From assembly GCA_012513515.1 (NCBI GenBank), contig JAAZCA010000031.1, forward strand, positions 25,995-89,994: a DNA stretch of 64,000 nucleotides, in the 5' to 3' direction. Position numbers and translations under genes: made by a program. Origin of the DNA: Myxococcales bacterium (lineage in GTDB: Bacteria; UBA10199; 2-02-FULL-44-16; JAAZCA01). Below, piece by piece: positions 1-64,000 of the stretch. How positions within the stretch are numbered: the first letter of the stretch is position 1; every line of letters starts with the position of its first letter. The notes below the pieces were generated by a model. It was given only the letters and a program-made list of their open reading frames with translations, was not told the DNA's origin and searched no databases.

Positions 1-41
1 CGATCAACGGTGAAGGGCGAAAAATACGGCGTAAGGGAGAC

Positions 42-70
42 TTCGACCATGGACTATCGACAATTGACCA
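42..70. repeat. Fragment of dispersed repeat (unit D)
   Basis: The tract reads TTCGACCATGGAC then AATTGACC, a shortened form of the 'GACCATGGAC / AATTGACCATCGACC' unit seen at about 6870-6900, 47515-47585 and 62350-62430. It lies just upstream of the first aminopeptidase gene. Recognised only by comparison with the other copies in this window. Confidence 0.4.
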
Positions 71-116
71 AAGATACGTTTATACTACGCCATCATTATA
101 GTGGAGGAGAAAAGAA

Positions 117-1628
117 ATGAAATTCGTCACAACCCCGGAAGAAAAAGTTCTCGCAGACAAGTGCGATATTCTGGCCATCGGATGCGTACAATCCAAATTA
201 AAAGGTAAAACTATACCTTCCTTCGGGCAACTTTTAAAAATATCTGACGAAAAACTTTCCGGCGAATTGATGAAACAGACCAGGGTCGAAAAATTTACGG
301 CAAAAAAATCCACATCGATGACGCTCTTCTCGGCAGGGCTCGTAGCGCCGAGGTACATAATGCTGTATGGGCTGGGCGAACGTCAGGAAATATCCCTCGA
401 CGACATAAGAAATTTCGCTTCCGCCGCAACCCGCAGCACCGAGAAAATCCACGGCAAGAAATGCGCAGTAGTCCTGCCCAAACTTCCATCATCCATCGAG
501 CTTCCTGATGCGGCACGTGCAATAGCCGAAGGGACGATGCTAGGCTCGTATGCTTATGAAAACTACAAGAGCGACGAAGATGACAAGCACGAACGGGTCA
601 CGGAGGTTTCAATCACCATCGATCGCCCGTCGGAAAAATTCAAAAAGGCACTCGATTTCGGCGCAGCTCTGGCGGAGGCAACCGTTCGCGCGCGCGATAT
701 GATAAACACACCCGCCAACTATATGACCCCGTCGCACCTGATCGTCGAAGCGAAGCGCATAGCCAAAACAGCAGGGCTCTCTTGCACGGTCTATGACAAA
801 AAACGCATGGCTGATGAAAAGATGGAATGCATACTCTCGGTGGCAAAAGGCTCTGAGGAACCTCCCGCCCTGATAATCCTCGAATATTGCCCTAAGAAAA
901 AACCGAAGAAGCACGTTGTTCTGGTCGGGAAGGGAGTGACATTCGACGCAGGCGGAATTTCGTTAAAGCCTCCACAGGGGATGCCGACGATGAAGGATGA
1001 CATGGCTGGGGCGGCCGCCGTCATCGCCGCGATGTCAACGATTGGAAATTTCAAGCCGGGCATAAAGGTGACAGCTATCATCCCGGCTGTTGAAAATCTT
1101 CCCGACGGAAAGGCGCTGAAGCCAGGCGACATAATCCGCGCAAAAAACGGCAAGACGATAGAGATCATAACGACTGATGCCGAAGGGAGGCTTATCTTGG
1201 CCGATGCCCTGGTTCTGGCCTCCGAAATGAAGCCCAGCGCGATAGTCGATCTAGCGACGCTGACCGGTGGCGCGCTTTACTGCTGCGGCGAGCTCTATTC
1301 GCTTATCATGGGAAATGACGAAAGGCTGATCGCCAAAATGATGGCTGCGGCGAAGAGTTCCGGCGAGCCAATGTGGCAACTCCCGATGGTAGAGGAGTAC
1401 AAAAAGGGTTACACATCCGGAATCGCAGACCTGAAAAATTCCGGCAAGAGCAAGGCACAGACAATAATGGGGGCTATTTTTCTTCGCGAATTCGTGGACG
1501 AAAAAATTCCGTGGGCGCATATCGACATCGCCGCGTCCAGCTGGACCGAAGAAAAACTCCCGCTTTCTGATCTCGGCGGCACTGGCGCGATGACAAGATC
1601 GCTCATCGAATTTGTGATGAAGTTCTAA
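117..1628 (+). CDS. pepA: Leucyl aminopeptidase, M17 family
   Basis: Cytosolic two-zinc aminopeptidase that removes N-terminal residues from peptides. The 503 aa length is normal for the family. The C-terminal catalytic half carries the metal and active-site signature: GKGVTFDAGGISLKP around residue 272 (metal-binding Lys and Asp), KDDMAGAAAV near 290, and TTDAEGRLILADAL near 352-365, which holds Asp, Glu and the catalytic Arg. The N-terminal macrodomain-like half is less conserved. GGAGG lies about nine bases before the ATG, fixing the start. It stands alone: the next gene runs the other way. Identification is firm; substrate preference cannot be read from sequence. Confidence 0.95.
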   Translation: MKFVTTPEEKVLADKCDILAIGCVQSKLKGKTIPSFGQLLKISDEKLSGELMKQTRVEKFTAKKSTSMTLFSAGLVAPRYIMLYGLGERQEISLDDIRNFASAATRSTEKIHGKKCAVVLPKLPSSIELPDAARAIAEGTMLGSYAYENYKSDEDDKHERVTEVSITIDRPSEKFKKALDFGAALAEATVRARDMINTPANYMTPSHLIVEAKRIAKTAGLSCTVYDKKRMADEKMECILSVAKGSEEPPALIILEYCPKKKPKKHVVLVGKGVTFDAGGISLKPPQGMPTMKDDMAGAAAVIAAMSTIGNFKPGIKVTAIIPAVENLPDGKALKPGDIIRAKNGKTIEIITTDAEGRLILADALVLASEMKPSAIVDLATLTGGALYCCGELYSLIMGNDERLIAKMMAAAKSSGEPMWQLPMVEEYKKGYTSGIADLKNSGKSKAQTIMGAIFLREFVDEKIPWAHIDIAASSWTEEKLPLSDLGGTGAMTRSLIEFVMKF

Positions 1629-1637
1629 GCAGTATTG

Positions 1638-1904
1638 TTACGCTCTTTTGAATCTGCTTATTCCCAGGAATTCAAATGACGGCGCGCGTTCGACCGTGCG
1701 GGCAGGTTTTTCCAATACTTCAAGATCGCGGCGAGGATCGGATCCCCTCACCATTTCATCCACCGGGGCATTCGGGGCAGCCCCCACCTTCTCCATCGCA
1801 TCAGCTGCAAAGGAAAAAAAGAGGTCTCCCTCCCCCTGCTCTCCAACCTTGGACGGATCGCTGGAAACGAGCCACTCTATTTTGGCTACGACTCCCGTCT
1901 TCAT
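1638..1904 (-). CDS. Small hypothetical protein (88 aa)
   Basis: Begins MKTGVVAKIEWLVSSD and is rich in charged residues, with no signal peptide or membrane segment. The start at 1904 was chosen because GGGAGA sits about eight bases upstream; the same frame stays open further upstream but has no better signal. It ends 10 bases from the convergent aminopeptidase gene. An opposite-strand frame of similar length has serine/threonine-rich composition typical of noise, so the minus frame is the better candidate. I recognise no family. Confidence 0.4.
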   Translation of the reverse strand: MKTGVVAKIEWLVSSDPSKVGEQGEGDLFFSFAADAMEKVGAAPNAPVDEMVRGSDPRRDLEVLEKPARTVERAPSFEFLGISRFKRA

Positions 1905-1994
1905 CTTTGGGAACTCTCCCTTTGCTTGCTCTCTGTTATTGTTATCGACAGGAGGGCGGCTGAAGTTGCTAGGAAAATCAAAGTGTTCTATCTT

Positions 1995-2022
1995 CCGGGG
2001 AGACAAATGGCTTATCTCCCCA
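1995..2022. repeat. GGGGAGA palindrome, copy 1
   Basis: Imperfect inverted repeat: CCGGGGAGACAAATGG followed by CTTATCTCCCC. It is one of seven similar 25-30 bp elements in the window (also near 2065, 17825, 35252, 42315, 49755, 49832), and lies just past the end of the TIGR02757 gene. Confidence 0.6.
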
Positions 2023-2033
2023 ATTGGAGGGGC

Positions 2034-2864
2034 TTAAAACGCCTTCTTTTTGGAATAGGTACCGTTTGTCTCCCCCGAAGAGAACTTGGCTATGAATGAT
2101 GAAGGGTCCATGTCGCTTCTTATGCCGAGGCGGGTTAGGGAAAAATCATATTTTACCGGATCTTCCGGGGAAAATTCACGAAGAGAGGCGGTGATCTCAG
2201 CGGCGGTCTTGAAATCGGCGCTTTTTCTCGATGTAAAGCCGATTGAGGAGCATATCCTGTACATATGCGTATCGAGGGGAATGATCAGCTTCGAGGGGGG
2301 AATTCCTCTCCAAAAACCGGGATCGACCTCATCACACCTCACCATCCACCTCGCAAAGAGGTTCAATCGTTTGCAGGCGCTCCCCGAAATCGGCGAAGGA
2401 AGAAGATATCCAAGCGGTTTTTCAGCCAATTTATTCATGTTATCGACAAATTTTGCCATAGCCGCGGAGATATCCGCCGCAGAAGCCGAAAAACCATCGC
2501 AAAAGCATCCCTCCAGAGATCCAAACCTCTCCACCGCTCCCTTTACTGCAAATAGCATAGATGCAATTTCATCCCCAGTCGTAAAACGATGTTTAAAGTC
2601 CTTAAAAAGCATTCTCATCGACTTAAAATTGTTATTTTCAATAAAATTTGACGGATTTTTAACCAAATTTAGGACTTTTTCGACACTTTTTAATATCTGC
2701 GCTACCCTGCCATATGCAAGCGAGGACGCAATGAGAGCGACGATCTCTCTATCGACCCCTTCACTGTAGTTGTACAAAAACTGAAGCGGATCAGGGGAGA
2801 CGTATTCCCGCCGATTTAGACGGCAGTAGAGCTCATCGAGATCCTTTTTCGATATCATGGACAT
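2034..2864 (-). CDS. TIGR02757 family protein (DUF2400)
   Basis: A 276 aa cytosolic protein of unknown biochemical function. The family signature IPLDTHMYRI is at about residues 195-205, followed by the usual helical region ending DPVKYDFSLTRLGI. The motif and length match the family, which has been compared with helix-hairpin-helix DNA glycosylase folds, but no activity is established. The start at 2864 has GAGG about eight bases upstream. The last 16 residues (after FIAKF) coincide with a GGGGAGA palindromic repeat and are probably not part of the conserved fold. It stands alone, convergent with a small upstream frame. Confidence 0.85.
   Translation of the reverse strand: MSMISKKDLDELYCRLNRREYVSPDPLQFLYNYSEGVDREIVALIASSLAYGRVAQILKSVEKVLNLVKNPSNFIENNNFKSMRMLFKDFKHRFTTGDEIASMLFAVKGAVERFGSLEGCFCDGFSASAADISAAMAKFVDNMNKLAEKPLGYLLPSPISGSACKRLNLFARWMVRCDEVDPGFWRGIPPSKLIIPLDTHMYRICSSIGFTSRKSADFKTAAEITASLREFSPEDPVKYDFSLTRLGIRSDMDPSSFIAKFSSGETNGTYSKKKAF
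2062..2082. repeat. GGGGAGA palindrome, copy 2 (inside a coding 3' end)
   Basis: TACCGTTTGTCTCCCCCG on the plus strand, the reverse of the GGGGAGA unit. It lies within the last 16 codons of the minus-strand TIGR02757 gene and encodes SGETNGT there, so the repeat appears to have been absorbed into the C-terminus. Confidence 0.5.
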
Positions 2865-3005
2865 TGATATGCCTCATACTAGGAATTACTCCTGATAAAC
2901 AAGTATTTTTTAGAGGAGAGGTGCCCTTTCTGTCCTATGAGGGAAAAGGGAAAAGGGCAACTAATTTGAAAAATTGACGATAACCATACCGGAGGAGTTC
3001 GCTAA

Positions 3006-3710
3006 ATGCCGCCAAAAATCAATATCAAAAGGAGTCTGCTCGGCGGATTGGTCCCCAATGAGTTTCAAACCGACGTGGCCCATATGGTCGATTTCGCTCA
3101 TAACGGCCTCCCTTTACAGCTCATCCGAAGTGGAGAGCCGGTCGAGCCGATACATCAAGATCATAAGATAGCGAAACACAACAACTGCAACGGCAAGGAG
3201 GAGTGTCTCGCCGATCACTATTTCGGAAGTTTTTTCGATGTGAAAATCGGAATATCCGAACCGCCCCCCAGAATCGCAGCCGCAATCTTTGAAGATAGGA
3301 CAACGGCCCTGAAAACCACCGAAAGATACCCAAAAAGCTACATCGAATCGTTGATGATCTGCCCGAGGCCTGCGGCGTTTAACACCGGCGCACACAGGAT
3401 CGTGGTAGTCTTCTGGACCTCAGCTGAAAGATTTGCCGCGGCCTTCGAGGAGGGGGGGAGCCCTCTTCGCCCCAAAGATGAAAACTTCTTCGTTGACGGC
3501 CTGACTCCCAAGGCGGAGGAGATGCTCCTAAACCCTATATTCATAGAAAATCAACTTCTCCCCTCCATCGTCGAGGCGATGACGGGCCAGCAACTTTTCA
3601 AGGATGCACATAATTTCTTAATAAAAGTAAACAATCCCTCCAAGAATTCAGGCCACACCGGTCACTGGTTTGAAGGGTGCCGCCCTTCTAACTTGATGTA
3701 TAAATATTAA
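3006..3710 (+). CDS. Hypothetical protein (234 aa)
   Basis: GGAGGAG lies six to eight bases before the ATG, and the reading frame is open for 705 bases, so a real gene is likely. The product is soluble-looking, with no signal peptide or transmembrane segment. Notable stretches are LPLQLIRSGEPVEPIH (residues 36-51), a Pro-rich turn ISEPPPR, and a central hydrophobic strand AHRIVVVFWTSAERFAAAF (about 129-147) like the core of an alpha/beta domain. I recognise no family and no catalytic motif. The stop is followed by a dispersed repeat. Confidence 0.6.
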   Translation: MPPKINIKRSLLGGLVPNEFQTDVAHMVDFAHNGLPLQLIRSGEPVEPIHQDHKIAKHNNCNGKEECLADHYFGSFFDVKIGISEPPPRIAAAIFEDRTTALKTTERYPKSYIESLMICPRPAAFNTGAHRIVVVFWTSAERFAAAFEEGGSPLRPKDENFFVDGLTPKAEEMLLNPIFIENQLLPSIVEAMTGQQLFKDAHNFLIKVNNPSKNSGHTGHWFEGCRPSNLMYKY

Positions 3711-3750
3711 AAGACCGTGCTACAGTTTGATAGCTCGATAAAAAGTAACC

Positions 3751-3826
3751 GCCATGACTGGTGACTGGTAAGCGGTCGGAACCCCGCGGTAGCGGCGGCT
3801 TAAATCATGCGGGAATGACGGCGTAA
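3751..3826. repeat. Composite intergenic repeat (units C and B)
   Basis: Starts with GACTGGTGACTGGTAAGCGG (unit C), then the unit B hairpin ACCCCGCGGTAGCGGCGGC followed by TTAAATCATGCGGGAATGAC. The same order occurs at 25528-25610 and, inverted, at 16100-16178 and 34678-34757. Confidence 0.75.
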
Positions 3827-3856
3827 CAAAAACCTGCGCCATTAACGAGGTTTTTT
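3827..3856 (-). terminator. Likely rho-independent terminator of the RelA/SpoT-like gene
   Basis: AAAAACCT at 3828-3835 pairs with AGGTTTTT at 3848-3855, with T-runs on both sides, so it could act in either direction. It overlaps the stop codon of the minus-strand gene. The stem is short and A/T-rich, hence moderate confidence. Confidence 0.45.
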
Positions 3857-6499
3857 AGGATTCGCGCCCATGATCCTATTCGCCCAAGATTGTGTGCGTT
3901 CTATAAAGCGCCTTTCTACTCCATCAGCAGATACGATTTGAAGAGAACCCACACCTTTGATCTTCATCTTGGATCTTATGATCTTCTCAACGTTATCCCT
4001 GCTCATGCCCCCAGTAAGTGGGATCCTCACCTTGAACTTCCCTGTCGGGGTATCTTCTAAATCACACCAGTCTATCTTCACGCGATCATTTAACAGAGCT
4101 TCGAGCACGCTTTGCATAACTCCCTTATCTGCAAATTCTGTTCTCTCGACCACAACATCCATAAATGTGACTTTGCCCACGTAGGGAGGGGGGGTGCCCC
4201 TGTAGGAATCCTCGAGCGTGGAGAAAAATTCGTCCACCGCCTCCAACTTGCTAGGCTCGTCGATAGGCATCTCGAATTCAAGCAAGGCCTGCTGTGATTC
4301 TCCAACCCTTTCGAATTTTACGGATGAAAAAGAAAGCCCGTAGTCAAACGCCGACAAAAGTATGTTTTTGAGAAGCGATGAGTCGTGACGAAGGAGAAGT
4401 CTGGCCGAAACTTTTTCGTTACGATCGTAACGCGTAAAAAGTATCGAATTCGCCATTATCCTGCTCTTGACTTCGTTGACAAAATCCTGCCGCCAAGCTC
4501 CAGAAGTTTTAGAAATTTCAGAAGCTTTACGAAAAGCCCCAAGCGTTATAAAGAACTCTTCCTCAGTTTTGAATCCCAATCTGCGATAGAGACGCTCAAA
4601 CGAAAAAAGGAAGGTCGGGCTGGCAGTCCCAAACTTCCTTCCCCCCTGTGAATTTATGAGCTCCTCCTTCACCTCGGATGATATCCTAGCCAGCTCAGCC
4701 TTGCCATGTCCGGAAAGGTACTCCTTATTTATCTTTCTGGGATCAAGCGAGAAATTCTTCTCTGCGACGGTTGCAGCATATAACATCATCGCCCTGGCGT
4801 AGGGGGTTTTCACAATATGGATCCTTGTGGGAAATATAGAATGGCCCCTCGTTTGGAAATCGAACCTCTGACCGGATTCGATACGGGACTCAAGTTTTTT
4901 GGACGAACCTTCCAAAAAACCCACATCGGCATAGAGAGCGGAAAATGCGTCCCTCGCAAAGGCGGCGTCAAGCAGGGATGGTTTTCTATCTTGGCTGCCG
5001 GTAACGATCTTCAAAATCTTTCCGTTGGAGTCATCGATGACGAAAAAAGTTCCGGACGAATGAATCCCATCTTTTTTCGCTTTAAACAGGGTTCTGGGAG
5101 GGTCTATGTCCGACGAGGTCGTTAGCTGCACCGTTTCCCCTGTTTTATAAGCGCCATGAGCTGCGGAACCGAACTCGGCATTCATGTGCATGGCCGACGT
5201 TCTTACCTGTACCTCCAGGAGATATCCGCTGGAATCCTTATAATAGGCGTGTAGGGACTTATACCCGTTTGCCTTTTGTTTAACATAGATGTAGTCGTCG
5301 TAATGCTCAGGTAGATACTCCCAGCCGCGGGCGGTGAAATAAGCTTTGACCTCCTCCATCGCCTCGTAGCACATTTCGTCGCGATCGTCATTTATTATGA
5401 TCCTAATTCCGTTGGTATCGCGGTTATTCCCCTTCTTATCACGTCTGACACGGGCACTGACAGTTGTCTTCATGCGATGCTCGATATAGTGACCGATGCC
5501 TTTAGCATCCAAAGCATCCCTGAGCTCCCTTGAAATTTCTTCCAGCCTGGCATTGGACGATCTCCTATCCATGCCGACCTGCTTGCGGAGATGTTCTTCC
5601 ATTTCCTCGTAAGAGAATGGCTCCAGATGCCGGAATGCGACGTCCTCGAGGGTTCCTCCATCCTGGCTAAAACCGAAATATTTCAGTATCTGCGATGTGA
5701 CGAAACGAGATCGCTGCATCTTCTCCTCGCTCTCGCGGTCGAGGCCGGAAGAAGGGCGCTGAGATAAAAGCCCTGCGTCGACTGTGTCCTGAGCCGCGAG
5801 AAGCATCAACTCCTCGTGGCTGTTCGAAATCGCGAATAGAAGGCTCATGAGACGGCCGTACTGATTCTTGTCAGACCAGTCGCAGGTAAAGGATTTTGTC
5901 CTCTCGAGCTGGCTCAGTAATTTTTTAACCTCCGATTTACCATTCCCGGAGATAGAATAATCCTTCTTTCCGGAGATCAGCGCGGCGGCGATCGCGGGAG
6001 TGGAGGAGTCCCAGCTGGCGAGTAAAAACGCACATCGCAAATTTCTTATTTGGCTATCGGTGGAAAGAGTGGAAAGGTTATCAAGCGCACTTCTGACAAG
6101 TTTGAGGTCCTTATGCCCCAGCTTTTCGAGCCGTTCGAGGAGCTTCTTTTTCGGCTCAGAGGTATCATCGGGATCATGGTCAGGAAAACCATAAAGCCCC
6201 GCAAAAATCTCTGAGGACTTCAATGCAGCGCTGGCAGCGGCATCGCCGGAGGAAAAGATCGCAGCCCCGGATCCCGCATCGCCTGCAAAGGCCATCGCGT
6301 GAGATGGAGCAAAGATTGATCCGGCGGAAATGCCATGCGGCGCACCATGAGCGAACCTTTTGCAAAAATTTTTAACCTGGCAAATGGTGAAAACTGGAGC
6401 GCTTGAGCTCCCAGCCTGCCCGGCGAAAGCCACAGGAGCGAAAGAGGCAGGCGTTGCGGCAAAAGGAAAATTAAAAGGCTTAAGCACAGGAAAACGCAT
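3842..6499 (-). CDS. Divergent long RelA/SpoT homologue (ppGpp synthetase-like)
   Basis: Predicted (p)ppGpp synthetase of the long RSH type, 885 aa. The N-terminal third aligns with the HD hydrolase region by position and by the exit motif LEDVAFRHLEPFSYEEM, but HD itself and the ADRLHNMRT segment are gone (LAAQDTVDAG in place). The synthetase domain (about 310-450) looks intact: HRMKTTVSARVRRDK, the catalytic Asp in RDTNGIRI, NGYKSLHA and EVQVRTSAMHMNAEFGSAAH. A decayed TGS-like domain (about 480-570) and ACT/RIS-like repeats follow. Start chosen at 6499 (MRFPVLKPF): the open frame extends to 6718, but that part reads through a dispersed repeat. No strong Shine-Dalgarno supports either start. 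The product may be a synthetase-only enzyme, or a stringent sensor with altered control. Confidence 0.8.
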   Translation of the reverse strand: MRFPVLKPFNFPFAATPASFAPVAFAGQAGSSSAPVFTICQVKNFCKRFAHGAPHGISAGSIFAPSHAMAFAGDAGSGAAIFSSGDAAASAALKSSEIFAGLYGFPDHDPDDTSEPKKKLLERLEKLGHKDLKLVRSALDNLSTLSTDSQIRNLRCAFLLASWDSSTPAIAAALISGKKDYSISGNGKSEVKKLLSQLERTKSFTCDWSDKNQYGRLMSLLFAISNSHEELMLLAAQDTVDAGLLSQRPSSGLDRESEEKMQRSRFVTSQILKYFGFSQDGGTLEDVAFRHLEPFSYEEMEEHLRKQVGMDRRSSNARLEEISRELRDALDAKGIGHYIEHRMKTTVSARVRRDKKGNNRDTNGIRIIINDDRDEMCYEAMEEVKAYFTARGWEYLPEHYDDYIYVKQKANGYKSLHAYYKDSSGYLLEVQVRTSAMHMNAEFGSAAHGAYKTGETVQLTTSSDIDPPRTLFKAKKDGIHSSGTFFVIDDSNGKILKIVTGSQDRKPSLLDAAFARDAFSALYADVGFLEGSSKKLESRIESGQRFDFQTRGHSIFPTRIHIVKTPYARAMMLYAATVAEKNFSLDPRKINKEYLSGHGKAELARISSEVKEELINSQGGRKFGTASPTFLFSFERLYRRLGFKTEEEFFITLGAFRKASEISKTSGAWRQDFVNEVKSRIMANSILFTRYDRNEKVSARLLLRHDSSLLKNILLSAFDYGLSFSSVKFERVGESQQALLEFEMPIDEPSKLEAVDEFFSTLEDSYRGTPPPYVGKVTFMDVVVERTEFADKGVMQSVLEALLNDRVKIDWCDLEDTPTGKFKVRIPLTGGMSRDNVEKIIRSKMKIKGVGSLQIVSADGVERRFIERTQSWANRIMGANPKKPR

Positions 6500-6635
6500 A
6501 GTCCCCTGCTTCTCGGCTTCCTGCAAAAAAAGTTGCGTACTTCTTTCGGGGAGGCAAACGATTCGCGCCACTATAAAAAAGATACATATCAGCGACTTAA
6601 CCGGTTCGGCCAGTCCATGCAAGCGAAAATACTTA

Positions 6636-6935
6636 AGTAACCTCCGAAAAATCAGCAAATTCAGAGCGCCTCTAAAAACCATGCGCTTGTCATCCCCGAG
6701 TGACGGAAAGGTCGTCATCCCCGAATGACGAGAAGGTTGTCATCCCCGAGTGGTATAATCGGGGATCCCGCAACAGCCGTGAAGTGGGAAAAACAGAAGC
6801 TAGAAGCTAGAAAAACCTCGCCTGTAGAAATCTCGCTTCTCGCTTCCAGATTCCAGCTTCTTGATGTTTTGGTCGATGGTCAATCGTCCATGGTCGAAGT
6901 TATTGTTGCCTCTAGCTTTTCAGAGGTTCCTTAAA
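6636..6935. repeat. Composite repeat cluster (F, A x3, E, D, F)
   Basis: In order: unit F (TTAAGTAACCTCCGAAAAAT, then GCGCCTCTAAAAAC), three copies of unit A (GTCATCCCCGA-type arms, the last closing with ATCGGGGATCCC), unit E (AGAAGCTAGAAGCTAGAAAA), unit D (GGTCGATGGTCAATCGTCC) and a second, inverted F end (TTTTCAGAGGTTCCTTAA). F at 6636-6705 closely resembles the reverse of 62440-62500. Nothing else is evident in 6500-7088 apart from the ribosome site of the next gene. Confidence 0.8.
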
Positions 6936-7088
6936 GGATCAAAAGAAACAAAATCACAAACGAACAGCTTATTGCCTTGCCATGACGCGCTGCGTGGAAT
7001 AGTCTGTGGGCATTCAAATTCGCTCTTTCATAAAGTTGCCCGCAAAATGTCCATTCTCCTTTGAACCGAATAAAACGAGGGAGGGGTT

Positions 7089-7571
7089 ATGTATTGTGGG
7101 GGAAAAGAATCGCCAAACGGAGTGCGCCTTACAAACACGCAGGTAAATGCGTTCACCAGATTTTTGAAGATTGGTTGGAATGTCGGTCACGAAGATCAGG
7201 GGACCCCTATAGATCTCTCGCTTTTCGATTCTTTCCACTCGCTGGATCAATACCGTTACTCCCTTTTCCCAAATCGCATGAAGCCATTTCAGTTCGGATA
7301 TGATCTGGGCTATAAAAATTTTCTGGAAACAAATAGACGCGGATTCTTTGACAAGTTCTCCCCGGACTTCAATCTGGATGCCCTGCAACTTAGACAAAAA
7401 ATTCCATGGCCGATAGAAATAATTCTACCCAGCGCCAAGATACTCATTGGATTCGATTTCATGAATAAATATCCCAGCGAAAAAAGCCTGACGGCCATGG
7501 GGTGGGAGGAAGGGCAGCTCGACGACAACCTGAGCTCCGGCGTAGCGAAACAGTTTCAAATATCGTTCTGA
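7089..7571 (+). CDS. Hypothetical protein (160 aa)
   Basis: GGGAGGGG lies just before the ATG. The product is rich in aromatic residues (FHSLDQYRYSLFPNRMKPFQFGYDLGYKNFL) and ends in Phe (QFQISF), a pattern that recalls the C-terminal strands of outer-membrane beta-barrels. There is no signal peptide, so it could instead be the surviving 3' part of a larger gene whose 5' end was lost near the repeat cluster just upstream. It converges on the TonB receptor gene with five bases between stops. No family recognised. Confidence 0.5.
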   Translation: MYCGGKESPNGVRLTNTQVNAFTRFLKIGWNVGHEDQGTPIDLSLFDSFHSLDQYRYSLFPNRMKPFQFGYDLGYKNFLETNRRGFFDKFSPDFNLDALQLRQKIPWPIEIILPSAKILIGFDFMNKYPSEKSLTAMGWEEGQLDDNLSSGVAKQFQISF

Positions 7572-7576
7572 AAATG

Positions 7577-9550
7577 TCAGATGTTGTGGAGCTTCATCCC
7601 AAGCCAGACGCTTCTGCCCGGCTCTGGAAATCCGAACTCGCTCATGTTATTCGCATCGATCACATTTCGCACCGACAGCGAGAGCTCAAGCCACTTGAAG
7701 GGGTCGCTCGTGATCTTCACGTCCCAGCGCTCGCTGGATCGGAGACTGGCCCACACCCCGCTTTCTGGATTAACATAAGGGCGCGGACCGGTGACGATCA
7801 GGCTGCTCGATACGCTGAATAGATCGAGTGGCTCCCATGCCACGGAAAATCTGCCTTTGTGTTCCGGCCTGTACTCAAGCTGACTTGCAGGATGTGAACT
7901 CGAAAGTTTTCTGGCAAAGAGGTACTGATACCCCATATCTATGTTCAGGTCGCATCCGTCGAATTTGAATTCGATCGCCACCTCCGTCCCGGCTAATCGC
8001 GCTCTACTGCTATTTCGCAACTGGTAGAGATCCGGCGAGACAAGCTCCCTCAATATCATATCGTAAATCTCGCTATCGAACACGCTGATCCTGAAGGTGA
8101 GCCATTCTAGCGGAGTCACAGTCGCATCGAGCGAGAAGTTCCAGCCCTTCTCCGCTCCCAAATTCGGGTTTGGAAGATGCGATCCGAACGCATCAGCGAA
8201 CCTCTCCTTCAGCGTTGGAAATCTGGCGCGCCTTGCAACGGAGAGACCGATCATAAAAGCATCGGAGGGTGAAAATTCGACTGCAAAGAGAGGGCTCACG
8301 GTCATCTGATTTTTAGTCTCTATCAGCGACGGAAAACTCTGTGGAATCTCCGAATCTATCTGAAGGCCGGTCTTTATGCTCCAGATCTCATCGAGCGCCC
8401 AGTTGATCTGTGGAGATATGGTGACGAGCCAGCGTTCATAGCTGATCGAGCCTGCGGCGCCCTCGCTGCTCTCGGTATGCTTCTCTAGCCTGCCTCCAGA
8501 CCACAGAAGCAGTTCTATCTTCTTCATCCACGGCGGGCTTATTACGAAAGCTCCCTGCAGTACGCCGCCAGCGGCGATGTCGCTATGGCGGGATGTAAAT
8601 GAGCTGGGGAAACCTTGCGAACTGTATGAAGAATCGTCGTAGGATTTCAGAGTATTGTCGAACTTGGAAAGAAAGAGCGTCTCCTTGATCTGCATACGGT
8701 CGGAAAAATATCTCCCCTCGTGCGAAGCAGAAATCGTGCCCGCACTCCAGGGATCAAAACGCCAGAAACGCGGCCTAGATACCTGCGTATTCGGAGGAAC
8801 GTAATAGTCCCCTCTAACGAGGTCGGCTGAAACAAGGAGGGTGTGATTTTGCACGAGCTCTATGTCGAGTTTGCCCCCACCATATCCCATTTGAACTTCA
8901 CTGCCGATTCGGTCTCCCCCTCCCTGAGTTGGAGTCGGAGTATAATCCCCGGAGAGCGGAAAGTGGTCCCGGTAATCGAAGCCGCCGTAAAGTACGTACC
9001 CGATTTTGCCTATCGTGTTGCTATGAAGAATCGACGCCCCTACCTTGCTCACCGGCGACCCATCGCCCCTAAACTCAAAATGCGGATTTTTGCTCGGCGA
9101 TCTCGTGATGATATTGACTGCACCGCCGAGTCCGCCCGGGCCATAGCTTATCGAGCTGGCCCCCTTGACGACCTCAATTTCCTCCACCATGAAGGAGGGA
9201 AACTTTCCGAGGTCGAGATCGCCGTTATACGGAATGGCGGATGGAACCCCCTCTATCAGGACGGAGACCTCCTTCTGGTCGAACCCCCTCATGTAAAAAA
9301 GATGCTCGCCCCTAGTCCCGCTAACGACTTCCATCGATGGCAAATCGCCGAGTACGTCGGCAATGGTCTCTGAGCTCCCTTCGTCGATATCGCCTCTGTC
9401 AACGCGATCGACCATGGTTCCCGCCGATTTTCCCGCTATCCCGGCAGTCACTGAGATGACGCCAAGATCCACCGGCTCCCCGGCGTACAATGCGGAATGG
9501 AAAAAGATCATGGCAAGGGCCGCCATGGCTGTTCTTCCGGGAATATTCAT
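7577..9550 (-). CDS. TonB-dependent outer-membrane receptor
   Basis: Outer-membrane active transporter driven by TonB/ExbBD; the ligand (siderophore, cobalamin or other) is unknown. The start at 9550 gives a clean signal peptide (MNIPGRTAMAALAMIFFHSALYAG) and a 657 aa product; a longer frame to 9646 adds a charged stretch and is less likely. The plug domain (about 45-170) shows ETIADVLGDLPSMEV, MRGFDQKEVSVLIEGVP and the closing VEEIEVVKGASSISYGPGGL GGAVNI motif. The remainder is barrel with alternating aromatic strands, followed by GMKLHNI. It diverges from rnk. No iron or B12 genes adjoin it, and I see no Fur box or cobalamin riboswitch upstream. Confidence 0.9.
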   Translation of the reverse strand: MNIPGRTAMAALAMIFFHSALYAGEPVDLGVISVTAGIAGKSAGTMVDRVDRGDIDEGSSETIADVLGDLPSMEVVSGTRGEHLFYMRGFDQKEVSVLIEGVPSAIPYNGDLDLGKFPSFMVEEIEVVKGASSISYGPGGLGGAVNIITRSPSKNPHFEFRGDGSPVSKVGASILHSNTIGKIGYVLYGGFDYRDHFPLSGDYTPTPTQGGGDRIGSEVQMGYGGGKLDIELVQNHTLLVSADLVRGDYYVPPNTQVSRPRFWRFDPWSAGTISASHEGRYFSDRMQIKETLFLSKFDNTLKSYDDSSYSSQGFPSSFTSRHSDIAAGGVLQGAFVISPPWMKKIELLLWSGGRLEKHTESSEGAAGSISYERWLVTISPQINWALDEIWSIKTGLQIDSEIPQSFPSLIETKNQMTVSPLFAVEFSPSDAFMIGLSVARRARFPTLKERFADAFGSHLPNPNLGAEKGWNFSLDATVTPLEWLTFRISVFDSEIYDMILRELVSPDLYQLRNSSRARLAGTEVAIEFKFDGCDLNIDMGYQYLFARKLSSSHPASQLEYRPEHKGRFSVAWEPLDLFSVSSSLIVTGPRPYVNPESGVWASLRSSERWDVKITSDPFKWLELSLSVRNVIDANNMSEFGFPEPGRSVWLGMKLHNI

Positions 9551-9722
9551 AAAGGTGCAATACCCAATACTTCCAAAGTCCGCCGCGGTCAACCTGCCTA
9601 AAACGAACTTTTCAACTGTCCGCCCTTTTTTACATAGCAGGAGCATCTAATCGCTCTATTGCATTTATAGCGCAAGTTTGACAGGATTCCTCGCGAAACC
9701 GGAAGAACCAAGGAGGACTTAA

Positions 9723-10130
9723 ATGGACGACCATAGGAAAATCTATCTCTCTGAAAAGGACATGGAGAGGCTTAGAAACATAGTCGGAGAGCGGCAGCAG
9801 AGCAAGGAGCTTCAGCTCCTCGCCGACGAGCTGGACCACGCCATAGTACTTCCTCAGGAAGAAATACCGCCGAACGTGGTTACTATGAACTCCAAGGTCC
9901 TCTTCGAAGACGTCGACACCAAGAAGACCTCCGAAATAACCGTCGTCTATCCGCAGCACGCTGACGCAGCAAATCGAAAAATATCCATACTGGCACCGAT
10001 AGGAGCTGCGCTCATAGGCCTCTCCGTTGGCGATACCATAGAGTGGCCCCTTCCGGGCGGAAAGAAAAAGACTCTACGAATACTGGAGGTGCTATATCAG
10101 CCGGAGGCGGCAGGAAGACGGGACCTATAA
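9723..10130 (+). CDS. rnk: Nucleoside diphosphate kinase regulator / GreA-GreB C-terminal domain protein
   Basis: A 135 aa Rnk-type protein: an N-terminal helical hairpin (residues 1-50) and a C-terminal FKBP-like GreA/GreB domain with VTMNSKVLFEDVD, ITVVYPQHAD, ISILAPIGAALIGLSVGDTIEWPLPGGKKKTLRI. In E. coli Rnk binds RNA polymerase through this domain and affects NDP kinase levels; which role applies here is unknown. AAGGAGG precedes the ATG by seven bases. It ends 15 bases before the antiporter gene and is probably cotranscribed with it. Confidence 0.9.
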   Translation: MDDHRKIYLSEKDMERLRNIVGERQQSKELQLLADELDHAIVLPQEEIPPNVVTMNSKVLFEDVDTKKTSEITVVYPQHADAANRKISILAPIGAALIGLSVGDTIEWPLPGGKKKTLRILEVLYQPEAAGRRDL

Positions 10131-10145
10131 AGGAAGCTCAGAAAA

Positions 10146-11651
10146 ATGTCCATGGAACAATTGTTAGCACTGGCAGCGGTTTTAATCTTCGTAAGCGTGG
10201 TATCAAGTAAGATTTCCGACAAGTTTGCCATTCCGGTTCTGCTGATATTTCTCGCCGTGGGGATGCTCGCCGGTTCCGAGGGAATAGGCGGCATATTTTT
10301 CAACGACACCAGAATAGCCAAATCCATAGGCGTAATCGCGCTGATCTTCATAATATTTTCCGGAGGTTTCGACACGGACTGGAAGGAGACCAAGCCGGTG
10401 CTCTGGCATGGGGTTCTGCTTTCGACAGTCGGCGTCTTCATAACCGCTGTGATCACCGGATTTTTCGCCATGTATGCCCTTGGCTTTTCGCTTCTCGAAG
10501 GGATGTTGCTGGGCTCGATAGTCTCATCGACGGATGCCGCTGCGGTTTTCAGCATCCTGCGCTCAAGAAACATCAGCCTGAAGCCGCCGCTCAAAGCCCT
10601 TCTTGAATTTGAATCCGGAAGCAACGACCCCATGGCCGTTTTTCTCACTCTCGGAATAATAGGAATAATTACCTCGTCGGCCGAGATCAGCGCATCGACT
10701 CTGATACTAAAATTCCTTCTGGATATGGGCGCGGGCGCTCTCATCGGTTACCTGATGGCAAGATTCAGTATCTTTTTCATAAACTTTCTGAAGCTGGAAT
10801 ACGAAGGGTTGTATCCGGTAATAATGATATCGCTTGTATTGCTTACCTACTCCGCCGCCGTCATCATGAAGGGGAATGGCTTTCTTGCGGTCTACATAGC
10901 CGGCCTAATGCTCGGTAAATCCGACATCCCAAACAAGAAGATGATAATGCGATTTCACGACGGAATCGCATGGCTGATGCAGATTGTCATGTTCGTAACT
11001 CTCGGCCTTTTGGTTTTCCCCTCGAAACTGATACCTCTGGCAGGAGTCGGAATGGCTCTGACTATGGTTCTCATGTTCGTGGCAAGGCCTGTCAGCGTAT
11101 TTCTTTTACTTATTCCATTCAAACTCAGCATGCGTATGAAGACAATGGTAGCATGGACCGGTCTCAGGGGATCTGTTCCCATTATACTCGCAACATTTCC
11201 TCTGATGGCCAATATCAGCCGTTCGTCGATGATGTTCAATATCGTCTTTTTTGTAGTGATCGCATCCGTGCTTATACAGGGGATGTCGATACCATTCGTG
11301 TCTAAAATTCTAAAGGTGAACGCCCCCTTTCCAAGGCGCACCGACCACCCGATAGAATTTGAAAGAAAGGGCAAGATCGATGCGGATCTTACTGACATCA
11401 TCGTCCCTTATGAATCCGAGGCGATAGGGAAAAAAATAGGCGAGCTTCCAATTCCAAAAGAACTCCTGATAGTTCTCATCTCCAGAAACGGAAAATACGT
11501 CATCCCTTCAGGAGATACCACTTTTGAGGCAGGTGACGTCCTCCTCGTTCTGGCAAGCGATCATGATTTTGCCGCGCTCAGTCGCGAGATAAGCAGGATA
11601 AAAAAGGTTGAAAAAACCCGAGATATCCAGCAGCCGTTTACATGCGTTTGA
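10146..11651 (+). CDS. Potassium/proton antiporter, CPA1 (NhaP2-like) with TrkA-C domain
   Basis: Inner-membrane cation/proton exchanger of 501 aa. About 12 transmembrane helices fill residues 1-390, with the family motifs STDAAAVFS (near 130), ESGSNDPMAVFLT (near 158, the ion-binding Asp) and TGLRGSVPIILA (near 338). A cytosolic TrkA-C/RCK_C domain (about 410-490: ADLTDIIVPYESEAIGKKIGEL ... FEAGDVLLVLA) is typical of the K+/H+ NhaP2/CvrA branch rather than Na+/H+ NhaP. AAGGAAG lies about nine bases before the ATG. Likely cotranscribed with rnk. Confidence 0.9.
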   Translation: MSMEQLLALAAVLIFVSVVSSKISDKFAIPVLLIFLAVGMLAGSEGIGGIFFNDTRIAKSIGVIALIFIIFSGGFDTDWKETKPVLWHGVLLSTVGVFITAVITGFFAMYALGFSLLEGMLLGSIVSSTDAAAVFSILRSRNISLKPPLKALLEFESGSNDPMAVFLTLGIIGIITSSAEISASTLILKFLLDMGAGALIGYLMARFSIFFINFLKLEYEGLYPVIMISLVLLTYSAAVIMKGNGFLAVYIAGLMLGKSDIPNKKMIMRFHDGIAWLMQIVMFVTLGLLVFPSKLIPLAGVGMALTMVLMFVARPVSVFLLLIPFKLSMRMKTMVAWTGLRGSVPIILATFPLMANISRSSMMFNIVFFVVIASVLIQGMSIPFVSKILKVNAPFPRRTDHPIEFERKGKIDADLTDIIVPYESEAIGKKIGELPIPKELLIVLISRNGKYVIPSGDTTFEAGDVLLVLASDHDFAALSREISRIKKVEKTRDIQQPFTCV

Positions 11652-11689
11652 AATCTGCCTAGTATGCTGTAACCTCACAGGGAGGAAAT

Positions 11690-12310
11690 ATGAAGCTGAA
11701 AAAAGCAGTTTCACTTTTCGCAGTTATTCTAATCACGGCCATCTTCTTTTCGGGCTGCGCAAAAGATGATAGCCACTGGGGTCAGAAACTAGATGTCGAT
11801 AAAAAATGGTGGAAGGTCGAAGGGCAATCTTGGGATCGCAAAAACAATCTTTTCATGGCCGTGGGATATTCCAATCCGAACTGGAGCGATAAATACGATC
11901 AGAGGAAGAGCGCAGATTTGGATGCCCGCTCTCAGGCAGCATCCTTTATGAACAGCCTCGTAAAAAATTACATGCAGGAAACGAGAAGCCACAACTATTC
12001 CTTATCTGAGAGCTTCGTCGAAATCTCAGCCAACGAAACGGTTTTGGGTTCCGTCATAGTCGCCAGAAAGTATTGGAAAAAGAGGTATCATTCTCTCGTT
12101 AAGGTCGATCTCGGCTATTTCTTTTCCAATATCTACAAGAAATACGCAGCCGATATGGAGTCGAAGATAAAAAAATCTTCCCAATCAGTTTCGGCGGAAG
12201 AGATAAGCGCGAGGGTCTCCGCTTCTGTAGAGAAACTGAAAACTTTGGAGGTTCCTGCTATTGAAAAAAGCATCGTAGCGACTCCCAAAGCGGAGGGCAT
12301 AGATGAATAA
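11690..12310 (+). CDS. Lipoprotein, LPP20-like
   Basis: First gene of a four-gene envelope operon. The signal peptide ends in a lipobox (FFSGC at residues 20-24). The mature part has the LPP20 features: an opening Trp-rich segment (KKWWKVEGQSWDRKNNLFMAVGYSNP), then ADLDARSQAASFMNSLVKNYMQE, a typical alpha/beta core. The C-terminal 50 residues are helical and charged. GGGAGGAAAT precedes the ATG. The stop overlaps the next start by eight bases. LPP20-type proteins are found with LpoB and COG3014 in many diderms; the function is unproven, presumably in outer-membrane assembly or peptidoglycan linkage. Confidence 0.8.
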   Translation: MKLKKAVSLFAVILITAIFFSGCAKDDSHWGQKLDVDKKWWKVEGQSWDRKNNLFMAVGYSNPNWSDKYDQRKSADLDARSQAASFMNSLVKNYMQETRSHNYSLSESFVEISANETVLGSVIVARKYWKKRYHSLVKVDLGYFFSNIYKKYAADMESKIKKSSQSVSAEEISARVSASVEKLKTLEVPAIEKSIVATPKAEGIDE

Positions 12311-13361
12311 ATTATTGCGCTTCGCAATTTTAGTCTGCGCATTCACGTTTTTATCCTCTCAGGCATCTGCTAAAAAACCTGACTGGATAGATGGAACGTC
12401 AAAAAAATATCCCGAGCCACACTATTTCATAGGCATGGGTGAAGCGATGCTCGGAAAGGGTTCGGAAAAACAGGTTCACTCCCTCGCTGCAGACAGGGCA
12501 CGCGCTGAAATAGCCAAGTCGATAAGGAGTAGCGTATCGGTGGATGAAAGATCGGGAAGAAAGGTTGAGTCTTCGGCAAAAGGAAAAAGTCGCGACCTTT
12601 CTCAGGACTCGTATCAGAGTTCATCGGTCAGGATATCGGCAGGCCAGATACTGGAAGATGTTCAGATCAAAGAGTACTACAAGGATAAAAAAGAGGGGCG
12701 TCTCTATGCTCTGGCCGCGCTCGACCGCCCGAAGGCCGCCAAGAGGCTCTCGGCAAGGCTCGATCAGGTGCTGAAAGAAATCTCCACCGAAATGGAGATG
12801 GGGCGCGAGGCGCAAGATGCCGGAAACTATCTTCCAGCGATGAAACGCTATAGCAACGCACTTTCGCTCTCCTCTGGAGCTTCCGATATCGCGGAACTAA
12901 TTTCAATATTGAAGCCTGCCGGCCCGTCACCACTATCGGAGGGATTGGCCACAGCGGAGATAAAGGAGCTGATTTCGAGGCTCGGCTCGATGATCGCTTT
13001 TGAAATAAAAATAAACGACGAAAATTCTGCGATCAGACCCTACATAGTGCGCGGACTGAAAAATTACGGATTTTCTGTCGGCGCCGACACAGCCGGAGCC
13101 AAGAAATCTTATACGCTCGATTGCAGGATTGATATCATCGAAAAAGGAACGATCGATATGGGGCCGGGGCTTCTGATGAATGTGTATCAGGCAGATCTTG
13201 ATGTTGAGATAACCGACACTTCCGACAGCAATGTCATAGGATCGATGACATGGTCCGCAAACGCAAACGAGAAAAGTTCGGTTGCTGCTGAAAAATCCGC
13301 AGTACGCGCGCTTGGAAGGCTCGTGGAAAAACAGATCGGCGAAAAGTTGGTGGGGATTTAA
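12303..13361 (+). CDS. LPP20 family exported protein
   Basis: 352 aa with a signal peptide ending near SSQASA (residue 23) and no lipobox Cys. The LPP20 domain follows: KPDWIDG, YFIGMGEAMLGKGSEKQVHSLAADRARAEIAKSIRSSVSV and LEDVQIKEYYKDKKEGRLYALAALDRPKA. The C-terminal half (about 230-350) has a second alpha/beta region (FEIKINDENSAIRPYIVRGLKNYGF, then DADLDVEITDT-like strands) resembling the secretion-type domain found in related proteins. It is translationally coupled to the preceding gene by an eight-base overlap. Confidence 0.8.
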   Translation: MNKLLRFAILVCAFTFLSSQASAKKPDWIDGTSKKYPEPHYFIGMGEAMLGKGSEKQVHSLAADRARAEIAKSIRSSVSVDERSGRKVESSAKGKSRDLSQDSYQSSSVRISAGQILEDVQIKEYYKDKKEGRLYALAALDRPKAAKRLSARLDQVLKEISTEMEMGREAQDAGNYLPAMKRYSNALSLSSGASDIAELISILKPAGPSPLSEGLATAEIKELISRLGSMIAFEIKINDENSAIRPYIVRGLKNYGFSVGADTAGAKKSYTLDCRIDIIEKGTIDMGPGLLMNVYQADLDVEITDTSDSNVIGSMTWSANANEKSSVAAEKSAVRALGRLVEKQIGEKLVGI

Positions 13362-13388
13362 GTTAAACAAAAACTGAAAGGAAAATTT

Positions 13389-13991
13389 ATGAAGCGATAT
13401 CTATCCACGATAATTGTAATAACCTCGCTCTTCATGGTCGCATCGTGTGGAAGCAAGAGCGTCTATACGAAAGGCAAATACATCAACCCTGAAGAGGTAA
13501 AACTCCTGAGCGACAAATTCGTGGAAGCCGACCTTCAGATGATTGCAGACACCCTTACGAATTCTCTTCTCTCAAGCGATCTTGTGGCCGAACAATCTAA
13601 AAAGCCTTCGATAATAATCAGCCTTTTTACCAATGGAACCGACGAGCATATCGATATCCTGTCGCTGACAAACAACATAAGAACGGACCTGATGAAATCG
13701 AAACAGTTTCGATTCCTAAATGAGCGACTCAGAAAAAAGATGGCGGAGGAATACGAATATCAGGCCTCCGGCTACGTCGATCCCGAAACTGCCAAGATGA
13801 AGGGAAAACAGATCGGCGCGGACTGGTTGATATCAGGGCACATCTCCTCCATCAGACAACCGGTTGGAAAAGATGAGATCGTCTATTACAAGACTACGCT
13901 GGAAGTCACCGATCTCGAGACCTCTGAAATACTCTGGGCAGATGAAGTAGAGCTTAAAAAAGCATTCAAGCGCAAAAAGGTTAGGTTCTAG
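13389..13991 (+). CDS. lpoB: LpoB-type lipoprotein, penicillin-binding protein activator
   Basis: 200 aa outer-membrane lipoprotein; lipobox VASC at residues 17-20. The LpoB core is evident: LSDKFVEADLQMIADTLTNSLL, PSIIISLFTNGTDEHIDILSLTNNIRTDLMKSKQFRFLNE, and the closing GADWLISGHISSI plus LEVTDLETSEILWADE. In E. coli LpoB reaches through the peptidoglycan to activate PBP1b; the partner here is not in the window. AAAGGAAAA precedes the ATG. Third gene of the operon, four bases before COG3014. Family assignment is good; orthology of function is inferred. Confidence 0.85.
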   Translation: MKRYLSTIIVITSLFMVASCGSKSVYTKGKYINPEEVKLLSDKFVEADLQMIADTLTNSLLSSDLVAEQSKKPSIIISLFTNGTDEHIDILSLTNNIRTDLMKSKQFRFLNERLRKKMAEEYEYQASGYVDPETAKMKGKQIGADWLISGHISSIRQPVGKDEIVYYKTTLEVTDLETSEILWADEVELKKAFKRKKVRF

Positions 13992-13994
13992 CAG

Positions 13995-15857
13995 ATGAGC
14001 AAGCCTCCCCTGCGAGCTTTGTCGATTTTATTGGCGATAGCAACAATTCCGCTGGCGTCGTGTTCATCCACTTATATGAAGAGTGCGGATGGAGCCCATC
14101 GCGCCATGTATCGTGGCGATTATAAGCGTGCGATCAATCTGATAAATGCCGTAAAACCCGCACAGAAAGATGCGCTCCTTCACCTGATGGACAAGGGGAT
14201 GATCCTGCACGCTGCCGGACACTACGAAGAGAGCAATAAGGTTCTTTTCGAAGCGGAGGATCTTGCAAAAGGGATACGTTCCAAGAGCCTTTCGCGCGAG
14301 GTTGGGGCTACGCTTGGCAGCGAAGAGGCGACCGAATACTCCGGCGACAATCATGAAGTCGTGATGATTGCCGTCACGAGGATGCTCAACTTCCTAATGC
14401 TTGACGATTGGAATTCAGCTCTCGTGGAAGTGAGAAGGGTTGGAAATATCGCTGCGGATTATTACGGTTCTTCAAAAAATTTCGACAACGCCTTTGCGAT
14501 ATATCTCTCGGCTGTTATATGGGAAACGCTGGGACACTTAAATGACGCCTACATAGATTATAAAAGACTGGCGTCGCTCAATAAAAATATCCCCTATTAT
14601 TCAAGCGATCTGAAAAGTTCCGCGAAGAGGCTCGGTCTTTCAGCCAATCTACCGCAAAAGCTTTCCACTCCATTGGAAACGCCTGAAAATTACAGATCGC
14701 ACGGAGCTGGCGAGCTCATAGTGATACTGCAGAGCGGGCGTTCACCGAAATTCGTATCTGAATACGTATCCGATGGGCTGATCACTATGGCAGTTCCAAT
14801 AGCGTTTGTATGGCCTGACTCGCCTGCGATGGCAGATGTCATCGTAGATGGAAAAAGCATCGGCGGAACTTATCCATTCTACAATGTGTCCGACGATGTG
14901 ATGCGCGCAATGAAAAGCCGTCAGAAGCGCACGCTGGTCAGAAAAATTATCAAAAGCTCTGTGCAGACCGGCCTTTATGGGGCGAGCTATAACCTGATGA
15001 AATCTGATGATTCGGCAGAACAGGGGCTCGGCCTCGCGCTTGGAATCGCCGGGCTTTTGATGTCGGCATCCGAAAAGGCGGATGAAAGGAGCTGGCGCAC
15101 CCTTCCAGCCCACTATGAAATAGGAAGGTTCTATCTGAAGCCGGGAAAGAGTGAAGTCTCGGTAGTCTCCAGATCCGGGGCTAAAATAGTTTCAAAAGAT
15201 GTTGAGATCTCCAAGGAGAAACCCGTCCTTATCCTTGCCCACGTCCCTTGGGACGGAATCGATACGCCAAAGAGGTATGCTGCTAAGCAGAGTGAACAAA
15301 AAAATATCTCCGAAAAGGAGAGGACCATCTCAAAGGAGATCAGGAAAAGACCCTCTGATGGAAATCTAAAAATAGATTTGGCGGAGGCAAAAATAGAGAA
15401 CGGGGATTACGACATCGAAAAGCTGCTTTTGGATGGAATTTCGCAGGGAGGAGATAATATCCGCGGATATTCACTTCTTACCGTATCACTAGCTGTAAAA
15501 GGGGATTATATTCCGGCATCCAAAACCGCGCAAAAAGCAGGGCTAACATCCTATGCAGACGCACTCGCCTACGCCGGCGGTGAAAAGAGCTCCGCCCCAA
15601 AATCATCGTACTCTCCTTCGGAGGGGAGGGTCAAAGGCTTTTCAAGTTTTACGCACGGGCTCGTTGCTGAAAAAGACGGAAATCATAAGGAGGCCTGCCG
15701 ACTCTTTTTAAAATCATACGAGGATGGTTTAAAAGGCAAGCCGGTTATCAAAAAGACGCTTGCCGCCCTCGGCGCCTCCGGGGATGATTTCAAGAAATCT
15801 GCTGAAGGCAGGGCCATAGCCGACAAGTTCATCGATGAATATCTCGAGATGTACTAG
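13995..15857 (+). CDS. COG3014 family lipoprotein (TPR-like)
   Basis: 620 aa lipoprotein; lipobox LASC at about residues 19-22. The N-terminal 230 residues are helical repeats with the family pattern HRAMYRGDYKRAINLINAVKP, DKGMILHAAGHYEESNKVLFEAEDL and LDDWNSALVEVRRVG. A beta-rich middle (GELIVILQSGRSPKF ... VIVDGKSIGGTYPF) follows, and further tetratricopeptide-like helices form the C-terminal 180 residues. COG3014 proteins commonly sit beside LpoB and LPP20 genes, as here. The stop codon TAG falls inside a sequence resembling an insertion-element end (see 15851). Confidence 0.85.
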   Translation: MSKPPLRALSILLAIATIPLASCSSTYMKSADGAHRAMYRGDYKRAINLINAVKPAQKDALLHLMDKGMILHAAGHYEESNKVLFEAEDLAKGIRSKSLSREVGATLGSEEATEYSGDNHEVVMIAVTRMLNFLMLDDWNSALVEVRRVGNIAADYYGSSKNFDNAFAIYLSAVIWETLGHLNDAYIDYKRLASLNKNIPYYSSDLKSSAKRLGLSANLPQKLSTPLETPENYRSHGAGELIVILQSGRSPKFVSEYVSDGLITMAVPIAFVWPDSPAMADVIVDGKSIGGTYPFYNVSDDVMRAMKSRQKRTLVRKIIKSSVQTGLYGASYNLMKSDDSAEQGLGLALGIAGLLMSASEKADERSWRTLPAHYEIGRFYLKPGKSEVSVVSRSGAKIVSKDVEISKEKPVLILAHVPWDGIDTPKRYAAKQSEQKNISEKERTISKEIRKRPSDGNLKIDLAEAKIENGDYDIEKLLLDGISQGGDNIRGYSLLTVSLAVKGDYIPASKTAQKAGLTSYADALAYAGGEKSSAPKSSYSPSEGRVKGFSSFTHGLVAEKDGNHKEACRLFLKSYEDGLKGKPVIKKTLAALGASGDDFKKSAEGRAIADKFIDEYLEMY

Positions 15858-15880
15858 CCGCAATATGATCTGACAGTCCG
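15851..15880. mobile_element. Possible decayed end of an insertion element/MITE
   Basis: TGTACTAGCCGCAATATGATCTGACAGT resembles the terminal repeat of the 73 bp palindrome at 63729 (TGTAGTAGCC ... GATCTGACAG), with most positions matching. Its TAG supplies the stop codon of the COG3014 gene. One arm only; no second arm is seen. Confidence 0.4.
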
Positions 15881-15924
15881 TATTTCCAGCCACAATCCAA
15901 CCTTGCAACTGCAGATTAAACATC

Positions 15925-16178
15925 AAGAAGCTAGAATCTAGAAGTGAGAGGCGATTTCTACAGGCGAGGTTTTTCTAGCTTCTAGCCCCTCGCTTCTGGC
16001 CTCTGTTTTTCTCAGTCACGGTTGTTACGGGATCCCCGATTAAACCGCTCGGGGATGACAACCTTTTCGCCATTCGGGGATGACGACCATACTGTCATTC
16101 CCGCATGATTTAAGCCGCCGCTACCGCGGGGTTCCGACCGCTCACCAGTTACGAGTCACCAGTCACAAGTCACGGCTG
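15925..16178. repeat. Composite repeat cluster (E, A x2, B, C)
   Basis: Fills the gap between the COG3014 and radical SAM genes: unit E (AGAAGCTAGAATCTAGAAG and its inverted partner TTCTAGCTTCTAGC), unit A hairpins (GGGATCCCCGATT ... TCGGGGATGACAA), unit B (TCATTCCCGCATGATTTAAG, CCGCCGCTACCGCGGGGTT) and unit C (CACCAGTTACGAGTCACCAG). No gene is visible in it. Confidence 0.8.
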
Positions 16179-17603
16179 CTACTGGGCCGCCGCATCGGGC
16201 TCTTTTTCTGAAGTATCGGAAAATTTCTTCCTCATGCTATGAATGTAATCGGTACCTCTGCGGTAGAGCTTTTCGTATTTCTCATTCCATACCGGTTCTG
16301 TGAGTTTTGCATATTCCCTTGAGAATTGGTCGATATTTTCCTTCAGCTCCTTTGCGATCTTGTCTGCGGTTGCGTAAGAGAGCTTCGCGCCAGATTCTGC
16401 TATCGCTTCGCGCCAGCATTCCGGCACATCTATGATCATGCAGGGACGAAGGAGATTGTCGCTATACGGCTGCCTTCTTCTTATCGCCCTGAAGAGTTTC
16501 GAATCTCGAAGTATCTCGAGAAGTGAGCTGTCGTATACGTTCATATCGGAAGCTTGAGCAAATACACATGGCTCAGCATCCCCCTTATTATTGACGTGAA
16601 GGTAGCGCCTGCCGCCGGCGAGACAACCCCCTACCAGAGGGCCATCGCACCAGAAATCAGCCAGAATGATCGACTTCTCTCGCCTAAGCTGCAAAATACG
16701 TTCGAACCTGAGCATCCTTTGCTCAGGGGTTGGGACGAGTTCAAAGGCTGGCTCACGCCCTATAGGCATATACTGAAAGTAATAACCGACGTCGCATCCA
16801 AGATTCGAATAGTAATCGACTAGCTCATCTGAAAGCAGCATATCGTTGTTCTCACGAGTCGCTGTTCCTGAGAAACCAAATGGCACGCCAGCGGCCTTCA
16901 ATTTTGCCATAGCCTTTTCGACCCTTTTGAAATGCCCCTTGCCGCGACGCCTGTCTGTCTGCTCCTCGAACCCCTCTATGCTTATGCAAGGAAGGACGTT
17001 GCCGAGCCTCGCAATTTTTTCGACGTGATCCTTCTCTGCGAGCGTTACTCCGCTGGTGTAGGTCTGAAAGTAAGCATCGCTGTGCTTCTCGAATATTTCG
17101 AAAATCCTGTCGTATATGTAGGGCTCGCCGCCGCTTATAACGAAGAAGTAGATTCCCATCTCCTTGGCCTGTGTGATCAACCTGTCGAAGGCCTCAAAGC
17201 TCAGGTCGGAATCTTTTGAATGTTCGGCAGCATAGCAGCCATAGCAGCGCAAAGGACAGCGCTGAGTCGGGCTGACCACAAGAAGAACGGGGATATCGAA
17301 GCCGAGGGCATCACGAATGGCATTTCTCTTTTTCTGCCCGGCTACGCCTTCGTTTATGATCATGTTCTCGATTATGGCGCGTTTGCAATTTGAATTAGCC
17401 CTTTTGAAGACCTTGCGCAGCGTGCAAAAAATTTTCTCGATGAACTCCTGACCGGCCGGGTAGTTGTTCTCGCCGCAGAGTTTTTTCATCGTGTTTATGA
17501 CCGTCTTTTCGGGAATATATGGAAGGACTTTAAAAAGCCCCTTCACAATCGGCTTCGTGAAAGCCAGCCTAACCCTCGTTGAAGTCGGGATCGTATAATG
17601 CAT
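16179..17603 (-). CDS. Radical SAM protein with SPASM-like C-terminus
   Basis: 474 aa. The start at 17603 (MHYTIPTSTR) has AAGGAG six bases upstream; a frame nine codons longer lacks this. The N-terminal 120 residues are helical and unassigned. The radical SAM core (about 125-330) has the cluster motif CPLRCYGC, the SAM-binding ISGGEP and CISIEGFEEQTD. Further cysteines, GGCLAGGRRYLHVNNKGDAEPCVF and a later CMIIDVPEC, suggest an auxiliary iron-sulfur site as in SPASM/PqqE-type enzymes. No peptide substrate or maturation partner adjoins, so the reaction cannot be named. Confidence 0.85.
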   Translation of the reverse strand: MHYTIPTSTRVRLAFTKPIVKGLFKVLPYIPEKTVINTMKKLCGENNYPAGQEFIEKIFCTLRKVFKRANSNCKRAIIENMIINEGVAGQKKRNAIRDALGFDIPVLLVVSPTQRCPLRCYGCYAAEHSKDSDLSFEAFDRLITQAKEMGIYFFVISGGEPYIYDRIFEIFEKHSDAYFQTYTSGVTLAEKDHVEKIARLGNVLPCISIEGFEEQTDRRRGKGHFKRVEKAMAKLKAAGVPFGFSGTATRENNDMLLSDELVDYYSNLGCDVGYYFQYMPIGREPAFELVPTPEQRMLRFERILQLRREKSIILADFWCDGPLVGGCLAGGRRYLHVNNKGDAEPCVFAQASDMNVYDSSLLEILRDSKLFRAIRRRQPYSDNLLRPCMIIDVPECWREAIAESGAKLSYATADKIAKELKENIDQFSREYAKLTEPVWNEKYEKLYRRGTDYIHSMRKKFSDTSEKEPDAAAQ

Positions 17604-17800
17604 CGTGCGCTCCTTTTCAATTGCGTTCAATCGGTTCTAAACGTTACAAACATCTGTTATATAAAGGGAAAATACCCGCGCCTTACTGCAACTTTTATCC
17701 CCATTTTTCAAGCTTTATATTTATAAAATGTGTAACTTCCCCCTCTTCCGGAGAGAGGGGTGGTGTGCGTTCCCCCAAAAAAACATTATAAATTAACTGG

Positions 17801-18043
17801 TTATTTGTGTAGACAAGAAGAATTGGGGAGAGGAGCGGTATCTCTCCCCCGAGAGAAGAGGATCGAGGCAGTGTAAAAAATCCCTCCGCGCGAGACCTTG
17901 CCGCCGGGCATCGGAGTCATTATGTATTTTATGTCCATGACCTCGAAACCCGCGCAGTCTGGATGTTCGAGCGCGGCGTTGATCCGTTCCTCCAAATCGT
18001 ACGGACTGGTCGCTTCGACAACCTTGACCTTATACTGAGACAT
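17801..18043 (-). CDS. Small protein resembling Cse60
   Basis: 80 aa. The first 60 residues (QYKVKVVEATSPYDLEERINAAL ... FEVMDIKYIM) resemble small Cse60-like proteins: an alternating strand, an amphipathic helix, then a strand. The last 17 residues (SRGRDTAPLPNSSCLHK) are encoded by a GGGGAGA palindromic repeat plus flank and are likely a read-through tail. It sits 21 bases downstream of serS on the same strand and may share its transcript. Function unknown. Confidence 0.6.
   Translation of the reverse strand: MSQYKVKVVEATSPYDLEERINAALEHPDCAGFEVMDIKYIMTPMPGGKVSRGGIFYTASILFSRGRDTAPLPNSSCLHK
17825..17851. repeat. GGGGAGA palindrome, copy 3 (inside a coding 3' end)
   Basis: GGGGAGAGGAGCGG then TATCTCTCCCCCG. 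Located in the final codons of the minus-strand Cse60-like gene, where it encodes RGRDTAPLP. Confidence 0.6.
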
Positions 18044-18064
18044 CCAACCTCCGACTGGCAGAAA

Positions 18065-19345
18065 CTACCTGCCGATCCGTTCTATTCCATCCATGTAGGG
18101 AAGGAGGGGCTTGGGGATGAGCACGCTGCCATCCTCCTGCTGATAGTTTTCCAATATGGATATGATAGCGCGGCTTACCGCGATGGCGGTCCCATTTAAC
18201 ATATGCACAAAGAAAGTTTTTTTATCGGCCTCCCTTTTAAAGCGCACTTTCAGGCGACGAGCCTGATAGTCGGTGCAGTTCGATGTGGATGTCACTTCCC
18301 CCCATTCGCCGGATTCGCCACGCCCCGGCATCCACGCCTCGAGGTCGTATTTCCTGTAGGCGGGCCCTCCTAGGTCTCCGGTGCATATATCCAGAACGCG
18401 GTACGGGATACCGAGTCCCTGAAAAATTTTTTCCTCGAGGCCTACGAACTCTTCGTGCATCTCCTCAGAGCTCTCCGGAGTGGTGAAGGCGAACATCTCT
18501 ATCTTTGTAAACTGGTGAACGCGGTAAAGCCCCTTCGATTCGCGCCCCGCTGCACCCGCTTCCGTTCTGAAGCAGTGCGAAACGCCGACGTATTTTTTCG
18601 GAAGTTCGGACTCGGAAAGAACCGTATCCGAAAGCATCCCGCCAAGAGTTATCTCGGCGGTGGCAATCAGGCAAAGGTCGCTGTTCTCCACGGAATAAAT
18701 CTGAGTCTCCTCGCCCCTGGGATTGAAACCTATTCCGTCAAGTATCGAAGCCCTCGCAAGATCCGGCGTCATGATTGGAACAAATCCTTTGCGCCGCAGG
18801 ATCGAAAGTGCGTAAGCGATAAGCGCGTTCTCCAGAAGCACCGCCTCGTTTTTCAGATAGTAGAACTTCTGACCGGCGACCTTCGCACCAGATTCAAAAT
18901 CTATCAGATCGAGCTTCTCGCCGAGCTGAACATGGTCGAGCGGCTTGAATGAAAATTTTGCCGGTTCACCCCACCGCCGTATTTCGCGGTTGCCCTCCTC
19001 CCCGGCCGCAACAGGGGCAGATGGATGCGTCATATTTGGAATTTCCCGCACGAGAAGATCCAGCTCCTTCTCGACTTCGGCCAGCTCTGCGTCTGCATCT
19101 ACAGCGCGCTGCTTTAATTCCTTGCCCTTTTCGATGAGTGCCGTTTTTTCCTGATCGGAGAGTTTGGCTTTCATCGACTTGGCGTTTTCATTCTGTTCGC
19201 GCCTGATCTCCTCCGCACCCTGAATCAGAGTTCTGCGTTTTTCATCTAGGGAAGTAAATCGGGCGAGATCGACACGAACATTTCTGTCGGCGCAGTTCTT
19301 GCGCACGGCATCGAGATTTTCTCTTATAAATTTCAGATCGAGCAT
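18065..19345 (-). CDS. serS: Seryl-tRNA synthetase
   Basis: Class II aminoacyl-tRNA synthetase charging tRNA-Ser (and tRNA-Sec if present). 426 aa is the standard length. The N-terminal antiparallel coiled coil (about residues 28-100) is followed by the catalytic domain: motif 2 around VSHCFRTEAGAAGRESKGLYRVHQFTKIE, the GDLGGPAYRKYDLEAWMPGRGE segment with EVTSTSNCTDYQARRL, and motif 3 LNGTAIAVSRAIISILENYQQEDGSVLIPKPLLPY. A tRNA-Ser gene lies at the far end of the window. Identification is certain. Confidence 0.98.
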   Translation of the reverse strand: MLDLKFIRENLDAVRKNCADRNVRVDLARFTSLDEKRRTLIQGAEEIRREQNENAKSMKAKLSDQEKTALIEKGKELKQRAVDADAELAEVEKELDLLVREIPNMTHPSAPVAAGEEGNREIRRWGEPAKFSFKPLDHVQLGEKLDLIDFESGAKVAGQKFYYLKNEAVLLENALIAYALSILRRKGFVPIMTPDLARASILDGIGFNPRGEETQIYSVENSDLCLIATAEITLGGMLSDTVLSESELPKKYVGVSHCFRTEAGAAGRESKGLYRVHQFTKIEMFAFTTPESSEEMHEEFVGLEEKIFQGLGIPYRVLDICTGDLGGPAYRKYDLEAWMPGRGESGEWGEVTSTSNCTDYQARRLKVRFKREADKKTFFVHMLNGTAIAVSRAIISILENYQQEDGSVLIPKPLLPYMDGIERIGR

Positions 19346-19368
19346 ATTTCACCAGCCAGTCCTGTGGT

Positions 19369-20388
19369 CTATCTGTTGAGCTCGCCCTCTATGACTTCTA
19401 TGAACGACTGGGCGGGCTGCGCTCCGGAGAGCATGATTCCGTTAATAAAGAAAGCGGGCGTTCCAGTGACTCCGGCATCAACTCCCTTTCGGATACCTTC
19501 ATCGACGAGGCTGGCGTACTTTCCACCATCGAGGCACTGGTCGAACTTCTTGCTGTCCAGTTTCAAATCCTTGGCGTATTTCTTCAAAGCAGGAATCTCG
19601 AGGCTGTTCTGATTGTCGAAGACCTTCTGGTTGTAATCGTAGTACTTGCCCTGATCGCCAGCGCATCTAGCCGCTTCGTGTGCCTTCTTGGCCTGGCGGT
19701 GAAAAGAAAGCGGAAAGTCCACAAAGACGTATTTCACTTTCCCCTTGTAATCCTCCATCAGCTTCCAGATGGTCGGACGAACCCTCTTGCAAAAGGGGCA
19801 CTGGTAATCAGAAAATTCCACGATGCTGATCTCGGCCCCCTTGTTACCAAACACCGGAAGGTCCGCTGTATCGATATTCATTCTGGGGGGGGATAGGTGG
19901 ATTTTGACTTCCGAGGCCTGACGCAAACGCGAGATCATATCCCTGCGTGCCACCGACCTCTTGGTCTGTTCCAGGTGGGCCCTGACCCTATCCTTCACTT
20001 CTTCAAAAGTCTGCTTTCCATCTTCCTTCCTGGCTTCGTAGAAGGCCTTCATCTCGGCCTCCGTAGGCGGAGTCAATTTCGCCTCAATCTCGGATGCCAA
20101 AAAATCCCCAACCTTCATCCCCTTGGCCTTTGCCGCTTGGGCTATGAGTTTCTCTTCAAGCATGTCATTGAGCACTCTTTTCTTGATCTGATATACCTGA
20201 GTCGCGACCTTCTGAAGCTGGCTTTTTGCAGCCTCGTCAAGCTCCGCCATTGTGATGACTTCGCCGCCCACAACCGCGGCATCGCCGGACTCGGGGGCAG
20301 CGCCGGTTGGCGATGGCGATGGCGACGAACATGAAACCATAGTTACAGCCAAGAACAATGAAACAAAACCTGCCACATTACGCTTCAT
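19369..20388 (-). CDS. Lipoprotein with SurA-N-like and DsbA/thioredoxin domains
   Basis: Periplasmic thiol oxidoreductase, 339 aa. The lipobox MVSC is at residues 17-20. Residues 40-150 (VVGGEVITMAELDEAAKSQL ... TEAEMKAFYEAR, FEEVKDRVRAHL) resemble the SurA N-terminal chaperone helices. The DsbA-like domain (about 170-339) has the active site CPFC in FSDYQCPFCKRVRPTIWKL and the cis-Pro loop GVTGTPAFFINGIMLSGAQP. The ATG at 20388 is preferred over an in-frame TTG one codon upstream because AAGGGG is then correctly spaced. This fusion is common in deltaproteobacteria and relatives. It is likely monocistronic, downstream of nothing, and convergent with no gene. Confidence 0.9.
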   Translation of the reverse strand: MKRNVAGFVSLFLAVTMVSCSSPSPSPTGAAPESGDAAVVGGEVITMAELDEAAKSQLQKVATQVYQIKKRVLNDMLEEKLIAQAAKAKGMKVGDFLASEIEAKLTPPTEAEMKAFYEARKEDGKQTFEEVKDRVRAHLEQTKRSVARRDMISRLRQASEVKIHLSPPRMNIDTADLPVFGNKGAEISIVEFSDYQCPFCKRVRPTIWKLMEDYKGKVKYVFVDFPLSFHRQAKKAHEAARCAGDQGKYYDYNQKVFDNQNSLEIPALKKYAKDLKLDSKKFDQCLDGGKYASLVDEGIRKGVDAGVTGTPAFFINGIMLSGAQPAQSFIEVIEGELNR

Positions 20389-20679
20389 CAACTCCCCCTT
20401 TTCCCTGTATCTAAAATTTTGCCGAAGGCTCGCAACAGGCGCATCTTCGGATATCGCTTCCCCCTTTTAAGGCGTGAAATCTATATCACAGCGATTCCCC
20501 GTGCAATGGAAAATCTGGCCTGTTTTATTGCTTTTCGGACGAACCTTTGCGGCATATAAGTAAGCTCCGACAGGGATTTTAAAGGCAGCCGACATCGCAA
20601 GGCTCTGAACTCGGCAATTGTTGCCCTGAAGGAAAATTTCTCCAAAACAGCGGCGATAAAACTTTAAAGGGTCACACAA

Positions 20680-20713
20680 AAAGCTCGCAACATTTTTTGG
20701 ACTCCGACGATAA
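20680..20713 (+). promoter_or_regulatory. Promoter-like motif shared with the 35.5 kb locus
   Basis: AAAGCTCGCAACA, 13 bases, then GACGATAA; the same arrangement (AAAGTTCGCAACA, 13 bases, GACGATAA) occurs at 35408-35441. The distal box recalls the sigma-28 -10 element GCCGATAA, but the spacing to the proximal element is longer than in FliA promoters. It lies 42 bases before the subtilisin start. The rest of 20392-20754 shows no other feature I can support. Confidence 0.45.
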
Positions 20714-20754
20714 GTAGTATGTGAGGGTGTTGTAAGGGGGTTAGGGGGTAATAA

Positions 20755-22896
20755 GTGAAAGTTCTGAAGCTCTTTCTCTGCGTATTGTGCTCCATCCAAG
20801 TCGCGCTGGCATCGGCATCTGCTCTGGCCAATCCAAAAATAGATTCCTTTATAAAGACCTCCAAACTCCGCAAGAGCGCGGTTTCATACAAGGCGCTTTC
20901 CATGAAAGCCTCTGTAAAATCTGAAGATTCCGAAATGGTGGAAGTCTTTATAAAGAGCTCCGATCCGGAGTCGACAAAGTCAAAAATTAAAAGGGCCCAG
21001 GGGTGGGTACACACCTCAACCGATTCGGTGATCACGGCTTCTATCGCCAGCGACTCGCTGGAGTCGATCGCCGAATCGGAGGAGGTACAGTTCATTGAAG
21101 GCGGCAAGCCAATCGGAAAGAGCAATGACAAGGCAGCAATTGAAATCAACGCTGGAGAGGTCAGCAAAAGTCTGAATCTTCCCGAAGGCTATACCGGAGA
21201 GGGAGTGATCATCGGAATCATCGACACCGGGATCGACTATTCCCACGCCGATTTTAAAGACGCCGAAGGGCGCAGCCGCATCATATCGATCTGGAATCAG
21301 ATGCACTCCGGCGGAAAATCTCCCAGCGAAATCGAAAACAGCTTTGGAACGGAATGTGATTCCGATTCGATAGCTGACGGAAGCTGTCCCCTCGCGGATT
21401 CCGATGGACATGGAACCCATGTCGCCGCCACCGCGGCAGGAAGCGACGAGACCTACAGGGGAATTGCTCCCGACGCCAACATAATAGTTGTCAGCTACGA
21501 CTCCAGCGTTTCGATGGACACGGGATATGCCAAGCCGATCTTTTCAACAAAAATCTGCCAGGCCGCTTATTACATCTTCAAAAAAGCCGACTCGTTAGGC
21601 ATGCCGGCCGTAATCAACTTGAGCCTTGGGACCCACATCGGGTCGCACGACGGGTCATCACTTTTCGAATCATGCCTCAGCGAATTGCTGAAAGACTCCG
21701 CGGGTCGCGCAATAGTTGCGGCCGCCGGAAATGAATACACCGAAGGCAAAAACGGATTCACAGGAATACACGTCGGAGGCGAGATAAGCGAAACGACTGC
21801 CTCGAACTTCGTCATAAGAAGAATAACATCCGACAGGATATATTACATAGACCTATGGGGATCGAAGGGAAGCGATCTCTCAGTTGGCCTCGCATTTCAC
21901 AATGGACGCGCAGGAGGAACGCCTGAAAAATTTTCGGGCCTCGTTGAAATGGGGGCGAGTTCAAGCGGATCGTTTCTCGACGGAAAGATAAATTATGTTA
22001 TCAATTTCACCGAAGAATCGTCAGCCTTAAATGGCAAGCCGCATGCCGGCATAAGGATAATGGTCGATCCATCGCTAAACGATATTTCCCGGCACAGCTT
22101 CGATCTCGTAGTCTCAGGAAACGGGTCTTACGATGCATGGCTCTTTCCGGACAAGCCGTCAGAGACGATACAATTTACAGATTTTCAGGGCGGCGCCAAC
22201 ACATGGAATTACGTGCCGGGGGACAGCATGAAGAGCATAGCGATGCCCGCCACATCCCCTGAAGTTATCGCCGTAGCCGGATACACAACGCGCAACAGCT
22301 GGAACAGAGGCTCCGGATGCTGCGAAGTAGCCTTCAATCTCGGAGCCATACTCGATTTCTCGAGTTCAGGCCCCAGCGCGGATCCTTCAGCTACAGGCCA
22401 GAAGCCAGAAATAGCAGCGCCGGGCGGAATGATAGCCTCCGCGCTATCCTCGACGGCGACTCACAATAGCCTGATGATCATGCCCGATGGCAAACATGCT
22501 CTCCAGGCCGGCACCAGCATGGCGGCCCCATTTGTGACGGGGACAATCGCTCTGATGTTCTCAGCCGATTCCAACTACACCCACGATGACGTAAAAAAAT
22601 ACATAGTCGAAAGCGCCTACGTCGATGAAGACGTTGGCGAAGCTCCCAACAACAGATGGGGTTTTGGAAAACTCGACGTGCTGGCCGCACTCGAAACAGC
22701 GATCAACGGAGGTTCATCCGGCCGCTTCGACGGGAATCAAAGCCTCAGCGAACCTGAAGGCGCAGGCGCTTCCGGAGGAAGCCTTGGTTGCACGCTCTCC
22801 TCGGAGGTGAGCGGATCCGACAAAAAGATAGTCTTGGCAGGAATGTTCTTCATCGCAGCGGCCCTGATAGCGGCGAGAAGGCGTTCGATGAGATAG
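20755..22896 (+). CDS. Secreted subtilisin-family serine protease with C-terminal anchor signal
   Basis: 713 aa S8 endopeptidase. Signal peptide 1-25 (cleavage near ALA-N). A propeptide-like domain (about 55-120: EVFIKSSDPESTKSKIKRAQGWV ... SLESIAESEEVQFIEG) precedes the catalytic domain: Asp in GIIDTGIDYSHADF (about 157), His in DSDGHGTHVAATAAG (about 219), Asn in VAAAGNEY, Ser in AGTSMAAPFVTG (about 587). A beta-rich insertion of about 130 residues lies between Asn and Ser. The tail is tripartite: Gly/Ser-rich linker with SLGC, a hydrophobic helix (IVLAGMFFIAAALIA) and RRRS. This matches the layout of C-terminal sorting signals such as MYXO-CTERM. The start is GTG with GGGGG six bases upstream. 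Confidence 0.93.
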   Translation: MKVLKLFLCVLCSIQVALASASALANPKIDSFIKTSKLRKSAVSYKALSMKASVKSEDSEMVEVFIKSSDPESTKSKIKRAQGWVHTSTDSVITASIASDSLESIAESEEVQFIEGGKPIGKSNDKAAIEINAGEVSKSLNLPEGYTGEGVIIGIIDTGIDYSHADFKDAEGRSRIISIWNQMHSGGKSPSEIENSFGTECDSDSIADGSCPLADSDGHGTHVAATAAGSDETYRGIAPDANIIVVSYDSSVSMDTGYAKPIFSTKICQAAYYIFKKADSLGMPAVINLSLGTHIGSHDGSSLFESCLSELLKDSAGRAIVAAAGNEYTEGKNGFTGIHVGGEISETTASNFVIRRITSDRIYYIDLWGSKGSDLSVGLAFHNGRAGGTPEKFSGLVEMGASSSGSFLDGKINYVINFTEESSALNGKPHAGIRIMVDPSLNDISRHSFDLVVSGNGSYDAWLFPDKPSETIQFTDFQGGANTWNYVPGDSMKSIAMPATSPEVIAVAGYTTRNSWNRGSGCCEVAFNLGAILDFSSSGPSADPSATGQKPEIAAPGGMIASALSSTATHNSLMIMPDGKHALQAGTSMAAPFVTGTIALMFSADSNYTHDDVKKYIVESAYVDEDVGEAPNNRWGFGKLDVLAALETAINGGSSGRFDGNQSLSEPEGAGASGGSLGCTLSSEVSGSDKKIVLAGMFFIAAALIAARRRSMR

Positions 22897-22947
22897 AAGG
22901 GGAAGAAGATCCGCTATTTGCGATGGACGATTGAAAATTTTATATAG

Positions 22948-23006
22948 ACCCGGCTTGACCGCTCGGCACCCCTCCCCCATGCCTTTGAGCCCAAGCCGGG
23001 TTTTTT
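22948..23006 (+). terminator. Rho-independent terminator with long loop
   Basis: ACCCGGCTTG (22948-22957) pairs perfectly with CAAGCCGGGT (22992-23001), followed by TTTTTT. The 34-base loop is unusually long and holds GGCACCCCTCCCCCATGCC, which may form an inner hairpin. It ends the subtilisin transcript. Confidence 0.75.
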
Positions 23007-23282
23007 GTTGCCTGAATGCAAAATTACGCCGAGTTCCAGATCGAGCATCTCCGGTAGAGCCCTTCGAGCTTTTTAGGCGCTTGCTGAACGATGGGATTGA
23101 AAGGGGGATCGAAAGAGGGATCGCTTGAGTTAAAATGGGAATCCTAAAGAGTAACCGCGGAAAAAACAGGAACAGGATCTTCTCCCGTGTCAGATCGCCT
23201 GATTACCGCTTTCTCAGGTGAGAATCCTGACCGCTGCTTTTTCATGGGGGATCGTCAATACATCGCGACAGAGAATGTCGAG
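23007..23282. other. Intergenic stretch without a recognised gene
   Basis: No convincing reading frame. The tract contains a tandem near-repeat (GGGGGATCGAAAGAGGGATCG) and a small hairpin TCAGGTGAGAATCCTGA near 23214-23230. I looked for 6S RNA, SRP RNA and RNase P signatures and found none. Confidence 0.3.
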
Positions 23283-23311
23283 TTGACAGGTGAGAGCATT
23301 TCCACTAATCA
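23283..23311 (+). promoter_or_regulatory. Possible promoter of tRNA-Pro
   Basis: A perfect -35 TTGACA at 23283 is followed after 17 bases by TAATCA, a poor -10; ACTAAT two bases earlier is a better hexamer with a 15-base spacer. The position, about 30 bases before the mature tRNA, is right. Confidence 0.4.
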
Positions 23312-23338
23312 GCCGGAGCTTTCGGAATCTGCATCGAT

Positions 23339-23414
23339 CGGGGTGTAGCTCAGCTTGGCTTAGAGCGCACGGTTCGGGTCCGTGAGGCCGGAGGTTCGAA
23401 TCCTCTCACCCCGA
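23339..23414 (+). tRNA. tRNA-Pro (anticodon CGG)
   Basis: 76 nt cloverleaf: acceptor CGGGGTG/CACCCCG, D stem GCTC/GAGC, anticodon stem CACGG/CCGTG with loop TTCGGGT (anticodon CGG, reading CCG), T arm GGAGG-TTCGAAT-CCTCT, discriminator A. CCA is not encoded. Confidence 0.97.
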
Positions 23415-23430
23415 CAAGAACAAACATAGA

Positions 23431-23459
23431 AGGGCTGGCGTTTTGCGCCGGCCCTTTTT
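23431..23459 (+). terminator. Terminator of tRNA-Pro
   Basis: AGGGCTGGCG pairs with CGCCGGCCCT (one G-T pair) around a TTTTG loop, followed by TTTTT. Confidence 0.85.
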
Positions 23460-23542
23460 CATGTCCGTTCAACAAATCCGCAAAATCAAACGAGCCCTCC
23501 CTGTGAGCCTCATGACCAAAGGAATTTTTAATCCCTTCCAGG

Positions 23543-23800
23543 CTATGATCTCTGCCCGCGCAAAAGGGAAAGCTTTTTATGTCGTTTGAATTTTTTAATT
23601 TCGGCCTCGCGCACCATAGCAGCAGATTTGTTCTGCGCCGACTCTACGTGAAGGAGGCGGGCGAAGCCCCTCGCCCTTACATACTTCGCTCCGCGCCCCG
23701 CGGCGTGCATCGCGATCCTGCGCTCTATGTCGTTGGTAGCTCCGGTGTAGAGAGTGCCATCGCGACACTCAAGAATATATACCGACCAGGTTTTTTTCAT
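23543..23800 (-). CDS. GIY-YIG domain protein (UPF0213/COG2827)
   Basis: 85 aa single-domain GIY-YIG nuclease-like protein. VYILECRDGTLYTGATNDIERRIAMH is the GIY-YIG core; the metal-ligand region is AAMVREAEIKKFKRHKKLSLL. These short proteins are widespread and mostly uncharacterised. The start overlaps the stop of the upstream membrane-anchored protein gene by four bases, so the two are coupled in one operon with the hpnG-like gene. Confidence 0.9.
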   Translation of the reverse strand: MKKTWSVYILECRDGTLYTGATNDIERRIAMHAAGRGAKYVRARGFARLLHVESAQNKSAAMVREAEIKKFKRHKKLSLLRGQRS

Positions 23801-24735
23801 CTCATCAGAAGATCGATAATGTTCGTGCTGATTCGAATATGCGTCCCTTCGCTCTCTATCGATACCCTCTCGAGAAGCGATGCGAGCCTGTGATCACCCG
23901 GATTCTCGAGGATTAAAAGCGCCCTAAGCCCCTCGAGCGCATCCTTGAGATTCTTCGCTGCAGTTGCGTCCGCTGCCGAAAGCGTGGCGGTAAGGCGTTT
24001 GCCATTCTGGCTTAGAAAATAAAGGAGCGTCCTGCCGCCGTCATCTGCGCCGAAAAATTTTGAAATTTCAGGAGAAAGCCTGAGATAACCGTAGATCACA
24101 CCAACCGGAAACGAGCCCTCGTCCGAGACATCACGAGGAAGCTTCTTAGAAACTCTTTCGAAGGCCGAAATCGAAGCGACCGCCATGTGAATGTCATCTA
24201 GAAACCTGAAGCAATATGATTCATCCACACCATCCTCGCAGAATGTGGAGATCCCGCTTTTTTCGTCCAAAATTTCCGTAAAGGACTCCTCCTCGCCGAG
24301 AGCAGCCCTGACATCGGAAACAATCTTCTCCTTTTTGAAATCCCCCTGAATTATGAAGATCGTATTCGAAGGCGAATCTCCGGAAGCGGGAAGGATCGCT
24401 GCGGAGAAAAGCCCTACCGAATCCCCCTTGGCCAGAAGCCCTTTGAGAAGATCCGCAGCGGCTCCTCCCTCATTCTGCAGTTTTGAAATTATCGCAGCGC
24501 CGATCAGCGGATCTTCGAACAACCTCCAGGCATCCACCGATGCGTAAAAATCACATTCCGCAGGAATCCACCTGGCGACCATTTGAAATTTTTCCGAGGA
24601 TGGGGATGTGATATCGTAGAGGCGGCTCTTTTCAGATATCGTCGAATCACCCGAAAATTTCAGCGCGTACACGATCGCGGCTGCGAGGAAGAGGATCAAA
24701 AGGACTCTAAACGCCATCCTTCCTTTTCTCACCAT
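23797..24735 (-). CDS. Hypothetical membrane-anchored protein (312 aa)
   Basis: One N-terminal transmembrane segment (about 8-25, FRVLLILFLAAAIVYAL) anchors a soluble domain predicted to face the periplasm. The start at 24735 is favoured by GAGGAGG about seven bases upstream and overlaps the stop of the upstream gene (ATGGTGA). The body alternates strands and helices with segments such as IPAECDFYASVDAWRLFEDPLIG and FPVGVIYGYLRLSPEISKFF. This is the pattern of DUF3352-like secreted proteins, but I cannot confirm that. Second gene of a three-gene minus-strand unit. Confidence 0.7.
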   Translation of the reverse strand: MVRKGRMAFRVLLILFLAAAIVYALKFSGDSTISEKSRLYDITSPSSEKFQMVARWIPAECDFYASVDAWRLFEDPLIGAAIISKLQNEGGAAADLLKGLLAKGDSVGLFSAAILPASGDSPSNTIFIIQGDFKKEKIVSDVRAALGEEESFTEILDEKSGISTFCEDGVDESYCFRFLDDIHMAVASISAFERVSKKLPRDVSDEGSFPVGVIYGYLRLSPEISKFFGADDGGRTLLYFLSQNGKRLTATLSAADATAAKNLKDALEGLRALLILENPGDHRLASLLERVSIESEGTHIRISTNIIDLLMR

Positions 24736-25484
24736 ACATCCCTCCTCTGCCATGAATCGATAAATGCGGCTATCGATTGTCTCGCCTGCATCGCACAGTA
24801 TTGAAGCCGTGGCATTTTCAAAATTTGCTTTGGATTTTTTACGAGCTTGCCAGCCATCGCCACCGGATCAAGATCACCTGAGTCGGTGACGGCGTCTCCA
24901 AACAGAGGAAGGGTCAAATCCAAGGGATCCAAAACGGCGCGCACTATCACAAAAGGCAGAGAATGATCCGCGCAGGCTGCTGCGAGATCGTAGCTCTCCA
25001 TGTCTATGCCTACCGCCTCGAATTTGGTTCCGGTATATGCCTTATCGTGAGATTCGGAAACGGGCAGCGCAACGGTAACCACCGATCCGGCCTTTCCCCT
25101 GATGCCATCCTCATTACATATTTTTATGGCGCTTTCGACGTACCTGGGCTCGAGATCGATCTTCTCCGAACCGCTCTCATCCACAACCCGGTCGGCTATT
25201 ACGAGATCTCCGGCGGCAAACCTGGGATCTGCCCCCCCGCAATATCCAACATGAAGGCAGAAATCAGGGCGGTGGTTTTCTATGAGGTACGATATCGCCC
25301 TGCGCATCGCCTCGCGCCCTATTCCACTTCTGGCGAGTATCACCGGTTTGCCATTATATTTGCCGATTATGATCTGTGCAGGCCTGACATGAATCCGTAA
25401 ATCCATCTCGATCTTCGATCTGATAGGTCTTATCTCATCATCCATTGCCGCAACGATAGCGAGCCTCTTATTTTCCATCTTCAA
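24729..25484 (-). CDS. hpnG: Nucleoside phosphorylase-like protein, probable HpnG
   Basis: 251 aa of the MTA/SAH nucleosidase / purine phosphorylase superfamily: AIVAAMDDEIRPI at the start, GIGREAMRRAI, HVGYCGGADPRFAAGDLVIADRV (phosphate/ribose region), GIDMESYDLAAACADHSLPFVIVRAVLDPLD (catalytic Met-Glu and Asp). In hopanoid producers HpnG removes adenine from adenosylhopane to give (phospho)ribosylhopane. The neighbouring hpnH upstream on the same strand supports that role over a general MTA nucleosidase. The start MKMENK has no strong Shine-Dalgarno. It is separated from hpnH by a 200-base repeat-filled gap. Confidence 0.75.
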   Translation of the reverse strand: MKMENKRLAIVAAMDDEIRPIRSKIEMDLRIHVRPAQIIIGKYNGKPVILARSGIGREAMRRAISYLIENHRPDFCLHVGYCGGADPRFAAGDLVIADRVVDESGSEKIDLEPRYVESAIKICNEDGIRGKAGSVVTVALPVSESHDKAYTGTKFEAVGIDMESYDLAAACADHSLPFVIVRAVLDPLDLTLPLFGDAVTDSGDLDPVAMAGKLVKNPKQILKMPRLQYCAMQARQSIAAFIDSWQRRDVW

Positions 25485-25527
25485 TATCTAATTCCGTCGA
25501 AAGAGGAAGTCAACGCGGCAAAAAACT

Positions 25528-25660
25528 GCCGTGACTGGTGACTGATGACTCGTAACTGGTGAGCGGTCGGAACCCCGCGGTAGCGGCGGCTTAAATCATG
25601 CGGGAATGACATTCATAGTGTCATCCCCGAGTGCTTTAATCGGGAATCCCGTAACAGCCG
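25528..25660. repeat. Composite repeat (C, B, A) between hpnH and hpnG
   Basis: GTGACTGGTGACTGATGACT (unit C), then ACCCCGCGGTAGCGGCGGC and TCATGCGGGAATGAC (unit B), then TGTCATCCCCGAGTGC and TTTAATCGGGAATCCC (unit A). It appears inserted within what would be a contiguous hopanoid gene pair. Confidence 0.8.
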
Positions 25661-25687
25661 GCGCTAAAAAGGATTAAGGTAAATGGT

Positions 25688-26689
25688 TTAAAATAGCGTC
25701 CATTTGGCCATGCGAAGGATATCCCCTACGGATTTCATGGAGCTCAGCGCAACGGTGGCCTCGAATCCGCAGTGAGCCATGCAATTGGCACACCGCCTGT
25801 CTCTGCCGGGGCCGTAGCGCTCCCAGTCAATATCGTTTATGAAGTCAGAATATCTCTCGTAATGCCTGTCCGTAACGAGGTAACAGGGCGCCTTCCATCC
25901 GCATACGTTGTAGGTGACATTTCCCCACGGCGTACACGAATAATCCCGCTTGCCCTGGAGAAAATCGTAGAAGAGTGGAGTATTCCATACGCGCGGGCCT
26001 CGCACTACATCATCCAGAGCTTTGAACTTCTCAACTATAGCGGTCCTGTCGAGAAACTGCGACTGATCTTCCACATCCGAATAGTCGAAAGCCGGAGATA
26101 TGAGCAGGCCGTCAACTCCGAGTGAGCCGAGGTACTTGGCCAGCTGCCTGATTTCTTCGACATCGCTCTGTTTATAGACGGTGGTGTTTGTGCATACAGA
26201 AAAACCGGCCTTCTTCGCCGCTACCACCCCCGCCACAGCCTTGTCAAAGGCCCCCTGCTTCTCAACTATCGCGTCGTGGATCTTTGCCGTTCCGTCGATG
26301 TGAACGTTTATGTTGAACATTCCGTTCGGACGCAGCGAAGAGATCCTCTTCTCCAGCACCTGCCCGTTGGTGCATAGATAGGCAACCTTTCCTCTGGCGA
26401 CTATCCCGTCGATGAGCGCAGAGATATCCGGGTATAGTAGGGGCTCTCCGCCGCATACTGAAACCACCGGGGCATCGCACGCATCTATCGCAGCGAAGCA
26501 CTTCTCCAGCGGAAGCATCTCGGACATATGTTCCCTATACTCGCGAATCCTCCCGCAACCGCTGCATGCAAGATTGCAGGCGTGGAGAGGCTCGAGCATG
26601 AGCACGAGAGGAAATTTCTTAACCCCAGCTCTTTTCTGTTTTGAGATATGCTTGGCAACCGCCATCGTCTGTCTTAAAGGGAATCTCAT
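25688..26689 (-). CDS. hpnH: Adenosyl-hopene transferase, radical SAM
   Basis: 333 aa radical SAM enzyme that couples the 5'-deoxyadenosyl radical to diploptene, giving adenosylhopane, the first step of C35 bacteriohopanepolyol side-chain synthesis. The N-terminus (MRFPLRQTMAVAKHISKQK) and PLVLMLEPLHACNLACSGCGRI, with the CxxxCxxC motif, are characteristic, as are CGGEPLLYPDI, VHIDGTAKIHDAIVEKQGAFD, CTPWGNVTYNVCGWKAPCYL and the C-terminal cysteines CANCMAHCGF. Its likely partner HpnG lies next downstream. No squalene-hopene cyclase is in the window. TTGACT sits upstream around 26730, but a matching -10 is unclear. Confidence 0.93.
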   Translation of the reverse strand: MRFPLRQTMAVAKHISKQKRAGVKKFPLVLMLEPLHACNLACSGCGRIREYREHMSEMLPLEKCFAAIDACDAPVVSVCGGEPLLYPDISALIDGIVARGKVAYLCTNGQVLEKRISSLRPNGMFNINVHIDGTAKIHDAIVEKQGAFDKAVAGVVAAKKAGFSVCTNTTVYKQSDVEEIRQLAKYLGSLGVDGLLISPAFDYSDVEDQSQFLDRTAIVEKFKALDDVVRGPRVWNTPLFYDFLQGKRDYSCTPWGNVTYNVCGWKAPCYLVTDRHYERYSDFINDIDWERYGPGRDRRCANCMAHCGFEATVALSSMKSVGDILRMAKWTLF

Positions 26690-26775
26690 AGGGACGATGC
26701 CCTAACATCGCACAGGGTTGGAGTCAACCATCTCAACCATTGACGAGAGTCCGGCGTCGTGACTATCTCAGCCCT

Positions 26776-27117
26776 ATGGAGTTGGAAACGAAGAGATTCA
26801 GAATCATCAATGAGGGCTTTATCTGCAACAACTGCGGCGCCAGAGTCCCTCCGACATCCGGCACGACCCCAAGAAATCACTGTCCTTTCTGCCTGTGGTC
26901 GAAGCACCTCGACATAAATCCCGGAGACAGGGCAAGCGAATGCCGCGGAATGATGCGCCCGATCGGAATCAACACGGACTCAAAAAAGGAATATGTCATA
27001 GTTCACGAATGTGTGAAATGCGGCATAAAAATGAGATCGAAAAGCATACGAAACGACGGAAATGAATCCGATGATTTCGCTGTAATTCTGGAACTCTCGA
27101 CTCATCCAGTCAAATAG
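26776..27117 (+). CDS. RNHCP domain protein
   Basis: 113 aa zinc-ribbon-like protein named for its motif, here PRNHCPFCLWSKH. Other likely metal ligands are CNNCGA (near residue 20), SECRGMM and HECVKCG. The start at 26776 (MELETKRF) matches where family members usually begin; the frame continues 12 codons upstream to 26740 without a better ribosome site. Cellular role unknown. It diverges from hpnH. Confidence 0.8.
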   Translation: MELETKRFRIINEGFICNNCGARVPPTSGTTPRNHCPFCLWSKHLDINPGDRASECRGMMRPIGINTDSKKEYVIVHECVKCGIKMRSKSIRNDGNESDDFAVILELSTHPVK

Positions 27118-27207
27118 TCCGCTGCTCGAGATTAGATGGTCGAACCTCGAATGCTCCGTAATCAATTGCTATTGCAAGAATTCCCCGCCGGGTGATAAAC
27201 ATTCGGC

Positions 27208-27573
27208 ATGAAAAACGCCGTAGCCCCTTTTCTTCTAAGAACATTGATAGCATCGGCAGCCATATCTGCGATATCGGCCGGAGCGGCTTACATCTTTTTC
27301 GATTCATCGGCTGCTCTTTCAATCGCGGCCGGATGGCTCGTCTCGCTTACGTTTGCAGCAGTGCTGTCGATGACCATAAGCAGATCGTTTTGCGGAAAAT
27401 GCGTTCAAAGCGGAATAGCCATAGCCGGAATCGTGATCATGGCAGGCATAGGAGCCTCGCTGTGGCTCATGATATCGAAGGGATATGCGGACCCCGTTTT
27501 TTTTATGGCGGGATTTTCCGCAACCATAATCTCGCTCGCAATTGAAATGATGCGCCTGAAGAGAAAAAAATAA
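27208..27573 (+). CDS. Small membrane protein, four predicted helices
   Basis: 121 aa, almost wholly hydrophobic: about four transmembrane helices (8-28, 34-56, 70-90, 96-113) with a Cys pair in SFCGKCVQSG between helices two and three and a basic end RLKRKK. The size and layout recall AtpI-like (ATP synthase subunit I) proteins, but no atp genes adjoin it and there is no diagnostic motif, so I leave it unnamed. Confidence 0.65.
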   Translation: MKNAVAPFLLRTLIASAAISAISAGAAYIFFDSSAALSIAAGWLVSLTFAAVLSMTISRSFCGKCVQSGIAIAGIVIMAGIGASLWLMISKGYADPVFFMAGFSATIISLAIEMMRLKRKK

Positions 27574-27582
27574 AATTCCTTT

Positions 27583-27640
27583 GTCATCCCCCGAATGTTT
27601 TTATCCTCCGCCTTTGGCGGGGCAGGCGGGAATCCACCAA
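27583..27640. repeat. Unit A repeat fragment with GGCGGGAAT arm
   Basis: GTCATCCCCCGAATGTTTTTAT followed by CCTCCGCCTTTGGCGGGG and GCGGGAATCC: a hybrid of the A and B hairpin arms. Directly precedes the promoter of the Lon-related protease. Confidence 0.6.
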
Positions 27641-27649
27641 CTGCCGTTC

Positions 27650-27678
27650 TGGACAAATGGGAATCCATCGCCTAAAAT
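27650..27678 (+). promoter_or_regulatory. Sigma-70 promoter of the Lon-related protease
   Basis: TGGACA, a 17-base spacer, and TAAAAT: five of six matches in each hexamer. The start codon is 43 bases downstream of the -10 box. No heat-shock-type element is visible. Confidence 0.7.
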
Positions 27679-27720
27679 GCCCCGTCTTTAAACAGGTCCA
27701 AATCCAACAGGGGGAATGAT

Positions 27721-30270
27721 ATGCCTGCCAGAAAAATTCCGGCATCGGAACTGAGATGGAGTCCGCCAAAGTCGATGCTCAATAAGTTCAAAAATCCGCT
27801 AAAAATACAGCCCACCGAAGCTATTGTAGGACAGCGAAAGGCCACCGACGCGCTGGACGTGGGGCTCAAGCTCTACAAGAGGGGTTACAACATCTATGTG
27901 GCCGGCATAGCTGGCACCGGCAGGATGACGACCATCCGGAGGGCGCTCCAAAAAGTCTGCAAGGAGGCATCATGCCGTCCGGAGGGAAGGATCGTTCCCC
28001 CCGACAGATGTTACGTTTACAATTTTATCGATGCGTCGCAGCCGATACTGCTTACCTTCCCGAGGGGTCAGGGGCGCGTCTTCAAAGACGACATAAACGA
28101 GTTTATAAGGTTCCTCAGGACGGAGATACCGAAGGTCCTCGAGTCGCAAAACGTCTCTAAAGAACGCGAGATGATCGTGGAGAGGTACCAGCGCCAGGAG
28201 AAGAAAATTTTCGAGGAATTCGCTGAAAGCCTGAAGAGGGAAGGCTTCGCCCTCATACAGGTTCAGGAGGGCGGATATATAGCGCCGAGCGTTTTTCCGA
28301 TCATAGGCAACGAAGCGGTCTCGGTCGATTATCTGGACGTACTCGTCAAAGAGGAAAAGCTGGACGCCGCGGAACGCGACAAGAAGGTGAAGCGACACCG
28401 CGAACTGATGGCCGACCTGAAAAGGGTCCTCGCTAGCGCAAAGGGAGTGGGCAAGGAGATGCACCAGTCCCTTGAAAGGCTCGTGGAAAGAGCCGCCTCG
28501 ACAGTTCTCGACAGCGCCATGGACGACCTTCTCGTCAGATACAAAGATGAAAAGGTGAAAAAATATCTCCTGCGCGTAAAAAATCACATCCTCAAGAATA
28601 TAGAGAACTTCTCGGGTAAGAAGGAAAATGAAAAACATCAGGAGGGAATACTGGTAATAGGCGGCGGATCGCGCCAGCCGGAGGACCCCTTCTGGTACTA
28701 TGAAGTCAACCTCCTCTACGACACCTCTTCCGTCCCTTCCGAACATGGTGACGCCCCGATAGTTGAAGAGCATAACCCCAGCTACATAAATCTTTTCGGA
28801 GCCATCGAATACAACGTGGGATCGGGAGGATTCTGGAGCACCGACTTTCGGCATATCAAAGCAGGTTCGCTTCTCAGGGCGGACGGCGGATACATAATAG
28901 TCAACGCGATGGATCTTCTTCGCAGGCCTCTCGTATGGGATCAGCTCAAGAGGGTGCTCAAGACCGAGCAGCTCTCCATCCAGCAGCCAGAAAGCTATTT
29001 TCAGATAGCCCCCCTCACGCTGAAGCCCGAACCGATAGACCTCAGCGTGAAGGTGATCATGATCGGTCCGTCGTGGCTATACAATGTCCTCTACCACTAT
29101 GAAGAGGATTTCCCAAAAACGTTCAAGGTGCTTTCCGACTTCGGAACTACTATGCCGCTCGATGACAACGCGGCGATCAACTACGCGGCCGTTCTTCGCG
29201 CCGTTTGCGAACGCGGCAAAATCAGGCATTTCGACCAGGAAGGGCTGGTCGCCATGCTGGAACACGGAATCGAGGAGGCAGGACAGCGCGACCGCATATC
29301 GACGCGCTTCGCGTATATCACCGACGTCCTTCGCGAAGCGGATTTCTTCGCATCGCAAGATGGAAAATCTAAGATAGGCAGAAAGCACGTCGAACAGGCG
29401 ATAGACAGCAAGAGGGATCGTCACAGCCTGACCGAAGAGAGAGTACAGCGCATGATAGACGAGGGAGTGCTATTGATAGACTGCAAGGGAAAACGCGTAG
29501 GTCAGGTCAACGGTCTTTCGGTCTATCAGATGGGGCATGTCTCATTCGGAAAGCCGTCGCGCGTAACCGCAACCACTTCGGTTGGAACGGGCGGTATAGT
29601 AAACGTAGAGCGCGAAGCGAAGTTATCCGGGCCAATACACGACAAGGGAGTCCTTATCATCAATGGATATCTCCGCCAGAAATATGCGCAGCGCGAACCG
29701 CTAAACCTTTCCGCATCGATCTGTTTCGAACAGTCCTACGGCGGCGTGGACGGCGACTCGGCATCTTCAACTGAAATATACGCGATCCTCTCATCGCTTT
29801 CCGGACTTCCCATAAGGCAGGATATCGCCGTAACGGGATCCGTGAATCAGCTCGGCGACATTCAGCCGATCGGCGGAGCCAATGAAAAAATAGAGGGGTT
29901 CTTCGACGTCTGCAAGGCCAAGGGGCTTACCGGCAAACAGGGCGTGATGATTCCGGCGCAGAACGAAAGGCATCTGATGCTGAGGCGCGATATCGTCACA
30001 GCGGTCAAGAAGGGAAAGTTTCACATCTATTCGATAAGGGATATAGACGAAGGGCTTGAACTTCTCCTCGGAAAATCGGCCGGCAAGATGCGCTCAGACG
30101 GCAGCTATCCTCCCGAGACGGTTCACGGCATGGTGGCCAAGCGCATCGCTAAGATGAACGAAGTTCTCGCCACGATGGGAGGCGGCAAGGCCCCGGGCAA
30201 AAACAGCGAGAAGAAAGACACTGAAAAGAAAAATAAAGCGAAGAAAAAAACCAAAAAGCGCGGCAGGTAA
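27721..30270 (+). CDS. Lon-related (LonB-like) ATP-dependent protease
   Basis: 849 aa cytosolic protein of the COG1067 type. The ATP-binding region is atypical but shows AGIAGTGRMTTIRRAL (Walker A-like, about residue 60) and SLLRADGGYIIVNAMDLLRRPLVWDQLKRVL (Walker B region, about 385-410). The middle has a long coiled-coil insertion (about 145-310). The Lon catalytic dyad is intact: Ser in DGDSASSTEIYA (about 680) and Lys in GGANEKIEGFF (about 722). The C-terminus ends in a Lys-rich tail (EKKNKAKKKTKKRGR). GGGGGAAT precedes the ATG. Well recognised family; physiological substrates unknown. Confidence 0.93.
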   Translation: MPARKIPASELRWSPPKSMLNKFKNPLKIQPTEAIVGQRKATDALDVGLKLYKRGYNIYVAGIAGTGRMTTIRRALQKVCKEASCRPEGRIVPPDRCYVYNFIDASQPILLTFPRGQGRVFKDDINEFIRFLRTEIPKVLESQNVSKEREMIVERYQRQEKKIFEEFAESLKREGFALIQVQEGGYIAPSVFPIIGNEAVSVDYLDVLVKEEKLDAAERDKKVKRHRELMADLKRVLASAKGVGKEMHQSLERLVERAASTVLDSAMDDLLVRYKDEKVKKYLLRVKNHILKNIENFSGKKENEKHQEGILVIGGGSRQPEDPFWYYEVNLLYDTSSVPSEHGDAPIVEEHNPSYINLFGAIEYNVGSGGFWSTDFRHIKAGSLLRADGGYIIVNAMDLLRRPLVWDQLKRVLKTEQLSIQQPESYFQIAPLTLKPEPIDLSVKVIMIGPSWLYNVLYHYEEDFPKTFKVLSDFGTTMPLDDNAAINYAAVLRAVCERGKIRHFDQEGLVAMLEHGIEEAGQRDRISTRFAYITDVLREADFFASQDGKSKIGRKHVEQAIDSKRDRHSLTEERVQRMIDEGVLLIDCKGKRVGQVNGLSVYQMGHVSFGKPSRVTATTSVGTGGIVNVEREAKLSGPIHDKGVLIINGYLRQKYAQREPLNLSASICFEQSYGGVDGDSASSTEIYAILSSLSGLPIRQDIAVTGSVNQLGDIQPIGGANEKIEGFFDVCKAKGLTGKQGVMIPAQNERHLMLRRDIVTAVKKGKFHIYSIRDIDEGLELLLGKSAGKMRSDGSYPPETVHGMVAKRIAKMNEVLATMGGGKAPGKNSEKKDTEKKNKAKKKTKKRGR

Positions 30271-30279
30271 ATTGTTAGA

Positions 30280-30395
30280 ACGGGATTCCCGCCTAAAGCA
30301 TGCGGGAATGACTGCGCACTGAAAGGTTGTCATCCTCGAGTAGTGAGAAGGTTGTCATCCCCGAATGATTTTATCGGGGATCCAGCAACAACCGC
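30280..30395. repeat. Composite repeat (B arm, A x2)
   Basis: ACGGGATTCCCGCC, AAAGCATGCGGGAATGAC, then two GGTTGTCATCC units ending ATTTTATCGGGGATCC. The 5' end of the next open frame overlaps it, which is why a later start was chosen there. Confidence 0.75.
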
Positions 30396-30418
30396 AACAT
30401 GCGAAAGGTAAAAATATC

Positions 30419-31492
30419 ATGCAAAAATTCAACAAGACCCTTCTTGAAGAGATCCTGTCGCTCCCCACAATGAGTTTCCATGAAACCGCAGTGGCGACAT
30501 TCGTAAGAATCTATTCTGCAGCGATAGGCCTTAAAGTCGATGAAGATCGCTTCGGCAATATACTTGTCAAATACAAGGGCGGTTCGGGAAGGCCGGTTAC
30601 ATTCACAGCGCACATGGACCATCCCGGATTCGAAATCGTATCCTCATCAGGAAAGAAGGGGACCGCCGCCCTGTGGGGGCGCGTCGACGTAAAGTTCTTT
30701 TCAGGATCAAGCGTAGCGATCCATACGGAGAGAGCTAAGATCAAGGGGAAGATTGGAAAGCTCATCAAATCCAAAAAATATTTTGGCAAGCCATGCTTCG
30801 AAATCTCATCGGATGAAGAATTTTCGGAAGGCGATTTCGGGCATTACGATCTCCCCGGTTTCAAACAGAAGAAAGATATCCTCCATGCCAGAGCGGCGGA
30901 CAACCTCGCCAGCGTAGCAGCGATATTGGAACTCATGACGAGGCTGGTCGCCAAAAAATCCAAGTCGAATGTCTGCGGCCTCTTTACGCGTGCGGAGGAA
31001 GCCGGCTTCATCGGCGCCTTCGGTGCCATCGAGGCCGGAACAGTTTCCGCTAAGGATCCCATAATAGTCATGGAATGCAGCTCCGCGCCCGGAGGCAAGG
31101 TCGATATCGGCGGAGGGCCTGTAATCAGGTCCGGCGATGCCCAGAGTTCCTACGACCCCGCGGTTGAGGCGTGGCTGATCGACTGTGCAGCCTCGGCAAA
31201 ATCCAGATCGAAGGGATTCAAAAGCCAACGGGCGCTTCTAAAAGGCGGCCGCTGCGAAGCATGCGTATATGTTGCGGAAGGCTTCCCTGTCGGCGGGCTG
31301 GCGCTGGCACTTGGCAACTATCACAACCACGGCCCGAAGGGATACGCTGCGGAATACATCTCGGCATGCGACTATGAAAACATGATTTTACTCATGGAAG
31401 AGGTCGCCGCATCCCCGATGCCCAAGAATATCTTCAAGAAAAAACTCGCCCCGCTATGGAAAAATTACAGGGATCTGAAAAAGAAATTATAA
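30419..31492 (+). CDS. M42 family aminopeptidase (deblocking/endoglucanase-like)
   Basis: 357 aa binuclear metallo-aminopeptidase. Metal and catalytic motifs: TFTAHMDHPGFEI (His ligand, about 64), ARAADNLASVAAI (bridging Asp, about 170), TRAEEAGFIGAFG (catalytic Glu and ligand, about 203), VMECSS, and a closing YHNHGP. The start at 30419 has AAAGG about ten bases upstream; an earlier in-frame ATG lies in repeat sequence. Its last 22 codons and downstream 50 bases are duplicated at 32830, on the far side of the Fic gene. Confidence 0.88.
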   Translation: MQKFNKTLLEEILSLPTMSFHETAVATFVRIYSAAIGLKVDEDRFGNILVKYKGGSGRPVTFTAHMDHPGFEIVSSSGKKGTAALWGRVDVKFFSGSSVAIHTERAKIKGKIGKLIKSKKYFGKPCFEISSDEEFSEGDFGHYDLPGFKQKKDILHARAADNLASVAAILELMTRLVAKKSKSNVCGLFTRAEEAGFIGAFGAIEAGTVSAKDPIIVMECSSAPGGKVDIGGGPVIRSGDAQSSYDPAVEAWLIDCAASAKSRSKGFKSQRALLKGGRCEACVYVAEGFPVGGLALALGNYHNHGPKGYAAEYISACDYENMILLMEEVAASPMPKNIFKKKLAPLWKNYRDLKKKL

Positions 31493-31565
31493 ACATTTTA
31501 AAATTATTTAATACTGCATCTTGATTCTTAATCTTCATCTTTATCTTTATCTTAATCCTGATTCT
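31428..31565. repeat. Direct repeat, left copy (M42 3' end plus TCTTAATC tract)
   Basis: Bases 31428-31541 are identical to 32830-32943 (114 bases); the match continues with a few mismatches for about 24 more. It covers the final 22 codons of the M42 gene, its stop, and a low-complexity TTGATTCTTAATCTTCATCT tract. Confidence 0.93.
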
Positions 31566-31650
31566 GATCTTAATAACGATATTTTCGAATATAAGTTAGT
31601 TTTACAAATGCTGATCAAAGATCAGCGATCAGGATTCGCCCCCTCCCGCA

Positions 31651-31676
31651 ACAACCGTGACTGGTGACTCGTATTA
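31651..31676. repeat. Unit C fragment
   Basis: GCAACAACCGTGACTGGTGACTCGT matches the C units at 25528 and 34620. It lies inside the segment bracketed by the direct repeats, upstream of fic. Confidence 0.55.
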
Positions 31677-31713
31677 AAATTTGCTCGACCATCCGGCAGT
31701 ATTGGTAAGCACA

Positions 31714-31742
31714 TTTACAATCGTCTAACTATCGTCTATAAT
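31714..31742 (+). promoter_or_regulatory. Sigma-70 promoter of fic, probably leaderless
   Basis: TTTACA, a 17-base spacer and a perfect TATAAT. Only eight bases separate the -10 box from the ATG at 31751, so transcription should begin at or next to the start codon. There is no Shine-Dalgarno. Confidence 0.75.
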
Positions 31743-31747
31743 TAGAC
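31720..31747. promoter_or_regulatory. Possible operator over the fic promoter
   Basis: Inverted GTCTAA (31723) and TTAGAC (31742), plus a direct repeat ATCGTCTA at 31720 and 31731, 11 bases apart (about one helical turn). Both cover the -10 region. The Fic product has a C-terminal winged-helix-like segment that could bind here; that is inference. Confidence 0.4.
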
Positions 31748-31750
31748 TAT

Positions 31751-32785
31751 ATGTTACAGCCCAAGTATAGCGTTTCTGATAAATTACTTAATAATATCAA
31801 GACTATAGCAGTGATATGCTCAGAGCTTAATAATCAGGCATTTGCCAAAACAATACTATCTAGTTTTGAGGCAAAGGCTAATTCCCTCTCTGCATATTCA
31901 TCCACGAGCATTGAAGGAAATCCAATCCCCCTTACGGATGTCAAAAGACTTATTAAATCAAAACCGGAAAAGATCAGAGATACCGAGCGGGAGGTGCTGA
32001 ACTATAACAGCGCCTTTGAATACCTTAAAAATGAAATTGCTGGCGGTCAAATATCCATAAGTGAAAAACTGATCTGCACTATCCAAAAGAAAATTACCGA
32101 AGGGCTGATCGAAAAGCACAGATGTGGAAAATTCAGAACTGAACCTGTTTTCGTAAACGACCCCAGAACGGGAAAGCCGGCATATCTCCCTCCCGACCAT
32201 CAAGATGTTGGCAAGCTGATGAAAGAATTATTAGATTTTGTAAAGCAAAAGCGTGGCAAGATCGATGCGCTCATTCTGGCCGGAATTTTTCACAAGGAAT
32301 TTGTGATCATTCATCCGTTTGTAGATGGTAATGGTAGAACTGCAAGACTAATCACAAAAGCACTTCTTGCAGATATGGGGTTGAACACATTCAATCTCTT
32401 CAGCTTCGAAAATTATTACAACAGAAATGTCACCAAATATTTTGTAAAGGTTGGAGCGCTTGGTAACTTTTACGATATTGGAAACGACCTTGATCTTACA
32501 GAATGGCTGGAATATTTTACCGATGGAATAATAGATGAGTTGTTGCGCGTTAAAAAGGAGCTCTCTGCCGAAACTATTTCACCTAAAACCAAACTATTTC
32601 CCCATCACAACAAGATTCTCGATTTTATAGATCGCAACGGATTCATAACGGATAGGGACTATTCAAAGCTGACCAAGCGTGCAAAGGCAACCAGAGCTTT
32701 GGATTTTAAAAAGTTGATGGAACTTGGACTTATTAAACGCTTTGGCAAAGGACGAGCGATTCATTACAAGAAAAAGACAAGATGA
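31751..32785 (+). CDS. Fic family protein (putative AMP/NMP transferase)
   Basis: 344 aa. Fic enzymes move AMP or other nucleotide groups from a nucleotide cofactor to hydroxyl side chains of target proteins. The complete active-site motif HPFVDGNGRTAR is at about residues 196-207. An N-terminal STSIEGN (about 54-60) matches the inhibitory [S/T]xxxE[G/N] helix, so it is a self-inhibited type. The C-terminal 80 residues (NKILDFIDRNGFITDRDYSKLTKRAKATRALDFKKLMELGLI) look like a winged helix-turn-helix. Base composition is more A/T-rich than its neighbours, and the gene lies between direct repeats, both signs of acquisition. Confidence 0.93.
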   Translation: MLQPKYSVSDKLLNNIKTIAVICSELNNQAFAKTILSSFEAKANSLSAYSSTSIEGNPIPLTDVKRLIKSKPEKIRDTEREVLNYNSAFEYLKNEIAGGQISISEKLICTIQKKITEGLIEKHRCGKFRTEPVFVNDPRTGKPAYLPPDHQDVGKLMKELLDFVKQKRGKIDALILAGIFHKEFVIIHPFVDGNGRTARLITKALLADMGLNTFNLFSFENYYNRNVTKYFVKVGALGNFYDIGNDLDLTEWLEYFTDGIIDELLRVKKELSAETISPKTKLFPHHNKILDFIDRNGFITDRDYSKLTKRAKATRALDFKKLMELGLIKRFGKGRAIHYKKKTR

Positions 32786-32829
32786 AGCCGGGCGTTTTTT
32801 TGCCTGTGTCGAGATTGCGTGGCCCCCAC

Positions 32830-32967
32830 ATATCTTCAAGAAAAAACTCGCCCCGCTATGGAAAAATTACAGGGATCTGAAAAAGAAATTATAAACATTT
32901 TAAAATTATTTAATACTGCATCTTGATTCTTAATCTTCATCTTCGTCTTTATCTTAATCTTGATTCT
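32830..32967. repeat. Direct repeat, right copy (truncated M42 3' end)
   Basis: Second copy of 31428-31565, identical for 114 bases. It preserves the last 22 codons (IFKKKLAPLWKNYRDL...) and stop of the M42 gene without any upstream coding sequence, so it is a remnant. The TCTTAATCTTGATTC tract continues to about 32990. Apart from a possible -10 TATAAT at 33035, the rest of 32786-33137 shows nothing else. Confidence 0.93.
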
Positions 32968-33137
32968 TAATCTTAATCTTGATTTTGTTGTACTTAAATA
33001 TGATGGTGAGATTCCTTCGTTTTTAAGCTTTGATTATAATGAGGAATGAGTTTGGTAAAAAAATGTTATAAATAGATAAAGTGTTTGCCCCGCGCCCGTG
33101 CGGCTGATATAGCGCTGCGAGACAGTCAGGAGGATTT

Positions 33138-34511
33138 ATGGTCAGAAAAGTCGTCCCATATAAGATCAAGATCGTAGAGCCGATAGCGCTGCTATCCCGC
33201 GAGGATCGCGAGGCAAAGATTTCCGAGGCAGGGCTCAACATTTTTCGCCTCAGATCTAAGCACGTCTACATAGACCTTCTCACCGATTCGGGAACCGGCG
33301 CGCTCAGTCAGGAGCAGCTTTCACAGATGATGATAGGGGATGAATCGTATGCTGGATCCGAGTCCTTCTTCAGGCTGGAGAAGGCGATCCGCGACATCAT
33401 GCATCTTCCTTACGTGATCCCGGTCCATCAGGGGCGTGCGGCAGAACAGGTTCTTGATTTCACTCTTGTAAGGGAAGGGCAGGTCGTCCCCGGCAACACG
33501 CATTTCGACACGACCAAGGCGCATATCGAATTCCGCGGAGGGCGAACTATAGATTGCACTATCGCGGAGGGGCGCGATTCGACGGTGATGTATCCGTTCA
33601 AGGGGAATATAGATATGAATCTCCTCGAGCATGCGTACAAAAAGTATGGCCGTGAAAAGATATCGTATGTTCTCATAACGGTCACGTGCAATTCCGGCGG
33701 GGGGCAGCCGGTCTCGATGGAAAATATCAGGCAGGTTTCGAGCTTCTGCGCCGAGAAAGGGCTGCGCCTCTTCTTTGACGCCGCGCGTTTCGCGGAAAAC
33801 GCCTATTTCATACAGCAGCGCGAACCGGGCTACGCCGACAAATCTATAAAGGGAATCGTGCGCGAGATGTTTTCATATGTCGAAGGATGTACGATGTCGG
33901 CGAAGAAGGACGGCCTCGTTCCGATCGGCGGTTTCCTCGCCCTGCGCGATGAGAAACTCTATGAAGAGATGAAGCCCACGGACATCCTCTTCGAGGGTTT
34001 CTACACCTACGGCGGAATGAGCGGCATGAACATGGATGCGATGGCGCAGGGGCTTTGCGAGGTCGTAGAGGAAAGTTATCTAGCGCACCGCATAGGTCAG
34101 ACATCATATCTCGGCGAAGAGCTTACTAAGAGGGACGTTCCGATAGTGAGGCCTGTCGGAGGTCACGCTGTATTTATCGATGGGAGAAGATTTTTCCCGA
34201 ACGTTCCAGAAAGCGAATTTCCCGCGCAGCTTCTCGTTGTGGAGCTATATCGCGAAGGCGGAGTGAGGGCGGTAGAGGTCGGCTCATGCCTCGCTGGTCG
34301 CGATCCCGATAGCGGAGATAACATCCGTCCAGCCCTTGATCTATGCAGACTTACGATCCCGAGGCGCGTTTACACCGAGGAGCATTTCGATTACGTAGCC
34401 GACGTCGTTGACGAGGTTTTCAAGAAACAGCGAAGCAGAAAGCGCGGCCTCGGATTCGATGTGGAGACCAAGGGAATTCGCCACTTCACGTCGACGTTTA
34501 AGGAGTTGTAA
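33138..34511 (+). CDS. tnaA: Tryptophanase (tryptophan indole-lyase)
   Basis: 457 aa PLP enzyme cleaving L-tryptophan to indole, pyruvate and ammonia. Family landmarks: IDLLTDSGTGALSQEQLSQMMIGDESYAGS, VIPVHQGRAAEQ, CNSGGGQPVSMENIRQV, FFDAARFAENAYFIQQREPGY, and the PLP Lys in CTMSAKKDGLVPIGG (about 256). Near residue 380 it reads VRAVEVG, as in tryptophanases, where tyrosine phenol-lyases have VRSMERG. AGGAGG is five bases before the ATG. No TnaC-like leader with a conserved Trp is evident and no tryptophan permease follows. Activity on tryptophan rather than another amino acid is a good inference, not proof. Confidence 0.88.
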   Translation: MVRKVVPYKIKIVEPIALLSREDREAKISEAGLNIFRLRSKHVYIDLLTDSGTGALSQEQLSQMMIGDESYAGSESFFRLEKAIRDIMHLPYVIPVHQGRAAEQVLDFTLVREGQVVPGNTHFDTTKAHIEFRGGRTIDCTIAEGRDSTVMYPFKGNIDMNLLEHAYKKYGREKISYVLITVTCNSGGGQPVSMENIRQVSSFCAEKGLRLFFDAARFAENAYFIQQREPGYADKSIKGIVREMFSYVEGCTMSAKKDGLVPIGGFLALRDEKLYEEMKPTDILFEGFYTYGGMSGMNMDAMAQGLCEVVEESYLAHRIGQTSYLGEELTKRDVPIVRPVGGHAVFIDGRRFFPNVPESEFPAQLLVVELYREGGVRAVEVGSCLAGRDPDSGDNIRPALDLCRLTIPRRVYTEEHFDYVADVVDEVFKKQRSRKRGLGFDVETKGIRHFTSTFKEL

Positions 34512-34579
34512 ATCAACGTATCTTATAATTACTCAGTGATGATTGCGAATATAATCTTTTTAAAATCCTAAATTGTCGT

Positions 34580-34757
34580 CGCCGCGACGGGAAAATCCCG
34601 TTCCAACCGTTCACCACTCACCAGTCACGGTCGTTGCTGGATCCCCGATTACACCATTCGGGGATGACACTATGAATGTCATTCCCGCGGCATTAAGCCG
34701 CCGCTACCGCGGGGTTCCAACCGCTCACCAGTCACCAGTCGCGAGTTACGGCAGTCC
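34580..34757. repeat. Composite repeat cluster (C, A, B, C)
   Basis: CACCACTCACCAGTCACGG, GGATCCCCGATTACACC with ATTCGGGGATGACA, TCATTCCCGCGGCATTAAG, CCGCCGCTACCGCGGGGTT, CACCAGTCACCAGTCGCGAG. It occupies most of 34512-34849; no gene is seen there. Confidence 0.8.
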
Positions 34758-34849
34758 CCACTTGCGCCTTACATGGTATAGTTATAATGATAGCGCAGCA
34801 TGCTATTATCCGTTGGCGCATGAGATGCACCTCAACCGGGGAGGATTCA

Positions 34850-35242
34850 ATGTCAATGACCGACAAAGAGCTCATAAAAATCGCGACGGAGGCGAGAAAA
34901 AAGGCGTATGCGCCGTACTCAAAATTCAAGGTGGGAGCGGCACTTCTTTGTAGCGATGGCCGGGTTTTTACCGGCTGCAACGTCGAAAATGCCACGTATG
35001 GCGCCACCTGCTGCGCCGAGCGCACCGCCATATTCAAGGCCGTCTCGGAAGGGGCGCGCGAATTCCTTAAAATAGCGGTGGTGACAGGGAGTTCGCATAT
35101 CGATTCGCCGTGCGGGATATGCCGGCAGGTCCTTTTTGAATTCACCCCCGACCTCAGGGTCATAATGGCAAATACTAAAGGAAAATCAGCAGGTTACACC
35201 ATTAAAAAGCTCCTCCCCGCCGCATTTTCACTGAAAAAATAG
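34850..35242 (+). CDS. cdd: Cytidine deaminase
   Basis: 130 aa, the standard length of the small tetrameric, zinc-dependent type. It deaminates cytidine and deoxycytidine to uridine forms in pyrimidine salvage. Signature: FKVGAALLCSDGRVFTGCNVENATYGATCCAERTAI (catalytic Glu in CAE) and PCGICRQVLFEF (two zinc Cys). The start at 34850 has GGGGAGGATTCA upstream; the longer open frame begins inside repeat-adjacent sequence. A GGGGAGA palindrome follows within 10 bases of the stop. Confidence 0.96.
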   Translation: MSMTDKELIKIATEARKKAYAPYSKFKVGAALLCSDGRVFTGCNVENATYGATCCAERTAIFKAVSEGAREFLKIAVVTGSSHIDSPCGICRQVLFEFTPDLRVIMANTKGKSAGYTIKKLLPAAFSLKK

Positions 35243-35251
35243 CCCCCTCCT

Positions 35252-35280
35252 CGGGGGAGACAAGCCGTTTGTGCCCCCGG
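35252..35280. repeat. GGGGAGA palindrome, copy 4
   Basis: CGGGGGAGACAAGCCG followed by TTTGTGCCCCCGG, just downstream of cdd. Confidence 0.6.
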
Positions 35281-35407
35281 AGCATACCGGGGTGAAATAC
35301 GCCGCCAAAAATTTTCTCAAAAATTGGCATTTTTTTTAGCAACTAAACCACAGAGGGATCGATAACACTGCGGTATAGCGCTTTTGGATAAAGCGCTGAA
35401 GGGAAAG

Positions 35408-35441
35408 AAAGTTCGCAACAAATAATTTTTTCGGACGATAA
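35408..35441 (+). promoter_or_regulatory. Promoter-like motif shared with the subtilisin at 20.7 kb
   Basis: AAAGTTCGCAACA, 13 bases, GACGATAA; identical in layout to 20680-20713 with one base changed in the first box. It lies 68 bases before the start of the 452 aa protein. Confidence 0.45.
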
Positions 35442-35509
35442 AACTAGTGGATGGGCATGGGGGCTTTATCCGTGCAAATCCTCTTCAACGGACGGCAAAA
35501 GGAGGCACA

Positions 35510-36868
35510 ATGTTAGCAGGTTCACAAAGATGCGAATTCAGGTCACAACTATGGCTCGATAGCGATTCATTTAAAACGATGATGGAGGTCCTAAAGGCTG
35601 ACTGCGAAATAGATTCGAAGAGGTGCGTCGAGACGGAAGGATTCAAACTAGACAACACGAGCGAGCCCTCCGAAGGTGGATGCAGGCGCCAGGTAAAAAG
35701 GGGCGCAGAGTTTGAAGATGTCTTCCGGAAAGTAGTCGATGGCAGACTAATTTTAGGTCGTATACTCCCGGCCACCCTGCTGTGGAACGCTATGCAAGCC
35801 ATGGACGTCTGTAAATGGGGAAGCCGCGCCGGATATCTCTTCGCCGCCGGGACGGAGCTCATAAGAGGGCTTAGGGAAAGCTTCGATCTAGGCAAGGCCG
35901 ACATCAAATATGACGAATCATTCAAACTAATAAAAGACCTGGGAGACAACCCAGTGAAAGCTCTCGTTGAAGCCAAGGCCGAGTTAAAAGCTGACATCGA
36001 AAGCACGCAAATAACCACCAGTGCGAAAGCTGGAAAGCAAACGCAACTTGACACGCTCAAAAGCCACGAAGAGGACTTGGCGGTTACGTATGCGCGCGCC
36101 TCAATCGCTTTCATCAGGGATAACGCCGCCAAATCCGACCATCTTGAAATGCTTATAAATCTGGGGATGGATGAAGAGACAGCGATGGTCCTCTACTCGC
36201 TCGCTCCGGCCTATAGAGAAGATGGAGAAACGAAGCTAGACGAACTGTGCGTAAGTGTCGCAGTCGAAAAACTCGTTGAAAATAAGTCGATCAGCAGAAG
36301 CTGGGGAGATGTAATAATCGCATTCAAGAAGATCGTCGACATCAGCGCCGCAATTCAAAAGGCATCCGAAAGTGAAGATGTAAAAAAAATCGATAGTGCA
36401 TTTGTCGCCGCAACTGCCGCCAGACAGCCTACGAAAGAGATGATTCAAGGATGGCTCACTAAAAGAATGCAGGCGATAAGGACCGCGATTGGTGAAGATG
36501 GGGCATCGAAGCTCGTTACCTCTTATGAGGAAGCCGTAAATCTCCTGACGGATCTCGTACAGATCACGACGGCCCAGAGCGCCCTTGTGAATTCCTTAAC
36601 CCCCTTGCTGACAGAACTTAATCGGTACGTGGCGCTTTTACAATCCGCCACGCAGCCCGACACCAAATCCGACCCTAAAAAGTCCGAACGAGTAAAAAAG
36701 GTACCCCCTAGAGTCATCAGAACAAAAAGCTCTGGCGGTAAAGCTAGCAGAACCTCTTCTAAGACAAATTATGAAGCAATCTGCCGTTCTACCATTGTGC
36801 AACGCGCCCAAGACGCTGGTCTGCGCGCTGCTTACGCCAAAGCCGTAAAAGAGGGGAAATGTAAGTAA
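35510..36868 (+). CDS. Hypothetical helical protein (452 aa), first gene of an unrecognised cluster
   Basis: AAAGGAGG lies six bases before the ATG. No signal peptide, lipobox or transmembrane helix. Composition is strongly helical (VEAKAELKADIESTQITTSAKAGKQTQLDTLKSHEEDL, then several amphipathic helices at 240-400). Seven or more cysteines include CEIDSKRCVETEG and CRRQVKRG near the N-terminus and a closing CRS...GKCK. A basic low-complexity linker (DPKKSERVKKVPPRVIRTKSSGG) precedes the last 35 residues. I recognise no family. It is 37 bases before the next gene and probably cotranscribed. Confidence 0.75.
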   Translation: MLAGSQRCEFRSQLWLDSDSFKTMMEVLKADCEIDSKRCVETEGFKLDNTSEPSEGGCRRQVKRGAEFEDVFRKVVDGRLILGRILPATLLWNAMQAMDVCKWGSRAGYLFAAGTELIRGLRESFDLGKADIKYDESFKLIKDLGDNPVKALVEAKAELKADIESTQITTSAKAGKQTQLDTLKSHEEDLAVTYARASIAFIRDNAAKSDHLEMLINLGMDEETAMVLYSLAPAYREDGETKLDELCVSVAVEKLVENKSISRSWGDVIIAFKKIVDISAAIQKASESEDVKKIDSAFVAATAARQPTKEMIQGWLTKRMQAIRTAIGEDGASKLVTSYEEAVNLLTDLVQITTAQSALVNSLTPLLTELNRYVALLQSATQPDTKSDPKKSERVKKVPPRVIRTKSSGGKASRTSSKTNYEAICRSTIVQRAQDAGLRAAYAKAVKEGKCK

Positions 36869-36905
36869 GTAGTTGTAGGATAAATTCCTTTAATAGGAGG
36901 CTAAA

Positions 36906-39584
36906 ATGTTTTCTGCCGGTGACGATAGATATAAACTTGGGCTTACCCCGATACAAACAGCGATTGTCGATGCCATTGCACCGGCGTTTTGTCCGGTACA
37001 AAAGTTTGACAACAACCCTGTGAAAAAAGACGATTGCGACCTTCTGCTTGCGAAGGTGCTGGCGGATTCAACCGCGGCTCTCCAGGACGACGAGGCAAAA
37101 AACAGGTTCACCGCCGAGATATTCCTCCCTGCAGCGCAGACAGTAGGGCACCAGTGCCAAGAACAAAAAGCAAAGAGAATGGTAGGAGATGAGAGACAAT
37201 GCTCACTCGACTCCTACAGGGATGAAAAAAAACCTAGGGTTCAAATTTTAACATCGAGAGATAGCGGTCTTTTAGAGATGCCCTTCATCCCATACCTAAG
37301 AGAGGCAGCTGCAGGAAGAGTGTCAGGAATCTTAAACGCACCGTCAGCCGGCTCCACACGTACAGTAGCTATGTTAACCGCCCCTCTGCCCAATGCAGAG
37401 TTTTCAAATTTTCTAAAAGAGCTCAGGGATAACGGAATGGTAAGGCTCGCCCGCGAGGCAATGCGCCTATTTAACGACGCGGCAGAGCGCGAGGGTTTCA
37501 ACCGGTCAAAGATCGACCCCCTAGTTGATTCTATAATAGAGCTCGTAAAAGCGTTCTCAGATCATGTTCCGAGTTCATCAGATAAAGATCATGCAATCGA
37601 TGCCGCACATGAGGCGCTTTCGAAGACTATCATCTATAAATTCGAAGAGGACGGAAGAGGTGATTTTCGTACCCTCCCCGAAAGTGTGTGGGGAGCCGGG
37701 AGTAAACTGACGGAAAAGGATGCTTTGAGAAAACTCTTCACAAATGCAATTCCGCGTTATCTCGCAAATAAAACAGCCCCGGCATACGCTGATAAAGATG
37801 TCACCAAAGCTCTGGGCGAACTCGGCGACGCGATGCTGAGTGCGATCCAAAAGAGCGCTGAAAAAGATCCCGCAAAGCTAGTCGTAAAAGAGGTGAAGAC
37901 CGACGGAAGTGGGAAACCGACCGAGGTGATCTTTATGGATGGAGCCGAAGCCGCCAAAGCTCTGGCTGCTTCAGGTCTGGAAGATACGGACGGCAGGGCG
38001 CTTCCAAAAAGGCTCATCCAAGGGCTAGGCGCAGGATGGAATGAGATAGCGCTTGAGCCCCTGAAGGAACTTTGGAGGGCCGCCTACCTCAAGAACGCAA
38101 AACTTGCCAAGATCGGCACCCCCGAGCGCGAACGCGCAATAGACTCGATGATAGAGCAGCTAGAAGGTGCGAGCCCGGTTGGAATCAAAAGCGCGGTTGT
38201 GGAAGATGTTAAGAGAGACGGCACAGTCGTTCTGGGAAATCTCCCAGAAAAGAAATTCGCGGATAGATACCTCAATTATCTTTCAACGCTCGAAGGCGAT
38301 ATGTACATGGCCTTCTACGACAAGATAACCGAACTCCACAGGGAGGCCGTGAATAGCGCCGATTTCAAAGCCAAAAAATTTACGGAAGATGACGTAGCAT
38401 CGGCGATAGAACGCTCTCTGAGGGATGCGATATCCGGCGGTAAACCTAAAGGATTGAGCACCTTTGGACTGCTGCATTATGCGGGGCTTGATAAGAACAA
38501 GAAGCCGAGTTTTGCAGCAAAGACGGATGATAAAGGTAGGTTTGGAGGAGAAGCTTCAGTCGTAACATATTTCGACAGCGGTCGTGCCATACTGCAGGGA
38601 AGGTTGAGCGCAGATGTCAGGGCATGGGATATAAATCCGAATTGGTCGCTTTCTGTTCACGGTGGGGTGGCATACGGAGAGAGGCCTGGCTATTTTACCA
38701 GAGAGCTCAATCGCCCAACAAGCAATCCACAAGGGGTGAAGGATAACTCTCTCGTAACCGGCATAAACTTGTCGGTTGATGGAAAGGTTATGGTAGGCAA
38801 GGAAGGCGAGAAGCGGCCTCTCGGCATGTCGATTGTTGCCGGTATTGTTGAAGACGGCAATGATTTTCGAAACAGGATAGTTTTCCCAAGTTATACCCTG
38901 TCCATTCCGTTTGGTAAAAAGGATGAGACGGGTAGTGGCTCTGTAAGTCTTGGGGCCTCCATTGGCAAATATTTAGATATAAACACTAACTCCAATACGC
39001 AAGATCAATGGAATCTTAATGAGTCGTTTTTTCTTGGCGGATCAGCAGGTGTAAAATGGCTGATGAATAAAGCGTGGAAAGCTAATTTGGGTCTATCGCT
39101 ACAGTATGATCATACTCTTAACGGAAGCGCCGCAAAGCTTTTACAGGGATTATTTGAACTTTCTGCTCAGCTCCCTGGAACCGGCCTCGCAGGCGCCTTT
39201 AAGATGATATATTCAGGAAGCTACTCTGAAAATAATTGGCATTATCTGAGCTTTAGAATTCCGATTGAGTTCATGTTCCCACTGCCAGAGGGATGGGAAA
39301 TAGGTCCCCAAGTTATCTACAGGACCGATTTGTTTAGTACAGGATTCGATAAAACAAACGACTCCAATTATACATTAGATTCAGCTGCAAACGGCGGCAC
39401 GATACCGAGTTCAATAGTCACCGATCCTTCCAATGGAAAGTTTATTCATATTTTAAATCCGCAATTGTGCATTAAACATGATGGAACCGTTGTCGGCGCT
39501 AGAGTTTGCATGGGATATGCCTGTGCCATGCAGAATCCTTACATTAACCATTTTGGAACGTTTAATGGTGCACTAACTTGGTAA
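36906..39584 (+). CDS. Hypothetical protein (892 aa) with barrel-like C-terminal half and no signal peptide
   Basis: AATAGGAGG precedes the ATG. Residues 1-530 are helical, with early cysteines (CPVQKF, DDCDLL, VGHQCQ, RQCSLD) resembling the spacing in the preceding gene. From about 545 the sequence becomes alternating beta strands rich in Gly, Tyr and Trp (GRAILQGRLSADVRAWDINPNWSLSVHGGVAYG; SVSLGASIGKYLDI; AGVKWLMNKAWKANLGLSLQYDH; WHYLSFRIPIEFMFPLPEGWEIGPQVIYRTDL), ending in NGALTW. This is outer-membrane barrel-like, yet the N-terminus (MFSAGDDRYKLGL) is no export signal. Function unknown. It sits between the helical protein and the Ig/BNR lipoprotein. Confidence 0.75.
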   Translation: MFSAGDDRYKLGLTPIQTAIVDAIAPAFCPVQKFDNNPVKKDDCDLLLAKVLADSTAALQDDEAKNRFTAEIFLPAAQTVGHQCQEQKAKRMVGDERQCSLDSYRDEKKPRVQILTSRDSGLLEMPFIPYLREAAAGRVSGILNAPSAGSTRTVAMLTAPLPNAEFSNFLKELRDNGMVRLAREAMRLFNDAAEREGFNRSKIDPLVDSIIELVKAFSDHVPSSSDKDHAIDAAHEALSKTIIYKFEEDGRGDFRTLPESVWGAGSKLTEKDALRKLFTNAIPRYLANKTAPAYADKDVTKALGELGDAMLSAIQKSAEKDPAKLVVKEVKTDGSGKPTEVIFMDGAEAAKALAASGLEDTDGRALPKRLIQGLGAGWNEIALEPLKELWRAAYLKNAKLAKIGTPERERAIDSMIEQLEGASPVGIKSAVVEDVKRDGTVVLGNLPEKKFADRYLNYLSTLEGDMYMAFYDKITELHREAVNSADFKAKKFTEDDVASAIERSLRDAISGGKPKGLSTFGLLHYAGLDKNKKPSFAAKTDDKGRFGGEASVVTYFDSGRAILQGRLSADVRAWDINPNWSLSVHGGVAYGERPGYFTRELNRPTSNPQGVKDNSLVTGINLSVDGKVMVGKEGEKRPLGMSIVAGIVEDGNDFRNRIVFPSYTLSIPFGKKDETGSGSVSLGASIGKYLDINTNSNTQDQWNLNESFFLGGSAGVKWLMNKAWKANLGLSLQYDHTLNGSAAKLLQGLFELSAQLPGTGLAGAFKMIYSGSYSENNWHYLSFRIPIEFMFPLPEGWEIGPQVIYRTDLFSTGFDKTNDSNYTLDSAANGGTIPSSIVTDPSNGKFIHILNPQLCIKHDGTVVGARVCMGYACAMQNPYINHFGTFNGALTW

Positions 39585-39641
39585 CGGGGTTGATGGTATT
39601 AGTCCATACTAAAGAGCTTTGGATAGAGAGAGGATAGGGAT

Positions 39642-42254
39642 ATGAAAATAAAATTCTCCTGGATTTCGAAACTTCTTCTACTCGCGGTCGTATTTCTGAC
39701 CGCCTGCGACGACGGAGAGCTGAGGGTGCGTAGGCATAGCTTCAGCATAACACCGGCGTCACCGGTGATCGTGAAATTCAACGCCGATCCGAACCAGATT
39801 CTGCTCGGAGAGAGCACCACGATAACATGGGAGGTTTCAGGGGCGGACTCGATCGAGATAACTTCCGTCGGCAAGGACGGATCCTCTCCCATTCACGTTG
39901 AAACCAAGGAAAATGCCGGAACGGTGGTTGCGAAGAACCTCACGGCCGACACCGATTTCATAATAACCGCTGCCGTCGCCGCAGGCGCAGGAGCGGAAGG
40001 TGACGTAGCCCCGAAGGGGTTCTCGATAGGCGCGTATCCCCCGAAGGGAGAGGATGTTGCGATAGGCGGGAAGATTGGAGATCCTTCGGGTTCATCCACC
40101 GCCCTCCCCTCCACAAAGACCATCACTGTGAAGGTCGTTGCGGTCGAGGAAGTAAACGCGATGATCACAGCCGATAAGGAAACGCTGGCAGATGGCGAAT
40201 CCACGATAATCCGCTGGAGCGTGACCCCTGAGGATGCGACGGTAGAAGTGCTCGATGATCAGGGCGTTGCGGCAGAGCCAACCTATGCCGGAGATGACTG
40301 TTTGATCAGCGACCCGACTGAGCTTCTCGAACGCGGAACTCCGACGGATCAGGTTCCAGCAAAGGGATGCGCTGTGGTATCGCCATTGCAAAGCTCGGTA
40401 TATACGGTGACAGGCACCTCCAAGAGCGGAACTATCGGCAGCGCTGATGTGGCAGTTTCCGTAGCAAATGTTGAAATATTTGCAGAGATAAAGGTAAACG
40501 GTGTTAAGAATGCCAAGGTCTTCAGTTTTTCAGATCCGCTCGATATAACATGGAAGGCCGAACCTGCAGGGTCAATCGTTACAATAAAAGCGAATCCAAC
40601 AGCAGTATCGTGCACTCCGGAGTTACCTGCTGGACAGGCGGTCAATTATTCAAGTGCGAGCTGTGTAGTTTCTGGAGCTACAGAGTTTATAATCGAGGTA
40701 GAGACACCATCTGCTGGTAAAGCAAGTGACACGGCTAACGTTGCACTAGGAGAAACAAATGTTGGTTTGGATATACGCTCGGATGAATGGGCATTCCCGG
40801 GAGAAGAGGTTTCTCTGGAAATTAAAGCCGCCAGTGGCACCGATGCGTCTCAGATAAAGGAAGTCCAAATTTCAGACCTATCTGCGGCAGGGTTCATCAA
40901 AAGAATTCAACTTCCGACTGCAGGCCTTGTTAAAGTAATTACCCCTCCAGAAGGAATCAGAGTAAAGATGGTTGATACTTCGGATCACGTAACTGATTAT
41001 GGAGTGATGGTAAGAAGCGTTACGACATTTATTGAAAATGTAACTGAAAATGCAGATGCCATAACTACGCTTTCGTTTGATCCAAATAACAAGGCTACGA
41101 GGTTTGCCGGCGTGCAAATGTCAGGCTGGAATACCGGCAAACTCAGAATTTACAAGAATGGTGCAGATATCGATATTGATCTTGGGGCAGCTTTAAAAGC
41201 CGCAAATTCGATAGGTAGTGGATGGGTAGAAAGTTTCTTGGATGAGGTAATTCATTACTTCCCTGTCAACGCAATATCCGTTCGACCTGGCAACTCAAAT
41301 GAAATATACGTTGCTACCACAGGCGGAGTGATGATTTCAGATGATGCTGGTAAAAATTTTAGCATGCTCACTCCTGCTAGAGTTATAAGCTCAAACGGTA
41401 AGGACTATGATGGATCGCATCCAACCTGTAGAGGGCTTGAACTAAAAGGCAGTAAGGCGACTTTCAAAAAGCAGATAGTCAACCTTAAACAGGTTTGCGA
41501 TGTAGAAATTTCGAAGAGTGGGAGGATTCTCGTAGCAACTGACATGGGAATCCTGACAATAAGAGATGTTCAGGCATTTCGCAATAAAGAGGCTGGCGCT
41601 GGCGTGATAGGAAGGCCATCTGAAGGCCAAACCGCTGAAAGCTCCGGTTATTTAACTTTTGGCCATGTAGTGGATGATGTGATTTGCGTAGATATCGACT
41701 CATGTTCAAAGGCTTTTGCTGCAGCTGACAATGGAATATTTGTCAGCAATGATGGCGGTGAAACTTGGACATCATTTGGAGAAGTTTCATCGAGAGCTTA
41801 CGAACTTAAAATTCTAGGAGATACTATATACGCAGCGACAGAATCAGGCATATATCAATCGCCTATAGCATCTGCGGGATGGGTAAAAATGGGAGTGGAT
41901 TCCAAAGTGCTCTCGCTCGCCATTGATCCCACAGTGGGTAAATTTGGAAGAATGTTAATAGCCGCAACCGAAGATGGAATGGTTGTTACGAGGGATTCAG
42001 GGGCTACTTGGTCTGCGATGAACGTTGATGGCATATCTGCTGGTGATAGTGTAGCCCTATGGGCAAATACATCCCAATTTGGCGGCAAGATGATCAATGT
42101 CATGTTTGGCAGTGGAAAGAATATAGTTTTTGGTCAGGCTTTGGTAGGAACGGTGGCGCAGGAATTAGAGAATTCGGAATATGAAGAAGCGCTGCTCTCA
42201 GCCGGCGCAGATGAAAAAGTAGTCGAGGCATTGAAGACTAGGTCTTCGAAATAA
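39642..42254 (+). CDS. Lipoprotein with Ig-like and BNR/sialidase-like repeats (870 aa)
   Basis: Lipobox LTAC at about residues 18-21. Residues 40-310 hold Ig-like domains with the recurring pattern ADPNQILLGESTTITWEVSGADSIEI, ADKETLADGESTIIRWSVTPEDATVEV and FSFSDPLDITWKAEPAGSIVTI. The C-terminal 320 residues contain beta-propeller-type Asp-box repeats: GGVMISDDAGKNFSML, NGIFVSNDGGETWTSFGEV, DGMVVTRDSGATWSAM. Such proteins are usually surface-exposed binding or scaffold proteins. AGAGAGGATAGGG precedes the ATG. It ends the likely three-gene unit, followed by a strong terminator. No specific ligand can be inferred. Confidence 0.8.
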   Translation: MKIKFSWISKLLLLAVVFLTACDDGELRVRRHSFSITPASPVIVKFNADPNQILLGESTTITWEVSGADSIEITSVGKDGSSPIHVETKENAGTVVAKNLTADTDFIITAAVAAGAGAEGDVAPKGFSIGAYPPKGEDVAIGGKIGDPSGSSTALPSTKTITVKVVAVEEVNAMITADKETLADGESTIIRWSVTPEDATVEVLDDQGVAAEPTYAGDDCLISDPTELLERGTPTDQVPAKGCAVVSPLQSSVYTVTGTSKSGTIGSADVAVSVANVEIFAEIKVNGVKNAKVFSFSDPLDITWKAEPAGSIVTIKANPTAVSCTPELPAGQAVNYSSASCVVSGATEFIIEVETPSAGKASDTANVALGETNVGLDIRSDEWAFPGEEVSLEIKAASGTDASQIKEVQISDLSAAGFIKRIQLPTAGLVKVITPPEGIRVKMVDTSDHVTDYGVMVRSVTTFIENVTENADAITTLSFDPNNKATRFAGVQMSGWNTGKLRIYKNGADIDIDLGAALKAANSIGSGWVESFLDEVIHYFPVNAISVRPGNSNEIYVATTGGVMISDDAGKNFSMLTPARVISSNGKDYDGSHPTCRGLELKGSKATFKKQIVNLKQVCDVEISKSGRILVATDMGILTIRDVQAFRNKEAGAGVIGRPSEGQTAESSGYLTFGHVVDDVICVDIDSCSKAFAAADNGIFVSNDGGETWTSFGEVSSRAYELKILGDTIYAATESGIYQSPIASAGWVKMGVDSKVLSLAIDPTVGKFGRMLIAATEDGMVVTRDSGATWSAMNVDGISAGDSVALWANTSQFGGKMINVMFGSGKNIVFGQALVGTVAQELENSEYEEALLSAGADEKVVEALKTRSSK

Positions 42255-42279
42255 AAAGAGGTAAGGTAAATAATTTCAA

Positions 42280-42308
42280 ACGCCGGAGGAAAACCCTCCG
42301 GCGTTTTT
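42280..42308 (+). terminator. Rho-independent terminator after the lipoprotein gene
   Basis: ACGCCGGAGG and CCTCCGGCGT pair around an AAAAC loop, followed by TTTTG. A strong GC-rich stem that separates the cluster from the next, independently promoted gene. Confidence 0.88.
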
Positions 42309-42314
42309 GTTTTT

Positions 42315-42343
42315 CCGGGGGACTCAAACCGCTTATCTCCCCT
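42315..42343. repeat. GGGGAGA palindrome, copy 5
   Basis: CCGGGGGACTCAAACCG followed by CTTATCTCCCCT; lies between the terminator and the promoter of the next gene. Confidence 0.55.
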
Positions 42344-42351
42344 GAAAAAGT

Positions 42352-42380
42352 ATGGCATTTTACGCCTCCGCGATTATAAT
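42352..42380 (+). promoter_or_regulatory. Sigma-70 promoter, probably leaderless
   Basis: ATGGCA, 17-base spacer, perfect TATAAT, then CGCCCACC and the ATG. The eight-base gap to the start codon predicts a leaderless message. The same TATAAT-CGCGCACC-ATG layout occurs at 52083. Confidence 0.65.
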
Positions 42381-42388
42381 CGCCCACC

Positions 42389-42802
42389 ATGAAGAACCGC
42401 AAATTGAAGATTTTTATCCCCCTTATAATTTCAAGCGCGCTAGCAATCCTCGCCATCCCCCCCTCGATCTGCCATGGAATGGCAAAAAAACACTCCGAAT
42501 CCGCTAAATTCGAAGAAAGCCCCGGCTGGAACAAGATAGATCTTCGCATGAAAACTGCGTGGAAAGAGGCTGAATCTGAAGGAAAACGCTCAAAAATGCT
42601 CGAATGTATAATAAAAACCGAGGAAAAACCCGATAAAGATGGTCGCGAACTCCTAAAACGGGCTGGATTTAAGACCAGAACTTTTATAGGAAGGATAGTA
42701 ACCGGATCGGTGGCAGCGGGAGACCTGCCGATGGTCGCTAACCTCGAAATGGTGGAAATCATGGAACTTGCGGCCCCCATGTCGCTTAAAAAGAAAAAAT
42801 GA
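42389..42802 (+). CDS. Stand-alone subtilisin propeptide-like (I9-like) exported protein
   Basis: 137 aa with a signal peptide (about 1-30, ends SICHG). Residues 70-130 (KMLECIIKTEEKPDKDGRELLKRAGFKTRTFIGRIVTGSVAAGDLPMVANLEMVEIMELAAPM) line up with the propeptide of the subtilisin encoded next (EFVDVIIKSSDTAITKEAIEENGG, VRSLIGKIMTAFVPISYLSALENLDEVEAVEASVPM). Same order of strands and helices, but no protease domain. It may act as an inhibitor or folding helper in trans for one or both subtilisins; that is inference from homology and position. It lies 101 bases upstream of the protease gene. It has its own promoter and no Shine-Dalgarno. Confidence 0.75.
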   Translation: MKNRKLKIFIPLIISSALAILAIPPSICHGMAKKHSESAKFEESPGWNKIDLRMKTAWKEAESEGKRSKMLECIIKTEEKPDKDGRELLKRAGFKTRTFIGRIVTGSVAAGDLPMVANLEMVEIMELAAPMSLKKKK

Positions 42803-42903
42803 TGCGATCATCGCGTGTTAAAACAGGCAAGCCCCTTCTCTTATACAAAACTCAACCACGGAAGTGGGCGTCGCATCTCATTTGATGCGCAATCGGGGGA
42901 ATC

Positions 42904-45285
42904 ATGAAGAAAAATCTAATCTATCTGACGATGGCGATCCTCATGGCCCTTCCATCGGCCGCGTACGCCGGAAAGCTCGATCTTCAGCTTAAAATGCTGG
43001 CCCAAAGTCCCGAAATCGGAAAGACTATGCTCGGCAAGTCCCTCTTCGTTCGCGGCGGACGAGAGTTTGTCGATGTCATAATAAAATCCTCCGATACCGC
43101 GATCACCAAAGAGGCGATCGAGGAAAATGGCGGAACGGTGAGAAGCCTCATCGGCAAGATAATGACAGCATTCGTTCCGATTTCTTACCTGAGCGCGCTG
43201 GAAAATCTGGATGAGGTGGAAGCCGTCGAGGCATCGGTACCGATGAAAAATCTGATGGACTCCGCTCGCTCAAATACCGGCGTAGCAACGCTTCAGGCCG
43301 GATATAAGAATGTGCAGTACACCGGGGAAAACGTCGTCGTAGGAGTCATCGACACGGGGATCGACTATTCCCATTCCGATTTCAATAACGCGGACGGAAA
43401 ATCCCGCGTTCAGTACCTTCGATTTCAAAGCGCTGACGAAGATGGGTTCTCGATAACGGAATGCGCCAACGATACAATAAGGGATGGTTCGTGCGAGATA
43501 TCCTACTATAACAATAAAGATGATGGCCACGGGACTCACGTAGCCGGAATTGCAGCCGGGAGCGATAACACTTACACGGGCGTTGCCAGCGCGGCAGACA
43601 TAATGCTCGTTCGAAATGATTACCGCGATGATATAGCGGAGGATGGAGAACATGCTTCAGGTCCAACATTCACGGCCGGGGTACTGGATGGGATAGCCGA
43701 AATTTTCAAAAAAGCGGACATCCTCGATAAGCCGGCCGTAATAAACATCTCTCAGGGAACCCATATCGGCGCACACGACGATACATCCCTTCTTGAATTT
43801 GGAATAAACGAAGCCGTCGCCGGAAAATATGCTGACAATGGTAAAAACTACGGCAGGGCGGTGGTTGTGGCGGCTGGCAATGAGTACGTAAACACAGATA
43901 TACTGAGAGAGCTGGGAACTCTTGGTGATACATATGCAGATCATGCAGGCGGAATTCACGCCTCGTTTGATGTCCCAAATGGTGAGAGCCATGCCTGGAG
44001 GCTTTGGGTAATACTGGGCCAAGCGGTGGGGAGAATTCCGCTTATAATCGACGCGTGGTTTGGCGTGGGAAGCCAGGACCACTGCTCGGTCGCATCGAAC
44101 ATATATCGTTACAATGATGTAGCATCTTCTGGGGCATCCACCTCGAAGGCGGTGGCATCTGTAGGAGACATTCGCCTCTCTGAAAATAAGAACGAAAGCG
44201 ACGAATCATCGGACAAGATAGTAGCAACCGTTCTCGCTACCGATGGAGCCGATGCCAGAAACGGAAAGCCGAGGGCGATGGTGGCGTTTGCGCCTGGAAG
44301 CAAAGCCGCCACTATCGAAGAAGGGGAGATAATAATAATGAAAGATTACATAGGCATCACGAGCGGAAAGGGGTACGTCCTCGATATCATAATCCGCGCT
44401 AGCGGCGGAGAGTGCGGGGGGGATATGTGGTTGGAAGGGGGAGGAACCTACGCCAATTTTATGAAAGGAATCGACAACGGCGACTTTGACATGACAAGCG
44501 GCAACAACGGCGCTGCCTATGTATTCCACAGTCAAACGGGCAGTGGAAATAATTTGATGACGGTGGGGCTGCCTGCTACAGCCTCAGGCGTCATCGCGGT
44601 TGGCGCATACCTGCAGGAAAAACCACATGGACAAAATAAGAGCGAATGGAAAGACTATTACGGCAAAACGTGGGACGCGACCGATATAGACAGCGATACG
44701 GATGGCTATGCGAATATAAATGGCGGCACTGTAATGGAGAGATGCCCATTTTCAAGCGCAGGCCCTACGGCAACCGGAGCTATCAAACCCGAAATCATGG
44801 CGCCGGGGGACCCTGTAATCTCAACGCTGGCAAAAGGATACGAGAAATCTTACACGGATAGAGAAGGCACTAACTCCTTCAGGCCTCTCAAAATTGACCA
44901 CAATCATTTCAAAAGCCAGGGGACATCGCAGGCCAGCCCTCACATAGCCGGGCTCGTGGCATTGCTATTCCAGAAAAACGACACCCTGACGGCTGACCAG
45001 ACGAAGGACGCAATAATAGCCGGAGGCTCCCTCACGACCCCTACCTATGAGGTCGGATACGGAAATGTAAGCGCGACAAAGGTCATCGATTCCGTTTCTT
45101 CGCCCGATACGCGCGGATACAGCGGAACTGGAGATCTCAGCACAAGCGATCTGAATCCCAGTTCTTCCAAGGGATGCGGAGGAAGCATAGCGCCTTTTGA
45201 TTCTGCCGGTTCCCTGTCGCAGATCATCATTCTCGCACTCGCCGCGGCAGGAATGGCGGTGCGAAGGATGAAAAAACATTGTTAA
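42904..45285 (+). CDS. Secreted subtilisin-family serine protease with C-terminal anchor signal
   Basis: 793 aa S8 protease. Signal peptide 1-22 (ends AYAG). Propeptide about 45-120. Catalytic residues: Asp in GVIDTGIDYSHSDF (about 150), His in DDGHGTHVAGIAAG (about 210), Asn in VVAAGNEY, Ser in GTSQASPHIAGLVALLF (about 673), with a large beta-rich insertion between the last two. The tail (SSSKGCGG, hydrophobic helix IIILALAAAGMAV, then RRMKKHC) repeats the linker-Cys-helix-basic layout of the first subtilisin. Close homology of the two (shared TGIDYSHxDF, HIGxHDxxSLLE and C-terminal signal) suggests duplication. GGGGGAATC precedes the ATG. Confidence 0.93.
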   Translation: MKKNLIYLTMAILMALPSAAYAGKLDLQLKMLAQSPEIGKTMLGKSLFVRGGREFVDVIIKSSDTAITKEAIEENGGTVRSLIGKIMTAFVPISYLSALENLDEVEAVEASVPMKNLMDSARSNTGVATLQAGYKNVQYTGENVVVGVIDTGIDYSHSDFNNADGKSRVQYLRFQSADEDGFSITECANDTIRDGSCEISYYNNKDDGHGTHVAGIAAGSDNTYTGVASAADIMLVRNDYRDDIAEDGEHASGPTFTAGVLDGIAEIFKKADILDKPAVINISQGTHIGAHDDTSLLEFGINEAVAGKYADNGKNYGRAVVVAAGNEYVNTDILRELGTLGDTYADHAGGIHASFDVPNGESHAWRLWVILGQAVGRIPLIIDAWFGVGSQDHCSVASNIYRYNDVASSGASTSKAVASVGDIRLSENKNESDESSDKIVATVLATDGADARNGKPRAMVAFAPGSKAATIEEGEIIIMKDYIGITSGKGYVLDIIIRASGGECGGDMWLEGGGTYANFMKGIDNGDFDMTSGNNGAAYVFHSQTGSGNNLMTVGLPATASGVIAVGAYLQEKPHGQNKSEWKDYYGKTWDATDIDSDTDGYANINGGTVMERCPFSSAGPTATGAIKPEIMAPGDPVISTLAKGYEKSYTDREGTNSFRPLKIDHNHFKSQGTSQASPHIAGLVALLFQKNDTLTADQTKDAIIAGGSLTTPTYEVGYGNVSATKVIDSVSSPDTRGYSGTGDLSTSDLNPSSSKGCGGSIAPFDSAGSLSQIIILALAAAGMAVRRMKKHC

Positions 45286-45292
45286 TTGTTGG

Positions 45293-45372
45293 AACTGGAT
45301 TCCCGCCTAAGACCGCGGGAATGACAACAAACGAGATTGTCATCCCCGCATGGTTTTGGCGGGGATCCGGTA
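45293..45372. repeat. Composite repeat (B arm, A)
   Basis: TGGATTCCCGCC with ACCGCGGGAATGAC, then TTGTCATCCCCGCATGG and TTTTGGCGGGGATCC. Confidence 0.7.
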
Positions 45373-45397
45373 GCTACAGTAACTTGGAATCGAATAA

Positions 45398-47476
45398 ATG
45401 AAAAAAATCATCTCAGCGGCGCTGATCGCCGCAATCGCCATCGCAGCTTCATTTGGAATCTCAAAATTAAAATTTTTATCCAGCGCTGAAGATACGACCT
45501 TCGATATCAGACAGCTCGCCTTTTCCCCGAAAACATCTGCCAGCGCCGATATCGTCATGATCTGGATCGACGAAAAAACGATTTCGTCGCTGCCATATCG
45601 ATCCCCGGTGCCGCGCGATTTCCTCGCCAAGTTAAATGACAGACTGCTTTCAGCAGGCGTGAAAATCGTGGGCTATGACATCTTTTTCAAGGGCACATCA
45701 TTTCCCGAGGCCGACTCTGAACTCGCCGAATCATTGAAAAAATCAAACTCGCTCGCAGTGGTTCCGATGAGGCCGAGATCCCTCTGCCATGAAAAATTCG
45801 CAGAGGACCCGGCAATATCCGGATGCGTGGATCTTCCGGATGAAATTTTCATGAACTCACTTACGGGAATCGGACTTGCCGACCTGCCATTTTCCGCATT
45901 TGATTCCACAGTCAGGGAGGCAAAGCTTTCATTCATAACCGACCGCGGAAACACCCAATCCTTCGCTGCCATACTCTACGAGGCAGTTAGCGGCGACAGG
46001 GCGCAGGACCTGATCGGAGATCCTGCAAACTGGAAAGGGGTTGGGCTTTTATCCATCCCCCCTTTTTCTGATTCCTCCGGAAAAACAGCGATTCGTTTCG
46101 CCGGACCTCCGAGCACAATCGGATCCGAAAAAAATCCATTCAGGATATTTTCGGCGAAGATGGTCGCAGATGGCATGATTCCCGATTCATGGCTGAAGGA
46201 TAAGATAGTTCTTATCGGCGCGGCATACGACGACGCCACCGATGCCTACCTCACGCCGTATTACGGAATATCTACCGGATTTGCCAGAATGAACGGCGTG
46301 GAAATACATGCAAACATTCTATCGTCGCTCATGACGAAACAGTTTTATTACTCGATAACTCGCTGGCAGGTATGGATGATATCGGCTGCGCTCGTAATTT
46401 TGGTCTCTCTTTCATCGACCATCTTCCCTCCGCTGCGATCGGCGGCTGTCGCTTTGGCTTCGGCGTTTGGATGGATATTCGTATCTGTAATCATTTTCAA
46501 AAAATATGCGATAGTCGCTCCGATCGTAACCCCTATCGTTGCGATAGCGATATGCTATCTCTTCGGAGTTGTCTGGAAGGCACTCACCGAGGGGAGGGAG
46601 CGAAAATTCATAAAAGGAGTTTTCTCAAGATACGTCCCGCCTGCCATAGTCGATAGGATAGTTGAAAATCCCGAGTTGATAAAGCTAGGCGGTGATGAAC
46701 GGGTCATCACCAGCATGTTCACCGACATAGCATCTTTCACGAGCATCTCGGAAAAACTCGACCCTTCGACCCTCGTTTCTTTTCTAAATGAATATCTCGG
46801 CAGGATGAACGATGTGCTGTTCGAATTCGGCGCCACGCTCGACAAATACGAGGGGGATGCTATCATCGCATTTTTCAACGCTCCGCTCGACGTGGCAAAT
46901 CATGAGATAGCCGCTGCAAGCGCCGCGATACGCATGAAAGCGGCTGAAAAAGATATCTCGGAAAAATGGAGCGGGCGCTGCGGCAGAGAAATCCGCACGA
47001 GGATCGGAATAAACACCGGCCCTGCCGTAATCGGCAACATGGGTTCGGAAGGTCGTTTGGATTACACAGCGATCGGCGACACGATAAATCTAGCAAGCCG
47101 ACTCGAGGGAACGAATAAATTCTACGGAACGCACATAATTGCGAGCCAGTCCACCGCAGCCGCTCTGTCCGATTCGATAGTAAGAAGGCCTGTCGATCGC
47201 GTTCGTGTGAAAGGAAAAAACGAACCGATACTCATTTATGAGATCATAGGTTTTGCGAACGAGCTCGACCCGGCGCGGATCGATTTCGTAATTGCGCAAT
47301 ATCTTGAAGCGTTCAAAAAATTCGAACAGCGGGATTTTTCTGAAGCGAAATCGATCCTGCAAGATATTCTGACAAGACATCCCGATGATTTCCCATCAGT
47401 GGAACTTCTCAAGCGCTGCGAGCGCGGAATTTTGGATCCAAGTTGGGATCTTGTAACGGAGATCTCTGGAAAATAG
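45398..47476 (+). CDS. CHASE2-domain adenylate/guanylate cyclase
   Basis: 692 aa inner-membrane class III nucleotide cyclase. One N-terminal helix (3-22), a periplasmic CHASE2 sensor (about 25-305: IVMIWIDEKTISSLPYRSPVPRDFLAKLND, GYDIFFKG, DKIVLIGAAYDDATDAYLTPY), three transmembrane helices (about 322-395), then the cyclase domain (about 430-605): metal Asp in SMFTDIASFTSISEKL and YEGDAIIAFF, and the closing YTAIGDTINLASRLEG. A helical C-terminal extension of 80 residues follows. Whether it makes cAMP or cGMP is not decided by the residues I can see. A FecR-like protein gene follows, a common pairing. Confidence 0.93.
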   Translation: MKKIISAALIAAIAIAASFGISKLKFLSSAEDTTFDIRQLAFSPKTSASADIVMIWIDEKTISSLPYRSPVPRDFLAKLNDRLLSAGVKIVGYDIFFKGTSFPEADSELAESLKKSNSLAVVPMRPRSLCHEKFAEDPAISGCVDLPDEIFMNSLTGIGLADLPFSAFDSTVREAKLSFITDRGNTQSFAAILYEAVSGDRAQDLIGDPANWKGVGLLSIPPFSDSSGKTAIRFAGPPSTIGSEKNPFRIFSAKMVADGMIPDSWLKDKIVLIGAAYDDATDAYLTPYYGISTGFARMNGVEIHANILSSLMTKQFYYSITRWQVWMISAALVILVSLSSTIFPPLRSAAVALASAFGWIFVSVIIFKKYAIVAPIVTPIVAIAICYLFGVVWKALTEGRERKFIKGVFSRYVPPAIVDRIVENPELIKLGGDERVITSMFTDIASFTSISEKLDPSTLVSFLNEYLGRMNDVLFEFGATLDKYEGDAIIAFFNAPLDVANHEIAAASAAIRMKAAEKDISEKWSGRCGREIRTRIGINTGPAVIGNMGSEGRLDYTAIGDTINLASRLEGTNKFYGTHIIASQSTAAALSDSIVRRPVDRVRVKGKNEPILIYEIIGFANELDPARIDFVIAQYLEAFKKFEQRDFSEAKSILQDILTRHPDDFPSVELLKRCERGILDPSWDLVTEISGK

Positions 47477-47487
47477 AGATGTATGAA

Positions 47488-47712
47488 TGAGACTCCCGTG
47501 ACTGGCGACAATTGACAATGGACCATTGACCAGCTGCGATCGGTTGTTTTGGTCGATGGTCAATTGTCCATGGTCGAGGTTATTGTCGGAACGGGATTCA
47601 CGTTTGCCCCGCGGTAGCGGCGGCTTAAATCATGCGGGAATGACATTCATGGTGTCATCCCCGAATGACGAGAAGGTTGTCATCCCCAAGTGCTTTAATC
47701 GGGGATCCAGTA
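47488..47712. repeat. Composite repeat cluster (C, D, D inverted, B, A x2)
   Basis: CCGTGACTGGCGACAATTG, GGACCATTGACCAGCTGCG, then the inverted partner TTTTGGTCGATGGTCAATTG; next the B arms CCGCGGTAGCGGCGGC and TCATGCGGGAATGAC, and two A units ending TTTAATCGGGGATCC. The D pair forms a long hairpin. Fills the gap between the cyclase and FecR-like genes. Confidence 0.8.
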
Positions 47713-47731
47713 AATCTAAAAAGGAGCTTGT

Positions 47732-48658
47732 ATGAAAAAAATATTATATATCTTCACAGCGACAGCGCTCTTGGCAATTTCCACATCCGCCTTCGCCTCT
47801 GCCATCCTAGTGGACAGCGTTGGCGGCGTATCGGTAAAATTTCCGGATGAAAAAATTATGGCCGGCGAGATAGGGATGGAGATGCCGCAGGGAAGCTTTG
47901 TATCGACCGACAACTCGGGCAGAGCCTCGATACTCCTGGAAACGGGAACGGTGGCGGAGATAGGCCCCGACTCGAACTATTCGGTGGGAAGGGAAAGCAA
48001 AGAGGTCAAGAGCTCGGAATTCGGCGGAGGGATCATGCTCGCGATGCGCGAGATATCGGCCTCCGACGAAGGGCCTACCGTTCATGGAATGGTCAGGGGA
48101 GTTCGGACCTTCAAAAGAGCCCGGCCGCGCCCAAGGGCAAACATAATAGGAGCCATATATCCTAAAGCGACCAACGTGCTCCTGACGGATAAAATATCGT
48201 TCGAGTGGGACTCAGAGCCGAAGGTGGACTGGCCCTCTCCCGCAATAGCCATAGATGACGCATCGGCAAAAAATATCGCTATCATACCGATAAAGCAAAA
48301 TCAGAGCTCCGCTATCGTCTCCAATTCCTCAGCCAGGTTTGAACGCGGAAAAAAATACAGCTGGTATCTCGCAACGAGATCGCCTGAGCTTTCTGGAAAG
48401 ACCGCACGTTTCGAATTTGGCGTCCTCCCCTACCGCGCGGAAAAGGAGCTAAATTCCGAGATCGAAAAAATAAAGGGCTTAAAAATGTCCCCGGATGGGG
48501 AAGCCTTCATGAGAGCACAGGTCTATTATAGATACGCCCTCTATCGCATGGCGGTGGATACGCTCCAGCCGATCTACAAAAAAACCGGACAGGAAAATAT
48601 CGGAAAGTTAATAGATCTCTCTCAGAAAAAGATGGGGATAAGAAGGAGTAAGGATTAA
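47732..48658 (+). CDS. FecR-domain periplasmic protein
   Basis: 308 aa with a signal peptide (about 1-22, ends AFASA). FecR-like beta domain at 23-130: AILVDSVGGVSVKFPDEKIMAGEIGMEMPQGSFVSTDNSGRASILLETGTVAEIGPDSNYSV. The C-terminal part has a beta segment (ISFEWDSEPKV ... KYSWYLATRSPE) and a helical end resembling a TPR pair (FMRAQVYYRYALYRMAVDTLQPIYKK). AAGGAG precedes the ATG. It follows the CHASE2 cyclase; such pairs are common and are thought to form a sensing unit, but no direct evidence exists here. Confidence 0.85.
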   Translation: MKKILYIFTATALLAISTSAFASAILVDSVGGVSVKFPDEKIMAGEIGMEMPQGSFVSTDNSGRASILLETGTVAEIGPDSNYSVGRESKEVKSSEFGGGIMLAMREISASDEGPTVHGMVRGVRTFKRARPRPRANIIGAIYPKATNVLLTDKISFEWDSEPKVDWPSPAIAIDDASAKNIAIIPIKQNQSSAIVSNSSARFERGKKYSWYLATRSPELSGKTARFEFGVLPYRAEKELNSEIEKIKGLKMSPDGEAFMRAQVYYRYALYRMAVDTLQPIYKKTGQENIGKLIDLSQKKMGIRRSKD

Positions 48659-48690
48659 GTTCGGCAGTTGAAATTCGGTTCCTGCGTTTC

Positions 48691-49665
48691 TTATTCCTTC
48701 GGAGCAGCGTAGATCATCGCAGCAGCGGGAGCCCCCCGAAGCCATTTGTCGGATGTGTTGTTGTATGTAACCGACAGAACCATGGAGGAACCCTCCGAAA
48801 CCGAAATCCCCCGAGGCTCGATGAAGGGATTGCCCTCGAGGTCCAGCAACTTATTTTCGGAATCGAGCTTTGCATCTGCACGCCAGAAAGGCTCAGCGTC
48901 GTCGGCAACGCCAACCTCTATTGAGGAGCCGAAATTCGACAGGGCCCCGTGCGCTGCGACCACGGAGAGAGCTTCATTCGTTTCGAAAGAGGCCGACATC
49001 TCTGCGAAATCATTCGGCGCGATCGAAACGGCGGAATGACCACACGGATCGAGCTCCAGGAGCATCGGCCTCACGTCCTTCAGGTTCGACTGCTCATTCA
49101 TCGGTTTAACCAGAAGCGTGAGTTCGAAGAACACATCCTGATACTCCGTGCTCGATTCATTTTTTAGCGATACACGGGCCTCCATGGGATCGGTCGATAG
49201 AATCGGGTAGCCATATCCCTGCGGAAGATTAATATCGGTGAGCATCGAGGTAGCCATGGCAAAAGGGAGGCCGCTGCCGGCGTCGGAACAAAGAGGATTT
49301 TCCTCATGGAGATTCGATAAAATGACCATGTGCAGAAGGTCATTAGGAAGCGCGCGCCCCTTTACATCTACCACCTTGGGTGAAAAACCGACCATCCAAA
49401 CCGGCTCATCGCTTTGAAAGGTCATGACCAGTGGACGCTCTAGCATCTCGCCTGATTCGAGCCAGCGCGGAAGGTTCACCGGACCTATGTGATAGACAAT
49501 TTTTTTGAGGCCGGCCTCAAGCGCAAGCCTGTCGGCTATCGCAGGGGAGGTATCGGCTATCGGGCCGGACTCACGCCCTGCCAGATCGGTCTCGGAAGCG
49601 GGGGAATTCGAACAGCCAACCAGGGCGACAAAAACTAAAATAGTGAATAATTTCATTCGGTTCAT
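48691..49665 (-). CDS. Lipoprotein resembling copper type II ascorbate-dependent monooxygenases
   Basis: 324 aa; lipobox LVGC about 14-17 residues after MKLFT. The start at 49665 (MNRMKLFTIL) gives a normal lipoprotein signal; the longer frame reads through GGGGAGA repeat sequence. The pattern NDLLHMVILSNLHEENPLC, ATSMLTDINLPQGYGYPI and VSLKNESSTEYQDVFFELTLLV resembles the jelly-roll of peptidylglycine monooxygenase-like bacterial lipoproteins, where a His-rich 'LHH' copper site lies at the first motif. Here only one His is present (LLHM), so copper binding is doubtful. Convergent with the FecR-like gene. Confidence 0.6.
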   Translation of the reverse strand: MNRMKLFTILVFVALVGCSNSPASETDLAGRESGPIADTSPAIADRLALEAGLKKIVYHIGPVNLPRWLESGEMLERPLVMTFQSDEPVWMVGFSPKVVDVKGRALPNDLLHMVILSNLHEENPLCSDAGSGLPFAMATSMLTDINLPQGYGYPILSTDPMEARVSLKNESSTEYQDVFFELTLLVKPMNEQSNLKDVRPMLLELDPCGHSAVSIAPNDFAEMSASFETNEALSVVAAHGALSNFGSSIEVGVADDAEPFWRADAKLDSENKLLDLEGNPFIEPRGISVSEGSSMVLSVTYNNTSDKWLRGAPAAAMIYAAPKE

Positions 49666-49754
49666 GGCGGCGGATAATAGCTGGTTTTCATCCCCCAACA
49701 ATACGCAGGGCGTCAATAAAATCGGATATCCATTTAACGCACCCCGCCGTCCTT

Positions 49755-49782
49755 CCGGGGAGAGATACCCTCTATCTCCCCT
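49755..49782. repeat. GGGGAGA palindrome, copy 6
   Basis: CCGGGGAGAGATACCC followed by TCTATCTCCCCT, upstream of the minus-strand lipoprotein gene. Confidence 0.6.
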
Positions 49783-49831
49783 AAATAAAAGCTTAGATAT
49801 CAATATGTTATTAACTTTAAGGGCTAAAACT

Positions 49832-49860
49832 GGGGAGGGGTACCGTTTATCTCTCCCACG
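49832..49860. repeat. GGGGAGA palindrome, copy 7
   Basis: GGGGAGGGGTACCG followed by TTTATCTCTCCCACG, 50 bases from copy 6 and 20 bases before the groE promoter. Confidence 0.55.
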
Positions 49861-49880
49861 AAAAAAAATGGGAAATGGGC

Positions 49881-49910
49881 TTGACTATGCCTGATTTGAT
49901 ATCATATGGT
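49881..49910 (+). promoter_or_regulatory. Sigma-70 promoter of groESL
   Basis: TTGACT, 18-base spacer, TATGGT. The predicted start of transcription lies just ahead of the CIRCE element. Confidence 0.65.
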
Positions 49911-49926
49911 GCGCAACCTGAGGCTA

Positions 49927-49953
49927 TTAGCACTCCGTCGATGTGAGTGCTAA
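49927..49953. promoter_or_regulatory. CIRCE element (HrcA operator)
   Basis: A perfect TTAGCACTC, nine bases, GAGTGCTAA. This is the canonical binding site of the HrcA heat-shock repressor, here in the 5' untranslated region of groESL. hrcA itself is not in the window. Confidence 0.97.
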
Positions 49954-49998
49954 TGAATTAAACAAAACGATTTCAACTATTTAAAAGGAGGAAGGAAC

Positions 49999-50295
49999 AT
50001 GTCGAAGTTGCAGATTAAGCCGTTGCAAGACAGGGTCATCGTGAAACGCCTCTCGGGCGAAGAGAAGACCAAGGGTGGAATCATCATCCCTGACACCGCG
50101 AAGGAAAAACCGCAAGAGGGTGAAGTGATGGCGGTCGGCAATGGCAAGATTCTCGAAAATGGAACCAAACAGCCGCTCGATGTGAAGGTCGGGGACAAAA
50201 TCCTCTTCTCGAAATACTCCGGCACCGAAGTGAAGATTGAAGGTGAAGAGTTCATGATCATGCGCGAAGACGATATCCTCGGCATCATCGGCTGA
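49999..50295 (+). CDS. groES: Co-chaperonin GroES
   Basis: 98 aa heptameric lid of the GroEL chamber. Typical motifs: [38 protein letters not shown] (mobile loop region), [47 protein letters not shown] precedes the ATG. First gene of the CIRCE-controlled operon, 43 bases before groEL. Confidence 0.99.
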
Positions 50296-50338
50296 AAAAA
50301 GAAAACCCTAACGAAACAACGAATCAAGGAGGCTTTAA

Positions 50339-51976
<1,638 letters not shown>

Positions 51977-51997
51977 TCCAGTAAGCATAATGAAGAC

Positions 51998-52027
51998 AAA
52001 AGGCCCCTCTTTCGAGGGGCCTTTTTT
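51998..52027 (+). terminator. Terminator of groESL
   Basis: AAAAGGCCCCTC, loop TTTC, GAGGGGCC, then TTTTTT. Confidence 0.95.
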
Positions 52028-52082
52028 ATCTCGCAAGGGGCCTAAACTCTCAATTTTGGCTCGTAATTTGACAATCTTCCTG

Positions 52083-52096
52083 TATAATCGCGCACC
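52083..52096 (+). promoter_or_regulatory. -10 box of a probably leaderless transcript
   Basis: A perfect TATAAT at 52083-52088, then CGCGCACC and the ATG of the barrel protein at 52097. No Shine-Dalgarno. The -35 is unclear: TTGGCT at 52057 is 20 bases away. Confidence 0.55.
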
Positions 52097-53794
52097 ATGA
52101 AAAAGATAATCATCGTAGTTTTTTGCGCCCTCCTCATCTCTTCCGTGCTTGCTTCGACCTCCCCAGCGATGGATTTTTCGGTCCACGGATATTTCAGAAA
52201 CCGCGGAGTGGTAAACTATGACCTCGACCTTCATAGAAAAAAAACGAACATGCCAGACTCAAATGATCGCTTCGGACTCATCCAGTACAACCAGATGAGG
52301 CTTCGCCTCGAACCTGTATTCAAGCTCAACAATTACTTGTCTATGCAGGGGCAGCTCGACATCCTCGACAACGTCCTATTCGGAAGCAAAGACACGGAGC
52401 AGCTGCATATCATCGCCCCGATAGTCGGCGATCAGACTCTCCCTCCGGGAGCCGGATCATTCTACATGTCCGGCCCCTCGACCGTTGGAACAAATGGCGC
52501 AATCAATGTTCGTCGCATATGGGCCGATATTTTAACTCCGATAGGAAAGTTTCGAATAGGACGCCAGCCCTCAAACTGGGGGCTCGGAATATTCCAAAAT
52601 GACGGAAACGACCTTCAGGGAGATTTCGGAGACACCGCAGACAGGCTGATGTACATCATGCAGTACGATATCGCAGGCACCGGCGCCATGACTGGAGGGC
52701 TTTTTTGGGACATCGCCTACGATGCCCAGTTCGATCCGAGGCAGGATCTCTTCAACACAACCCTCGCACCAAACAGCGATGACTGTCAGCAGTACGGTGC
52801 GATACTTCTGTTCGAACGCCCGGAGTTTGCGCTCGGGATGACGGGAGGCCTTCGCCGCAGAAATGGCCGCACCGGAAATACGACGATGTGGGTCACCGAT
52901 GCCAACGGCGATGAAATCAGGGCTGGCATCGACGGCAAAACGCTCATGTACTTCGCTGATCTCTATGCCAGATACACCTATGAAAACTACGAGTTCAAAT
53001 TCGAAGGGGTATATCTGGGCGGAAAGGTAACCACCGGTCTCGCTCTGGATTCGATACCATTCGCCGGCCTGTCAGGTGGAGTGGATGGCATCATCCAGCT
53101 TCCGCCGGAACAGCGAATGCGCACATTCATGGCGGCGTTCGAGGCAACCGGAAAGTACAAGACGGGGGATGAGTGGAAGTTCCAGACTGGATACGCTGAA
53201 GGGGATGACACTCCATTTTCCAATAATATAACGATGTTCGGATTCAGGCCCGACTATCAAATAGCGCTGATAATGTTCAACCTGCCGCTCGGATCTTCTC
53301 CGGCCCTGTATGGAGCAAAAAATTACGGCCCAGCAGGGTCGCAGTATCTGGCTGGGAAAAAGCCTATCACCAGCAATTACATAAACAACGCTCTGTATTT
53401 CTCGCTCGGCTACAAACACAAATTTGATCTCGCAGGAACCGAGTGGGCTCAGTGGGCCAAGGTCGGCACAAAAATCACAACGGCATGGGCTCCCAAGAAA
53501 AACACGAATATAAACCTGGCCGATCTCATTCCGCAGCAGGGAAGGTGGCCCTCGATAAGCGAGCGCAGCACTTCTATGTGGCAGCGCTGGTACGGCCTCG
53601 AAGTTGATCTATTGGCCGAGGCTATGCTATTCGAAAATCTCTATACGGCGCTTGAGGGTGGCATACTCCTCCCCGGAAGGGCGTACGATATAGATGTAAA
53701 TCTCGTCGATCCGGGTTCAATCATCGATCCGATCCCGAGGGATAAGGCCGAGCTGGCCTGGATGATCAGGCTCACCGCTTCGATCCTCTTCTAA
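52097..53794 (+). CDS. Outer-membrane beta-barrel protein (porin-like)
   Basis: 565 aa with signal peptide (about 1-25, ends TSPAM/DFSVHG). Starts with VHGYFRNRGVVNYDLDLHRK, typical of periplasm-facing first strands, and continues as alternating strands (INVRRIWADILTPIGKFRIGRQPSNWGLGIFQNDGND; LYARYTYENYEFKFEGVYLGG), ending LTASILF with a C-terminal Phe for BAM recognition. Overall pattern resembles long uncharacterised barrel families of deltaproteobacteria (possibly TIGR04551), but I cannot confirm that. Monocistronic; channel substrate unknown. Confidence 0.8.
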   Translation: MKKIIIVVFCALLISSVLASTSPAMDFSVHGYFRNRGVVNYDLDLHRKKTNMPDSNDRFGLIQYNQMRLRLEPVFKLNNYLSMQGQLDILDNVLFGSKDTEQLHIIAPIVGDQTLPPGAGSFYMSGPSTVGTNGAINVRRIWADILTPIGKFRIGRQPSNWGLGIFQNDGNDLQGDFGDTADRLMYIMQYDIAGTGAMTGGLFWDIAYDAQFDPRQDLFNTTLAPNSDDCQQYGAILLFERPEFALGMTGGLRRRNGRTGNTTMWVTDANGDEIRAGIDGKTLMYFADLYARYTYENYEFKFEGVYLGGKVTTGLALDSIPFAGLSGGVDGIIQLPPEQRMRTFMAAFEATGKYKTGDEWKFQTGYAEGDDTPFSNNITMFGFRPDYQIALIMFNLPLGSSPALYGAKNYGPAGSQYLAGKKPITSNYINNALYFSLGYKHKFDLAGTEWAQWAKVGTKITTAWAPKKNTNINLADLIPQQGRWPSISERSTSMWQRWYGLEVDLLAEAMLFENLYTALEGGILLPGRAYDIDVNLVDPGSIIDPIPRDKAELAWMIRLTASILF

Positions 53795-53960
53795 ACTCAT
53801 CCTCACGAAATTTTGGCGCTGGCCGAATCACCTCTCATTATGCGATCGGTAAAATTTGTCGCATCAAAAATTACACTATTGAAATCAATCAGTTGAATAG
53901 GGCATTGAGGGCCGCCTTCTGGCCCGTGATTTGCAAATTTATATCGCCAGAGGCTGCGAG

Positions 53961-54131
53961 ATGAAGATACCGGCTGGGATCATAATGGAGAAGATGCGGC
54001 GCGAGAGGCGCGAAAGGGAGATGGAGGAGGCGCACCGCATCCCATTGATCCCCGTCGATGAAATGCGGGAGAGGCCAGAAAGCACTCATAGGGACAGGGA
54101 GTCGGAAAAAGTCATCGTCATAGAGCTGTGA
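53961..54131 (+). CDS. Small charged hypothetical protein (56 aa)
   Basis: MKIPAGIIMEKMRRERREREMEE, then IPLIPVDEMRER and a basic/acidic end IVIEL. Highly charged and helical. GAGGCTGCGAG precedes the ATG at 53961; an earlier in-frame ATG at 53931 lacks a site. A strong terminator begins 19 bases after the stop, which supports a real transcript. No family recognised. Confidence 0.5.
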   Translation: MKIPAGIIMEKMRRERREREMEEAHRIPLIPVDEMRERPESTHRDRESEKVIVIEL

Positions 54132-54149
54132 CGATTGCATAGCCCAAAG

Positions 54150-54185
54150 AAAAACCCCCTCAACCTTGCGGCGAGGGGGTTTTTC
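54150..54185. terminator. Bidirectional terminator
   Basis: AAAACCCCCTC pairs with GAGGGGGTTTT, flanked by A-run and T-run, serving the small plus-strand gene and the convergent minus-strand membrane protein. Confidence 0.88.
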
Positions 54186-54200
54186 TCATTTCTGACTGTT

Positions 54201-54392
54201 TTACGATGCTAAGCTGCTGTGCCTCGCGAACAGAACGACACCGGCTATTATCGAAACCGCGCCAATCACGATCTGCGCTACGGGCGATCCATCGAAAAGA
54301 TTCGCCAGGCCACGGCTAACCGGCGGCAGGGTGTTTATCAGCCCGCCTATCAAAAGCATTATCGCCCCAAACGTGACAGCATTCATCTTCAT
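54201..54392 (-). CDS. Small membrane protein (63 aa, two helices)
   Basis: Two transmembrane segments (VTFGAIMLLIGGLINTL; IVIGAVSIIAGVVLFA) joined by a short loop. The start at 54392 has AGGAGG a few bases upstream, and a second ATG two codons later is equally possible. The longer open frame has a charged unstructured extension. No family recognised. The region 54393-54664 upstream holds nothing else I can support. Confidence 0.65.
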   Translation of the reverse strand: MKMNAVTFGAIMLLIGGLINTLPPVSRGLANLFDGSPVAQIVIGAVSIIAGVVLFARHSSLAS

Positions 54393-54664
54393 CTCCTCCT
54401 CCTTTGTTTTCGGTTTCGACCGGCGGAAACTTCCAAGGCCGCGCGCTGCCATTCCGCCTGATTTTTTTCGAAACCGTTCGATCTTGAAGGGGATGATACA
54501 GATGAAAAAAGATCCTTCCAAGAAAAATATCGCGTAACTATTTGATATTGCGTCATTTTTTGTGCGGCGCGTCGGCGGCCGGAAAGGCGCGCAAAGACTG
54601 ACGATTCAGGCAAAAATGATGCGGCACCGCCCTGACACATCGCAAAACAAAAACCGCCATAAGC

Positions 54665-55021
54665 TCATTTTTTTTGAATCTGCTTTACCGAAATTTTTGT
54701 TTCGTACTCGCCCTTCACGTTACAGATCGCCCTGACAGATATTTCATCGCCATCTTGCGCCGCGAATTTTATCGGAGGCATCGTCTGCTGGCGGCGGCTG
54801 GTCTGAAAGTCGAATTCCTTCTTCGCAATTACCTCGCCGCCGCGAGAGAGAATCACTTCTTTTACAAAATGTTTCGAAGGATCATTAACCATGTGCTCCA
54901 CGGCGATATTCATTTCCTGCCTGTTTTTACTGTAGGAGGCCTTGATAAAATGCGGCGGGTCAGCAAAGGCGGTGGCAGCAAGAAAAAAAATCGACGAAAC
55001 CAACAGAAAAAACTTTTTCAT
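54665..55021 (-). CDS. Exported protein resembling desulfoferrodoxin/superoxide reductase fold
   Basis: 118 aa with signal peptide (1-20, ends TAFA). The mature part, NIAVEHMVNDPSKHFVKEVILSRGGEVIAKKEFDF, then ISVRAICNVKGEYETKISV, resembles the neelaredoxin pattern (HP..DHYI....., G..I.v.a.CN.HG.w). The histidines EH and KH and the Cys are present, but the His after CN is Lys, so the iron site is likely incomplete. Probably a periplasmic immunoglobulin-fold relative rather than an active superoxide reductase. Confidence 0.55.
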   Translation of the reverse strand: MKKFFLLVSSIFFLAATAFADPPHFIKASYSKNRQEMNIAVEHMVNDPSKHFVKEVILSRGGEVIAKKEFDFQTSRRQQTMPPIKFAAQDGDEISVRAICNVKGEYETKISVKQIQKK

Positions 55022-55058
55022 GACTAGATCCTTTGAGGGCTTGGAATATTCTCCGATT

Positions 55059-55433
55059 TTATTTTACGTCAGATCGCAAATCATCCAGCGACTTAATGAG
55101 ATTCGTCAGCATTTTTGCAATCACATCAAGCTGCTCGTAATATTTGGCATATTGCTCTTCACTGACAAGAGTTTTTCGGTGCAGGACTTGAATAATTGGC
55201 ACGCACTCAAATGTGGAGCCACGAGCTATCCATAAAAACTGGCGTTTTTCACCTTTGTGCCATCGGCCGTTGCCTTCGGCGATGTTCAAGGGAACTGAAA
55301 GTGCAGCACGGGAAAGTTGGTCGATGAGAGAATAGGAAGTTTTGCCTTTAAGATATTCACAGAGAGATTCGACGGTTTCGACCCAATCGAGCGACTTCTG
55401 ATAAACTTCAAGTTTTTCAAACTGAAATGACAT
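55059..55433 (-). CDS. Four-helix bundle protein (23S rRNA intervening-sequence protein family)
   Basis: 124 aa. Signature FEKLEVYQKSLDWVETVESLCEYL, LIDQLSRAALSVPLNIAEGNGR, FLWIARGSTFECVPIIQVL and LDVIAKMLTNLIKSL. First known from proteins encoded in 23S rRNA intervening sequences; most members, as here, lie elsewhere and have no known function. It sits between an exported protein and an inverted repeat adjoining tRNA-Arg. Confidence 0.9.
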   Translation of the reverse strand: MSFQFEKLEVYQKSLDWVETVESLCEYLKGKTSYSLIDQLSRAALSVPLNIAEGNGRWHKGEKRQFLWIARGSTFECVPIIQVLHRKTLVSEEQYAKYYEQLDVIAKMLTNLIKSLDDLRSDVK

Positions 55434-55444
55434 GCAGATTTTAA

Positions 55445-55545
55445 CCTCTATTTTCTATTCTCCATTTTCTATTTTCTCGACTTTTCGCCTACGTCAGTAG
55501 CAACCAACCCCGGAAAATAGAAGAATAGAAAATGGAAAATAGAGG
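55445..55545. repeat. Long imperfect inverted repeat, A/T-rich
   Basis: CCTCTATTTTCTATTCTCC and following bases (55445-55476) pair with an arm ending GAAAATGGAAAATAGAGG (55512-55545), about 32 bases per arm around a 35-base loop. It lies between the four-helix-bundle gene and tRNA-Arg. Confidence 0.7.
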
Positions 55546-55569
55546 ACGACTTTTCGCCAGAAAAGTCGT
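55546..55569 (-). terminator. Hairpin after tRNA-Arg
   Basis: ACGACTTTTC pairs perfectly with GAAAAGTCGT around a GCCA loop, two bases beyond the tRNA 3' end. No immediate T-run follows on the minus strand, so it may be a processing or termination hairpin. Confidence 0.55.
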
Positions 55570-55571
55570 TG

Positions 55572-55645
55572 CGCGCCCGGGAGGATTCGAACCTCCGGCC
55601 CTCTGATCCGTAGTCAGATACTCTAATCCGCTGAGCTACGGGCGC
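55572..55645 (-). tRNA. tRNA-Arg (anticodon ACG)
   Basis: 74 nt: acceptor GCGCCCG/CGGGCGC, D stem GCTC/GAGT, anticodon stem TCTGA/TCAGA with loop CTACGGA (anticodon ACG, edited to ICG by TadA to read CGN), T arm GGAGG-TTCGAAT-CCTCC, discriminator G. CCA not encoded. Confidence 0.97.
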
Positions 55646-55666
55646 GTAATTCCATTCAAGAACCCG

Positions 55667-57049
55667 TTATAAGGACTCGAAGGTCCCCTGAAAAAAGCGC
55701 AGATCGTGCGGCTCGAACTTGAATTTCAACCCTTTGACTTCACTTCTGCGCTTCCACACCCTTTTTAGAGACTCCACCACGACATCCATATGGGAATTCG
55801 TGTAAACCCTTCGCGGGATGGTAAGGCGAACGAGCTCTAGCTTCGGCAACCTGTTCTGACCGGTGGTGTGATCCCTTCCGGCAGAGACTATTCCTCGTTC
55901 CATCGAACGAACTCCGCTTTCTATGTAGAGCTCAGCGGCGAGCCGCTGTGCCGGATACTGTTCCTGAGGTATATGCGGAAAGAAGGCCTTTGCATCGACG
56001 AAGACGGCATGACCGCCGATCGGACGGACGACAGGTATGTCGGCCTGCATACAGCTACGGCCTAGATATTCTACTTGGTTTATTCTCCAGTTTATTATTT
56101 CCTCGTTTTCAGCTGCCTCCTTGAAACCGCGTGCGACCGCTTCCATGTCACGCCCAGCCATACCGCCGTAAGTATGAAGACCTTCGAACACGACCACCAG
56201 ATTTTTTGCATCGATGAAAAATTTTTCCTCATTCATCGCAAGCCATCCACCGATATTCACGTATGCGTCCTTTTTTGCCGACATCGTGCATGCATCGGTG
56301 TAGGAGCAAAGCTCCCGGCAGATATCTTTCAGGCTCTTGTTCGAATATCCCTGTTCGCGTTTCCTGATGAAATAACAATTTTCCAAAACGCGCGCCGCAT
56401 CTAGCACAACCTTGATACCGTTCCTCCTGCAGTACTTTGAAACCTCACGCATATTGGCCATCGATACGGGCTGCCCGCCTGCCATATTGACTGGCGCACC
56501 TACCGTTATGTAGGCAACTCTGTCAGCTCCGAATTCATTTACGATCTTTTCCAGTTTCGCCAGATCTACATTCCCCTTAAACGGATTATCCGCATAGGGA
56601 TCGTGCGCATCGTCGATTATCACATCGTGGAAAGTTGCGCCGGCCATTTCCTGATGAAGGCGGGTCGTTGTGAAATACATATTTCCAGGAACGTGGTCGC
56701 CTGGCTTGATGAGACACTTTGAAAGTATGTGCTCGGCCCCTCTCCCCTGATGAGTGGGAACGATGTACTTGTATCCCATGACATCGCGAACGACCTCTTC
56801 TAAAAAATAATAATTCTTGCTGCCGGCATACGCCTCATCACCGAGCATCATACCCGCCCACTGATAGTCGCTCATGGCGGAGGTTCCGGAGTCGGTCAAG
56901 AGGTCTATCCACACATCTTCGCTCTTTAAAAGAAAGGTATTCCAGCCAGCCTCTTTCATCGCCCTTTCGCGTTCCGATCGTGTCTTGATCTTGATATGCT
57001 CCACCATTTTAATTTTATAAGGTTCCGCCATCATCATTATGTCATCCAT
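55667..57049 (-). CDS. tpl: Tyrosine phenol-lyase
   Basis: 460 aa PLP enzyme splitting L-tyrosine into phenol, pyruvate and ammonia. Distinguished from tryptophanase by SAMSDYQWAGMMLGDEAYAGS, GNMYFTTTRLHQEMAGA, and VRSMERGIVSAGR, which has the Arg (about residue 383) equivalent to the substrate-binding Arg381 of characterised enzymes. PLP Lys in CTMSAKKDAYVNIGG (about 258). C-terminal EPHDLRFFQGTF. AGGAGG is five bases before the ATG at 57049. It is the last gene of a minus-strand unit with ridA, pepT and an M29 aminopeptidase, 107 bases after ridA. Confidence 0.92.
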   Translation of the reverse strand: MDDIMMMAEPYKIKMVEHIKIKTRSERERAMKEAGWNTFLLKSEDVWIDLLTDSGTSAMSDYQWAGMMLGDEAYAGSKNYYFLEEVVRDVMGYKYIVPTHQGRGAEHILSKCLIKPGDHVPGNMYFTTTRLHQEMAGATFHDVIIDDAHDPYADNPFKGNVDLAKLEKIVNEFGADRVAYITVGAPVNMAGGQPVSMANMREVSKYCRRNGIKVVLDAARVLENCYFIRKREQGYSNKSLKDICRELCSYTDACTMSAKKDAYVNIGGWLAMNEEKFFIDAKNLVVVFEGLHTYGGMAGRDMEAVARGFKEAAENEEIINWRINQVEYLGRSCMQADIPVVRPIGGHAVFVDAKAFFPHIPQEQYPAQRLAAELYIESGVRSMERGIVSAGRDHTTGQNRLPKLELVRLTIPRRVYTNSHMDVVVESLKRVWKRRSEVKGLKFKFEPHDLRFFQGTFESL

Positions 57050-57156
57050 AAATCCTCCTAGTTAAAACCGGCGAAGGCCGGGGATAGGCTTATAATAAGA
57101 CTCTGAAAGCGATGCAATACAGAAATCCGGCCACAAGAGCTCAGCCCAGCGCTGTT

Positions 57157-57546
57157 TCAGCCGTAATAGGCTATCGCTTCTATTTCGACATCCACGTTTT
57201 TGGGCAGGCTTTTCACCGCAATGCAGGCTCTGGCGGGCTTATATTCTCCAAAATATGAAGCATAGACCTCGTTTACCGCTCCAAAATTGTTCATATCCGA
57301 CAGGAAGATGGTCGTTTTTGCGACATCGTTGAAAGTGAGCCCTTCTGCTGCCAGCACTTCTTTCAAGTTGTTCATAACAAGCTTTGCCTGTTCAGCGGCA
57401 TTTCCGCCGAATAGTTTAAGCTCTCCGCTCTTCGGGTCGATCGGAAGCTGGCCCGAGCAAAATAAAATATTCCCAGCCTGAACGGCCTGGCTGTAGGGGC
57501 CGACGGCCTTCGGGGCATTCTCTGTCGATATCATCTTCAGAGGCAT
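57157..57546 (-). CDS. ridA: RidA family enamine/imine deaminase
   Basis: 129 aa trimeric deaminase that hydrolyses 2-aminoacrylate and related imines. Motifs: VGPYSQAVQAGNILFCSGQLPIDP, ALNNLKEVLAAEGL-like helix, and KPARACIAVKSLPKNVDVEIEAIAY with the conserved substrate-binding Arg. The start at 57546 (MPLKMIS) has AAAGGA eight bases upstream. It lies ten codons-worth of space after pepT and before tpl. That placement fits a role in clearing 2-aminoacrylate released by the adjacent beta-eliminating lyase. Confidence 0.93.
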   Translation of the reverse strand: MPLKMISTENAPKAVGPYSQAVQAGNILFCSGQLPIDPKSGELKLFGGNAAEQAKLVMNNLKEVLAAEGLTFNDVAKTTIFLSDMNNFGAVNEVYASYFGEYKPARACIAVKSLPKNVDVEIEAIAYYG

Positions 57547-57588
57547 AAACAGCATCCTTTCGTTACAGTTTTCTATCAAACTATCGCA

Positions 57589-58848
57589 CTACTTCGAACG
57601 TTCAACCCACACGTTAGCCAAAGATATAACCGTTTTTAACGCAGCCTCGATAGTCTCAACTGTATTCCATTCGTTGAGGCTGTGCATGTTCTGCATTCCT
57701 ATAAATAGATTTGTCGAAATAAGCCCTCTGAAACAAAGATGACATGAGTCGTTGCCGCCGCGAACATAGTTAAGTTTCGGCGTCAGACCTATCCTCTTCA
57801 TCGCCTCTTTGGCGTATTCAACCACGCGCGGATCCTTATCAAGCTCGTACTTGTAATTTTTGTATGTCTCCTTGATGTCGATATCTATCTTGGCTTTCGG
57901 AAATTCCTTGAGGAGCTCTTTCTTTATTCCAGCCAGAATGGACTTCTGTTTTTCTATCCCTTCGAGCTCGAAATCCCTTAGATAAATATCCATCTCAGCA
58001 TGCCCTATTTCGCCCCTGAGATTGGCTACCCACCAGATCGGATCTCTTCCTGATGCGTTCTGAGGCCATCTACGATCATCCATTTTCGATATAAACTTAG
58101 CCAGGACCTGTGACGCGTTCAAATATATTCCCTTTCCGTATCCTGGAAATGCGGAAAAACCTTCGACGCGAATCTTCCCCATAAATCCGTTAAAACTTTC
58201 GATGTCTATCTCGCCCATTTCTCCGCCGTCGATAGTGTATGCTACATCCGCACCGAATTTTTTAAGATCGAGTTTTTCCGTTCCGACGCCTATCTCTTCA
58301 TCAGGGATGATGGCTATCCTGATATCTCCATGCAGGTCATCGTTGTTATCCTTCATGTAGTGGGCGAGTTCAACTATCACTGCAATACCTGCCTTGTCAT
58401 CACCCCCAAGCAAAGTTGTCCCATCGCTCGTTATGATGGTATGACCTATACAATTTTTCAGATGCGGTGCGTTCTCCGGAGTAAGTTTCAAACCAGGCTT
58501 CGCAGGATACTCAATATCGCCACCTTTATAATTTTCCACAAAGCGGGCCTTGACGTCCTTACCTGGCGCATCAAAAGAGGTGTCCAGATGTGAAAGCAGG
58601 CCTATCACTGGAACCTTTCCATAAGCGGGATGATCGTGCGGAATATTCGACTTGATCGTTGCGAAGATGAAACCGCCTTTACTCATCTCACAGTCATCTG
58701 CACCAGCGGCTATCAAATCTTCAAGCACGAGCTTTGCGAGATCAAGCTGGCCGGGGGTGCTCGGAGTAGTTTTGCTCTCCGGATCAGAGGTAGTATCTAT
58801 CTTGGTATATTTGACAAACGTGTTGATCAGCCTCTTTCTATCTACCAT
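57589..58848 (-). CDS. pepT: Peptidase T (M20B tripeptidase)
   Basis: 419 aa dizinc tripeptidase. Motifs: GLLSHLDTSFDAPG (His and Asp), LLGGDDKAGIAVIVEL (bridging Asp), IIPDEEIGVGTEKL (catalytic Glu pair), TIDGGEMGEID, and the C-terminal RGGNDSCHLCFRGL with MHSLNEWN. The ATG at 58848 has GGAGG five bases upstream; an in-frame TTG four codons earlier is inside that site. It is 14 bases from the M29 gene and 42 bases from ridA. Confidence 0.95.
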   Translation of the reverse strand: MVDRKRLINTFVKYTKIDTTSDPESKTTPSTPGQLDLAKLVLEDLIAAGADDCEMSKGGFIFATIKSNIPHDHPAYGKVPVIGLLSHLDTSFDAPGKDVKARFVENYKGGDIEYPAKPGLKLTPENAPHLKNCIGHTIITSDGTTLLGGDDKAGIAVIVELAHYMKDNNDDLHGDIRIAIIPDEEIGVGTEKLDLKKFGADVAYTIDGGEMGEIDIESFNGFMGKIRVEGFSAFPGYGKGIYLNASQVLAKFISKMDDRRWPQNASGRDPIWWVANLRGEIGHAEMDIYLRDFELEGIEKQKSILAGIKKELLKEFPKAKIDIDIKETYKNYKYELDKDPRVVEYAKEAMKRIGLTPKLNYVRGGNDSCHLCFRGLISTNLFIGMQNMHSLNEWNTVETIEAALKTVISLANVWVERSK

Positions 58849-58862
58849 CTCTTCCTCCAATC

Positions 58863-59891
58863 TTATATCGCAGTGAATTTACTGTCCTTCATTATTACCT
58901 TACCATCAACTTCGATCGTAACATCCCTGAGAATTCCATCGTTATGTGCATTGCTCGTCCAGTCGGCTCCAGTCTTATCAGGATAGGGGCTGCCCAGAGC
59001 AAGATGGACTCCCGGAAATTTTTCATCCTGAAGAAGGTTGGATATCAGCTTCTTCAAGCCAAGGTTGGTCCCGATCGCAAACTCTCCGAGCCTGTCTGAA
59101 TTTTCGTCGGTGTTGAAGGTGTATTCTTCGAATTCCTTTTTAAGCTCTGCATTGGCACATTTAACGCTCCCCTTCACACAACGTCCGTTTTTAAGCTCAT
59201 ACGTAAGAGGGGTTGAAGATATATCGCCGTATTTCTTGTTGAAAAAGTCTCCGAAACATCCATCGACTACAACCCTGCCGTTGATGTCAGCCGGAAATGT
59301 AAAGATTTCACCATCAGGCAGATTGCTCCATGCCCCGGGTTTTATATTGCCATCGCATAGAACCCATCTGTATTTATCATTGTCAATATCAGCGGTAAAA
59401 TCGCTGCCGCCTCTAGATGTAACGCGAATCTTCCTTGCTTTGGAAACTATATCGTGAACTTTTTTCGTAACATCCTGGATCTGGGCGTAGTCCGATGCCA
59501 TGCCCTGCCCCATCATCGCCTCTATAAAATTTGGCATATGACCATGGCGTATCTTCATTTCTTCAACGATCTTCAACATCGGAATTCTAAAGCTCTCCAG
59601 TTCCCCCTTCTTACCCTGAGCGACGTAGATGCTGACGGTACAATTTTTAAGCGTGTCGGCAATTTCATCTGGAAACCTGAGCGGAGTCGAGCCGTCATCA
59701 GGTCTCGATCCATAATTTTCCATGATGAACTTGACAACCTCCGCCCCGGCATTTTTTGCCTCATCGTAGAGAGTAGCAGCGAGATAATCCGTGTCCTTAT
59801 CGGTTATGATCGCCATCTTTTCACCACGCTGAACCTTGAGACAGTTAACTATAGCCTGTTTGGCGCCGAATTTTACCTCTGCGCTTACCAT
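58863..59891 (-). CDS. M29-family aminopeptidase
   Basis: 342 aa thermophilic-type (AmpS/PepS) metallo-aminopeptidase. Features: ITDKDTDYLAATLYDEAKNAGAEV near the start, RIRVTSRGGSDFTADI (about 170), DGEIFTFPADINGRVVVDG with Glu ligand, EFAIGTNLGL (Glu), HLALGSPYPDKTGADWTSNAHNDGI with His ligands, and a closing VDGKVIMKDSKF. AAGGAGG precedes the start. First gene of the pepT-ridA-tpl unit, preceded by a terminator of the OPT transporter gene. Confidence 0.88.
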   Translation of the reverse strand: MVSAEVKFGAKQAIVNCLKVQRGEKMAIITDKDTDYLAATLYDEAKNAGAEVVKFIMENYGSRPDDGSTPLRFPDEIADTLKNCTVSIYVAQGKKGELESFRIPMLKIVEEMKIRHGHMPNFIEAMMGQGMASDYAQIQDVTKKVHDIVSKARKIRVTSRGGSDFTADIDNDKYRWVLCDGNIKPGAWSNLPDGEIFTFPADINGRVVVDGCFGDFFNKKYGDISSTPLTYELKNGRCVKGSVKCANAELKKEFEEYTFNTDENSDRLGEFAIGTNLGLKKLISNLLQDEKFPGVHLALGSPYPDKTGADWTSNAHNDGILRDVTIEVDGKVIMKDSKFTAI

Positions 59892-59913
59892 AGAACCTCC
59901 TTCTTTTTAAACG

Positions 59914-59938
59914 AAAACCCCCCGCCGGTGGCGGGGGG
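59914..59938 (-). terminator. Terminator after the OPT transporter gene
   Basis: CCCCCCGCC and GGCGGGGGG pair around GGT, followed on the minus strand by TTTTCG. It separates the transporter from the downstream peptidase genes but may leak. Confidence 0.75.
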
Positions 59939-59950
59939 CCCCAAAGCCTG

Positions 59951-61987
59951 TTAGGCCGATTCCTTCTTCGCCCTCTTCGCATCCGTATAAACATAGACGC
60001 AAAGGACGCAAAGCATGACCGCACCGAGCCAGTTCCCGAAAACTCCATCGTTGTGGAAGCTCGGAAGGATGTTTACTTCGTAGCTCGTCTCTATAAATCT
60101 GATCACTGAACCAATAACACCCATTAGAGCTCCACCTGCGATAAAACCGGATGCGATGAGAGTTCCTCTCTCACGCCTGACGTTTGCGAGGCCCGTGTCG
60201 CCCTTCGCACTCTTCTGAACGAAGTGGGCGATTATAGCACCGAGAAGAACCGGCATGTTGTATGCCATAGGTATGTACATACCCAGAGCGAACGCCAGAG
60301 GTGCTATGCCAAGGAGCTCCATGATGATGGCGATTACTGCGCCTATTCCGTAGAGCAGCCACGGAGCGCCCTGAGCTGACATGACGCCCTTTATGATTGC
60401 GGCCATGGCGTTTGCCTGCGGAGCAGGAAGCGGTTTCGGATGCAGTTCGGAGACAACAAAACCATCGACGCGATTCAGCATTATTATGACCGCTGCAACT
60501 GTTGCCGCAGCAAAAAGCGTTCCTAAAATCTTGCACCATTGCTGTCTGGATGGCGTAGAGCCTATCCAGTACCCGACCTTCAGGTCGGTGATAAGTCCGC
60601 CGGCCATAGAAAGAGATGTGCAGACCATGCCTCCGATGAGAAGCGCCGCCATCATCCCCTGCGGACCGGAGAGCCCCGCAGCCACCAGGATAACGCAGGA
60701 AAGAATCAGCGTTATTATCGTCATACCGGAGACGGGGTTGATTCCCACGATGGCAATCGCCCTCGCAGAAACCGTGGTAAAGAGAAACGAGACCAGGAAG
60801 ACCACCGCAAGAGCTACCAAGCTGAGTGAGGAGGGATTTACCTGATCGTCAAGGACGGAATATCTGAAGAATATCCAAGATCCTACGATTAGAGCGAGCA
60901 GCATAAGAAGGATGACCGGCATAGGTATATCTCTCTGCGTTCTCTCTACCTTCGTCTCCCCTTCACGCCCCCTTCTGGACTCGAAGGCCTCTCTGAAGCC
61001 CTTCGTGAAGGCCTGGACTATTATCGGCATGGCTTTTATTATTCCGATGAGGCCTGCCGCGAAAATTCCACCGATACCTATGTATCTGACGTAGTTTCCA
61101 AAGATCTGGTGAGCGCTCATCGAGGCAATCGTCGTTCCCTCCGCCGCAGGGGGAATCGCAACGGGGATGAAGCCGCCGAGGTAGTTGAAAAACGGTACGA
61201 AGATGAACCATGACAGCATCGAACCGCAGGCGATGATAAGGGCGTAGCGCAATCCGACTATGTATCCAAGCCCGAGAACGGCAGCCCCGGTATTGATGGT
61301 AAAAACAGCCTTAACCTTGTCGGTCAAAGGAGCCATGAAACCTATCATAGCCGTCGTAAATTCCTCGGCCCATGAATGCATAGCAAGTACCAGAAAATCG
61401 TATAGGCCGCCGATCGCCATCGCGACTGCGAGGATCTTGGCCTGAGCGCCGCCCTTCTCCCCGGCGACGAGAACCTCGGTCGTCGCAGTGGCTTCTGGAA
61501 AGGGGAGCTTGCCGTGCTGATCGGAGACAAAATATCTGCGAAGCGGGACCAGATAGATGACGCCTATGATGCCGCCCATAGTAGCAGCGAGGAAAATCTG
61601 CATCAGGTTCACATGTGCATCCAACCCCAGTATGAAGAGCGCGGGGAGCGTGAAGATAGCCCCGGCAACAACCAGCCCCGAGGCGGCGCCGATCGACTGT
61701 ATTACCACGTTTTCAAGTATCGTGGATTTTCGCCTGAACAGCTGACCAAGGCCAACCGCCAGAATCGCTATCGGTATCGCAGCCTCAAATACCTGAGCGA
61801 TCTTGAGACCAAGATAGGCTGCAGCGCCCGAAAACAGGATCGCCATCAGGATACCCATGAAGATAGCCCTGAAGGTGAGCTCTTTCACATTGTCGTTCGC
61901 ACCGACTATCGGCGTGTAAACTTCACCGGGCTTTAGCTCGGTGTACGCATTTGCCGGCAACCCGGACTTTCCGCTTGAGACCTGCAT
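59951..61987 (-). CDS. OPT-family oligopeptide transporter
   Basis: 678 aa inner-membrane protein with about 15-16 transmembrane helices. Family marks: ELTFRAIFMGILMAILFSGAAAYLGLKIAQVFEAAIPIAILAVGLG near the N-terminus, PFPEATATTEVLVAGEKGG (conserved), LRYALIIACGSMLSWFIFVPFFNYLG, and NPVSGMTIITLILSC. Bacterial OPT proteins import oligopeptides (or metal-chelator complexes in some cases). The adjoining peptidases favour peptides. A sigma-70-like promoter lies at 62125-62153. The helices are flanked by a charged, soluble N-terminus. Confidence 0.93.
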   Translation of the reverse strand: MQVSSGKSGLPANAYTELKPGEVYTPIVGANDNVKELTFRAIFMGILMAILFSGAAAYLGLKIAQVFEAAIPIAILAVGLGQLFRRKSTILENVVIQSIGAASGLVVAGAIFTLPALFILGLDAHVNLMQIFLAATMGGIIGVIYLVPLRRYFVSDQHGKLPFPEATATTEVLVAGEKGGAQAKILAVAMAIGGLYDFLVLAMHSWAEEFTTAMIGFMAPLTDKVKAVFTINTGAAVLGLGYIVGLRYALIIACGSMLSWFIFVPFFNYLGGFIPVAIPPAAEGTTIASMSAHQIFGNYVRYIGIGGIFAAGLIGIIKAMPIIVQAFTKGFREAFESRRGREGETKVERTQRDIPMPVILLMLLALIVGSWIFFRYSVLDDQVNPSSLSLVALAVVFLVSFLFTTVSARAIAIVGINPVSGMTIITLILSCVILVAAGLSGPQGMMAALLIGGMVCTSLSMAGGLITDLKVGYWIGSTPSRQQWCKILGTLFAAATVAAVIIMLNRVDGFVVSELHPKPLPAPQANAMAAIIKGVMSAQGAPWLLYGIGAVIAIIMELLGIAPLAFALGMYIPMAYNMPVLLGAIIAHFVQKSAKGDTGLANVRRERGTLIASGFIAGGALMGVIGSVIRFIETSYEVNILPSFHNDGVFGNWLGAVMLCVLCVYVYTDAKRAKKESA

Positions 61988-62124
61988 ACAACCCCCTTGG
62001 TTATAAAAACAGCGCCCCAGGATTACCCCTGTCGGCGCCGCATCGTGTCCTACTTATATAATGATATGATAAAATGTTTTAGATATGCCACCATCAAAGC
62101 CTCCACATCATCGATTGGTCAACG

Positions 62125-62153
62125 TTTGTATTTAACGGGATAATCTTTGTCAA
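62125..62153 (-). promoter_or_regulatory. Possible promoter of the OPT gene
   Basis: On the minus strand TTGACA, 17 bases, TACAAA (weak -10). It is 138 bases upstream of the start. The rest of 61988-62204 shows only a short GC-rich palindrome and a weak plus-strand TTGACT...TATAAT (15-base spacer, 62182-62208). Confidence 0.45.
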
Positions 62154-62205
62154 CAATACATCCCTTTTTTAAGCACTAGGATTGACTCGGAGAACGCAGT
62201 ACTAT

Positions 62206-62500
62206 AATTAAGGAACCTCTGAGAAACTAGCGGTAAGCGCCTCTAAAAACACTATTATGAGCCGTCGCGACCGGAAAACTCACGTCGCTAGTTTCCTGTA
62301 TTGGAGCAGCGCGGTTATATTTTGAAGCGGGGCAGGCGGAAATCCCGTTCCAACAATAACTTCGACCACGGACAATTGACCATCGACCAAAACCACCGAT
62401 CGCAGCTGGTCAATGGTCCATTGTCAATCGGCACTCGGGGATGACAAGCGCATAGTTTTTAGAGGTGCCATGAATTTGTTGATTTTTCAGAGGTTACTTA
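62206..62500. repeat. Composite repeat cluster (F, B arm, D, D inverted, A, F inverted)
   Basis: AAGGAACCTCTGAGAAACTAG and GCGCCTCTAAAAACAC (F), GGGGCAGGCGGAAATCCCG (B arm), CGACCACGGACAATTGACC with inverted partner TGGTCAATGGTCCATTGTC (D), TCGGGGATGACAAGCGC (A arm), and GAATTTGTTGATTTTTCAG with AGGTTACTTAAAT (F inverted). The whole is bounded by inverted F units. It ends 10 bases before the DUF1343 start. Confidence 0.8.
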
Positions 62501-62510
62501 AATCAGGCAA

Positions 62511-63677
62511 ATGAGACTTGGAATTGACATCCTCCTTGACGAAAATCGATCTAAATTGCTCGGCCGCAGAGTTGGGCTTCTCACCAACTCTGCCTGCGTG
62601 GATTCAAAGGGAAGACCCACTCTAGATAGGGTTTTATCGGATGATGAAATCGACCTGAGGGCGATATTCGCCCCTGAGCACGGAATAAATCTGTCCGCAC
62701 AGGACATGGAACCCGTTCCATCCGAATCTGAACAAAGGAGGAAAGTACCCGTACACAGCCTGTACGGAAACTCCGTAGAATCGCTAGTCCCTACGGACGA
62801 AGCCCTCTCCTCCATAGACCTGATGCTGATAGATCTTCAGGATATAGGAAGCAGATACTATACTTACGTATGGACGGCGGCGCTTTGTGCGAAAGGCTGT
62901 TCCCGAAGGGGGAGAAAGATAATCCTGTGCGACCGCCCCAATCCGATAGGCGGAATCTCTACAGAAGGCGGCGGAATAGAACCGGGGTTTGAATCATTTG
63001 TGGGGCTGTATTCGGTGCCAAACAGGCATGGAATGACGATCGCTGAGATTGTTCACTATGTGAACAATAATGAGCATATCGGCGCAAACATGGATATCAT
63101 AAAGATGGATGGATGGCAAAGACAGATGCTGTGGAATGATACCGGCCTCAGTTGGCACAATCCATCTCCGAATATGCGTTCGCTAGCTGCCGCACTTCTA
63201 TATCCGGGGATGTGCCTCATTGAGGCCACCAATCTTTCCGAGGGACGGGGAACCGATGAACCATTCATCCTCGTAGGCGCACCGTTTATATCAGCTGATA
63301 AAATATCGTCGGAATTTAACGCCCTCTCGCTCCCTGGAATCATCGCCGAACCGGCGAGCTTCACGCCCAATCGTCAAAAATGGAGAGGAGAACGGTGCGA
63401 GGGGGTCCGCTGGAAAATTATCGATAGAAATACATTCCGCCCATATCTGACTGGCCTTGTCTTCATATGGCTTGTGAAAAAACTTTATGGAGGCCGCGGC
63501 TTTGAGTGGCGCAAAGATCCCTACGAATTCGTCAGCGATATCCCTGCGATAGATCTTTTGACCGGGTCTGCGCAATTCAGAAAAAAAATCGACAGCAGTT
63601 CTATGGAAGACCTCTTAAAACTATCTGAAACCCCGCAAGAATTTGCAGATAGAATCTCCGGTTATCTTTTGTATTGA
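62511..63677 (+). CDS. DUF1343 protein (NamZ-like exo-beta-N-acetylmuramidase)
   Basis: 388 aa. Motifs: VGLLTNSACVDSKGRPTLDRVL, AIFAPEHGINLSAQDMEPV, VHSLYGN, DLMLIDLQDIGSRYYTYVWT, LCDRPNPIGGISTEGGGIEPGFESFVGLYSVPNRHGMTIAEIV, and LSWHNPSPNMRSLAAALLYPGMCLIEATNLSEGRGTDEPF. NamZ members remove terminal MurNAc in peptidoglycan recycling. No signal peptide is seen in this start, though many members are exported. It is close to a repeat cluster upstream and follows no obvious Shine-Dalgarno, so the 5' end may have been disturbed. Confidence 0.88.
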   Translation: MRLGIDILLDENRSKLLGRRVGLLTNSACVDSKGRPTLDRVLSDDEIDLRAIFAPEHGINLSAQDMEPVPSESEQRRKVPVHSLYGNSVESLVPTDEALSSIDLMLIDLQDIGSRYYTYVWTAALCAKGCSRRGRKIILCDRPNPIGGISTEGGGIEPGFESFVGLYSVPNRHGMTIAEIVHYVNNNEHIGANMDIIKMDGWQRQMLWNDTGLSWHNPSPNMRSLAAALLYPGMCLIEATNLSEGRGTDEPFILVGAPFISADKISSEFNALSLPGIIAEPASFTPNRQKWRGERCEGVRWKIIDRNTFRPYLTGLVFIWLVKKLYGGRGFEWRKDPYEFVSDIPAIDLLTGSAQFRKKIDSSSMEDLLKLSETPQEFADRISGYLLY

Positions 63678-63680
63678 ATA

Positions 63681-63708
63681 GTTAAGGAACCTCTGAAAAA
63701 TCAGCAAT
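63681..63708. repeat. Repeat unit F fragment
   Basis: AGTTAAGGAACCTCTGAAAA and ATCAGCAA match the F unit ends at 6636, 6917 and 62206. It sits immediately upstream of the MITE-like palindrome. Confidence 0.6.
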
Positions 63709-63728
63709 CCTCTCGAGATCGTATTATA

Positions 63729-63801
63729 TGTAGTAGCCAAGACTTGATCTGACAGTTGGCACCCTCCGGGGTGTCTGTCAGTTTAAGTCTTGGCTACTAC
63801 A
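63729..63801. mobile_element. 73 bp palindromic MITE-like element
   Basis: 27-base terminal inverted repeats TGTAGTAGCCAAGACTT + GATCTGACAG and their mirror (25 of 27 positions match), with a core CACCCTCCGGGGTGT that is itself a hairpin. It encodes nothing. It looks like a minimal transposable end pair or two fused insertion-sequence ends. A partial match to one end lies at 15851. It is 38 bases downstream of the tRNA-Ser 3' end. Confidence 0.75.
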
Positions 63802-63839
63802 CTCTCACGTGCAAACAACTAAATCTTACACCTTTATTG

Positions 63840-63927
63840 CGGAGAGGGAGGGATTCGAACCCTCGGTACCCTTTTGAGGTACAACTGCTTAGCAGGCAGC
63901 TGGAATCAGCCACTCTCCCACCTCTCC
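63840..63927 (-). tRNA. tRNA-Ser (anticodon GCT)
   Basis: 88 nt with the long variable arm expected for serine: acceptor GGAGAGG/CCTCTCC, anticodon arm CTGC-CTGCTAA-GCAG (anticodon GCT reading AGC/AGU), variable arm TTGTACCTCAAAAGGGTACC, T arm GAGGG-TTCGAAT-CCCTC, discriminator G. CCA not encoded. Confidence 0.97.
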
Positions 63928-63981
63928 CCCACCACTAAACCGTTGGTGGGGCCCCGTACCCCACAACGTCTTAATGTGGGG
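63927..63981. other. Two tandem GC-rich hairpins upstream of tRNA-Ser
   Basis: CCCCACCA...TGGTGGGG (63927-63951) and CCCCACA...TGTGGGG (63959-63981), with 7-8 bp stems and similar sequence. They could be terminators of a gene beyond the window or a tRNA-leader structure. Confidence 0.5.
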
Positions 63982-64000
63982 CCACCCCTCGCTATTTATA

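What the first reader, a model, noticed from the sequence alone, without database searches (positions are those of the whole stretch)
31428..32967. Fic gene bracketed by a 114-bp perfect direct repeat made from a neighbour's 3' end
Bases 31428-31541 equal 32830-32943 exactly. The left copy is the genuine 3' end of the M42 peptidase gene; the right copy is a bare remnant of the last 22 codons. The 1.4 kb between them holds only fic, its promoter and a repeat fragment, and is A/T-richer than the surroundings. Integration that restores the target gene's 3' end, or unequal recombination, would give this pattern, and recombination between the copies would delete fic cleanly.
Basis: partly seen in the sequence, partly recalled or inferred. 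Interest (0 to 1): 0.62.

Follow-up and report, generated by a model that had tools for sequence, protein, structure and literature searches.

The report
Acquired fic gene between duplicated sequence
A foreign-looking Fic gene sits between two identical 114-bp copies of the end of the neighbouring peptidase gene; this looks like an ordinary recombination scar from recent gene gain rather than a new mobile element, although the repeats could let the gene be lost again.

Summary
Bases 31428-31541 equal 32830-32943 exactly, and similarity extends to 138 nt at 98%. In the 1.79-Mb genome assembly the M42 tail occurs only at these two places. The assembler's k-mer was 127, judging from exact 127-bp contig-end overlaps, so a 114-bp repeat was resolvable and a collapse artefact is unlikely. 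Between the copies lie a dispersed repeat not found in relatives, an AT-rich class-II-type fic gene with a conserved promoter, and 44 bp of unmatched DNA. The integration reading is not favoured. There is no integrase in the insert, and the genome's only two tyrosine recombinases look like XerC and XerD. The duplicated block runs past the stop codon into the lineage's own dispersed repeat, so the second copy came from this lineage's DNA. Fic orthologues elsewhere lack flanking repeats and have different neighbours. The best explanation is one-sided recombination: a homologous crossover in the M42 end or its hexamer array, plus one illegitimate joint at 32829/32830. This leaves a direct duplication, as reported for E. 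coli single-crossover insertions (109-950 bp). The locus is also variable: the next gene is inverted relative to relatives. No congener was available to show an empty site.

The parts
30419..31492 (+). M42-type peptidase gene, intact; its 3' end is the source of the repeat
   Evidence: Pfam PF05343 E 8.9e-22; colinear over all 357 aa with G002 at 66%
31428..31541 (+). Left exact repeat copy: last 65 nt of M42, 25-nt spacer, start of hexamer array (98% to 31565)
31518..31673 (+). Dispersed intergenic repeat: TCTTAATCTTGA-like array plus conserved blocks; about 20 copies at 82-92% in this genome, no long match in 59 other genomes searched
31714..31750 (+). fic promoter TTTACA-N17-TATAAT with ATCGTCTA repeats, conserved upstream of five fic orthologues; TATAAT ends 8 nt before ATG
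   Evidence: one search finds the block as DNA in G012, G039, G034
31751..32785 (+). fic: Fic protein, 344 aa, motif HPFVDGNGRTAR and N-terminal STSIEGN (class II type), GC 0.393
   Evidence: Pfam PF02661 E 6.8e-19; PADLOC SoFic model E 1.8e-46; motifs read; GC
32786..32829 (+). 44 bp of unmatched DNA after fic, ending at the illegitimate joint
   Evidence: no copy elsewhere in the genome beyond short chance matches
32830..32943 (+). Right exact repeat copy: bare M42 3' end (98% to 32967)
32920..32986 (+). Hexamer array continuing the right copy, without the rest of the dispersed repeat
32987..33137 (+). Unique upstream region of the next gene
   Evidence: single copy
33138..34511 (+). Tryptophanase/tyrosine phenol-lyase family gene, inverted relative to M42 when compared with relatives
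   Evidence: NCBIfam NF009709 E 3e-193; convergent with M42 in G002, G010, G036

Best explanation
An acquired, AT-rich fic gene was placed downstream of the M42 peptidase gene by one-sided recombination. One side was homologous, in the M42 3' end or its hexamer array. The other side was an illegitimate joint between the DNA after fic and codon 337 of M42. This left the stretch between the two points duplicated, giving 114-138-bp direct repeats around fic. The source could be a recircularised fragment that crossed over once, or a linear fragment with a single homologous anchor. No dedicated recombinase is involved. Shown: the repeat, its uniqueness, the single-copy fic, the lineage-specific sequence inside the repeat, and the absence of integrases other than XerC/XerD-like proteins. 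Inferred: the order of events, the donor and the mechanism. Recombination between the copies could later delete fic and leave M42 intact; this is also inferred.
For: The repeat includes 49 nt beyond the stop codon, reaching into a dispersed repeat family not found in relatives, so the second copy derives from this lineage. The left boundary falls at an unremarkable point inside M42 and the right boundary in a repetitive array. fic is compositionally foreign, patchy (6 of 46 genomes of the class including this one, absent from same-family genomes) and has a 64% relative beside phage terminase genes in an IMG/VR contig. In E. coli, insertions ascribed to single crossing-over of circular molecules left flanking duplications of 109-950 bp in sequenced clones (PMC3240628). 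ComEC is present. The interval between M42 and the deaminase gene is variable: inverted lyase gene here, another gene in G001.
Against: No empty site or donor sequence was found. The joint shows no clear microhomology, and the donor sequence beyond it is unknown. Ku is absent, so end joining or circularisation would need another route. The order of events cannot be fixed from one genome.
Confidence: 0.58

Rival explanations
1. Tandem duplication followed by deletion: fic already lay between M42 and the lyase gene, the segment from the M42 end through fic was duplicated in tandem, and the second fic copy was lost, perhaps through hexamer-array recombination, leaving only the repeat.
For: Gives the same final map and needs no foreign DNA at the time of duplication; hexamer arrays lie on both sides.
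Against: Needs at least one more event, and no trace of a second fic or of the dispersed-repeat blocks remains on the right.
Confidence: 0.22
2. Site-specific integration at the M42 3' end by an element that restores the gene end; the integrase and most of the element were later lost, or it acted in trans.
For: Bracketing by direct repeats with an intact left gene end is the classic att arrangement; a phage contig carries a fic relative.
Against: No integrase in the insert; only two tyrosine recombinases in a 99.3% complete genome, both resembling Xer proteins. Perfect identity runs into lineage-specific repeat DNA. fic orthologues lie in unrelated contexts without repeats.
Confidence: 0.12
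3. Assembly artefact or chimera in the metagenome assembly.
For: The genome is a fragmented 42-contig metagenome assembly and no reads could be examined.
Against: k = 127 exceeds the 114-bp repeat; the copies differ just beyond the exact block and lead into different sequence on each side.
Confidence: 0.06

Closest known systems
Single-crossover (Campbell-type) or homology-facilitated illegitimate insertion, e.g. E. coli lacZ duplications of 109-950 bp (PMC3240628)
   Same: Inserted DNA flanked by a direct duplication of part of the target, of matching size; one homologous side and one illegitimate side; no recombinase
   Different: A natural event inferred from one genome; donor unknown; the right end lies in a repetitive array
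Integrative elements that restore a gene's 3' end (att direct repeats)
   Same: Direct repeats around cargo, intact gene end on one side, bare remnant on the other
   Different: No integrase, cargo of one gene, duplicated block is host sequence including a lineage-specific dispersed repeat
SoFic-like class II Fic proteins
   Same: Fic motif HPFxxGNGR, N-terminal S/TxxxE(G/N) inhibitory motif; PADLOC SoFic model E 1.8e-46
   Different: NCBIfam SoFic model scores 52 bits against a cut-off of 550, so a distant relative, not a confirmed SoFic; defence activity untested
Repeat-flanked variable segments of bacterial genomes (PMC2884548)
   Same: Small variable segment flanked by direct repeats; many such loci are ascribed to illegitimate recombination
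   Different: The repeat here is longer than the mostly under-30-bp repeats reported there

Membership tests
Integrase-mediated element at a gene 3' end | Integrase gene in the element | tested here: not met
   Insert encodes only fic; only two Xer-like tyrosine recombinases in the genome
Integrase-mediated element at a gene 3' end | Direct att-like repeats with restored gene end | tested here: met
Integrase-mediated element at a gene 3' end | Same element at the same target in other genomes, or an empty site | tested here: inconclusive
   fic orthologues are in other contexts; no congener available
One-sided (single-crossover or homology-facilitated illegitimate) insertion | Direct duplication of resident sequence flanking the insert | tested here: met
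One-sided (single-crossover or homology-facilitated illegitimate) insertion | One joint without homology | tested here: inconclusive
   No homology upstream of the repeat start, but the donor sequence is unknown
One-sided (single-crossover or homology-facilitated illegitimate) insertion | Empty target site in a close relative | not testable with these tools
   Nearest M42 is 66% identical, in another genus
Fic family, class II | HPFx[D/E]GNGRxxR-type motif and N-terminal [S/T]xxxE[G/N] | tested here: met
   HPFVDGNGRTAR and STSIEGN, conserved in orthologues; PF02661
SoFic anti-phage defence | Score above the curated family cut-off | tested here: not met
   NF046030 52.1 bits against cut-off 550, though PADLOC SoFic E 1.8e-46
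SoFic anti-phage defence | Protection against phage in an assay | not testable with these tools
   Needs an experiment

The most novel reading that the evidence does not exclude
A recombinase-free, reversible single-gene cassette: a likely defence gene held between long identical repeats of its neighbour's 3' end, so that ordinary homologous recombination removes it in part of the population without harming the neighbour.
Probability: 0.08. Interest if true: 0.45.

Novelty: new member of a known kind. Interest (0 to 1): 0.25.

Why it matters
It is a clear and, judging from the perfect repeat, recent example of how a single accessory gene, possibly an anti-phage gene, can enter a genome without an integrase and stay bracketed by repeats that allow its precise loss. 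It also cautions against reading every direct-repeat-bracketed gene as an integrated element.

Tried and rejected
Site-specific integration: no integrase beyond Xer-like proteins, lineage-specific DNA inside the repeat. Shared cassette boundaries: orthologous fic genes in five genomes share only the gene and about 37 bp upstream, with different neighbours and no bracketing repeats. Recurrence of the pattern in this genome: a survey of direct repeats under 10 kb apart gave no other gene-end duplication around an insert among the pairs inspected. A second Fic gene on contig C6 is flanked by copies of the dispersed repeat, but that repeat is common between genes. Empty site: none found; the nearest relatives are other genera and have no comparable sequence downstream of M42. 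Known plasmids and phages carry only distant Fic relatives under 60% identity. Assembly collapse: argued against by k = 127.

Full report
Check of the observation. The repeat is as described: 31428-31541 equals 32830-32943, extending to 138 nt at 98%. The copies start 1402 bp apart with 1288 bp between them. The block is the last 65 nt of the M42 gene, 25 nt of AT-rich spacer and the beginning of a hexamer array. In the window's genome (1.79 Mb, 42 contigs, 99.3% complete) no third copy of the M42 tail exists; three further matches are 23-33-bp pieces of the array. Contigs end in exact 127-bp overlaps, so the assembler's k was most likely 127, and the longest exact repeats with both copies well inside contigs are 122, 118 and 114 bp. 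The repeat was therefore within reach of the assembler, and the copies differ just beyond the exact block. An artefact is unlikely, though reads were not available.

What lies between the copies. After the left copy comes a dispersed intergenic repeat (31518-31673), with about 20 copies at 82-92% in this genome and no long match in 59 other genomes. Then comes fic (31751-32785), a 344-residue Fic protein (PF02661) with HPFVDGNGRTAR and the N-terminal STSIEGN motif of class II Fic proteins (the class rule is established knowledge, restated in PMC12249575). Its promoter TTTACA-N17-TATAAT carries ATCGTCTA repeats and is conserved upstream of five orthologues. fic GC is 0.393, in the lowest 1.8% of ORFs of 200 aa or more. 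After 44 bp without a match elsewhere in the genome comes the right copy, whose array runs straight into the unique upstream region of the next gene.

Distribution of fic. Orthologues at 59-69% occur in five other genomes of the class, in other families, and not in the three same-family genomes. They have different neighbours and no flanking direct repeats. A 64% relative lies beside terminase genes in an IMG/VR contig. Known phages and plasmids hold only relatives under 60%. fic is therefore probably horizontally acquired (inference).

The locus. In G002, G010 and G036 the M42 gene faces the lyase gene tail to tail; in the window the orthologous lyase gene (81% to G002) is on the same strand as M42, so it was probably inverted in this lineage. 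In G001 a different gene lies between M42 and the deaminase. The interval is a variable spot.

Mechanism. A site-specific element is not favoured. There is no integrase in the insert, and the genome's two tyrosine recombinases look like XerC and XerD (that assignment rests on size and sequence inspection, not on a family model). The repeat also contains lineage-specific sequence past the stop codon, so the second copy was made from this lineage's DNA (inference). Unequal crossover between hexamer arrays alone cannot place the M42 end after fic; a joint without homology at 32829/32830 is needed. One homologous side and one illegitimate side is what single-crossover or homology-facilitated illegitimate insertion gives. 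In E. coli such events left duplications of 109-950 bp in sequenced clones, which the authors ascribed to single crossing-over of circular molecules that had lost part of the homologous fragment (PMC3240628). Short variable segments flanked by repeats occur in many bacterial genomes, and a large share of such loci is ascribed to illegitimate recombination (PMC2884548). ComEC is present and Ku absent; neither is decisive. Tandem duplication with later deletion is the main rival.

Function of fic. The PADLOC SoFic model matches at E 1.8e-46, but the curated NCBIfam SoFic model is far below its cut-off. The protein is a class II Fic of SoFic-like type; [quoted passage not shown] A defence role here is possible and untested.

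Verdict. It is ordinary in kind, with modest interest as a possible route of reversible gene loss.

Noticed in passing
31518-31673; also C3, C6, C14, C17, C29, C30, C36, C39 and other contigs of the genome: Dispersed intergenic repeat family built of TCTTAATCTTGA-like arrays and conserved blocks; some copies lie near inverted motifs resembling TAAGTAACCTCTGAAAA, which suggests a composite MITE-like element.
   Followed up: partly
31714-31750: fic promoter TTTACA-N17-TATAAT with ATCGTCTA repeats conserved in five orthologues; TATAAT ends only 8 nt before ATG, which suggests a leaderless, possibly self-repressed transcript.
   Followed up: partly
33138-34511: Lyase gene inverted relative to M42 in comparison with G002, G010 and G036.
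   Followed up: partly
55667-57049: Second tryptophanase/tyrosine phenol-lyase-like gene, about 47% identical to the relatives' orthologue of the first.
   Followed up: no
L098:4889-6028 (C6:47888-49027): Another Fic-family gene with copies of the dispersed repeat on both sides.
   Followed up: partly
L191:1-5489: IMG/VR contig with a 64% fic relative followed by a ParB/methyltransferase-like gene and small and large terminase genes.
   Followed up: partly
C34, C35, C42 of the window's genome: Three small contigs read as N throughout and could not be searched.
   Followed up: no
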